Assembly: GCA_021828045.1 (NCBI GenBank)
Contig: JAKATI010000008.1
Span: 1-37,103 of the forward strand
Direction: 5' to 3'
Length of the DNA stretch: 37,103 nt
DNA from: Pseudomonadota bacterium
Lineage (GTDB): Bacteria; Pseudomonadota; Gammaproteobacteria; JAKAQQ01
A program made the translations under genes and the position numbers. Positions 1 through 37,103 of the stretch are shown in pieces (positions within the stretch are counted from its first letter, which is position 1; each line of letters opens with the position of its first letter). Under the pieces are notes generated by a model that had not been told where the DNA came from, did not search any database, and saw nothing but the letters and a program-made list of their open reading frames with translations.

Positions 1-141
1 GCGCATCTCCTCGTGCAGTGCGTAGGTCATGGCGTACGCCATGAATCGGACCGGGTTTCGCAACGCTTGAGTGGGCTCCTCGAACCAGACGAGACGCCGT
101 GCAATCGCTTCCGTAACGGGGGTCTGGGGAATCGGTTTCAT
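1..141 (-). CDS. Partial partner gene of the AbiEii-like toxin (runs off left edge)
   Basis: Only the first 47 residues are in the window. The protein begins MKPIPQTPVTEAIARR and continues with a segment containing WFEEPTQAL and FMAYAMTYALHEEM. The ATG (139-141) overlaps the TGA of the preceding gene (138-140) as ATGA, so the two are very probably translationally coupled and work together. From memory, genes for AbiEii/AbiGii-type nucleotidyltransferases are often followed by a small uncharacterised protein with this kind of start (an 'ia-R-L-W' helix, then a 'dP-rF-a-a-M' segment), but I do not know a named family for it. It could be an antitoxin or accessory subunit; that role is inferred only from coupling. 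The rest of the gene lies outside the window. Confidence 0.7.
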   Translation of the reverse strand, partial: MKPIPQTPVTEAIARRLVWFEEPTQALRNPVRFMAYAMTYALHEEMR

Positions 142-827
142 CGCTCCGGGCCCCGGCTGGTCTCTCGGGCCGCTGCATTCCCGGCAAACCGCAGTTCAAC
201 GGCCGGCAGGAGATCCAGGTCGACTGCTCGTGCTGCCGTTGCCAGTCGGTCCTGGACATCCGGGGGAAGGGTGTCCAGGTTTCCGTCCGCAAAGTAGGAC
301 AAGGCCTTCAGGGTAATCAGCGGGTTGAACGGAGGACCGTAAACGGCTTGAGCGGCCGCCAGCGCAACGGACAGGCTCATTCCCGTCTTCAGGAGCGCAT
401 CGAGATCAAGGTAATCCTTGGCTTCCGCCCGGGCTTGCACCACGGCAGCCTTGGTAGCGGAGAGGTCCAGCAGGGAGGCCACCTGCAATCCATTGGTGGG
501 AACCACATCTGGCGGCTCGAGCCGCTTCAGGTCCGGTAAACCAAAAAACGACACCTTCACGACCCCACCCCGATCCAGGATCACACTCAGGGTGCTCTCC
601 TTCTGCTGGGTGATCCGGGCTTCCCGGAGCCATCCCAAAGACCGGGCCAGCTCCTGTGGATCAAAGTGCCTGCTACCAAAAAAATCGAAGTCAGCGGATT
701 GACGGTGGGCCAGACGCAAGGCGAGCGCAGTGCCCCCGTAAAGGACGAAATCCCGGGGCACTTGGTCGAACTCGTCCCACAACCGCCGCTGTGCTGGCGG
801 AAGCACCTCCAGTTTGGGCACAATCAT
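138..827 (-). CDS. AbiEii/AbiGii-type nucleotidyltransferase (toxin-like)
   Basis: A 229-residue protein. Residues 28-50 carry the nucleotidyltransferase signature of the AbiEii/AbiGii toxin family: FVLYGGTALALRL followed by HRQSADFDFF, with the Gly-Gly-Thr turn at 31-33 and the two metal-binding aspartates at 46 and 48. A later Lys (126) and the KDYLDL block (137-142) match the conserved helix of the family. Characterised members add nucleotides to tRNA or other targets and act as toxins in abortive infection; activity here is inferred. The ATG at 825-827 was chosen because family homology begins just after it; the frame stays open upstream to 1109 but that part has no recognisable content. 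It overlaps a downstream partner gene by ATGA. No canonical AbiEi antitoxin is visible next to it. Confidence 0.85.
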   Translation of the reverse strand: MIVPKLEVLPPAQRRLWDEFDQVPRDFVLYGGTALALRLAHRQSADFDFFGSRHFDPQELARSLGWLREARITQQKESTLSVILDRGGVVKVSFFGLPDLKRLEPPDVVPTNGLQVASLLDLSATKAAVVQARAEAKDYLDLDALLKTGMSLSVALAAAQAVYGPPFNPLITLKALSYFADGNLDTLPPDVQDRLATAARAVDLDLLPAVELRFAGNAAARETSRGPER

Positions 828-1051
828 GGCCCTGGCCTTTCCGGCGCAACCAAACGTTTTGCGTGCCGCAGGAACCGCGGCCGGTCCCACAGGCAAACCC
901 CGACCGGGAAGTGCTTGGGTCTTTTCTGGGTACGCTCCGCCCGCTGAGTCATCTGGCGCTCCAGTACCTTTTCCCGTTCCACACGGAGTGTAGGTGTTCC
1001 CGGAAACGCCGTCAATGCGGCACCTGCCAAAAGCCCGCACAACCCGGTCAT
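824..1051 (-). CDS. Doubtful small ORF upstream of the toxin-like gene
   Basis: A 75-residue frame starting with ATG at 1049-1051 and ending with a TGA (824-826) that overlaps the ATG of the nucleotidyltransferase gene as ATGA, the same coupling used elsewhere in this window. The first 18 residues (MTGLCGLLAGAALTAFPG) look hydrophobic, like a short signal or membrane segment; the rest is basic and arginine-rich. Against it: only a weak ribosome-binding site, third codon positions that are not strongly G/C as in neighbouring genes, and no family I recognise. It may be a chance ORF in a leader region, or a small antitoxin or leader peptide. Confidence 0.2.
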   Translation of the reverse strand: MTGLCGLLAGAALTAFPGTPTLRVEREKVLERQMTQRAERTQKRPKHFPVGVCLWDRPRFLRHAKRLVAPERPGP

Positions 1052-1167
1052 CGATCTTCGGTCGATTGCAGAAGGCTTCCCCTCCCCAAGAACCGTGCTC
1101 CCGATCCACCCCGATGGATTGTCCGCCCGGGGTTCAACCTGTCGCACGATCCGGCCGGTCCCTCCAG

Positions 1168-1196
1168 TTGCCTCCCGGGGACCAATCCGCTACTAT
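1168..1196 (+). promoter_or_regulatory. Putative sigma70 promoter of the DHA2 efflux gene
   Basis: TTGCCT (1168-1173), a 17-base spacer, then TACTAT (1191-1196): each hexamer matches the consensus at four of six positions and the spacing is optimal. It lies about 85 bases upstream of the GTG start of the efflux gene and directly upstream of a palindrome. Prediction only. Confidence 0.4.
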
Positions 1197-1206
1197 CCCG
1201 GCTTCC

Positions 1207-1220
1207 CGGGACCGGTCCCG
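1207..1220. promoter_or_regulatory. 14-base palindrome, possible operator
   Basis: CGGGACCGGTCCCG is a perfect palindrome 10 bases downstream of the predicted -10 hexamer, i.e. around the expected transcription start of the efflux gene. A repressor of TetR or MarR type bound here would block transcription; no such regulator gene is in the window. GC-rich palindromes of this length can occur by chance. Confidence 0.3.
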
Positions 1221-1279
1221 CGGTTCGCCGCTCCCGAATGGCGGGCGCGGACTCCGGTTCACCACCCTGAGAGCCGCCA

Positions 1280-2890
1280 GTGGAATCCGCCCCTGCCCTC
1301 CCGACCAATCACCTGGCTTCCGGGGCGCCTCCCGTCCGGTTCTGGGCCATTGCACCCGTGGTGGCCATGGCGGCCTTCATGGAGGTGCTCGACCTCTCGA
1401 TCGCCAACGTCTCGCTCCTCCATATCGCGGGGAGCCTGTCCGCCTCGAAGAGCCAGGCGACCTGGGTTCTCACCAGCTACACCGTCACCAACGCCATCAT
1501 CCTGCCGCTCAGCGGGTGGCTGGCCTCGACACTCGGGCGCAAGCGCTACTTCATGGCCAGCATCGGCGCCTTCAGCATCGCCTCGCTTCTCAGCGGACTG
1601 GCCCCCACACTCGGTTCGCTCGTTTTCTTCCGGGCCATCCAGGGACTGGTGGGCGGCGGCCTCCAGCCCAACGCGCAGGCCATCCTCTCCGATGCCGCCC
1701 CTCCCGAAAAACGCGGCATGGCTTTCGCCCTCTACGGGATGGCCGTGGTTTTCGCCCCCGCCATCGGGCCCACCCTGGGCGGGTGGATCACGGACCACAT
1801 GAGCTGGCGGTGGGTCTTCCTGATCAATGTCCCGGTCGGATTCCTCATCCTGCCACTCATCAAGTCGCTCGTCCGCGATCCGCCCCATTTCGCACAAACC
1901 CGGGCGCTGCGCCGGAAAAACGGCTTCCGGCTCGACTATATCGGTTTCAGCCTGATCGCACTCGGGCTCGGCAGCCTCCAGGTGGTGCTCGACCGTGGCC
2001 AACAGAACGACTGGTTCAGCTCCACCCTCATCCTCTCGATGACTGCAGTGGCGGCCCTGACGCTCCTCGGCTTCGTGGCCTGGGAATGGGTCCGGAACGA
2101 CCCCATCGTCGACCTCCAGCTGTTCAAGAACCCCGCCTTCGCGGCCGCCAACGTCCTCATGTTCATGCTGGGATTCATTCTGCTCGGAACCACGGTGCTC
2201 CTGCCCCTCTATGTCCAGTCACTCATGGGTTACACGGCAGTCGAGGCCGGGCTCCTGCTCTCCCCGGGCGGGCTCATCATCATGCTGCTCATGCCCCTCG
2301 TGGGCCAGCTTACCGGCCGGGTGGATCCCCGCTGGCTCGTCGGCTTCGGTTTCGTGATCCTGGGCATCGCCATGCTCACCCTGACCGGCGTCGACACGGA
2401 AACCAACTTCCAGACCATCATGTGGATCCGGATCCTCCAGGGCTCGGGGATGGCTTTCCTCTTCATTCCCATCAATACCGTGGCTTTTTCCACCATCCCG
2501 GTCACGAAGTCCAGCAATGCCTCGGCCATCATCAACATGTCCCGCAACATCGGGGGCAGCTTCGGCATCTCCTTCGCCACCACCCTCCTGATCCGGCAGG
2601 CCCAGTTCCACCAGAACGTGCTGGTCCGGCACATCAATCCCTTCAATCCGAACCTGCAGGCCTACCTCGCGAAAGCGCACAGCGCGTTCGCCCACGGCAT
2701 CCAGGCCGGCAGCTCGTCCACGGGGGAGGCGATGGGCTTTCTCTACCGGAACCTGCTCCAGCAGTCGAGCATGCTCGCCTACATTGACGATTTCAGGGTC
2801 ATGGGAGTGATCTCGCTGGCCATGATTCCCTTGGTCTTCCTCCTGCGCCAGAAGAAGGGGGCCAAACCTGCGCACCCGATCGTGGAGTAA
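1280..2890 (+). CDS. DHA2-family (EmrB/QacA-type) multidrug efflux MFS transporter
   Basis: A 536-residue, very hydrophobic inner-membrane protein with the expected length and about 14 membrane spans of the DHA2 family. The first span contains the EmrB-type AAFMEVLDLSIANVSL, followed by the loop GRKRYF (MFS motif A region) and the antiporter motif AIGPTLGGW. These transporters expel hydrophobic toxic compounds in exchange for protons. The start is a GTG with GAGAG six bases upstream; homology begins a few residues later. In E. coli, EmrB works with the adaptor EmrA and an outer-membrane channel, but no EmrA-like gene is adjacent, so this pump either acts alone or borrows partners. It is a single-gene unit with its own predicted promoter and palindrome, and ends 27 bases from a convergent gene. 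Confidence 0.92.
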   Translation: MESAPALPTNHLASGAPPVRFWAIAPVVAMAAFMEVLDLSIANVSLLHIAGSLSASKSQATWVLTSYTVTNAIILPLSGWLASTLGRKRYFMASIGAFSIASLLSGLAPTLGSLVFFRAIQGLVGGGLQPNAQAILSDAAPPEKRGMAFALYGMAVVFAPAIGPTLGGWITDHMSWRWVFLINVPVGFLILPLIKSLVRDPPHFAQTRALRRKNGFRLDYIGFSLIALGLGSLQVVLDRGQQNDWFSSTLILSMTAVAALTLLGFVAWEWVRNDPIVDLQLFKNPAFAAANVLMFMLGFILLGTTVLLPLYVQSLMGYTAVEAGLLLSPGGLIIMLLMPLVGQLTGRVDPRWLVGFGFVILGIAMLTLTGVDTETNFQTIMWIRILQGSGMAFLFIPINTVAFSTIPVTKSSNASAIINMSRNIGGSFGISFATTLLIRQAQFHQNVLVRHINPFNPNLQAYLAKAHSAFAHGIQAGSSSTGEAMGFLYRNLLQQSSMLAYIDDFRVMGVISLAMIPLVFLLRQKKGAKPAHPIVE

Positions 2891-2917
2891 GTCTCTGCGG
2901 CCGGAGCCGGGATGCCT

Positions 2918-4144
2918 TCAGGAGGCGATCGCGCCCACCGTCCGGAGGCAGGCTGCAAACCGTCCCCAGGTCCGCTCGAGATCGAAATCGAGGCCCACGG
3001 AGAAGCGGATCAGGCCGGGGCCAAGGCCGGTGGCCGCCCGGTCGGCCTCCGGAATTTCCGAGGAGGTGCTCGATCCGGGAGGGCTGAAGAGCGTCCGGTA
3101 ATAGCCGAGACTGACCGCAAGCAACCCCACCCGTTTTGCCTGTAGGGCCAGCATGAGCGCCTGGGCCCGGCTCTCCTCCCCGAGATCGATCGTCATCATT
3201 CCGCCATGCCCCATTCGGGGATCGGCCTGTCGTTGCCAGACCGCACGGTCGGGATAGTCCGGACGTCCGGGATAGGAGACCCGGATGCCCGCTTCCGCCA
3301 GACGATCGGCCAAGGCCTGCGCGTTTTTGCCGTGCTGGAGGAGGCGCACCGGAAGGGTATGGAGATTCTTGAAGATGGATGCGGCCCGCGTGCTGTCGAG
3401 CGCCGGACCCAGCAGCATGCTGGCCCCGCTCGAGGCATCCGAAAGCTCGCGGATCACGGACTCGTCCGCCGTGATCACGCCAGCCACACAATCGCTCATG
3501 CCATTGATGAACTTGGTGAGACTGTGGATGACCACATCTGCCCCCTGCCTCCGGGGCGTGAAGAGGAGCGGGGCAAAGGTATTGTCCACCACGAGGCGGG
3601 CACCGATCCCATGCGCGATCTCCGCCATCTGGCTGAGATCGGGAGCCCGGAGAAGCGGGTTGCTCAGGCTCTCGCAATAAAGCACCCGGGTTTTCGGAGT
3701 GAGGACCTTCCGGACCTGGTCCGGATCCGTGAAATCGACGAAGCGCGTCCGGATTCCGAGGCGTGGCAGGAAGTTCTTGAGGAGGGCATAAGTTCCCCCA
3801 TAGACCAGCCGGTCGGAGACGATCTCCGTCCCCTGCGTGCAGAAGTTGAAAAGCGTGCAGGCAATTGCTGCCATGCCGGAGGCCGTGACGTGGCCCGCAG
3901 GCATCTCCTCCAAGAGGGCGAGTGCATGGGCCAGGACCTGGGTCGAGGGGCTATCGAGGCGGGAGTAGAGGTGACAGCCCGGAACCGGTCCATGAAAGAT
4001 GGCCTTGAGCTTCTCGGGATCGAGAAAGGTGAAGGTGGATCCGTCCGAGATCGAGGGGTTGACCTCGCCGAACTCGCCGAAGACAAGGTAGTCCTCGACC
4101 TGGCTGGCCGGGGGGGATCCCTCCGGACCGTTTGGAGAACGCAT
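2918..4144 (-). CDS. Cys/Met-metabolism PLP-dependent lyase or synthase
   Basis: A 408-residue enzyme of the cystathionine gamma-synthase / methionine gamma-lyase fold. Seen: YSRLDSPS (60-67, phosphate-binding Tyr and Arg from the neighbouring subunit), VVDNTFAPLLF with the PLP-pairing Asp187, and the Schiff-base Lys211 in SLTKFINGMSD. The family's usual text at the last site is S-x-TKY-x-x-GH-SD; here Tyr is Phe and Gly-His is Gly-Met, so this belongs to a divergent subgroup and its substrate (homoserine ester, cystathionine or methionine) cannot be fixed from sequence. It is the last gene of the xthA - permease - PLP enzyme operon, 24 bases after the permease stop. Confidence 0.85.
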   Translation of the reverse strand: MRSPNGPEGSPPASQVEDYLVFGEFGEVNPSISDGSTFTFLDPEKLKAIFHGPVPGCHLYSRLDSPSTQVLAHALALLEEMPAGHVTASGMAAIACTLFNFCTQGTEIVSDRLVYGGTYALLKNFLPRLGIRTRFVDFTDPDQVRKVLTPKTRVLYCESLSNPLLRAPDLSQMAEIAHGIGARLVVDNTFAPLLFTPRRQGADVVIHSLTKFINGMSDCVAGVITADESVIRELSDASSGASMLLGPALDSTRAASIFKNLHTLPVRLLQHGKNAQALADRLAEAGIRVSYPGRPDYPDRAVWQRQADPRMGHGGMMTIDLGEESRAQALMLALQAKRVGLLAVSLGYYRTLFSPPGSSTSSEIPEADRAATGLGPGLIRFSVGLDFDLERTWGRFAACLRTVGAIAS

Positions 4145-4168
4145 ACATCCCCGGATCGTGAATCTCCC

Positions 4169-5458
4169 TCATTCTATCAGAGCCCCCACGCCTTCGGCAC
4201 CTGGGGGTGGGGTGGACCCGCTTTCGAGCCAGCGCCGGAACCGACGGAGGATCAGGAGTCCAGGTGCGGCCATGAGCCCGCAGGCCAGGAAAAAGGGTGC
4301 CCAACCCAGGGCGAGGGCCAGATAGCCGCTCGGCGACGACAGGATGACCCGGGGCACCCCCATGAGACTCGTCAAGAGCGCGAACTGGGTGGCCGTGAAC
4401 CTTCGGTCGGTCATGAGGGCCATGAAGCCGACAAAGGCCGCCGTGCTCATGCCGAGCGTCAGGTTCTCGCTGCTGATCACGAGAGCGAGTGCCCGGACTG
4501 AAGGACCGGTCACGGTGAGAAGGGCAAAACTCGCGGTGGCAAGCGCCTGGAGCAACCCGAACCAGAAGAGCGCGCGGTAGGTTCCAATCCGGAGCATGAG
4601 GGCTCCACCCAGAAGCCCGCCCGCCACAATCGCCCAGAACCCGAACGCCTTGACGACAAGGCCGATCGTGAGATTGGAATAACCCATCTTGAGATAGAAG
4701 GGAATCGTCATGTTCGAGGCGATGAGATCCCCCACCTTGTACAAGAGGAAGAAGACGAGCACCCAGACTGCATCCGGTCGCTTGAAATAGGACACGAGGG
4801 GTTCGATGACACTCTGGCGCAGCCCGCGGGGCAGCGGCGCGATGAGGGCCGGTTCGCGGGCAATGGCCGTCGTGAAGACTCCGACCGACATGAGGCCTGC
4901 CATGACGAGGTAGACCAGGCGGAAGCCGATGAAATGGACGAGGACGAGCCCCCCTCCGGAAACCACCAGCATGGCGATCCGGTAGCCATTCACGTAGAGA
5001 GAGGCCCCGAAGCCCTGCTCGTCGTCCGTCAGGGATTCCCGGCGGTACGCGTTGATCACCGTATCCTGCGAGGCGGAACAGAAGGCGATCAAGAGACAGA
5101 GACAGGCCACGGCCAGAAGGTCCCGATGGGGATCGAGGAGGGCCATGGCGGCAATCGAGAAAGTGAGCGCGAGCTGGGTGATGAGCAGCCAGCCGCGTCG
5201 GCGGCCGAGCATCCGCGGCTGGAAACGGTCAAAAAAAGGCGCCCAGACGAACTCGAGCGTGTAGGGCAGGCCCACCAGGGAGAAAAGACCGATCACACCG
5301 AGGTTGATGCCTTCCCGGGTGAGCCAGGCCTGGAGCAATGTGCTCGTGAGGAGGAGCGGCAGACCGGAGGAGAAACCCATGAGCAAGGCGACCAGCATCC
5401 GGCGGGTCCAGAGCGAGCGCCAGTCGAAGCGTCTGCGCGGTGGGGCCGATCCCGTCAC
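4169..5458 (-). CDS. ampG: AmpG-like muropeptide permease (MFS)
   Basis: A 429-residue inner-membrane protein with about 12 or more membrane spans. The N-terminal part, MGFSSGLPLLLTSTLLQAWL followed by GLFSLVGLPYTLEFVWAP, is characteristic of AmpG, which imports anhydro-muropeptides released during cell-wall turnover so they can be recycled; AmpG also feeds the AmpR beta-lactamase signal in some bacteria. The segment ASQDTVINAYRRE is likewise typical of the family (AxQDixiDA). The start is GTG (5456-5458) and overlaps the TGA of xthA as GTGA. No other recycling gene (nagZ, ampD, mpl) is in this window. Confidence 0.88.
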   Translation of the reverse strand: MTGSAPPRRRFDWRSLWTRRMLVALLMGFSSGLPLLLTSTLLQAWLTREGINLGVIGLFSLVGLPYTLEFVWAPFFDRFQPRMLGRRRGWLLITQLALTFSIAAMALLDPHRDLLAVACLCLLIAFCSASQDTVINAYRRESLTDDEQGFGASLYVNGYRIAMLVVSGGGLVLVHFIGFRLVYLVMAGLMSVGVFTTAIAREPALIAPLPRGLRQSVIEPLVSYFKRPDAVWVLVFFLLYKVGDLIASNMTIPFYLKMGYSNLTIGLVVKAFGFWAIVAGGLLGGALMLRIGTYRALFWFGLLQALATASFALLTVTGPSVRALALVISSENLTLGMSTAAFVGFMALMTDRRFTATQFALLTSLMGVPRVILSSPSGYLALALGWAPFFLACGLMAAPGLLILRRFRRWLESGSTPPPGAEGVGALIE

Positions 5459-6234
5459 GAAAACTCCAGCCCGTCATAGTCGATGACGAGAGGCGCATGG
5501 TCGGAGAAACGCAATGGGCGGAGAATCCTGGCTGAACGGACGGAAGAGGCGAGATCCCGCGTGATGACCTCGTAGTCGATGCGCCAGCCCACATCCTTCT
5601 CGTAGGCCCGCCCCCGGTTGGACCAGAACGTGTAACGGTCTGGATGGGGATCGACCTGCCGGAAGGCATCCGAGAACGCACTCGAGGGATCAAAGAGCCG
5701 ATCCATCCAGGCGCGCTCGTGCGGCAGAAAGCCGGAGTGCTTCTCGTTCGCGCGGGCGTTCTTGAGATCGATGGCCCGGTGGGCGATATTGAAGTCGCCA
5801 GCCACGATTGTTTTTCCCCGCCCGGCCATGCGTTCGAGCACTTTCGGAAAGACCGCGAGGAAACGGTCCTTGGAGGCCTGGCGCTCGGGACCCTGCGATC
5901 CCGAGGGGACATACAGGCTGAATACCCAGAGTGTCCCCCAGCGGGCGCCCACGAGCCGGCCCTCGCCGTCAAACTCCGGATTCCCGAAACCCGTCTCGAT
6001 CTCGTCCGGCTCGCGGCAAGCAAGGATCGCGGTCCCGGCATAGCCCGGCCGGATCGCATCGGCAAAAAATGCGGTATAGCCGGACCGTTCCCAGAGGCTG
6101 GGGTCACGCTGGTGGGCCTGGGTCCGGGTCTCCTGGAAGCAGACGATGTCCGCCCCCGAGCCGGGCAACCAGTCAAAGAGTCCCTTGCGTGCAGCCGCCC
6201 GAAGCCCGTTGACGTTGAGGGTCACAATTCGCAT
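5455..6234 (-). CDS. xthA: Exodeoxyribonuclease III / AP endonuclease
   Basis: A 259-residue enzyme, close to the 268 of E. coli Xth. It cuts DNA at abasic sites and removes 3' blocking groups in base-excision repair. Seen in order: LNVNGLRAA (metal-binding Asn7), FQETR (catalytic Glu35), SLYVPSGS (catalytic Tyr), GDFNIAH (Asp/Asn pair), WRIDYEVIT and the terminal SDHAPL with the catalytic His. All key residues of the family are present. It is the first gene of a three-gene minus-strand operon and is divergent from pyrE. Base-excision repair is represented a second time in the window by mutM. Confidence 0.95.
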   Translation of the reverse strand: MRIVTLNVNGLRAAARKGLFDWLPGSGADIVCFQETRTQAHQRDPSLWERSGYTAFFADAIRPGYAGTAILACREPDEIETGFGNPEFDGEGRLVGARWGTLWVFSLYVPSGSQGPERQASKDRFLAVFPKVLERMAGRGKTIVAGDFNIAHRAIDLKNARANEKHSGFLPHERAWMDRLFDPSSAFSDAFRQVDPHPDRYTFWSNRGRAYEKDVGWRIDYEVITRDLASSVRSARILRPLRFSDHAPLVIDYDGLEFS

Positions 6235-6240
6235 GCAGGC

Positions 6241-6269
6241 AGTCTAGCGGCCTGCCTCCCTTCCGCCAA
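6241..6269 (-). promoter_or_regulatory. Putative promoter of the xthA operon
   Basis: On the minus strand: TTGGCG, 17 bases, TAGACT, each four of six to consensus. The -10 ends only six bases before the xthA ATG, so if it is real the transcript would be nearly leaderless; this weakens the prediction. Confidence 0.25.
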
Positions 6270-6331
6270 GCCTCTACCCAAAAGCCCGGAAGTTGGATAG
6301 GATGGCCGGAAACCGGATTTCCGGGATCCCG

Positions 6332-7000
6332 ATGCAAGAGCGTTCCCGACGATTTTTCGATCTGGCACTCGCTGCCGGAGCCCTGTCCTTCGGTGAGTTC
6401 ACCCTGAAAAGCGGACGCGTCAGCCCCTATTTTTTTGACCTGGGCCGCATCCGCCGCGGCCGGGAAATCGCCGAACTGGGGATCCTGTACGCGGAAACCC
6501 TGATCGAGGCGAAACTACCCGTCTCCACGTTGTTCGGCCCCGCCTACAAGGGGATTCCGCTCGTTGTGGCCACATCGATCGCCCTCTCCCGACTCCAGGA
6601 GGAACCCGTGGCCTACGCCTTCAACCGCAAGGAAGCCAAGGACCACGGGGAAGGTGGCCGCCTCGTGGGCGGTCCGCTCAAGGGACCGGTCGTGATCATC
6701 GACGACGTCATCACCGCGGGAACCGCGATCGGCGAATCGATGACCCTCCTCGAATCGACCCCGGCCCGGCCCGTCGGCGTGATCGTGGCACTCGACCGCG
6801 AGGAACGAGGGACCGAAGGCACCCGCCCGGCCCTCCTCGAGGCCGGGATCCGGTGGGGACTTGCAGTCCATGCCATCGCCTCCTTCAGCGACCTCATCGA
6901 ATACCTGAACCACGAACCGCGTTGGAAGACGACCTACGAAAGCCTCGAACGATACCGGATCCGCTACGGCACGAGGCCGGAGGGATCCCCGCCGGTCTAG
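6332..7000 (+). CDS. pyrE: Orotate phosphoribosyltransferase
   Basis: A 222-residue enzyme of pyrimidine synthesis that joins orotate to PRPP to give OMP. Seen: [26 protein letters not shown], the [13 protein letters not shown] loop and the PRPP-binding [11 protein letters not shown]. The chosen ATG (6332) gives an N-terminus that aligns residue for residue with E. coli PyrE up to GEF. The frame is open back to a TTG at 6293 and an ATG at 6302 with a better upstream GGATAGG, so a 10-13 residue extension is possible. It is a single plus-strand gene, divergent from xthA; its TAG shares the CTAG at 6997-7000 with the TAG of the convergent dut gene. Confidence 0.96.
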
Positions 7001-7449
7001 CTTCCGCTATGCCCGAACCCCCCCTCCCCGCGGCGGCTCTGCTCAAAACCCGGAACCACCTCCAGTGCGACACGGGTCACCGGAATCAAGACCAGCTGGG
7101 CAATCCGTTCCCCGGGATCGATGAGGAGCCGGGTCGTGCTCCGGTTCCAGGCCGAGACCTTGAGTTCGCCCTGGTAGTCCGAGTCGATGAGTCCGACCAG
7201 GTTGCCGAGGACCAGTCCATCCCGGTGGCCCCGGCCCGAGCGGGGCAGGATAAGACCCGCCCAGGCGGGATCTTTGATGTGAATGGCAAGTCCGGTCGGA
7301 ACGAGCTCCGCCTGGCCGGCGTCGAGCGCGAGCGGCCGGTCCAGGACGGCCCGCAGGTCGAGTCCCGCGGACCCCTCCGTTGCATAGGCCGGGAGCGGCC
7401 ACTGGCTGCCGATCCGGGGATCCAGGATGCGCAGAGCAAGGCGCTTCAC
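6997..7449 (-). CDS. dut: dUTP pyrophosphatase
   Basis: A 150-residue trimeric dUTPase that hydrolyses dUTP to dUMP, keeping uracil out of DNA. All five family motifs are visible: AGLDLRA (1), LPRSG (2), GLIDSDYQG with the catalytic Asp89 (3), GERIAQLVL (4) and the glycine-rich C-terminal [10 protein letters not shown] (5). Length equals the usual about 150. The start is GTG and overlaps the coaBC stop as GTGA; coaBC-dut is also a classic neighbour pair in gammaproteobacteria. Last gene of the OsmC-pirin-coaBC-dut operon. Confidence 0.96.
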
Positions 7450-8681
7450 CTCCGCTCCTCCGCACGGGCGGTGAAACGTTCGTGAATGAGATCAACCAAG
7501 CGCGGGGCAAGAAGCGATTTCGGCATTCTCCCGACTGCGGCCTGGCCTCCCGGCCAGAGCACCAGGGCCTCGTTCTCCTCGGATTCGAAGCCGAGACCGG
7601 GACCCACCGGATTGGCCACGATGACATCGAGCTCCTTTCGTTCAAGCTTGGTCCGGGCATGGGCCTCGAGATCATGGGTTTCCGCGGCAAAGCCGACCAG
7701 GAAGGGGCGAGGACGAAGCTGTGCAACCGCGAGGAGAATGTCATCGGTGAGGGCAAGCGGCAGCGGTTGGGGTGTCGCCTCCTTGGAACGCTTGCGGGCC
7801 GAGACCTCGACCGGCCGGAAGTCGGCAACAGCCGCCACCGCGCAGAAGATGGAACAGCCGGCGAGCCCGGCCATCACCTCATCCAGCATCTCCCGGCTGG
7901 TCTCGACCCGCCGCACGCGGACCCCCCAAGGATCGGGAAGGGCGGTGGGTCCGCTCACGAGCGTGACCGCGGCTCCGGCCTCCTGGAAGGCCGTGGCCAG
8001 GGCATAGCCCATCCGGCCCGAACTGCGGTTCGTGAGATAGCGGACAGGATCGATCGGCTCGCGTGTCGGCCCCGCCGTGAGGAGCACGCGCACATCTGCC
8101 GGAAACCGCCCACGGCCGATGCGCATCGACTCGATCCGGGCCAAGAGATCTTCGGGTTCGAGCAGCCGTCCCTCTCCTTCCTCGCCGCAGGCCTGAAGAC
8201 CCTCCCCCGGACCCCAGATCCGGACCCCGCGGGAGAGGAGCAGGGCCACGTTCGACCGGGTTGCGGGATGATCCCACATGACCCGGTTCATCGCGGGCGC
8301 CACTGCCAGGGGTGCCTGCGAAGCAAGACAGAGGGTCCCCAGAAGATCCTCCGCGAGCCCATGGGCCAGGCGGGCCAGGCTGTGGGCCGTGGCGGGTGCC
8401 ACAAGGATGAGATCGGCCCAGCGGGCGAGCTCGATATGTCCCATTCCCGCTTCCGCTCCGGGATCCCAGAGATCGGTCCGCACCGGCCGGCCGGAAACGG
8501 CCTGGAAGCTCAAAGGACCCACGAAGCGAATCGCCGCCTCGGTCATGACTACCTGGACCTCATAGCCCCGATCGCGGAGCCGCCTCACCAGTTCCAGGCT
8601 TTTATAGGCCGCAATGCCACCGGTCACGCCAAGCAGCAGGCGAAAGGGGCGCGTCGCGGATGCGGGAGAGGGGTCGGTCAC
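7446..8681 (-). CDS. coaBC: Bifunctional phosphopantothenoylcysteine decarboxylase/synthetase
   Basis: A 411-residue flavoprotein making 4'-phosphopantetheine precursors for coenzyme A. The N-terminal CoaC half shows [13 protein letters not shown], the catalytic His82 in [18 protein letters not shown] and the [10 protein letters not shown] flap with its active-site cysteine. The CoaB half begins near residue 200 with [19 protein letters not shown] and includes [10 protein letters not shown] and VGFAAET. I chose the GTG at 8679-8681 because GGAGAGGA sits just upstream of it and it follows the pirin stop by one base; an in-frame GTG at 8696 would overlap the pirin gene and has no better site. 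Coupled to dut by GTGA. Confidence 0.95.
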
Positions 8682-8682
8682 C

Positions 8683-9597
8683 TTATCCTCTCCCACTCTT
8701 CAGGCGGAGCCCCCGGGGATCCGGGGCAGGGAGAGGGGACAGACGGCTCGCGGGGAGCGGGCCAAAGCGGCGTTTCCGGTTCCAGTCGTCTGCAGCCTCC
8801 GACATCTCCTCGGGACAACGGGCGACAAAATTCCACCAGAGCAGAGTCTCTTCCCCGAACGGGGCTCCGCCGATCAGGAGGATGCGACTCGAGCGCCGAC
8901 ATTCGAGATCCAGGCTGGAACGGCCCCGGCCGAGATAGAGGAGCGTCTCGGGCTCAAGCGTCCCTCCCGCCCCCTCCGCCTCCCCCTCGAGCAGGAGGAG
9001 TGCATGCTCGAAGTCCGGATCCAGGGCCAGGCGGGTACAGGCACCGGCCTCCCCTGCAAGATCCATCGCCACGAGCGGAGAGTAATGCCGGGTCGGCGCG
9101 ACGGCTCCGCCGCCCTGCCCCGCGAGAAGGGTCCAGCGGAAACCATCCCGGTCCCCGAGCGGAAGATCCTCATGGTGGGAAAAGTCCGGTTCCCGGTTTC
9201 GGTCACCTTCCGGCAGGGCGATCCACATCTGAACCGCATGCAGACGTCCCGCCTCCCCGGGGGGGGATTCCTCGGCGTGGGCGACCCCGGCTCCTGCCGT
9301 CAAGAGATTGATCTGGCCCGGCCGGATCCGGATCTCCTGGCCCAGGCTGTCCGTATGGATCAAGGATCCCTCGATCATCCAGGTGAAGGCTTGAAGCCCG
9401 ATGTGCGGGTGGGGTCCGACCCGCATTCCCTCCCCGGCCCGGAACGTCGCAGGACCGAGATGGTCGCAAAAACACCAGGGACCGACCAGCTGGCGCTGCC
9501 GGCTGGGCAATGTACGGTGGACGGAAAATGCACCCACTTCCATGACGCTCGGAGCGATCCGTTCAGGCACGGGAACCGGGGATGCGGTTCGCCTCAT
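8683..9597 (-). CDS. Pirin-family cupin protein
   Basis: A 304-residue bicupin. The N-terminal pirin domain shows PSRQRQLVGPWCFCDHLGP, the metal-binding VGPHPHIGLQAFTWMIEG (His-x-His) and GAGVAHAEES; the C-terminal pirin domain follows around residue 190 (HYSPLVAMDL) with a final ETLLWWNFVA block. Pirins are iron-binding; some act as quercetinases and others as transcription cofactors, and the function here is unknown. The ATG at 9595-9597 overlaps the OsmC stop as ATGA, so the two are translationally coupled; the pirin TAA is one base from the coaBC GTG. An upstream extension of the frame to 9864 is antisense-like sequence and was discarded. Confidence 0.9.
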   Translation of the reverse strand: MRRTASPVPVPERIAPSVMEVGAFSVHRTLPSRQRQLVGPWCFCDHLGPATFRAGEGMRVGPHPHIGLQAFTWMIEGSLIHTDSLGQEIRIRPGQINLLTAGAGVAHAEESPPGEAGRLHAVQMWIALPEGDRNREPDFSHHEDLPLGDRDGFRWTLLAGQGGGAVAPTRHYSPLVAMDLAGEAGACTRLALDPDFEHALLLLEGEAEGAGGTLEPETLLYLGRGRSSLDLECRRSSRILLIGGAPFGEETLLWWNFVARCPEEMSEAADDWNRKRRFGPLPASRLSPLPAPDPRGLRLKSGRG

Positions 9598-10070
9598 GCG
9601 TTTCCGCCAACCGGCCCGGATTCCGCCCCACCAGACTTCCGGGTCTCCTCCGTCCGCTCTTCTTCGAGGCGGGCCTCGATCCGGATCGGGGCATTCAGGA
9701 TCCGATGGACCGGACAGGCTCCGGCAATGGCCATCAGGCGTTCGCGCTGTTCCGGGCTGAGTGGGCCGACGAGAACAATTCCACAGCGGATTGACGTTCC
9801 GCCCTCCGGAACCGGGACATAGGTCAAAAGCTCGACCCGGACGTCGACCCGCTCGAGAGGCCATCCTTTGCGTTCCGCGTACATCTTCATCGTGATCGCC
9901 GTGCAGGCCCCCAGGCTCGCGACCAGAAGACGGGTAGGAGTGGGGCCGAGGTTCGCGCCCTGTTTGTCAGGCGGCTCGTCAGACAGCCAGTGATGGCCGA
10001 GATCGTCAGTGAGACGCACCGTATACGGAACACTGCCAAGATTTGCGGTGATGCTGGCGATCGCTGTCAT
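9594..10070 (-). CDS. OsmC/Ohr-family protein
   Basis: A 158-residue protein of the OsmC fold. Seen: NLGPTPTRLLVASLGACTAITMKMYAERKG, which holds the first redox cysteine and the following helix, and GACPVHRIL, which holds the second cysteine with the typical CPV-x-R/K text. OsmC and Ohr proteins reduce organic hydroperoxides using this cysteine pair. The ATG at 10068-10070 is preceded by a strong GGGAGG. It is the first gene of the four-gene operon ending with dut; a TATGAT hexamer on the minus strand at 10123-10128 could be its -10, with no convincing -35. Confidence 0.9.
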   Translation of the reverse strand: MTAIASITANLGSVPYTVRLTDDLGHHWLSDEPPDKQGANLGPTPTRLLVASLGACTAITMKMYAERKGWPLERVDVRVELLTYVPVPEGGTSIRCGIVLVGPLSPEQRERLMAIAGACPVHRILNAPIRIEARLEEERTEETRKSGGAESGPVGGNA

Positions 10071-10193
10071 GGATCCTCCCGACCGGAGGTGGGCCAAACC
10101 AGGAAATCACGACCGGCGGCTCATCATAGCAGAGCCACCGTGCCCTTCTCGCCGGGGGATGGCGTCCGAGAAAGCGGGGGGTCCCTCCTGTCC

Positions 10194-10223
10194 TTGATCC
10201 CGCGATTCCAGTCGCGCTATAAT
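10194..10223 (+). promoter_or_regulatory. Promoter of rpmB-rpmG
   Basis: TTGATC (10194-10199), an 18-base spacer, and a perfect TATAAT (10218-10223), about 28 bases before the rpmB ATG. The leader contains GAGAGGA as the ribosome-binding site. Confidence 0.6.
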
Positions 10224-10251
10224 TCGAGCCTCACCGAGAGGATCGGCCAGC

Positions 10252-10485
10252 ATGTCCCGAATCTGCGAAATGACCGGCAAGGGGCCGCTCGTCGGCAACC
10301 GGGTCTCCCACGCCAACAACCGCAAACGCCGTCGTTTCCTGCCCAATCTCCACAGCCATCGTTTCTGGGTGGAAAGCGAGAAACGCTACGTGACCCTGCG
10401 GCTGTCGAACCATGGGCTCCGGATCGTCAATCGCATCGGGATCGAGGCCGCGTTGGCTCGGATCCGCGCCCGCGAATCAGACTAG
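10252..10485 (+). CDS. rpmB: 50S ribosomal protein L28
   Basis: A 77-residue basic ribosomal protein, one residue shorter than E. coli L28. The start [20 protein letters not shown] and the following [13 protein letters not shown] block are diagnostic; there is no zinc-binding CxxC pair, so it is the zinc-independent form. It is followed after 15 bases by rpmG in the standard bacterial order, with GGAGAG before the rpmG start. Confidence 0.98.
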
Positions 10486-10500
10486 GGCCGGAGAGATCCC

Positions 10501-10656
10501 ATGCGCGAAAAAATCAAGCTGGTCTCGAGCGCCGAAACCGGACATTTCTACGTCACGACCAAGAACAAGCGTCTTCACGCGGACAAGTTCCAGGTCCGCA
10601 AGTTCGACCCGGTCGCCAAGAAGCACGTCCTCTACACGGAAGCCAAGCTCAAGTAA
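10501..10656 (+). CDS. rpmG: 50S ribosomal protein L33
   Basis: A 51-residue protein: [20 protein letters not shown], then KNKR, and ending [11 protein letters not shown]. This is the zinc-free L33 type with no cysteines. In many gammaproteobacteria mutM follows directly; here a desaturase and an ABC operon are in between and mutM appears about 5.3 kb further on. A short hairpin (CCCGC/GCGGG near 10687-10700) precedes the convergent desaturase and could weakly terminate transcription. Confidence 0.97.
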
Positions 10657-10720
10657 GCGTCCGGTGAAGCTCCCCTCTGCCTGATCTCCCGCCTGCGGGG
10701 AAACCCCCATCTCTTTGCGA

Positions 10721-11908
10721 TCAGCCTCCTGCGGGCTGCGTCAGGCTTTGTCCTGCCGGCTGCTCGAGGAGCAGGTGGACCCGTTCGGAAAAGTGCTCGA
10801 GCTGGCGCACTCCGCTCGTCCGCGCCTCCCCCAGCCATTCGCGGAGCTCGTCCAGGCGTTGCGCCGCATGGGCTCCGCTTTCCCAGACCTGTCCGAGTCG
10901 CACGCGGAAATCGTAGACCGTCCGCAGCACCGGCTGGCTCTCCAGGATGGATTCGAGCGTGGCCCGGTCCTCGGCCGACTCGCCGAGCAGCTTGGGCGAC
11001 AGCCAGAAAAGCTTGCGGCAGCGCCGGCTCGGCCGGAAACCATCACGACGGACTTTCTGCCACGTCGGTCGCAGCACTTCCTTGAGGTAGCGGCTCATGA
11101 GGTGGGCCCGATAGCCCATCAGGTCCTGAAGACTCACCGATTGCCCGTCGGTTGCGGCCACACGTTCGATCTGGGCGAGCCCCAGGGCCGAGAGGATCCG
11201 GAGGTAGAACCAGCCAAGGTCAAACTCCCCGTGACGCTGGCTGAAGCGGGCGGAACCCGGAAAGGCATGATGGTTGTTGTGGAGTTCCTCACCGCCGCAG
11301 ACGAGACCCCAAGGCACGATGTTCTGCGAGAGATCGGGCGTATCGAAGTTGCGGTATCCCACTGCATGACCCAGGCCGTTGACGACGCCGGCCGCGAGTA
11401 CCGGGATCCCCATCATCTGGACCGCCCAGAGCGTGAGTCCGAGCGGCCCGAACAGAAGCACCTCGAGCCCCATGAGGACCAGAATGCCGGCAATATTGAC
11501 GGGTCCGGCATACACCCACCGTTCGAGCCAGTCGTCAGGGGTCCCGTGTCCATAGGTCCGGAGCGTATCCGGATCTTCCGCCGCCCGTCGGTAGAGCCCG
11601 ACCCCCTCGAAGAGCACGGCCCGAAGTCCAAACAGGCGGGGACTATGCGGATCGCCCTCGTGATCCACCGTCGTATGGTGACGCCGGTGCACCGCAACCC
11701 ATTCCCGGGTCACGGTCGCCGTGGTGAGCCACAGCCAGAAGCGGCAGAAATGGCGGACCGCCGGGTGGAGCTTCACGGCCCGGTGCGTCTGGTCCCGATG
11801 CAGGTACAAGGAGACCGTGACCACCGTGAGGTGGAGGGTCAAGAGCCAGACTGCAATCAGCGACCAGAAGGGCCAGTCGAGGAGACCATGGGCCAAAAAT
11901 TCGTTCAA
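10721..11908 (-). CDS. Membrane fatty-acid (acyl-lipid/acyl-CoA) desaturase
   Basis: A 395-residue integral-membrane di-iron desaturase that puts a double bond (usually delta-9) into a fatty acyl chain. The three histidine boxes are present: HRDQTH, HRRHH and HNNHH, plus the GHGTPDDWLER loop and VNGLGHAVGYRNF. About 130 C-terminal residues form a charged helical extension also found in pseudomonad homologues. Start: I chose the TTG at 11906-11908 because it is preceded by GAGG nine bases upstream and gives the N-terminus expected from homologues; the ATG at 11950 is partly buried in a TATAAT hexamer (11949-11954), and a TTG at 11959 is less likely. Divergent from the ABC operon. Confidence 0.9.
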   Translation of the reverse strand: MNEFLAHGLLDWPFWSLIAVWLLTLHLTVVTVSLYLHRDQTHRAVKLHPAVRHFCRFWLWLTTATVTREWVAVHRRHHTTVDHEGDPHSPRLFGLRAVLFEGVGLYRRAAEDPDTLRTYGHGTPDDWLERWVYAGPVNIAGILVLMGLEVLLFGPLGLTLWAVQMMGIPVLAAGVVNGLGHAVGYRNFDTPDLSQNIVPWGLVCGGEELHNNHHAFPGSARFSQRHGEFDLGWFYLRILSALGLAQIERVAATDGQSVSLQDLMGYRAHLMSRYLKEVLRPTWQKVRRDGFRPSRRCRKLFWLSPKLLGESAEDRATLESILESQPVLRTVYDFRVRLGQVWESGAHAAQRLDELREWLGEARTSGVRQLEHFSERVHLLLEQPAGQSLTQPAGG

Positions 11909-11948
11909 CGGCTGAAGCCTCGCTGGGAATGCGCTAGAATCCACTCGC

Positions 11949-11954
11949 ATTATA
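11949..11954 (-). promoter_or_regulatory. Possible -10 hexamer of the desaturase gene
   Basis: A perfect TATAAT on the minus strand that overlaps the alternative ATG at 11950 (TATAATG). No convincing -35 is seen at 16-18 bases. If it is a real promoter, translation must start downstream, e.g. at the TTG at 11908. Confidence 0.35.
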
Positions 11955-12045
11955 CGCAATCGGGAAGCGATCCGGGATGCGGAACCAATCCCTCCGGATC
12001 CCGGTCCCTATGCCGACTCGTGAAGTCCCCGGGAGCCGCTGGTCC

Positions 12046-13002
12046 ATGGCCGAAAACCTGATCGATGCCCACAATCTCAGCCGCTCCTTCGGCGGACGGC
12101 CGGCCGTCCGGAATCTCGACCTGACACTCGAACGCGGAGAAATCCTGGGTTTTCTCGGCCTGAACGGGGCCGGGAAAAGCACCACACTGAGAATGCTGGC
12201 GGGCACTTTGGCCCCAACCGCAGGCCGGATCACGATCGCGGGCATCGATCTCCTGAATGCTCCCAAGAGCGCCAAGCGCAAGCTCGGCTACCTGCCTGAA
12301 CAGCCCCCCCTCCACCCGGAACTCACCGTCTCCGAGTACCTCCGTTTCTGTGCGGAAATCCATGGCGTTCCCCGCGCACGGGTCCGTTCCGTGGTCCAGG
12401 GCGCCCAGGAGAAAACCGGTCTCGAGGAGGTCGAACGACGTCTCATCCGGAACCTCTCCAAGGGCTACCAGCAGCGGGTCGGAATCGCCCAGGCCATCCT
12501 CCATGATCCCGAGGTGCTCCTCCTCGACGAACCGACGGTCGGACTCGACCCGGCCCAGATCCAGGATATCCGCATGCTGATCCGTTCGCTCGGCGAAGCC
12601 CACAGCGTCGTCTTCTCGAGCCATCTCCTCTCCGAGGTCCAGAGCCTGGCCACACGGGTCGTCATCATCCACGAGGGTCGTCTCGCCTGGTCGCGACCCC
12701 TCACCGCAACCCCCCCGGATCGCCTGGCCGCATCCTACCGGGTCGGCCTCCGCAAAGCGTCCGCGCCGGAGCAGATGGTCGAACGGACGGGCGCACGGGA
12801 AGTCGCCCCGCTCGGGGAAGGCTGGTTCCGGATCCGGCCTCCCGAGAATGCGGCGGCGGATTTCCCGGAACTCTTTCTCGACCGGGCGGTCCGGGAGGGC
12901 TGGGCGCCCTTCGGGTTCGTCGCCGAGGAAACCAGTCTCGAGACGATTTTCCTCGAGCTCACACGCGGGGAGCCCCCGACTCCCACGGAGGCCGTCGCAT
13001 GA
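12046..13002 (+). CDS. ABC transporter ATPase, GldA-type
   Basis: A 318-residue ATPase. Walker A is GLNGAGKST, the signature LSKGYQQR, Walker B VLLLDEPTVGLDP and the switch His SSH. Residues after about 220 form the C-terminal extension typical of GldA/NosF-like ATPases. With the following permease, GldG-like and DUF4340-like genes it makes the 'gliding-type' ABC module known from many non-gliding bacteria, where its substrate is unknown. The ATG at 12046 gives a family-like start; in-frame ATG at 12010 would add a 12-residue tail. Its TGA overlaps the permease ATG as ATGA. Confidence 0.92.
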   Translation: MAENLIDAHNLSRSFGGRPAVRNLDLTLERGEILGFLGLNGAGKSTTLRMLAGTLAPTAGRITIAGIDLLNAPKSAKRKLGYLPEQPPLHPELTVSEYLRFCAEIHGVPRARVRSVVQGAQEKTGLEEVERRLIRNLSKGYQQRVGIAQAILHDPEVLLLDEPTVGLDPAQIQDIRMLIRSLGEAHSVVFSSHLLSEVQSLATRVVIIHEGRLAWSRPLTATPPDRLAASYRVGLRKASAPEQMVERTGAREVAPLGEGWFRIRPPENAAADFPELFLDRAVREGWAPFGFVAEETSLETIFLELTRGEPPTPTEAVA

Positions 13003-13751
13003 TCCGTGCGCTTGCCAAACGCGAACTCCGTTCCCTATTCGCTTCGCCCCTGGCGTGGGTGATCCTCGCAGTCGTGACGCTGATCCTTGGCTGGATCTTC
13101 CTGCTCCAGGTGGATCTCTTCCTGAGGATCATGCCCCGGCTCGCCCTCTACCGGCACGGGGCCGGGGTGACGGCGCTCGTCGTCATGCCGCTCTTCCACA
13201 GCGCCATCGTGATTCTCCTGCTCGTGATCCCCCTCCTCACGATGCGCCTCGTAAGCGAGGAGCGGCGCCAGAAGACCCTGGAACTGCTCTATGCGGCACC
13301 GCTCAGCACCCTTGACCTCGTCTGCGGGAAATACCTGGGCATCCTGGGCTTTTTGGGCACCCTCCTCTTCTTGATTTTCCTCATGCCGCTGTCGCTCGAG
13401 CTCGGCACCCATCTCGACTGGGGACTTGTGGCCTCGGGGCTCCTCGGGCTCTTCCTCGTCATGGCCGCCTTCGCCGCTGCTGGACTGTACCTCTCGAGCC
13501 TGACCGAGCAACCGATCGTGGCCGCCATCTCGACCTTCGGCCTGCTCCTGTTCCTCTGGATCATCGCCTGGGCCGCGAAGGGTCACGGCCCAGGCAGCCA
13601 CATCCTGCGCTATGCCTCGCTCCTCAACCATTTCTCGGCCTTCGGCCGCGGCGAGGTCCGGGTGAGCGACGTTGCCTATTACCTCATCTTCTCGCTTGTT
13701 TTTCTGGTCCTGACCGGTCGCCGGTTCGACGCCGACCATCTGGAGCACTGA
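12999..13751 (+). CDS. ABC-2 type permease, GldF-like
   Basis: A 250-residue inner-membrane protein with six predicted spans. The start MIRALAKRELRSLFASPLAWV and the cytoplasmic loop LVSEERRQKTLELLYAAPLS are typical of GldF-like ABC-2 permeases. It is coupled to the ATPase gene by ATGA and is one base from the GldG-like gene, so the three are made as one complex. Confidence 0.92.
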   Translation: MIRALAKRELRSLFASPLAWVILAVVTLILGWIFLLQVDLFLRIMPRLALYRHGAGVTALVVMPLFHSAIVILLLVIPLLTMRLVSEERRQKTLELLYAAPLSTLDLVCGKYLGILGFLGTLLFLIFLMPLSLELGTHLDWGLVASGLLGLFLVMAAFAAAGLYLSSLTEQPIVAAISTFGLLLFLWIIAWAAKGHGPGSHILRYASLLNHFSAFGRGEVRVSDVAYYLIFSLVFLVLTGRRFDADHLEH

Positions 13752-13752
13752 G

Positions 13753-15117
13753 ATGCCTCCCTTCGAGATCAACCGCCGTTCCCGCCGCTGGCTCCGGGTC
13801 CAGGGAGTCGCCTTCGTGATCCTCCTGCTCGCAGCCGCAGGTCTGGCCTTCTGGTTGACCAATCGGATCTCGCTCTCCTGGGACTGGACCACGATGGGGC
13901 GCAACAGCCTGACCCGGTCGAGCCGCCGGATCACACGCGTGCTCGACCATCCCGTTCAGGTGGATGCCTTCGTGCGGACCGAAGACCCGTTGCGCTCCGC
14001 GATCCGCCACCTGGTCGACCGCTACCGCCGGGTCAATCCCCGGATCCAGCTCCACTTCATCAATCCGGACATCCACCTGAACCAGGTCCGACGCTATGGC
14101 ATCACGGCGGACGGCGAGCTCGTCATCCGCTACCAGGGCCGAAGGCAAACCCTGACCACACTCGGCCAGCGCTCCTTCACGGATGCCTTGTTCCGGCTCA
14201 CGCGCAGCCAAGACCAGGATATCGTGTTCGTGACCGGCAACGGCGAGCCGTCCCTGACCGGGAGCGGACCCCAGGATCTCCGTGCATTGAACCAGGCGCT
14301 TGTGCGCGAGGGTTTCAAGACCCGGACCCTCAACCTCGCGACCGCGCCGCTCCCGAAAAAAACTGCACTCCTCATCCTGGATGATCCCTCCGTGCGGCTT
14401 TTGGCTTTCGAGGTCGAGACCCTGGTCCGTGCGGTCAAGGACGGCCGAGCCCTTCTCTGGCTCAACCCGCCCGGGCGCCTCCACGGACTCGCCCCGCTGG
14501 CCCAGGCATTGGGTGTCCGCTTCCTCCCGGGGACGATCGTGGATGCCGAATCCCGACTTTTCGGGATTTCGAATCCCACCTGGCTCGTCCTCACGCAATA
14601 TCCGATCAATCCGGTGACCCAGAGTCTGCGCGTAGAGACCCTGTTCCCAGATGCCGGTGCACTGGCCCGCCGTCCTGATGCCCCCTGGTCCCAGGAAACC
14701 CTTCTCGAAAGCCGTCCATTGCCCGTGAGCTGGCTCGCAGAGGGTCCGCTCACCGGAACCCTCCTGTACAACCCGAAACAGAACGACCGCCCCGGGCCCC
14801 TCCCCCTCGGCTTTCTCCTGAACCCGGCCCCGTCCGGAAAGACCCGGACCCAGCGGGCAGCCGTCCTGGCCACAAATGAGTTTCTGGCCAATGCGTTCCT
14901 CAACGAGGGCGGAAACCTGACCTTCAGTCTCAACCTCTTCAACTGGCTTACCAGCCAGAATGCCGCGCTCAAGCTCCACGAACCGGAATCCCCCGACCGC
15001 ACCCTTGTCTTGACCTCTTTCGAAGAGGGCCTGCTCGGGGCGGGGTTCCTGATCGGTCTTCCCCTCCTCCTCTTTGCCGCGGGAATCGCCTACTGGGTCC
15101 GGCGGCGGCGGCGTTGA
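13753..15117 (+). CDS. GldG-family ABC auxiliary protein
   Basis: A 454-residue protein anchored by an N-terminal span (about residues 16-36) and a C-terminal span (about 425-448), leaving a large periplasmic part. It contains the SLSWDWTTMGRNSLTRSSR text expected after the first span (the 'D-T-x-x-x-x-x-S-L' region of the family), VFVTGNGEPSL and a DUF4350/GldG-like alpha-beta core around residues 90-300. GldG-like proteins act with GldA and GldF as an exporter of unknown substrate. Third gene of the operon. Confidence 0.88.
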   Translation: MPPFEINRRSRRWLRVQGVAFVILLLAAAGLAFWLTNRISLSWDWTTMGRNSLTRSSRRITRVLDHPVQVDAFVRTEDPLRSAIRHLVDRYRRVNPRIQLHFINPDIHLNQVRRYGITADGELVIRYQGRRQTLTTLGQRSFTDALFRLTRSQDQDIVFVTGNGEPSLTGSGPQDLRALNQALVREGFKTRTLNLATAPLPKKTALLILDDPSVRLLAFEVETLVRAVKDGRALLWLNPPGRLHGLAPLAQALGVRFLPGTIVDAESRLFGISNPTWLVLTQYPINPVTQSLRVETLFPDAGALARRPDAPWSQETLLESRPLPVSWLAEGPLTGTLLYNPKQNDRPGPLPLGFLLNPAPSGKTRTQRAAVLATNEFLANAFLNEGGNLTFSLNLFNWLTSQNAALKLHEPESPDRTLVLTSFEEGLLGAGFLIGLPLLLFAAGIAYWVRRRRR

Positions 15118-15120
15118 CCC

Positions 15121-15999
15121 ATGCGAAAACGATTCTGGGTCAACCTGGCACTGGCCCTGATCGTCCTGGGACTCGCCCTGGCCGTGACCTTCGGGGTCTG
15201 GCGCCACCGGAAGCCCACTCTCCCCACGCTCCTTGCGGTTCATCCGGGAGCCGTCCTGCGGTTTGCCTACCGTGAGCCCCACCATCCGGCCGTGGTCTTC
15301 CGCAAGATCGGAAAGCAATGGTGGCTCGTCCATCCCTTCCGGGCGCGGGCACAAAACCTGGAACTTGTCTCCCTGATCGACGAACTGGACGAGCCCGTGC
15401 GACATCGCTATCGGCTGGCAAGGATCCTGCCCGCCCGGGTGGGGCTCGCCCCGCCCAAACTCACGCTCTGGGTCAATCACCAGAGGCTCGCCTTCGGCCG
15501 GACCGATCCCGTGGGTCACGAGCGGTACATCAAGGTCGGAGCCTGGATCGACCTCGTCCGGGACGTGCTCTATTACCGGCTGGCCGGCAACTTCTACACG
15601 CTCCTCTCGACACGTCTTCTGCCCAAGGGCTCGCACATCACGGCACTCCACCTGCCGCGGATCATCCTCCGGCGGAATGCCCGGGGCGGCTGGATGCTCA
15701 CCCCGCCCGAGCCACACGTCAGTTCCGGCATGATCGCCCGCCTCGTCCGGCATTGGACCTATGCGAGCGCGTTGAGCGTGGGTCCGCCGGGCCGGAGCAA
15801 ATCGCTGGGCACAGTGCGCCTCCGGCTGGCTGGACTATCCAAGCCCTTGACCTATTTCCTCGCACACGACTCGTTCGGGGTGGCCCTGGTTGGCCACAAC
15901 CCGCCACTCCGCTGGGTTTTTCCACTTCCCGTCGCAAGGAAAATGCTCCATCTTTCGGCCAACCGGAAGCCGCCCCGTGCCCGAGCTGCCCGAAGTTGA
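15121..15999 (+). CDS. DUF4340-like membrane-anchored protein
   Basis: A 292-residue protein with one N-terminal membrane anchor (residues 7-28) and a periplasmic beta-rich part. In the GldA-F-G modules of many bacteria the fourth gene encodes a DUF4340 protein, and the text here (FRKIGKQWWLVHPFRARAQN, then a second repeat around DVLYYRLAGNFYTLL) fits that type. The repeated layout suggests two DUF4340-like units. The last 23 bases overlap mutM, so mutM translation is probably linked to this operon. Confidence 0.75.
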   Translation: MRKRFWVNLALALIVLGLALAVTFGVWRHRKPTLPTLLAVHPGAVLRFAYREPHHPAVVFRKIGKQWWLVHPFRARAQNLELVSLIDELDEPVRHRYRLARILPARVGLAPPKLTLWVNHQRLAFGRTDPVGHERYIKVGAWIDLVRDVLYYRLAGNFYTLLSTRLLPKGSHITALHLPRIILRRNARGGWMLTPPEPHVSSGMIARLVRHWTYASALSVGPPGRSKSLGTVRLRLAGLSKPLTYFLAHDSFGVALVGHNPPLRWVFPLPVARKMLHLSANRKPPRARAARS

Positions 16000-16795
16000 G
16001 ACGATCCGGCGATTTCTCGAGCCTGCGATCCAGGGATGCCGTATCCGTTCCCTCGAGGTCTGGCAACCCCGCCTGCGCTATCCGGTTCCACGGGATCTGG
16101 CCCGAGAGGTTTCCGGTCACCGCATCAAGGAACTGGCCCGCCGGGCCAAGTACCTGATCTTCCACCTGGAGAGCCAAAACTGGCTTCTCGTCCATCTCGG
16201 CATGTCCGGAAGGCTCCGTCTCATCAAGCCGGGGGAGCCCCGTAGTCCACATGACCATTGGGAAATGCGCCTCTCCCACGACCGGACCCTCCGCCTGCAT
16301 GATCCCCGCCGGTTCAGCCTTTTACTCAAAGGCCAAGGCAACCCGGACCTCCACCCGCTGCTTTCCCGGCTGGGCCCGGAACCCCTGGCGCCCGGCTTCG
16401 GCGGACCGGAATGGATCCGTGCGCTCAAGACCCGGAAGGCAGCGGTCAAATCCCTCCTCCTCGACGGCCGCCTGGTTGCCGGAGTCGGCAACATCTATGC
16501 CAGCGAAGCCCTCTTCCGGGCCGGTATCCATCCCCGGCGTTCCGGGAGCCGGATCGGGATCGCCCGTGCGCGGGCGCTCGGCTCGGCCATCCGGTCGGTG
16601 CTTGAGGAGGCACTCGAGGCTGGCGGCAGCACGCTCCGGGATTACCGCCGTCCCAACGACGATCCGGGTGGTTTTCGCGTCTGCTGGCGGGTCTATGGAC
16701 GGGAAGGGGAGCCCTGCCCGGATTGCGGGCAGGCGATTCGCCGTATCCGGATCGGTCAACGCTCGAGCTTCTTCTGTCCTTCCTGCCAGCACTGA
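15977..16795 (+). CDS. mutM: Formamidopyrimidine-DNA glycosylase
   Basis: A 272-residue repair enzyme (E. coli: 269) that removes oxidised purines such as 8-oxoguanine and nicks the strand. The N-terminus must be Pro-Glu-Leu-Pro-Glu-Val-Glu-Thr after Met removal; the frame reads this immediately after a GTG at 15977, so that GTG is the start. Also seen: RRAKYL with the catalytic Lys57, DGRLVAGVGNIYASEALF (helix-two-turn-helix) and the C-terminal zinc finger CPDC - CPSC. It overlaps the DUF4340-like gene by 23 bases in another frame, so it is the last gene of the ABC operon. Confidence 0.97.
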   Translation: MPELPEVETIRRFLEPAIQGCRIRSLEVWQPRLRYPVPRDLAREVSGHRIKELARRAKYLIFHLESQNWLLVHLGMSGRLRLIKPGEPRSPHDHWEMRLSHDRTLRLHDPRRFSLLLKGQGNPDLHPLLSRLGPEPLAPGFGGPEWIRALKTRKAAVKSLLLDGRLVAGVGNIYASEALFRAGIHPRRSGSRIGIARARALGSAIRSVLEEALEAGGSTLRDYRRPNDDPGGFRVCWRVYGREGEPCPDCGQAIRRIRIGQRSSFFCPSCQH

Positions 16796-16814
16796 AAATA
16801 CCCGCCTCGCGCCT

Positions 16815-16843
16815 AAAAAAAACCGGCGGGTCGCCCCGCCGGT
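16815..16843 (-). terminator. Intrinsic terminator of the small peptidoglycan-binding gene
   Basis: On the minus strand an 8-9 base-pair stem (CCGGCGGG/CCCGCCGG) with a four-base loop is followed by eight T. On the plus strand the hairpin also follows mutM but has only a broken T stretch, so it may weakly end the mutM transcript too. Confidence 0.85.
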
Positions 16844-16868
16844 CTCGTTTCTGATTGGAAGAATGCGA

Positions 16869-17234
16869 TTACTTCTTATGCCAGGCTTTTTTCTTGGCTG
16901 CACCCCACACGACTCCCAACTTGGTCAGGGTTGCCTTGTTGAGATGGCCGGTCGCCTTGAGCCCATGGCTCTTCTGGAAGGAACGGATGGCCATCATGGT
17001 CTTGGGACCCCACATGCCGTCCGCCTTGAGATGGGCACCTGAATGATTGAGTGCCTTCTGCACCTTCATGAGCCATGCACGATGCTGGGCCGCGGACATC
17101 ATTTTGTGATGCATCATCGGCTGCGTCATGGGCTTGGGTGACACGGGCTGCGATGGGCTGCCGGATGCCAGCGCCATGGGACCCAGGGCCATCACACCCA
17201 GCACAGCACCCAGTACGAAAGATTTCTGCAACAT
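16869..17234 (-). CDS. Small exported peptidoglycan-binding (PGRP/PG_binding_1-like) protein
   Basis: A 121-residue protein with a signal peptide (residues 1-24, ending ALASG), a Met/His-rich linker (residues 36-51, MTQPMMHHKMM then HR) and a C-terminal peptidoglycan-binding domain with the PG_binding_1 text: VQKALNHSGAHLKADGMWG, PKTMMAIRSFQKSHGLKATG and NKATLTKLG. The ATG at 17232-17234 has GGAGG ten bases before it; the longer frame is non-coding. Located in the periplasm or wall; it has no catalytic domain. The Met/His linker could bind copper or iron, which is inference. Own terminator follows. Confidence 0.85.
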   Translation of the reverse strand: MLQKSFVLGAVLGVMALGPMALASGSPSQPVSPKPMTQPMMHHKMMSAAQHRAWLMKVQKALNHSGAHLKADGMWGPKTMMAIRSFQKSHGLKATGHLNKATLTKLGVVWGAAKKKAWHKK

Positions 17235-17360
17235 GAGAACGACACCTCCACAGTTATAATCGAGCCGGAAACCGACCGGCTCCGTTTCTTGATCATACGC
17301 GCTTCGTTCGGGTCCGGCAAGGATTTCCACAGCGATCCTGGCCCGTTTTCCCCAAAAGTT

Positions 17361-18266
17361 TCAATCACCTCCGGGAGATCCGCACCGGAGCGAGGACGAC
17401 ATGGTGCCGCACAGTTCGTCTTGACGGCGCAACGGCAGGGAAAAATGTCCTTCGTTCTCAAAGAGCCTTAGCTCCGCGCCCTGTATGCCGGACGCAAAAT
17501 CCAGGACGCGGTCCGGAGGCACGATCCGGTCCTTGCGACCATGGAAGACCCAGAGGGGACTCCTTCTTTTGGGCGGACCGGAGTAAGGCCAGTGCGAAAG
17601 GTAGCGCGCAAGATCCTGGACCAATCCCTGCCCCCCGCCACAGAAGGCGGTGGTCCAGGACTGCTCCAGCAGGGAACGGATTTCAGGATCCGCGAGAACC
17701 GCCCGATCACACTCATCGGCCTGGCGGTAGACCCGACGCCAAAGCCAGGAAGGTTCAGCCCGGATCCGCTTCGCGATCCAGTCGGCCTCTCTCGCCACCA
17801 AGCGGGGAGAGCTCCGGAGCAGAATGGCATGGACCCGCATGAGGAGCGGCAGCCGACGATAATCCCGGATTCCCGTCACGGGGGTCAGTCCGCAGAGAAT
17901 CAGTGTAAAGACCAGTTGAGAATCGGCTTCGTGGTGCTGCGCATAGGCGTAAGGGGCTCCCCCTGAGACCGCGATCACCCCATAGTGGGAGAGGCCCAGG
18001 GTCTTGACCAGGTTTTCCTGAAAGGCCGGCCAGCCCGCGAGCGTGAGCTCCGGATGAGCCGGGGAAGCCCCATATCCGGGCCGGTCGAGAGCATAAAGTG
18101 CAAACCCGCCCCGCCGGGCCACCGGTTCGGCCAGACGGGCCTCATGGTGGGAGCCGGGATAACCATGAAAGTAAAGAACCGGAAAACCGTCCGGATCGCC
18201 ATAGCGCACCACCCGGACTGGCTCCGTGGTCACGACAGGACGATTCTCCCAAGTCGTGTCCGTCAC
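17361..18266 (-). CDS. Alpha/beta hydrolase
   Basis: A 301-residue alpha/beta hydrolase. Seen: oxyanion segment HGYPGS (34-39), DRPGYGAS, the nucleophile Ser101 in AVSGGAPY, the acid Asp246 in HGRKDRIVP and the final His274 in EGHFSLP, so the catalytic triad is complete. The VSGG elbow is typical of a large group of uncharacterised bacterial esterases/lipases; substrate unknown. The GTG start follows the stop of the lipoprotein gene by two bases (TGAGTGTG), so the pair is one operon with probable translational coupling. Confidence 0.88.
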   Translation of the reverse strand: MTDTTWENRPVVTTEPVRVVRYGDPDGFPVLYFHGYPGSHHEARLAEPVARRGGFALYALDRPGYGASPAHPELTLAGWPAFQENLVKTLGLSHYGVIAVSGGAPYAYAQHHEADSQLVFTLILCGLTPVTGIRDYRRLPLLMRVHAILLRSSPRLVAREADWIAKRIRAEPSWLWRRVYRQADECDRAVLADPEIRSLLEQSWTTAFCGGGQGLVQDLARYLSHWPYSGPPKRRSPLWVFHGRKDRIVPPDRVLDFASGIQGAELRLFENEGHFSLPLRRQDELCGTMSSSLRCGSPGGD

Positions 18267-18268
18267 AC

Positions 18269-18754
18269 TCAGTGGAGAAACGTCCCCTCCGCCAGGCGAA
18301 GCATCATGCGACGACTGGTCAGTACCGAAAAATGCGGAATCCGGGGTGCAGATGGTGGTGGGGCGAGACGCGGGGGGAGAGGCGGAGGCTCGACCGGGAG
18401 CCCCGGCGGAGGTCCAGACGGTGGAGCCGGAGGAGGCCCGGGTGCGGGACCCGGGGGTGGACCCGGTGGGGGCCCGGCTGGAGGCCGAGGCCGAGGACCT
18501 GGTGGGGGTTGTGGTTGCGGGGACACGGGTTCCACCGGCCCTGCCCCCCCATAGTAATAAGGAGGGTAAAAGCCACCATAACCCCCGAAGTACCCGTAAC
18601 CCGGAAAAGATGACGGATAGCCGTAGCTACCGTAACTTTCATAGTAACCCGAAGGATAGTTTCCCATGTACGTTCCGTAGGGCACGGTACTGCATCCCGC
18701 CAAGGCGGCAGCCACCACCACGACTGGAATCAGGAAATGAAGCGTCTTCATCAT
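18269..18754 (-). CDS. YG-rich and proline-rich lipoprotein
   Basis: A 161-residue protein. Residues 1-20 are a lipoprotein signal ending in LAG, with Cys21 as the lipidated residue. Residues 25-70 are rich in Tyr and Gly (YGSYGYPSSFPGYGYFGGYG), residues 75-138 are mostly Pro and Gly with PPPGP-like repeats, and a short basic tail ends with HFSVLTSRRMMLRLAEGTFLH. It has no domain I recognise. Proline-rich stretches behind a lipid anchor can act as extended spacers; here that is inference. Two in-frame ATG codons at 18754 and 18751; GAGATGG lies before them. First gene of the unit with the alpha/beta hydrolase. Confidence 0.75.
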   Translation of the reverse strand: MMKTLHFLIPVVVVAAALAGCSTVPYGTYMGNYPSGYYESYGSYGYPSSFPGYGYFGGYGGFYPPYYYGGAGPVEPVSPQPQPPPGPRPRPPAGPPPGPPPGPAPGPPPAPPSGPPPGLPVEPPPLPPRLAPPPSAPRIPHFSVLTSRRMMLRLAEGTFLH

Positions 18755-18814
18755 CCATCTCACGAGTCCAGCATAACAGAAAGACCCTGGGAGCTCTTCC
18801 AAGGGCGCTTTTGC

Positions 18815-18820
18815 TATGAT
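18815..18820 (+). promoter_or_regulatory. Possible extended -10 of the disulfide oxidoreductase gene
   Basis: TGCTATGAT is an extended -10 (TGnTATGAT) about 100 bases upstream of the ATG at 18920; no good -35. A divergent extended -10 (TGTTATGCT, minus strand, -10 at 18770-18775) may serve the lipoprotein gene. Confidence 0.3.
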
Positions 18821-18919
18821 CGATCTCCCTTCATTCGCAACAATCGCAGGCGGGATGTCCCTTAAATTTCCCTCGAAGGAACCGGAAGCCCCTGCTGTGG
18901 GTGGGAGAACGCCCAGTCG

Positions 18920-20365
18920 ATGACCATCTCCCCGCCGCGTCACTCGGATCTCTTGGTGGTAGGCGGAGGCGCAGCTGGACTTTCGGCGGCCTCAGTCGCC
19001 GCGCGCACCGGGTCGCGGGTCACACTGGTCGAACGCGACCGGCTGGGAGGCGACTGCCTGTATACAGGATGCATTCCCAGCAAAACACTTCTTCGCGCCG
19101 CCGCCTTGGCGCATGCCCAAAGACGGGCAGGAGCCTACGGCATCGCCGCCCATGAACCGGTCGTCGATTTCACCACGCTTCGCGAGCATCTCCAGCAGGT
19201 GATCCGGAGGATCGAACCGGAAGACTCGGAGGAAAGATACCAATCGCTCGGAGTCACGGTCGTCCGGGGAGAGGCCAGGGTCGAGCCCGACTTGAGCCTT
19301 CGGGTGGACGAGATCCGTTTCACGGGACGCAGCCTCGTCATTGCGACCGGCGCCACACCCCGCCTGCCCGATCTCCCCGGGCTCACCGGTGCTCCCTGGT
19401 TCACGAGTGAGACGCTGTGGGAGTTGAAGAAGCTGCCGGGCCATCTCGTCATTCTCGGTGGAGGCCCGCTCGGTTGTGAAATCGGGCAGGCCTACCATCG
19501 TCTCGGCAGCCAGGTCACGATCCTGGAATCCGCACCCCGTCTCCTCGGCAGCGAGCCCGAAGCGATCTCCCGGACACTCACCTCCGCGCTCCGAGAGGAG
19601 GGCTTGCGGATCCTCACGGGTTGCCACACCCAACGGATCGAGCAGACAGACGGACGGTTCGAGCTACTTTTGGGAAACGAGAACGGCAGCCTGGAACGGC
19701 ATCCCTTCGATGCCTTGCTCATCGCCGTGGGGCGGCAAGCGAGAACTGCCGGGCTCGAAGCGCTCGAACTCGCCCGGGAACCCTCGGGGCTCATCCAGTC
19801 CGACGTCTTCCTGCGGACTTCCCGGCGGGGATGCTACGCAGCCGGGGACGTGACCAGCCGGCTCCAGTTCACCCACGTCGCAGGCCAGCAAGGTGCCTAT
19901 GCGGCCCTGAACGCGCTGTTCCGTCCCCTCCTCCGCCTGCGCTGGGCCACAAGTCCCATCCCCCGCGTCACCTACACGGACCCGGAGGTTGCCTCGGTTG
20001 AGACGGAGATGGCCGGGGACGCGATCGAGAGTCTCGAGATCCCCCTGGCCGAAATCAACCGCGCGATCACCGATGGGGCCGAGCACGGCGTCGTACAGGT
20101 CGGGATCGACCGGCAGGGACGCCTCGTCTCCGCATCTCTCTGCATGCCGCATGCAGGCGAAAGCATCGCGCTGGTGGCGCTTGCCATGCGGGAACGCTTC
20201 TCGCTCTCGCGGCTGCTCGGCCTGATCCAGCCCTACCCGACCTATGCCGAAATCCACCGCCGGATGGCCACCCGCTGGCAGGAGCGCCACATGGGACCGG
20301 CTTCCCGGAGATTCGCGAAGACGCTGCTCGGTCTGCTGCGCACCCTCGACGGAACCGGCTCCTAG
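18920..20365 (+). CDS. FAD-dependent pyridine-nucleotide disulfide oxidoreductase (mercuric reductase-like)
   Basis: A 481-residue flavoprotein. FAD-binding GGGAAG at 15-20, redox-active pair Cys46 and Cys51 in GGDCLYTGCIPSK, NAD(P) motif ILGGGPLGCEIG near residue 180, and AAGDV for the second FAD contact. The N-terminal mercury-binding domain and the C-terminal Cys-Cys of true mercuric reductases are absent, so this is not a standard MerA. The C-terminal dimer-partner His-Pro...Glu of lipoamide dehydrogenases is also changed: IQPYPTYAE instead of HPYPT-x-x-E. Substrate unknown. Its TAG shares CTAG (20362-20365) with the convergent DUF1993 gene. Confidence 0.9.
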   Translation: MTISPPRHSDLLVVGGGAAGLSAASVAARTGSRVTLVERDRLGGDCLYTGCIPSKTLLRAAALAHAQRRAGAYGIAAHEPVVDFTTLREHLQQVIRRIEPEDSEERYQSLGVTVVRGEARVEPDLSLRVDEIRFTGRSLVIATGATPRLPDLPGLTGAPWFTSETLWELKKLPGHLVILGGGPLGCEIGQAYHRLGSQVTILESAPRLLGSEPEAISRTLTSALREEGLRILTGCHTQRIEQTDGRFELLLGNENGSLERHPFDALLIAVGRQARTAGLEALELAREPSGLIQSDVFLRTSRRGCYAAGDVTSRLQFTHVAGQQGAYAALNALFRPLLRLRWATSPIPRVTYTDPEVASVETEMAGDAIESLEIPLAEINRAITDGAEHGVVQVGIDRQGRLVSASLCMPHAGESIALVALAMRERFSLSRLLGLIQPYPTYAEIHRRMATRWQERHMGPASRRFAKTLLGLLRTLDGTGS

Positions 20366-20910
20366 TGGCCGATTTGTGCTCCCGGCCCCGCGAGATCCTC
20401 GGGCTTCGATGCCCCCAGGAAGTCGCTTTTGCCGATGTCGATCCCGTTGTGGCGGAGGATGGCGTAGGTGGTGGTCAGATGGAAGTAGAAGTTGGGATAG
20501 GCATAGTGGAGGAGATAGGGCAGCCCCAGAAGCTCGGCCGTGCGATCACGGACCGGCAGGTGGATCCGCCGGTCCTCCGCGCCTTCGAAATCCTTCTTTT
20601 TGAGCGTCCCCAGGAAGGCCACTGTCCGTCCGATGCGGTCGTCGATCTCGGCGAAAGTGGTCTCCTTGTCCTCGTATCGGGGGGGCTCCCCGCCCGCCAG
20701 TCGGGCCGCGCACCCCTTTGCCTGGTCGGTCGCGATCTGCACCTGGCGGACGAGGGGAAACATGTCCGGGGCAAGCCGGGCCTGGACCAGGACCGCCGGA
20801 TCGATTTTCCGGCTCTCGGCCTGTGCCAGGGCTTTCTTCAGGATCTGTCTCAGGTTGTCGAGCTTGTGCGAGAAAACGGGGACTGAAAGGTCGTAGAGGG
20901 AAACGGGCAT
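20362..20910 (-). CDS. DUF1993-family protein
   Basis: A 182-residue cytosolic protein. The start SLYDLSVPVFSHKLDNLRQIL, the middle MFPLVRQVQIATDQAKG and the C-terminal YAYPNFYFHLTTTYAILRHNGIDIGKSDFLG are typical of DUF1993, an alpha-helical DinB-like fold of unknown function. Histidines at the end (HLTTTY...LRHNG) could bind metal. A GAGGAG site precedes the ATG. Convergent with the oxidoreductase; divergent from the PQQ-type propeller gene. Confidence 0.88.
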   Translation of the reverse strand: MPVSLYDLSVPVFSHKLDNLRQILKKALAQAESRKIDPAVLVQARLAPDMFPLVRQVQIATDQAKGCAARLAGGEPPRYEDKETTFAEIDDRIGRTVAFLGTLKKKDFEGAEDRRIHLPVRDRTAELLGLPYLLHYAYPNFYFHLTTTYAILRHNGIDIGKSDFLGASKPEDLAGPGAQIGH

Positions 20911-21113
20911 GGGCGGGCTCCTCGCAGAAAGGGAGTGGAAACGCTCGGTGCTTAGGATACCGAAAGCCGGGCGACTTGTCCGGGAGCCCGTCCCGTCTCG
21001 TCCGCAACCGGAGTGTGCCTTCCCGATCCCGGGGTTTTCCGGAGCGCGTCACGGAGCCCCCTCCGGCAGGACCTGGCTTATACTCGCTCGAGTATCCGAA
21101 GCGGAGAGAGCCC

Positions 21114-22754
21114 ATGCCACGGAATCTCCATTCCCTTCCGGCCTACGGTTTCATGGCCGCGTTGGCCGCGGTCTTGGGCTCCGCCGCCCGTGCCGCCCCG
21201 CCCCGGGCCCATTCCGTCCACCCGGTGTCCTTCCCCTTCCATGTCTTCACCTATCACGACAACAACCTGAGAACCGGAGCTGACCTTCGGGAGACCCGGC
21301 TCACGCCCAAAGACGTCAACGTCCGGAGTTTCGGGAAGGTCGGATTTTTCCCAACCGACGGCAAGGTCGATGCCGAGCCCCTCTACGATCCTGCGGTCAG
21401 GATCCACGGCCGGAGCCAGCCGGTCCTCTACGTGGCGACCGAGGAGGACCGGCTCTACGCGTTTAACGCCGTAAACGGCCAGATCCTCTGGAAGGACATC
21501 CTGCTCAAACCGGGGGAGACCCCGAGCGGACCGCGCCACTGCAACCAGGTGGTCCCCGTGATCGGCATCACCTCGACTCCCGTGATCGACCCGCGTGTGG
21601 GACCCCACGGCACCCTCTTCACGGTTGCCATGTCGAAAAACCGGGAGGGGAGACACGAGCAGCGCCTGTATGCCCTTGATCTGGCCACCGGGGCCGAACG
21701 CGCAGGAGGACCCGTCACAATCCGGGCGAGTTTTCCGGGGAACGGTGCGGGCAGCGTGGACGGGCGGGTGATTTTCAATCCGGCCCAGTACAAGGAGCGG
21801 GCCGGGCTCCTGCTCCTCCACGGCGTGGTCTACACCAGCTGGGCCTCCCATTGCGACCATCCTCCCTATACCGGGTGGGTGATCGGCTACGAGGCGAGGA
21901 CCCTGAAGCAGGACGGCGTGATCGACGTCACCCCGAACGGCAATGACGGTGGGATCTGGTCCTCGGGCGCGGGACCCGCGGCGGGTCCGGGCGGCCACAT
22001 CTATTTCCTCGACGGCAACGGCAGCTTCGATCCCCACCTTGATCACCGGGGATTCCCCCGGGACCACGATTTCGGCAATGCCTTCATCCGGCTCACGGCC
22101 GGGAACGGGCACCTCCGGGTCAGTGACTACTTCAACATGGACAACACCCGGGCCGAATCGCGGGCCGACCTGGATTTCGGGTCTGGGGGGGCGCTCGTCC
22201 TGCCGACTCTCCGGGACGCGCGCGGCCAGCCGGTCGAGCTCGCGCTGGGCGCCGGCAAGGACGGCATTCTCTACGTCGTGAACCGCAACCACATGGGCCA
22301 TTTCCACCCGCGGGAGAACCGGATCTGGCAGGAGATTCCCGATGCGCTCCACGGCCCCGAGTTCGGCATGCCGGCCTATTTCGATCATCGGGTCTATCTG
22401 GGCGCAGTGGGTCAGCCGCTCCGGGCCTTCCGCATCCACGACGCCCGGATCTCCGAGCAGGCGGTCTCGCAGAGCAGAAACCGTTTCGTCTACCCCGGAA
22501 CCACTCCCAGCGTCTCGGCCGACGGAGAGCACCACGGGATCGTGTGGGCGGTGGAAAACACCGACCCGGCGATTCTTTACGCGTATCGCGCGGCCGATCT
22601 CCAGGACCTTCTCTACAGCAGCCGGCAGGCCGGGAGACGCGATGCATTTGGTCCGGGCAACAAGTTCATCACGCCCCTGATCGCCCGGGGACGGGTTTAC
22701 GTCGGCACCCAAGACGGGGTGGCCGTTTTCGGGCTCCTGGACCCGGGACCGTAA
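21114..22754 (+). CDS. Secreted PQQ-type beta-propeller protein
   Basis: A 546-residue exported protein. A signal peptide occupies residues 1-27 (ending AARAAP). Blade repeats of the PQQ/BamB kind follow, e.g. LYVATEEDRLYAFNAVNGQILWKD, with the A-x-[ND]-x-x-x-G-x-x-x-W pattern, and later LYALDLATG and LGAGKDGILYVVNRN. It has no cytochrome or dehydrogenase domain, so it is a structural or binding protein rather than a clear enzyme. GGAGAG lies seven bases before the ATG, and TATACT at 21079-21084 may be the -10. The frame is open further upstream to 20718 but homology begins at the ATG. Confidence 0.85.
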   Translation: MPRNLHSLPAYGFMAALAAVLGSAARAAPPRAHSVHPVSFPFHVFTYHDNNLRTGADLRETRLTPKDVNVRSFGKVGFFPTDGKVDAEPLYDPAVRIHGRSQPVLYVATEEDRLYAFNAVNGQILWKDILLKPGETPSGPRHCNQVVPVIGITSTPVIDPRVGPHGTLFTVAMSKNREGRHEQRLYALDLATGAERAGGPVTIRASFPGNGAGSVDGRVIFNPAQYKERAGLLLLHGVVYTSWASHCDHPPYTGWVIGYEARTLKQDGVIDVTPNGNDGGIWSSGAGPAAGPGGHIYFLDGNGSFDPHLDHRGFPRDHDFGNAFIRLTAGNGHLRVSDYFNMDNTRAESRADLDFGSGGALVLPTLRDARGQPVELALGAGKDGILYVVNRNHMGHFHPRENRIWQEIPDALHGPEFGMPAYFDHRVYLGAVGQPLRAFRIHDARISEQAVSQSRNRFVYPGTTPSVSADGEHHGIVWAVENTDPAILYAYRAADLQDLLYSSRQAGRRDAFGPGNKFITPLIARGRVYVGTQDGVAVFGLLDPGP

Positions 22755-22848
22755 GCCGAGCGCTCGGGTCACTCGCCTGCCACCTGATGCCCAGACCCGG
22801 ACCGGACCTGGGAGAACGGATCCGGCAACCGCTTTCGTCTGCTTTCGG

Positions 22849-22878
22849 AACCACTTGACAGGCGCGGCAAAAGTGGTT
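22849..22878. promoter_or_regulatory. 8+8 base inverted repeat over a -35 box, operator-like
   Basis: AACCACTT (22849-22856), 14 bases, AAGTGGTT (22871-22878): perfect arms whose centres are 22 bases apart, i.e. two helical turns, spanning the -35 TTGACA of the next promoter and touching its -10. This geometry suits a dimeric regulator. No regulator gene is adjacent. Confidence 0.5.
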
Positions 22879-22883
22879 AAGAG
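22855..22883 (+). promoter_or_regulatory. Putative promoter of the EXORDIUM-like gene
   Basis: Consensus TTGACA (22855-22860), 17 bases, then TAAGAG (22878-22883, weak). A weak -10 with a perfect -35 inside an inverted repeat suggests regulated use. About 100 bases of leader follow before the GTG start. Confidence 0.45.
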
Positions 22884-22983
22884 TATTCCCCATAGAAACA
22901 GGGCAAAACGGAAGCAGAAGTCAGTAAAACCAAGGCGGCGCAATGCGCCTTGACCACTAACAAACAACTGTCCTGGAGGTCAT

Positions 22984-23994
22984 GTGAAAATCCATCTGAA
23001 ACAGATATATCCAATTCTGGCGGGTCTTGCCTTTGTGTTTGCCGGATCGGCTCTTGGCGCACCCGCCTCACCGGTGGTGCACGAGAATGCGGCCGGCGGG
23101 GTCCGGTTCCTGGAGGCGGGTCAACCGCCGGTCGTCATTTACCCGCTGGTCGGAAACGCAGAGCGGGCACGTGCGGCACAGAGAAAGAGCGGCACCACGG
23201 GTGGCAACCTGTACTACCACGGTGGAACCGGGGGCATCGGGGTCGAAACCGCGCCACACATTTACATTGTCTTTTGGGGATCCCAGTGGATCAACAATGA
23301 TCCCAGCGGAGAAGCGGCCATTCTCGAGTCTTTGCTGGGCAGCGTCGGTGGCAGTTCCTGGCTCAATACCGTCACCCAGTATTGCGAGGGTGTGGCCAGC
23401 GGCACCGTGTTCTGCAATGGCGCCGGCACGCCGGCAGGCAACCAGCCGAACCTGCTCATTTCCTACTGGTATGACAGCGCCAAGGCCGCACCGAGACATC
23501 CCAAACAATCCCAGATCGCGGCCGAGGCGGTCCGGGCGGCCCAGTATTTCGGGAATACAGCTTCCGGGAGCAACGTCACCACCCAGTATGTGATTGCAAC
23601 CGCGACGGGGAACAATTCGAGCGGGTTCGGCAGACAATACTGCGCCTACCATAGCTCGACCAGTTCGTCCTACGGTAACGTGGCCTACACCAACCTGCCC
23701 TACATCACCGATGCAGGCTCGAGCTGCGGGGCCAACTTCAACGGCTTGGGCCCGGATGCCGGCATCAGCATCGTGGAGGGTCACGAGGCTGCCGAAACCA
23801 TCACGGACCAGTTCCCGAGCGGAGGCTGGCTCGATTCGAATGGTTCCGAGATCGGTGACAAGTGTGCCTGGATCTCCTCGGGCCAGGGGGCGTCCGCCGA
23901 CGTGACGTTCCCGGACGGTACCACCTTCCCGATGCAATCCCTCTGGAGCAATGCCTTCAACAGCGGCGGGGGTGGCTGCGTGATGTCTTACTGA
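22984..23994 (+). CDS. Secreted EXORDIUM/PHI-1-like protein with HExxE motif
   Basis: A 336-residue exported protein. Residues 1-25 are a signal peptide (GSALGAP cleavage). The core has IYIVFWGSQW (93-102), NLPYITDAGSSCGANF (237-252) and ISIVEGHEAAETITDQFPSG (261-280), then a GDKCAW and a final GGGGCVMSY. The GHExxE-...-GD-C block resembles the conserved block of plant EXORDIUM/PHI-1 proteins and related bacterial exported proteins; His267, Glu268 and Glu271 could bind metal, as in metallopeptidases, but no enzymatic activity is known to me for this family. Six cysteines (134, 144, 220, 248, 293, 332) allow three disulfides. GTG start with GGAGGT just upstream; an ATG two bases earlier is immediately followed by TGA. 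Confidence 0.75.
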   Translation: MKIHLKQIYPILAGLAFVFAGSALGAPASPVVHENAAGGVRFLEAGQPPVVIYPLVGNAERARAAQRKSGTTGGNLYYHGGTGGIGVETAPHIYIVFWGSQWINNDPSGEAAILESLLGSVGGSSWLNTVTQYCEGVASGTVFCNGAGTPAGNQPNLLISYWYDSAKAAPRHPKQSQIAAEAVRAAQYFGNTASGSNVTTQYVIATATGNNSSGFGRQYCAYHSSTSSSYGNVAYTNLPYITDAGSSCGANFNGLGPDAGISIVEGHEAAETITDQFPSGGWLDSNGSEIGDKCAWISSGQGASADVTFPDGTTFPMQSLWSNAFNSGGGGCVMSY

Positions 23995-24011
23995 CAGCTG
24001 TTCCGCTCCAC

Positions 24012-24049
24012 AATCGCCGGCAGTGTCGGGGACATTGCCGGCGATTTTT
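24012..24049 (+). terminator. Strong intrinsic terminator after the EXORDIUM-like gene
   Basis: Arms at 24012-24027 and 24031-24046 pair over 16 bases (one G-T) with a GGG loop, followed by TTTTT. It lies 18 bases after the stop codon and isolates this gene from the nuclease-helicase gene. Confidence 0.92.
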
Positions 24050-24146
24050 CTTTGAACCGTTGCCCGGGCCATGCCCAGGCTCACACCTGGCCAAACAGTG
24101 ACCGGCTTTTGTATCATGTCCCTAACATGAAAGGCCGGCATACGGA

Positions 24147-26198
24147 ATGAGGAACCTGACGACCCACGTTCAGGAGGCAACCCCGTTTGCGAGGCGCTGG
24201 AGCTACGGCGCTCCAATCCGTGATTTTATGGCTGAAGATCCTTCGGCCATCCTGGGCCAACTGACAGCGGGATCTGCATTTGCGGACGAACTCTCCCAAA
24301 AAAAAGCGTGGGAGGAGGAAGCCCGTCTGCTGGTAGATGTGTTGGGTCCATACGGTTCGGCCCCAGGCGCCCTCTACCTCGAATACGACATTCCCCGACT
24401 GGGCAGGCGGATCGATGCGGTTTTGATCCTGAAACAGGTCGTGTTCGTATTGGAGTTCAAGGTGGGGGAAACCCGGTTTTCAAGTGAGGCGGAGGAGCAG
24501 GTCTTGGATTACGCGCTCGATCTCAAAAACTTTCATGAGCCGAGCCACACAGTTCCGATCGTCCCGATCCTCGTCGCCACACACAGCGATGCCATCCCCA
24601 ATGGAATCGAAGTCCCGAAATCCGGGGATCTCCTGGCGAATCCACTTCGGTGCGGTGCACACGGTTTGCGGAAAGCGCTCCACCAGGCCCTTGTCTTTTT
24701 TGCTGGCACCCCGATCGACTGCCAAGCCTGGGAGCGGGGCCGGTACCACCCGACCCCCACAATTGTCGAAGCAGCCCGCGCACTCTATGCCGGCCATGCA
24801 GTCGGAGAGATTTCACGGAACGATGCCGGGGCCTTCAATCTGGCCGTCACCTCGGATCGTCTGTGTCAAATCATTGAACAGAGCCAAAAAAAGGGAAACA
24901 AGACGATTTGTTTCGTGACGGGTGTGCCAGGCGCCGGGAAAACCCTGGTCGGGCTGGACATCGCCAGCCGGAATAACCGGGTCCACGATCAGCGCTACAG
25001 TATTTTTCTTTCCGGCAATGGCCCGCTGGTCAGCGTCCTGCACGAGGCGTTGGCCCGCGACCGAAGGGAACGGGCGCAAAGACAGCACGAGACCTTGCGT
25101 CTCGGGGAAGCACGCAGTGCTGTAAAGCAATTCATTCAAAATGTTCATCATTTCAGAGACGATTGCTTGTCTCAGCCAGCCGCCCCGATCGAGCATGTGG
25201 CCCTGTTTGATGAAGCGCAGCGGGCATGGGATCTGCCCCAAACCGCCCGGTTCATGCAGCAGAAGAAACACCGGACCGGATTTAACCAGTCAGAGCCGGA
25301 ATACCTCATTTCCTGTCTCGACCGACACCGGGACTGGGCCGTGATTGTCTGCCTGGTCGGCAGCGGACAGGAAATCAATACGGGAGAAGGGGGGATCCAT
25401 GAATGGCTGGCCGCGATCTTGCATGCCTTTCCGCACTGGCTGGTCTGTCTTTCTCCCCAGCTCCGGAAAGCCGAGTATCACGTCGCCCAAGACCTTGCAG
25501 CGTTGGGAACTCGTGCCCAGATCGACTGGGACGAGAGCCTCCATCTTTCTGCATCCGTTCGGTCTTTTCGGTCTGAACGGGTCTCGGACTTTGTCAACCG
25601 GCTGCTGGCACTAGAAACGGAGCAAGCCCGAAACACGCTGTCCCAGGTGCTACCCCGATTCCCGATTTACGTCACGCGGCATCTGACCCTTGCCAAGAAC
25701 TGGCTCCGGCAACAGGCCCGGGGTACGGAACGTTATGGCCTGATGGTGTCCTCCCAGGCGCAACGTCTCAAGCCGTATGCCATCGATGTCCGGGTCAAGG
25801 TAGATCCGGTTCGTTGGTTTCTTGAAGGCAGAAAAGATGTCCGATCCTCTTACTACCTGGAGGACGCAGCCACCGAGTTCCAGGTGCAGGGTCTGGAACT
25901 CGACTGGACCTGCGTGGTCTGGGACGGCGACCTCCGGACAGATGGGACCGACTGGCAGTATTTCAGCTTCAAGGGGAAACGATGGGAACGGATCCATAAA
26001 GAAGATCGGAAACGCTACCTCCTGAACGCCTATCGGGTCCTTTTGACCCGGGCACGGCAGGGGATGGTGATCGTGGTGCCGGAAGGAGATCGGTGCGATC
26101 CCACCCGGGATCCGCAATTTTACGATCCGGCCTACAGGTTTTTAACCCAGGTCGGGATCCCGGAACTTGAAGCGGAAGCCCAGCTGGCAACCGGCTAG
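24147..26198 (+). CDS. PD-(D/E)XK-type nuclease fused to DUF2075 SF1 helicase
   Basis: A 683-residue protein. N-terminal part (about 50-200): an acidic residue near 57, then LEYDIPRLGRRIDAVLI with Asp90, VFVLEFK with Glu103 and Lys105, and Gln118; this is the D...ExK...Q layout of PD-(D/E)XK nucleases. From about 235 a DUF2075 (superfamily-1-like) ATPase follows: Walker A GVPGAGKT (259-266), Walker B LFDEAQ (353-358), LVGSGQEINTGEGG (403-416), motif V-like EFQVQGLELDW (577-587) and motif VI-like AYRVLLTRARQG (628-639). All key residues look intact. The architecture resembles in outline single-protein nuclease-helicase defences such as Nhi; that function is inference. No methylase or partner gene is adjacent, so it would have to act alone. 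Its codon use looks less GC-biased than the housekeeping genes. Confidence 0.85.
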   Translation: MRNLTTHVQEATPFARRWSYGAPIRDFMAEDPSAILGQLTAGSAFADELSQKKAWEEEARLLVDVLGPYGSAPGALYLEYDIPRLGRRIDAVLILKQVVFVLEFKVGETRFSSEAEEQVLDYALDLKNFHEPSHTVPIVPILVATHSDAIPNGIEVPKSGDLLANPLRCGAHGLRKALHQALVFFAGTPIDCQAWERGRYHPTPTIVEAARALYAGHAVGEISRNDAGAFNLAVTSDRLCQIIEQSQKKGNKTICFVTGVPGAGKTLVGLDIASRNNRVHDQRYSIFLSGNGPLVSVLHEALARDRRERAQRQHETLRLGEARSAVKQFIQNVHHFRDDCLSQPAAPIEHVALFDEAQRAWDLPQTARFMQQKKHRTGFNQSEPEYLISCLDRHRDWAVIVCLVGSGQEINTGEGGIHEWLAAILHAFPHWLVCLSPQLRKAEYHVAQDLAALGTRAQIDWDESLHLSASVRSFRSERVSDFVNRLLALETEQARNTLSQVLPRFPIYVTRHLTLAKNWLRQQARGTERYGLMVSSQAQRLKPYAIDVRVKVDPVRWFLEGRKDVRSSYYLEDAATEFQVQGLELDWTCVVWDGDLRTDGTDWQYFSFKGKRWERIHKEDRKRYLLNAYRVLLTRARQGMVIVVPEGDRCDPTRDPQFYDPAYRFLTQVGIPELEAEAQLATG

Positions 26199-26598
26199 GA
26201 GATTTCCAGGAGATCTCAGACCGGAGGAATTCTTGCAAGGTCTGCGCGTGAACCCGTCCTTCAGCTCGGAGTCCCCGGGCTCCATTAGCTTGATGACCGG
26301 CCCAGACTCCAGAGGATATCGTCGTGATCCATGTCTGGGACCCAAGCCTACGAGGCTCAGCAGGGAGAAGCCTCCCCCTCCCTGCCAGAAGGAAGCCGAT
26401 TCCTAGATATTAAAGGCTGACTCTCAAGGCAATCCAACGTTCGGTTCTCGAGTTGCATTCACTGTGGGGCGGGAGTAATGTACCGGTGGTTACTCCATCA
26501 AGGTCAGCGTGGGCGAACCTCCACGTGGCCGATTCCCGCAGGGGTCGGCAGGGTGGATGTTTTTTTGGTTCCACACCAGCGGATTTCAGAGGTATCAC
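26199..26598. other. 400-base gene-free region
   Basis: Between the nuclease-helicase and the Asp-box propeller. I see no credible gene. It contains a hairpin with arms GCAGGGAG (26360-26367) and CTCCCTGC (26378-26385) without a T stretch, and a weak promoter-like pair TTGCAT (26453-26458), 17 bases, TAATGT (26476-26481) about 120 bases upstream of the propeller gene. It is unusually long for this compact window and could be the scar of a lost gene. Confidence 0.5.
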
Positions 26599-29500
26599 AT
26601 GAAACGATTCTCGTGGGTGACTTATTGGAGCCTGGTGATCTTTGGTTGCCTGGCGTTCACCGTGGGTGCGGCCGCCCGGGTCAATCCGGACCTCTATGCG
26701 GCTCTCCGCTGGCGCAACGTCGGTCCCTTCCACGGCGGCCGGGTTGCGTCGGTCACCGGCGTCATCGGCCAGCCCAACGTCTACTACGCAGCCACTCCCG
26801 AGGGGGGGCTTTGGAAAACCACGAGTGCCGGGGTCACCTGGTTTCCCATCTTCGACCAGATCAAAAAAGTGGACAGCCTCGGCGCTGTCCAGGTGGCACC
26901 CTCCGATCCCAATATCGTCTATGCCGGAACCGGCGACCCCACCATCATCAACGCACGGCTCGGCAGCCTGGGGGATGGGGTATGGAAATCCACCAATGCC
27001 GGCAAAACCTGGCACCACGTGGGACTCCGGAACACCGTGATGATCGACAACATCCTGGTCGATCCCAAAAATCCCAACGTGGTCATCGTCTCGGCACTCG
27101 GCAATCGCACCCACCACGGCGGAGGCATCTGGCGCAGCACCAATGGCGGGAGGACCTGGACCCGGGTCCTCGACCCGGCCGGTTACAAAGGCACACGCGA
27201 GGTCGTGGCCGATGCCGGCAATTTCCGGATCCAGCTGGCCACGACCGAAGGAACGGGGGGCCCATTTTTCAAGCTCATGCATGGCCCGAAGGCCAAGCCC
27301 AAACCACCACTCCTGTTCAAATCCACGAACGGCGGTCTGACCTGGACTCCCGTCAAAATTCCCGCTTTCCCGGGTCGGGTCAGCGTGGCAGTCGCCTTGC
27401 AGGGCCGGCGCATCTACATCGTCGGGAACAACATCCAGCATGGATCCGGGCTCTTCCGTTCCGACAATGGAGGGGCCACGTGGCGGCACATGGACGTCAA
27501 GGACAAGCGGATCAGCAATGGTCAGGGATCCTACAGCTGCGGCGTCTTCGTGGATCCCGAGAATCCGAACATTCTCTATACGGTGAGTACCGCCCTGTAC
27601 CGTTCCACCGATGGGGGCGTCACTTTCCACGCCTTCAAAGGCGCGCCGGGTGGAGAGGATTACCACGACCTCTGGATCGACCCGCACGATGGCCGGCGCA
27701 TGGTGGTCGCCTCCGACCAGGGGGCCAGCGTCACACTCAATAACGGCAAGACCTGGAGCCTCTGGTACACCGAGACCTTCTCACAGATCTACCATGTGGC
27801 CACCACCCATCAATATCACTTCTGGATCCTCGGCGCACAGCAGGACACCGGTGCCGTCATGATCCGCAACCAGAGCAACTGGGGACAGGTGGATTTCATC
27901 AACTGGAAACCCCTCCCCTCTTCCGAATTCGGCTACATCACGCCCGACCCCCTGCACCCGCACATCCTCTATGGCCTGGGCTACGGCCCGGGCGGGGGGG
28001 GCGGCAGCCTGATCAAGATCAACATGGTCACCGGACAGTGGGAGAACATCGCGCCCAACTTCGGGGTGAAATCCAAAAATTACTGGGGCAACCGCAGCCA
28101 GCCGAAAAAGTTCGACACCGCCTTTGATCCCCACGCTCTCTACATCGCCTACCAGTGCCTCCTGGTCTCGCAGGATGGCGGACATTCCTGGCGATCATTC
28201 AGCCCCAACCTCACCACGCTCAAGGGAAAGCCTCCCGTGCCCTGTGGCCAGCCGCTTCCTCCTGCCAAGAAAGTGAAGGGGAAAAAGAAGCCTCCCCACA
28301 ATCCCTTTGCCCCACCTGGCCCGGTCATCAATGATTTCTCCATCTCCAAGGTCCATCCGGGCATTGTCTGGACCGTGAGCAGCAACAACCAGATCTACAA
28401 CACCCGGGATGGAGGCAAACACTGGCACAACGTCACGAACATCACCGGCCTGGCGCCCCATACCCACCTGCACACGATCGTAGCCGGTGACACGGTGGGG
28501 ACCGCTTATGTCACAGGCTATCTCACCGTCCGGCACCATCCCAAGCCCGTCGGACCCGCCCATACGATTGCCGGGGTTCCGCTCATCTGGCGCACCACCA
28601 ATGGCGGCCGGAGCTGGGTCCCCATCGTGCATGGCCTGCCCCGCAACCAACGCACCGGCAGCTGGGTGAATGTGTTACGGGCCGATCCCAAGCAGCCCGG
28701 CCTGCTTTTTGCCGGAACCGAGACGACCGTTTACGTCAGCTTCGACAACGGCAATGACTGGCAGTCGTTGCGGCAAAACCTGCCCAGCACCTCCATCACG
28801 GATCTCGTGGTCCATACGGCCTACCACATGAACGATCTGGTCATCAGCACCTTCGGTCGCGGCTTCTGGGTATTGGATGACATCACGCCCCTGCGCCAGA
28901 TTGCCGCCCATCCCCGGACAATCGCCTCCTCCTCCGTCTATTTCTTCAAACCCGAGGAAGCCATTCGTTCCCGCAGCAACAGCAACTGGGATCAGCCCTT
29001 CTCGGTTGAGGTCCCACAGGCCCCGAACCCGCCCTACGGCGTGATCGTGGATTATGCCCTCCGCCATCCACCCAAAGGTCCGATCCGGCTCCAGGTCTTT
29101 GATGCCCGGGGGCACCTGGTCCGCACCTACTCCAGCACGCTTCCGCCCCCCATCAAGGGTCAGGACTATCCCCGCTATTGGCTGGCCTCGCCCCAGTCAC
29201 GGGCCTTGACCACCCATATCGGCCTGAACCGCTTCAACTGGGACCTCCGCTACGCACCACCGCCGGCCTTTCACCACGACCTCGAAAACCAGATGAACAC
29301 CGTGGCCGGTGCCACAACGCCGGGTCCGCATGGACCCCAGGTGATTCCGGGGGTCTATACGCTCAAACTCACGGTGAACGGGAAGGTGTATACCCGACAC
29401 GTCACCGTGATGAACGATCCCCGCGTCGGCCAGAGTGCGGATCTGATGGCAAAGCTGCGGGTCCAGAACCGGCTCACCATGCACGCCTATCACGGCATGG

Positions 29501-29967
29501 AACAGACCTACCAGGGCCACCAGGAAGTCCACGCCGTGAAAGTCCAGGTGGCCTCGCTCATGCGCGAGCACCTGCCGGCCCCGGTTGCCTTGAAGGCCAA
29601 GAAACTCATGGCCCGCCTGAGCCAGATCGGCGGCAAGAAAGTGGCGGGAGGCTTCCTGTTTCGTTTCACCCATCCGAAACCGAAACCCCACGCACTGCGC
29701 TCCTTCCTCATCCTCAACAATCACTTCAATACCCTGGTCAGCATGATGCAGGTGGGACTCGATATGGCGCCGACCGCAGCACAGATCGCCACCCTGAAGA
29801 ATGACTGCCGCCAGGACAACCGTACGGTGGCTGCCTGGAAGGCGCTGGAGGCGAAACAGTTGAGGTCCTTGAACGCCCTCCTGGGGAAAAACCACCTGAA
29901 GAAACTCACCTTCGTGCCCATCCGGCTCGCCCGTCTGTCCTGCGGTGGAGTGACGTACAGGCACTGA
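26599..29967 (+). CDS. Large exported Asp-box (VPS10/sortilin-like, BNR) beta-propeller protein
   Basis: A 1122-residue protein. A signal peptide or anchor covers residues 1-25 (VTYWSLVIFGCLAFTVGAAA). About eleven Asp-box turns with the S/T-x-D/N-x-G-x-T-W text follow, e.g. STNAGKTW (131), STNGGRTW (180), STNGGLTW (242), SDNGGATW (288), STDGGVTF (336), SQDGGHSW (524), TRDGGKHW (602) and TTNGGRSW (666). After the propeller comes GRGFWVLDDITPLRQI and a beta-sandwich with GVYTLKLTVNGKVYTRHVTV. The start NVGPFHGGRV and the whole order match exported 'glycosyl hydrolase BNR-repeat / VPS10' proteins of unknown function; I see no catalytic residues. The ATG at 26599 has AGAGG six bases upstream; an upstream 30-residue extension is unlikely. 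Single gene. Confidence 0.88.
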   Translation: MKRFSWVTYWSLVIFGCLAFTVGAAARVNPDLYAALRWRNVGPFHGGRVASVTGVIGQPNVYYAATPEGGLWKTTSAGVTWFPIFDQIKKVDSLGAVQVAPSDPNIVYAGTGDPTIINARLGSLGDGVWKSTNAGKTWHHVGLRNTVMIDNILVDPKNPNVVIVSALGNRTHHGGGIWRSTNGGRTWTRVLDPAGYKGTREVVADAGNFRIQLATTEGTGGPFFKLMHGPKAKPKPPLLFKSTNGGLTWTPVKIPAFPGRVSVAVALQGRRIYIVGNNIQHGSGLFRSDNGGATWRHMDVKDKRISNGQGSYSCGVFVDPENPNILYTVSTALYRSTDGGVTFHAFKGAPGGEDYHDLWIDPHDGRRMVVASDQGASVTLNNGKTWSLWYTETFSQIYHVATTHQYHFWILGAQQDTGAVMIRNQSNWGQVDFINWKPLPSSEFGYITPDPLHPHILYGLGYGPGGGGGSLIKINMVTGQWENIAPNFGVKSKNYWGNRSQPKKFDTAFDPHALYIAYQCLLVSQDGGHSWRSFSPNLTTLKGKPPVPCGQPLPPAKKVKGKKKPPHNPFAPPGPVINDFSISKVHPGIVWTVSSNNQIYNTRDGGKHWHNVTNITGLAPHTHLHTIVAGDTVGTAYVTGYLTVRHHPKPVGPAHTIAGVPLIWRTTNGGRSWVPIVHGLPRNQRTGSWVNVLRADPKQPGLLFAGTETTVYVSFDNGNDWQSLRQNLPSTSITDLVVHTAYHMNDLVISTFGRGFWVLDDITPLRQIAAHPRTIASSSVYFFKPEEAIRSRSNSNWDQPFSVEVPQAPNPPYGVIVDYALRHPPKGPIRLQVFDARGHLVRTYSSTLPPPIKGQDYPRYWLASPQSRALTTHIGLNRFNWDLRYAPPPAFHHDLENQMNTVAGATTPGPHGPQVIPGVYTLKLTVNGKVYTRHVTVMNDPRVGQSADLMAKLRVQNRLTMHAYHGMEQTYQGHQEVHAVKVQVASLMREHLPAPVALKAKKLMARLSQIGGKKVAGGFLFRFTHPKPKPHALRSFLILNNHFNTLVSMMQVGLDMAPTAAQIATLKNDCRQDNRTVAAWKALEAKQLRSLNALLGKNHLKKLTFVPIRLARLSCGGVTYRH

Positions 29968-29986
29968 GCCCAAGGAAGGCACCAGC

Positions 29987-30015
29987 GTGGCGGGGGCAGC
30001 TGTTATCCCCGCCAC
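29987..30015. terminator. Hairpin between convergent units (no T stretch)
   Basis: GTGGCGGGG (29987-29995) pairs with CCCCGCCAC (30007-30015), a 9-base-pair stem with an 11-base loop, 20 bases after the propeller stop. It lacks a T run, so it may only slow polymerase or protect 3' ends. Confidence 0.4.
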
Positions 30016-30049
30016 CAGACCTTGTCCACCGCGGCATCCAACCAGGGAC

Positions 30050-30078
30050 CCGCTGCGGATCACGGCTGCACGCAGCGG
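30050..30078. terminator. Second hairpin between convergent units
   Basis: CCGCTGCG (30050-30057) pairs with CGCAGCGG (30071-30078), 13-base loop, between the two convergent genes and nearer the end of the HyfI-like gene. No T run on either strand. Confidence 0.35.
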
Positions 30079-30114
30079 GGAAACCGTCCGGAGGGAGGAT
30101 CGACCCCGCGCACG

Positions 30115-30627
30115 TCACTCGTGGCTCGTCGTCACGACTGCAACCAACGCGTGCAGAATCGCATCCGGAGGCGGTGGACAACCGCTGACCACCTGATCCA
30201 CGGGAAGCACACGGGCAACCGGTCCGCAGCTCGCGTAACCCAGCCCGAAAAGTCCTCCGGTGCAGGCGCAGTTACCAACCGCAATGACCCATTTCGGGTC
30301 CGGCATCGCGTCATACGCCTGTTTCAGGGCGGTCTCCATATGCCGGGAAACCGGACCCGTCACCAGCAACACATCGGCATGGCGAGGACTGGCCACGAAC
30401 CGGATTCCGTACCCTTCGAGATTGTAGTAGGGGTTGGTGACCGCATGGATCTCGAGCTCACAACCGTTGCAGGACCCGGCATCGACGTGGCGAACTGCCA
30501 GTGCCCGGCCAAAGCGCCTGTGCAGCTGGGCCTGAAGCTTTGATACGGGTCCCGAGTCGTCCTGATGCGAAATCCGGGATTCGGAAATTATTCCGGTTCG
30601 GAGGATCTGCTTCAGGGTACGGAGCAT
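30115..30627 (-). CDS. HyfI/NuoB-like Fe-S small subunit of an Ehr-type complex
   Basis: A 170-residue protein of the complex I 20 kDa / group 4 hydrogenase small-subunit family, shorter than E. coli HyfI. All four cysteines that bind the proximal 4Fe-4S cluster are present: Cys53 and Cys56 in GSCNGCELEI, Cys120 in GNCACTGG and Cys150 in SGCPPPPDAI. The CxxC spacing is of hydrogenase type rather than the Cys-Cys pair of NuoB. It is the last gene in the operon, 14 bases after the HyfG-like gene. The ATG at 30625-30627 was chosen because homology begins soon after; the longer frame is antisense of the previous gene. Confidence 0.9.
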   Translation of the reverse strand: MLRTLKQILRTGIISESRISHQDDSGPVSKLQAQLHRRFGRALAVRHVDAGSCNGCELEIHAVTNPYYNLEGYGIRFVASPRHADVLLVTGPVSRHMETALKQAYDAMPDPKWVIAVGNCACTGGLFGLGYASCGPVARVLPVDQVVSGCPPPPDAILHALVAVVTTSHE

Positions 30628-30641
30628 GACGGGTTCTGCCT

Positions 30642-32192
30642 CTAAAGGTCCTGACCGCTGTAGGACAGGTTGAAGGACTTGTTGATCAACGGGAAATCGG
30701 GCACGATATTGCCGATCATTGCATGTTCGAGCACGGGCCAGTTTTGCCAGGAAGGGTCGTGGGGATGGCAACGATGGATGATGCCCCCGGCGGTTTCCAG
30801 ACCCACCAGCACGGGTCCGCGCCAACCCTCGACCAGTCCGAGCCCGAATCCGTCCGGCACCGTGTCCGGCAGCGATCCGCGATGCGATGACGCGGGGAGC
30901 TGCTCGAGCAGGATCCGGCTGAGCCGGAGCGATTCGAACAGTTCCTGGAACCGTACGGAGACGCGGGCCCCAACATCTCCTTCGGAACTGTATCCCGGAC
31001 GTACGTCAAGCGTGTCATAAGGTGCATGGCCGGGATCCCGCCGCGCATCCCTCCTCTGCCCGCTTGCCCGGCCCGCAAGCCCCACCAGTCCCAGCTGACG
31101 GGCAAGCCCAGGACTGACACGACCGGTTCCCGAGAACCGGTCTTGAAGACCCGCGTGATCCTCATAGATCCCCGAGAGGGTGTTCAGTTCGGATTCCAGT
31201 CGCGGGATCGCTTCGAGCAACATCCACCGCTTGGATTCATCGAGATCCGAGACGACGCCCCCAGGGACGATGGCATCCATCAGGTAGCGCGCACCGAAAG
31301 CCCGTTGATTGGCCCGGATCAGGTCTTCTTTGAGACGCGAAAATTGCGCCAGGGCGACTCCGAATCCGGCGTCATTGCCGAGTGCACCGAGATCCCCGAG
31401 ATGATTGGCGATCCGCTCCCGTTCGAGATAGAGCGCACGCAGCCACAGGGCACGCGCGGGGGGATGGATCCCGCAGATCGCCTCCAGCGCCATGCAGTAG
31501 GCCCAGGAAAATGCCACTGCAGAATCACCGGAGACCCTCGCCGCAAGTCTCTCGGCACCGAATGCCGGAAGCAGGGTAAATCGCTTCTCGATCCCCTTAT
31601 GGGTATAGCCGAGCCGTTCCTCGAGACGGAGAACTTTTTCACCCACGACCGAAAAGCGGAAGTGCCCGGGTTCGATCGTGCCGGCATGGACCGGGCCCAC
31701 GGCGATTTCGTGTACGCCGTCACCCGTGACTCGAACGAAGGGATACGATCGGTCGGTGGATGGCCCGGTGGAGGACACGCTATCGAAGTCGTATCGAAGG
31801 GGGAAGCAGTCCTCGGACCACGCGTCATGGCGGATCCACGGCCTTCGATCGGCAGCTTCCGCACGGACCCCGAGCAGATCGTAGGCGGCACGTTCCATGC
31901 GGCCGGCCGCAGGAAAAATACCGGCAATCGAAGGATAACCCGGTGCTTGAGCCGGAAGGGCCACTTCGACAATCACGATTCCCGCCTCATCCTGCAAAGC
32001 GACCCGGAGCAAGAATCCACCGCCAGACTTCCGGTGATCGGAAACCCACAGCGCCTGCAGCACCCCTCCTTCCTCCTCAACTGAACGGCACAGCATCTGC
32101 AGCGGGTCCGGGGAGGTCCGGACAAGACGGACCGGAACCGCTCCCGTGCGCTCCTCGACAACCTGACCAAAGCTTGTGTAGTCCATGGCCAT
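30642..32192 (-). CDS. HyfG-like large subunit lacking NiFe ligands (Ehr-type)
   Basis: A 516-residue fusion: a NuoC (30 kDa)-like domain (1-135, with YPSIAGIFPAAGRMERAAYDLLG) and a NuoD/hydrogenase-large-subunit-like domain. In NiFe hydrogenases, the metal is held by RxCGxC near the start and DPCxxC near the end of the second domain. Here the first site reads RVSGDS (219-224) and the second DPSWQN (489-494), so all four cysteines are gone. It therefore cannot be a hydrogenase. It fits the energy-converting hydrogenase-related (Ehr) complexes, whose substrate is unknown. The ATG at 32190-32192 overlaps the stop of the HyfF-like gene as TGATG. Confidence 0.92.
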   Translation of the reverse strand: MAMDYTSFGQVVEERTGAVPVRLVRTSPDPLQMLCRSVEEEGGVLQALWVSDHRKSGGGFLLRVALQDEAGIVIVEVALPAQAPGYPSIAGIFPAAGRMERAAYDLLGVRAEAADRRPWIRHDAWSEDCFPLRYDFDSVSSTGPSTDRSYPFVRVTGDGVHEIAVGPVHAGTIEPGHFRFSVVGEKVLRLEERLGYTHKGIEKRFTLLPAFGAERLAARVSGDSAVAFSWAYCMALEAICGIHPPARALWLRALYLERERIANHLGDLGALGNDAGFGVALAQFSRLKEDLIRANQRAFGARYLMDAIVPGGVVSDLDESKRWMLLEAIPRLESELNTLSGIYEDHAGLQDRFSGTGRVSPGLARQLGLVGLAGRASGQRRDARRDPGHAPYDTLDVRPGYSSEGDVGARVSVRFQELFESLRLSRILLEQLPASSHRGSLPDTVPDGFGLGLVEGWRGPVLVGLETAGGIIHRCHPHDPSWQNWPVLEHAMIGNIVPDFPLINKSFNLSYSGQDL

Positions 32193-33643
32193 CACCCGAT
32201 GAGCTTCGCTGCCGCGCGGTACCACTCTGAAAGATCATGGGGAATATAAATCCCGAGCAGAAAAACCATTGCGAGCTGCAGAAATACCGGAAACATCAGT
32301 GGAGTCCGGGACAACGGTTTCAGGTTGGTTTCGCCCCATACCATCTCCTGGACACGCAAGAAAATCGCTCCGAACGCGACCGAGAGCGTACCCATAAGTA
32401 TCGGGGTTGCCCAGGGATACTCTCTCATCGCAGTGAGAAAGATCAAGAACTCGCTGGCGAATACGCCAAACGGCGGCATGCCGATGATGGCGAGCGTGCC
32501 GATCATGAGGCTCCACCCCACCGCGGGATTTGCATTCGCCAGTCCGCGGATCCGATCCATGGCCTGGGTGCCGGCTTGCTGCGCAGCATGACCCACCGTG
32601 AAAAAAAGGGAAGACTTGGTGAGCGAGTGCACGGTCATCTGCAGCAGGGCGGCAAAGTTCGCAATGGCCCCTCCCATGCCAAAGGCAAACGTGGCGATCC
32701 CCATGTGTTCGACCGAGGAGTAGGCAAACAACCGCTTGATGTCTTTCTGCCGCCAGAGCAGAAATGCGGCCACGGTGACGGAGATCAGCCCGAAACCCAT
32801 CATCAGCTTCGGAGCCAGACCAGCGTATGCAGACCCATCGACCAGAACCTTGCAGCGAACCACCGCATAGAGCGCGACATTGAGAAGCAGCCCGGACAAT
32901 ACGGCCGAGACCGGCGCCGGACCTTCGGCGTGTGCATCCGGAAGCCAATTGTGCAAGGGGACCAGTCCCACCTTGGTACCATAGCCGACCAGCAGGAACA
33001 CAAATGCGAGCGAAAGCACGGTCGGCTCCAGCCGACTTTTGACCTGGTTCAGGTGGGTCCAGAGCAAGGCACTGATGCCGACGTTCCCAAGGATTTTTTC
33101 AGCAGCCAGGTAGAGCAGGATGGTCCCGAACAGGGCCTGCGCAATGCCGACCCCACTGAGGATGAAGTATTTCCAGGCCGCCTCGATACTCGCAGGGGTC
33201 CGGTAAAGCGACACCAACAATACGGTTGTCAGTGTGGCTCCCTCCATCGCCACCCACAGAATGCCCATATTGTTCGTTGTGAGTGCGAGCAGCATGGTAA
33301 ACATGAACAGCTGGAACATTCCATAGTAAAGCCGGAGTTGTCGGGAACCGAGGCGTCCATGTTCTTGCTCGACCCGCATGTAGGAACGCGAGAAAAATGA
33401 TGTCGTGAGCCCGATGAATGAAGTCAGGACGACCAGAAAGACATTCAACGAATCGAGGAAGAACTCCTGTCCGGCAGTGATCCAGGTTCCATTCACGATC
33501 ACATGCGCGGCCAGCCAGAGCCCCCCCATGAATGTTCCGAGGCTGATCAGGATGTTTGCAACGGACGCCCAAAGCCGGGTTCCGGCCAGAGCCAAAAACA
33601 AGCTGCCCAACAAGGGAAATCCGAGAAGGAGAAGCAGTGCCAT
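32192..33643 (-). CDS. HyfF-like proton-pumping antiporter-type membrane subunit
   Basis: A 483-residue membrane protein with about 14 spans of the NuoL/M/N-Mrp antiporter family. It contains GTKVGLVPLHNWLPDAHAEGPAPVSAVLSG, with the Lys of the proton channel and the HxW/DAH broken-helix region, and DIKRLFAYSSVEHMG. These subunits move protons or sodium ions in complex I-like enzymes. Start ATG one base after the HyfE-like stop; operon member. Confidence 0.92.
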   Translation of the reverse strand: MALLLLLGFPLLGSLFLALAGTRLWASVANILISLGTFMGGLWLAAHVIVNGTWITAGQEFFLDSLNVFLVVLTSFIGLTTSFFSRSYMRVEQEHGRLGSRQLRLYYGMFQLFMFTMLLALTTNNMGILWVAMEGATLTTVLLVSLYRTPASIEAAWKYFILSGVGIAQALFGTILLYLAAEKILGNVGISALLWTHLNQVKSRLEPTVLSLAFVFLLVGYGTKVGLVPLHNWLPDAHAEGPAPVSAVLSGLLLNVALYAVVRCKVLVDGSAYAGLAPKLMMGFGLISVTVAAFLLWRQKDIKRLFAYSSVEHMGIATFAFGMGGAIANFAALLQMTVHSLTKSSLFFTVGHAAQQAGTQAMDRIRGLANANPAVGWSLMIGTLAIIGMPPFGVFASEFLIFLTAMREYPWATPILMGTLSVAFGAIFLRVQEMVWGETNLKPLSRTPLMFPVFLQLAMVFLLGIYIPHDLSEWYRAAAKLIG

Positions 33644-33644
33644 G

Positions 33645-34307
33645 TCAATCCTCTCTGAGCGATTCCAGATTGTGCAGGTCCAGACTGTCGAATTGTTCGC
33701 GAATATGGAAGAAGAAAACGCCAAAAATCACGGCCCCGACCAGCACATCCAGGGCCACACCCAACTCCACGACCATCGGCATCCCGTACGTGGCACTGGT
33801 CGCCGCAAAAAACAGGCCGTTCTCCATGGCCAGCAACCCGATGACCTGGGTGATTGCCTTCCGGCGCGTGATCATCATGAGAAAGGACAGCATCACGACC
33901 GCCAGCGCAATTCCGAGGGTGCTATGGGTGACCGTATGCGCGAAACGGGAAATCGGTTCCGCGAGCGTAAAGGCAAAAATCACGAGCAGAAGCCCGGCCA
34001 GCATTGTTCTCGGTGCGTTGAGCAGGACCTCGGTTTCCCACTGCGCACCCAGACGGCGGATCAGACGATGCAGGATGAGCGGCAGGAAGATCACCTTGAG
34101 CAGGAGCGTGAGTGCCGCCGAATAGAAGAGTTGATACTGGTGTGTCTCCCACGCCACGATGACAATGGATACAAACAAGGTTGCGCCTTGCAAGGCAAAA
34201 AGAACCACGAGCGTGAGCACGCGCCGCTGCGAAAGCATGGAGAAAGACAGCAGCAGAAGAACAGCCGCACACAGGTCAATCAACTGGGAGAGAAAGGGAA
34301 CCGTCAT
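33645..34307 (-). CDS. HyfE-like membrane subunit
   Basis: A 220-residue membrane protein (E. coli HyfE: 216). Six or seven spans; the text ITQVIGLLAMENGLFF and LGVALDVLVGAVIFGVFF is characteristic of the HyfE family, which combines a NuoK-like and a NuoJ-like part. It presence distinguishes hydrogenase-4-like arms from formate-hydrogenlyase-1. The TGA is one base before the HyfF-like ATG; starts three bases after the HyfC-like stop. Confidence 0.92.
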   Translation of the reverse strand: MTVPFLSQLIDLCAAVLLLLSFSMLSQRRVLTLVVLFALQGATLFVSIVIVAWETHQYQLFYSAALTLLLKVIFLPLILHRLIRRLGAQWETEVLLNAPRTMLAGLLLVIFAFTLAEPISRFAHTVTHSTLGIALAVVMLSFLMMITRRKAITQVIGLLAMENGLFFAATSATYGMPMVVELGVALDVLVGAVIFGVFFFHIREQFDSLDLHNLESLRED

Positions 34308-34310
34308 GTG

Positions 34311-35261
34311 TCAGTACCCGAGTAGCAGATGAACCAGCAGCCCGAGAACGGCCAGCAGGAATGCGGTGGCCAGGAATTCGGGCACACGGAAGAGGCGCAT
34401 CTTGGCATTGATGGTCTCAATCCCGGCGAGTCCAAGGCCTGCGACAAGCAGCTTGAGAAACAGGGCAGGAACGGCCCACAGGAGGTCAAGGGGGGTACCC
34501 GAACCCTGCGCCAGTCCCCACGGGACAAACAGTGCAAGCCCGATACACACGTAATTCAAGAGCTTGAGGGACGAAGACCATTCGATCAGTGCGAGATGGC
34601 GCGCTGAATATTCAAGGACGGTCGCTTCGTGGATCATGGTCAGCTCCAGATGGGTGGACGGATTGTCCACGGGAATCCGGGCATTCTCGGCAAGCAGCAC
34701 CATCAGGAAGGACACGCTCGCAAACGCGAGACTCGGATAGATCGAAAGGCGGTCGTGAGCCAGCGCATTGACAATCGTGGGAAACGATGTGCTCTGGGAG
34801 ATCAGCGAAGCAGTGAAGAACACCATCAGCAAGGCGGGCTCCGCGAGAAACCCGACCAGCATTTCACGTCGCGCTCCCATCGAGCCGAACGCAGTGCCGA
34901 TGTCCATGGCACCGAGCGCCAAAAACATGCGTGCCATGGCAAACAGGCCGACCAGAGCAATGGTGTCAGCGGCCGTGGCAAAAGGAAGCCCCGTCCACAA
35001 GGATGGAATGATCCCCGCAGCAAGTGCCATCGAGGCAAACTCCACGTACGGTACGAGCCGGAACAGGGGTGAGGCGCTTGCGGCGATGACCGCATCCTTG
35101 TGAAACAGCTTCCGGATCACACGGTACGGCTGGAGGAGGCCCGGACCCCGCCGGCCCTGGAGCCATGCGCGGCACTGGTTCACCCAACCCGTCAGCAAGG
35201 GCGCGATCCCGATCGCAAACGCAATCGTCAGGGGTTCCAGGATGAGGGAACGGGTGTTCAC
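34311..35261 (-). CDS. HyfC/NuoH-like membrane subunit
   Basis: A 316-residue membrane protein (E. coli HyfC: 315) with eight spans. Seen: GRRGPGLLQPYRVIRKLFHKD after the first span and NARIPVDNPSTHLELTMIHEA, the acidic cytosolic loop that links the quinone/Fe-S module to the membrane in NuoH-like subunits. The start is GTG and overlaps the stop of the HyfB-like gene as GTGA. Conserved acidic residues suggest the coupling path to the membrane arm is intact. Confidence 0.93.
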   Translation of the reverse strand: MNTRSLILEPLTIAFAIGIAPLLTGWVNQCRAWLQGRRGPGLLQPYRVIRKLFHKDAVIAASASPLFRLVPYVEFASMALAAGIIPSLWTGLPFATAADTIALVGLFAMARMFLALGAMDIGTAFGSMGARREMLVGFLAEPALLMVFFTASLISQSTSFPTIVNALAHDRLSIYPSLAFASVSFLMVLLAENARIPVDNPSTHLELTMIHEATVLEYSARHLALIEWSSSLKLLNYVCIGLALFVPWGLAQGSGTPLDLLWAVPALFLKLLVAGLGLAGIETINAKMRLFRVPEFLATAFLLAVLGLLVHLLLGY

Positions 35262-37103
35262 AGGACAAAGACGAGGAGCGCGAGAAGCGTCAGGAAGCTG
35301 AAAAGCAAATACACCGCGATCCGGCCCTGTTGAATCCTGGCTGCCTGGCGGGAGAGACGGTGAATCAGGGCTTTGGACGGCGCATACAAATGGAGCCAGA
35401 AAGGATCATCGACCTGGACACGGTAATGGGGCGCACTGTCGTAGGGCGTGGGCAGTTCACGCCGGATGTGGAAAAACGGCTCGAAGATCTGGCGGATCGG
35501 CTGTCCAAATCCTTCCGCAGTGTCCTGCATGCGGGGCGTCATCACCGGGAAACCACACCCCCAGGGGATCGTTCGTCGGACCTTGCCCCTGTAGACCAGC
35601 CGAACCATGGCCATCACGGCCAGGACCAGCACAACGGTACTCAACAGGAAGAGGATCGGGCTGTAGGATGCCCGTTCCGGGGCAATGGGTGCGAGCAACC
35701 ACCACTGCTGCAACCGCCCACCCAGGGAGGCTCCCAGCAGCTTTTGGGTGATGCCGCCCAAAAGCATCAAAACCGGAACCGGGAGGATTCCGAGCAGAAT
35801 GCTGCCCAACGCAAGCCAGAGGAGGGCAATGCGTTCCAGCCAGCCACAGTCATGGGCTTCACGCAGCCCGGGTTCGCGGGGCTGTCCGAGAAAAACGACT
35901 CCGTAGAACTTGACCATCACATAGGCGGCCAGGGCGGAGACCAATGCAAGCGCTGCGGCGCCAATCGGCAGCAGCATGTTGATGAAGCTGTGGGGCAGAT
36001 TCTGGGTGAACAGAAAAGCCTGGAGCAGAAGCCATTCCGAGACAAACCCGCTCAGGGGCGGCAAGCCGGCAATGGCGAGTGTGCCCACCAGGGTCAGCCA
36101 GGCCACCCAGGGCATTCGGTGGATCAGACCGCCCAGCTTCCCAAGACTGCGTTCCCGGGTCGCATGCAGCACCGAGCCGGTGCCAAGAAACAACAGGCTT
36201 TTCGAGAAGGCATGCGTCAGGCAGTGGTAGAGCGTGGCAACAAACGCGAGCGCCGCGAGCCCGTCCATGTGAAACGCATGGAAGATGATGGCGAGACCGA
36301 TCCCGGTGAAGACGATGCCGATGTTCTCGATCGAGGAATAGGCCAAGAGGCGTTTCATGTCCGTCTGCGCCGCAGCAAAGACCACACCGAACACCGCACT
36401 GAACAGGCCGAGTGCGAGCGTAAGCAGCCCCCACCACCAGATCTGATCGCCGAGAAAGTCAAACGTGACCCGGAGCAGGCCATAGACTGCCACTTCGAGC
36501 ATGACCCCGCTCATCAACGCCGAGACCGGTGAGGGAGCGGCGGGGTGTGCCTCGGGAAGCCAGACATGCAGGGGGACAAGCCCTGCCTTGGCACCAAACC
36601 CCAGCAGTGCGAGCAGGAACGCGAGAGTTCCCCAGAGGGGCGTCAAGTGGGCCTCGCGCATGGCATCAAAGGTGAAATTCCAACCTCCCCCCTGGAGGAT
36701 TCCGAAACAGAGCAGGATGCTGATGGCGCCGATGTGCGCGATGATCAGGTAAATGAATCCGGCGCGACGGATTTCGGGAAGCTGGTGCTGGGTCGTGACC
36801 AGGAAATAGGAAGAGAGGGCCATGACCTCCCAGGCGATCATGAACGTGTAGGCATCGTTGGCCATGAGCACGACCGCCATGCTCGCGAGGAAGACATGAT
36901 ATTGCAGGCCCATCAGCCCCGCGGGAGTGCCATCACCGGGGCGGAAGTAGCCGGCGGAGAACAGGCTGATACCGGCGGAAGTGAAGCCGAGCAGCATCAG
37001 AAAGAAACGGGACAGGTCGTCCAACCGCAGATGGAACGGCAGCCCGGGCAGGCCGAAGGGCAAAACCAAACTCTGCGCCGGGAGTGCCAGATCCCGAAGC
37101 GCC
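35258..37103 (-). CDS. HyfB-like antiporter-type membrane subunit (5' end outside window)
   Basis: 614 residues are visible and the frame is open to the right edge; E. coli HyfB has 672, so about 60 residues are missing. A NuoL-like proton-channel subunit with GAKAGLVPLHVWLPEAHPAA and DMKRLLAYSSIENIG, followed by a long C-terminal part (residues past about 480) with GCGFPVMTPRMQDTAEGF, typical of HyfB/HycC. It is the first gene seen of the operon; promoter and any upstream genes are outside the window. Confidence 0.92.
   Translation of the reverse strand, partial: ALRDLALPAQSLVLPFGLPGLPFHLRLDDLSRFFLMLLGFTSAGISLFSAGYFRPGDGTPAGLMGLQYHVFLASMAVVLMANDAYTFMIAWEVMALSSYFLVTTQHQLPEIRRAGFIYLIIAHIGAISILLCFGILQGGGWNFTFDAMREAHLTPLWGTLAFLLALLGFGAKAGLVPLHVWLPEAHPAAPSPVSALMSGVMLEVAVYGLLRVTFDFLGDQIWWWGLLTLALGLFSAVFGVVFAAAQTDMKRLLAYSSIENIGIVFTGIGLAIIFHAFHMDGLAALAFVATLYHCLTHAFSKSLLFLGTGSVLHATRERSLGKLGGLIHRMPWVAWLTLVGTLAIAGLPPLSGFVSEWLLLQAFLFTQNLPHSFINMLLPIGAAALALVSALAAYVMVKFYGVVFLGQPREPGLREAHDCGWLERIALLWLALGSILLGILPVPVLMLLGGITQKLLGASLGGRLQQWWLLAPIAPERASYSPILFLLSTVVLVLAVMAMVRLVYRGKVRRTIPWGCGFPVMTPRMQDTAEGFGQPIRQIFEPFFHIRRELPTPYDSAPHYRVQVDDPFWLHLYAPSKALIHRLSRQAARIQQGRIAVYLLFSFLTLLALLVFVL

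What the first reader, a model, noticed from the sequence alone, without database searches (positions are those of the whole stretch)
24147..26198. Stand-alone PD-(D/E)XK nuclease - DUF2075 helicase, candidate single-gene defence system
One protein holds an ExK nuclease core (Asp90, Glu103, Lys105, Gln118) and a complete SF1-type ATPase. It sits alone between a strong terminator and a 400-base gene-free stretch among exported proteins, with no partner. Nuclease-helicase single-gene immunity (Nhi-type) is known, but DUF2075 proteins with this N-terminal domain are largely uncharacterised.
Basis: partly seen in the sequence, partly recalled or inferred. Interest (0 to 1): 0.7.

Follow-up and report, generated by a model that had tools for sequence, protein, structure and literature searches.

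The report
Single-gene nuclease–helicase, catalogued defence candidate
This bacterial gene makes one protein that joins a DNA-cutting enzyme to an ATP-driven motor; it belongs to a family already listed, but not yet tested, as a probable one-gene defence against viruses.

Summary
The 683-aa ORF at 24147-26198 is a fusion of an N-terminal PD-(D/E)XK nuclease with the RecB/HsdR-type QxxxY signature (D90, E103xK105, Q118xxxY122) and a C-terminal SF1 ATPase of the Schlafen group-3 helicase family (Pfam PF09848, formerly DUF2075). Both active sites are intact in 44 of 44 relatives aligned, down to 27-28% identity. The protein matches PADLOC's unpublished candidate PDC-S41 over its whole length (905 bits). 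It is not Nhi: that profile matches only the P-loop. The family is patchy (full length in about 3% of sampled Pseudomonadota genomes), moves horizontally and decays into relics. It has no constant partner gene, and it sits next to Mrr- or NERD-type nuclease genes in 7 of 32 loci (0.14 expected, families chosen post hoc). The window locus itself is not a defence island. Most likely it is a stand-alone, ATP-driven, restriction-like nuclease acting on foreign DNA. Immunity, substrate and self/non-self discrimination are all untested. The remaining interest lies in the domain pairing and the recurrent Mrr/NERD neighbours.

The parts
24147..26198 (+). PDC-S41 family nuclease-helicase gene, 683 aa
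   Evidence: ORF; PADLOC PDLC05014, 905 bits, profile positions 3-654 of 657; dN/dS 0.13
24291..24581 (+). N-terminal PD-(D/E)XK nuclease core, residues 49-145
   Evidence: AlphaFold2 secondary structure alpha-beta-beta-beta-alpha-beta; top ten Foldseek hits mostly PD-(D/E)XK nucleases, none significant alone; no Pfam family covers it
24414..24512 (+). Catalytic residues D90 (24414), E103 (24453), K105 (24459), Q118 (24498), Y122 (24510): D...ExK...QxxxY
   Evidence: 44 of 44 homologues identical
24900..26081 (+). SF1 ATPase/helicase, Schlafen group-3 type (PF09848), residues 252-645
   Evidence: Pfam E=5.3e-79; Foldseek best hits SLFN11 and SLFN14, then UPF1
24921..24944 (+). Walker A GVPGAGKT (residues 259-266)
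   Evidence: P261, G264 and K265 in 44 of 44, T266 in 43
25206..25220 (+). Walker B FDEAQ (residues 354-358)
   Evidence: DEAQ in 44 of 44
24012..24046 (+). Intrinsic terminator of the upstream exported-protein gene, isolating the nuclease-helicase gene
   Evidence: 16-pair stem, T tail
26199..26598 (.). Gene-free stretch downstream, up to the likely ATG of the VPS10/BNR-repeat exported protein

Best explanation
A stand-alone, accessory, ATP-driven DNA nuclease used against invading DNA. Proposed mechanism: the SF1 motor (Schlafen group-3 type) loads on DNA with a foreign feature (an end, a single-stranded or replication intermediate, or a modification), translocates or unwinds using ATP, and thereby presents DNA to the fused RecB/HsdR-like PD-(D/E)XK active site, which nicks or degrades it. 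Shown by sequence: both intact active sites in one chain, no constant partner, patchy horizontal spread, recurrent proximity to restriction-type nuclease genes. Inferred: DNA as substrate, coupling of motor and nuclease, how self is spared, and phage immunity itself.
For: Full-length match to the catalogued defence candidate PDC-S41. Invariant nuclease and ATPase residues in 44 of 44 homologues. PD-(D/E)XK topology in two models, with the weak structure hits dominated by PD-(D/E)XK nucleases, McrBC first. QxxxY is the signature of RecB-like nucleases and of motor-coupled HsdR (PMC4454674). Full length in 11 of 399 Pseudomonadota genomes and 3 of 9 of its own family. Gene tree conflicts with kinship: grouping the copy of family member G007 with the window's copy is rejected, p-AU 0.0012; Planctomycetota as one clade rejected, p 7e-7. 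Frameshifted or decayed copies in L055, L029, L030. Mrr_cat or NERD nuclease genes within 5 kb in 7 of 32 loci against 0.14 expected from the same genomes. No recurrent partner. Relatives on IMG/VR viral contigs and an integrase about 4 kb away in G344.
Against: No experiment. The window locus has no defence or mobility genes nearby. A broad PADLOC scan of neighbour genes gave only a slight excess over random regions (against 49), and Mrr/NERD were picked after seeing the Pfam list, so the P values are nominal. The family is rare on plasmids (4 of 72,556 records) and phages (1 of 50,697).
Confidence: 0.65

Rival explanations
1. An accessory DNA-repair or recombination nuclease-helicase (RecB/AddA-like end processing) that is not immune in purpose.
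For: RecB-type QxxxY signature and SF1 motor; weak structural hits to the archaeal repair nuclease NucS/EndoMS; stable synteny with the nearest species L002.
Against: Too patchy for a core repair enzyme; horizontal spread and decay; restriction-type nuclease neighbours.
Confidence: 0.15
2. A Schlafen-like abortive system: the ATPase senses phage nucleic acid and the nuclease cuts RNA or tRNA to stop the cell.
For: Closest solved structures of the whole chain are human SLFN11 and SLFN14; Pfam names the domain SLFN-g3 helicase.
Against: The RNase part of Schlafens is absent; the nuclease is a RecB/HsdR-like PD-(D/E)XK, typically DNA-specific.
Confidence: 0.1
3. A weapon of mobile elements (superinfection exclusion or inter-element competition) rather than a host system.
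For: Relatives on IMG/VR contigs, one unannotated phage record, four plasmid records, integrase near one copy.
Against: Very rare in phage and plasmid collections; the window copy lies among chromosomal exported-protein and respiratory genes.
Confidence: 0.08

Closest known systems
PADLOC PDC-S41 (candidate single-gene system, PADLOC-DB 2.0.0)
   Same: Same family: 905 bits, residues 17-675 against positions 3-654 of 657
   Different: Nothing in architecture; PDC-S41 is a computational candidate, and no held paper mentions it by name
Nhi (nuclease-helicase immunity, SERP2475)
   Same: Single protein with nuclease and helicase; works-like analogy
   Different: PADLOC Nhi profile matches only the P-loop (E=1.4e-4, about 37 residues); not a member
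HsdR of type I restriction enzymes
   Same: PD-(D/E)XK with QxxxY fused to a nucleic-acid motor in one chain (PMC4454674)
   Different: HsdR motor is SF2 and needs HsdM/HsdS; here SF1, with no methylase or specificity subunit next door
Schlafen group III (SLFN11, SLFN14)
   Same: Homologous C-terminal SF1 helicase domain (PF09848; best Foldseek hits)
   Different: N-terminal Schlafen RNase core replaced by a PD-(D/E)XK nuclease
Gabija, Hachiman, DdmDE
   Same: Nuclease plus helicase logic; Gabija and DdmDE chains appear among the fold hits
   Different: Two-gene systems with other nucleases or other motor types (own knowledge, PMC12904381)

Membership tests
PDC-S41 | Full-length match to PADLOC profile PDLC05014 | tested here: met
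   4.4e-273, 905.5 bits, 3-654 of 657
PDC-S41 | Occurs as a single gene without fixed partner | tested here: met
   no neighbour family shared by most of 32 loci; largest cluster 6 loci spread over the flanks
PDC-S41 | Gives anti-phage immunity | not testable with these tools
   needs plating assays
PD-(D/E)XK nuclease superfamily | alpha-beta-beta-beta-alpha-beta core with D...(D/E)xK on the second and third strands | tested here: met
   residues invariant in 44 of 44
PD-(D/E)XK nuclease superfamily | Significant structural match to a solved member | tested here: inconclusive
   best E=0.026 (McrBC complex), several further top hits are members, none significant alone
RecB/HsdR-like subgroup | QxxxY motif after the ExK | tested here: met
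   Q118xxxY122, 44 of 44; motif description PMC4454674
Schlafen group 3 helicase (PF09848, ex-DUF2075) | Profile match over the gathering score, SF1 motifs intact | tested here: met
   266.5 bits against cut-off 24; motifs
Nhi | Full-length match to the Nhi profile | tested here: not met
   only profile positions 198-227 of 470, at the P-loop
Schlafen proteins proper | N-terminal Schlafen RNase core | tested here: not met
   no such Pfam match; N-terminus has PD-(D/E)XK topology
Type I restriction HsdR | SF2 motor with HsdM and HsdS encoded nearby | tested here: not met
   SF1/PF09848 motor; no restriction genes among the ten neighbouring proteins

The most novel reading that the evidence does not exclude
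A distinct mode of one-protein DNA immunity in which a Schlafen-type motor is the sensor of foreign DNA and drives a fused RecB/HsdR-like nuclease, with adjacent Mrr/NERD nucleases as interchangeable helpers in some lineages; this would link the vertebrate Schlafen helicase module to a bacterial DNA-targeting system.
Probability: 0.2. Interest if true: 0.65.

Novelty: new member of a known kind. Interest (0 to 1): 0.36.

Why it matters
PDC-S41 is an untested candidate, found here in several bacterial phyla, in a much-used defence catalogue. Its motor is homologous to the helicase part of human Schlafen proteins, which act in antiviral defence and DNA damage, so testing one copy would say whether that module worked as a DNA-directed immune sensor in bacteria. 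The invariant residues named here give exact mutants for such a test.

Tried and rejected
Nhi membership: profile matches only the P-loop. Solved homologue by sequence: none for the single sequence, and nothing beyond P-loop noise for the profile. Clean empty site: in congener G001 the VPS10 gene is kept but its surroundings are rearranged, so no precise insertion junction could be read. Broad defence-island enrichment by PADLOC hit counts: only a slight excess over random regions, because many PADLOC models also match housekeeping kinases and helicases. E. coli context: no DNA-level relatives. Truncated hits in G151 and G378 as free-standing nuclease domains: weak or not reproducible by tblastn, treated as relics or noise. 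Literature: no held paper names PDC-S41, and the five that mention DUF2075 do so once each.

Full report
OBSERVATION. The ORF 24147-26198 encodes 683 aa. It is isolated upstream by a strong terminator (24012-24046, 16-pair stem) and downstream by 400 gene-free bases. Its neighbours look like exported proteins: a PQQ/BamB-like repeat protein, a 336-aa protein without Pfam match, and a VPS10/BNR-repeat protein. Ten proteins around it match nothing in PADLOC. The nearest homologue, L002 (83% identity), has the same neighbours on both sides; dN/dS between the two is 0.13.

NUCLEASE DOMAIN. No Pfam model covers residues 1-250 of the window protein. AlphaFold2 on 25 homologues gives mean pLDDT 82 for the whole chain and for the N-terminal domain alone. 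The core order is helix 49-69, strand 74-82, strand 86-95, strand 98-105, helix 113-129, strand 138-144, with D90 on the second strand, E103 and K105 on the third, and Q118/Y122 on the following helix. This is the PD-(D/E)XK topology. Foldseek on the domain gives only weak hits, but the best ones are mainly members of that superfamily: E. coli McrBC complex, VC1899, Cdn1, P. abyssi NucS/EndoMS, MspJI, BspD6I small subunit, Card1 (superfamily membership of these from own knowledge). Q118xxxY122 is the QxxxY motif described for RecB-like nucleases and for HsdR (PMC4454674). E79, R84, D90, E103, K105, Q118, Y122 and H130 are identical in 44 of 44 homologues, some only 27-28% identical overall.

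MOTOR DOMAIN. Residues 252-645 match PF09848, now named Schlafen group 3 DNA/RNA helicase (formerly DUF2075), E=5e-79. The whole-chain Foldseek search puts SLFN11 and SLFN14 first, then UPF1-type SF1 helicases (TM-scores are low, about 0.3, so the match is one of fold and order, not of overall arrangement). Walker A, Walker B and the QGLELD and LLTRA motifs are conserved in all copies aligned.

FAMILY. PADLOC-DB 2.0.0 holds this family as PDC-S41; the match covers nearly the full profile at 905 bits. PDC models come from a guilt-by-embedding preprint (Payne et al. 2024, as cited in PMC12988326) and most lack experimental validation (PMC12988326).

DISTRIBUTION. In 399 Pseudomonadota genomes 21 gave any match and 11 (this one included) a full-length one. 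In the window's own family 3 of 9 genomes carry it, with one of two congeners positive (these genomes are incomplete, so absence is provisional). The same-family copy in G007 is only 55% identical to the window's, while Rhodanobacteraceae and other Lysobacterales copies are 62-68% identical; holding the window, L002 and G007 together as a clade is rejected (p-AU 0.0012). G007's copy lies on a 4-kb contig and on a long branch, so misbinning or artefact is possible. Planctomycetota copies are polyphyletic (p 7e-7). Broken copies exist (L055 and L029 frameshifted; L030 decayed over several frames), though some may be assembly errors. Plasmid and phage carriage is rare; nine IMG/VR contigs carry relatives.

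NEIGHBOURS. Among 32 loci no gene family recurs as a partner. Pfam scans showed repeated Mrr_cat and NERD domains; among 143 genes of random regions of the same genomes each could occur at most once, since families with two or more members would have been listed. Mapping those families through the same 32 genomes gives 26 Mrr_cat and 31 NERD matches in about 119 Mb; within 5 kb of the gene there are 5 and 5, in 7 loci in all, against 0.14 expected. In L027, L081 and L087 an Mrr-type gene ends 12-102 bases upstream on the same strand; L082 has Mrr, Mrr, NERD and then this gene in tandem. The choice of these two families was post hoc and sister loci are not independent; counting five independent loci still gives P about 4e-7 nominally. 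A broad PADLOC count showed only a slight excess over random regions.

MECHANISM. Two intact enzymatic centres under strong constraint in one chain, and a RecB/HsdR-type nuclease tied to an SF1 motor, point to ATP-dependent processing of nucleic acid, most likely DNA. Patchy spread, horizontal transfer, decay and restriction-type neighbours point to immunity rather than core repair. What triggers it and how host DNA is spared are unknown; no methylase partner was found beside it in the window, which favours recognition of ends, replication intermediates or modifications over sequence-specific restriction. This last step is inference.

VERDICT. Real, well-defined, and a member of a catalogued but uncharacterised candidate family. 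What is added here is the RecB-type QxxxY assignment of the nuclease, invariance of both active sites across the family, evidence of horizontal spread, and the Mrr/NERD neighbourhood.

Noticed in passing
L082:6035-10789 (and L027:8876-11980, L081:2135-5191, L087:7340-11167): Tandem Mrr_cat, Mrr_cat, NERD and PDC-S41 genes on one strand in L082; single Mrr_cat genes directly upstream of PDC-S41 in three other loci. A possible extended form of the system.
   Followed up: partly
window 26509-29967: The VPS10/BNR-repeat exported protein belongs to a large paralogous set: 10 matches in this 1.7-Mb genome and 4-10 in each relative, unusual for so small a genome.
   Followed up: no
window 22984-23994: Exported 336-aa protein with no Pfam match, present only in this genome and congener G002 among nine family members; it lies beside the nuclease-helicase gene in both.
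   Followed up: partly
L030:10001-11640, L029:9947-11978, L055:8566-10577: Frameshifted or decayed copies of the gene, including one in a Candidatus Didemnitutus mandela genome.
   Followed up: partly
window 30115-32225: Minus-strand genes matching complex-I 20-, 30- and 49-kDa subunit families, apparently part of a larger complex-I- or hydrogenase-like cluster reaching the window end.
   Followed up: no
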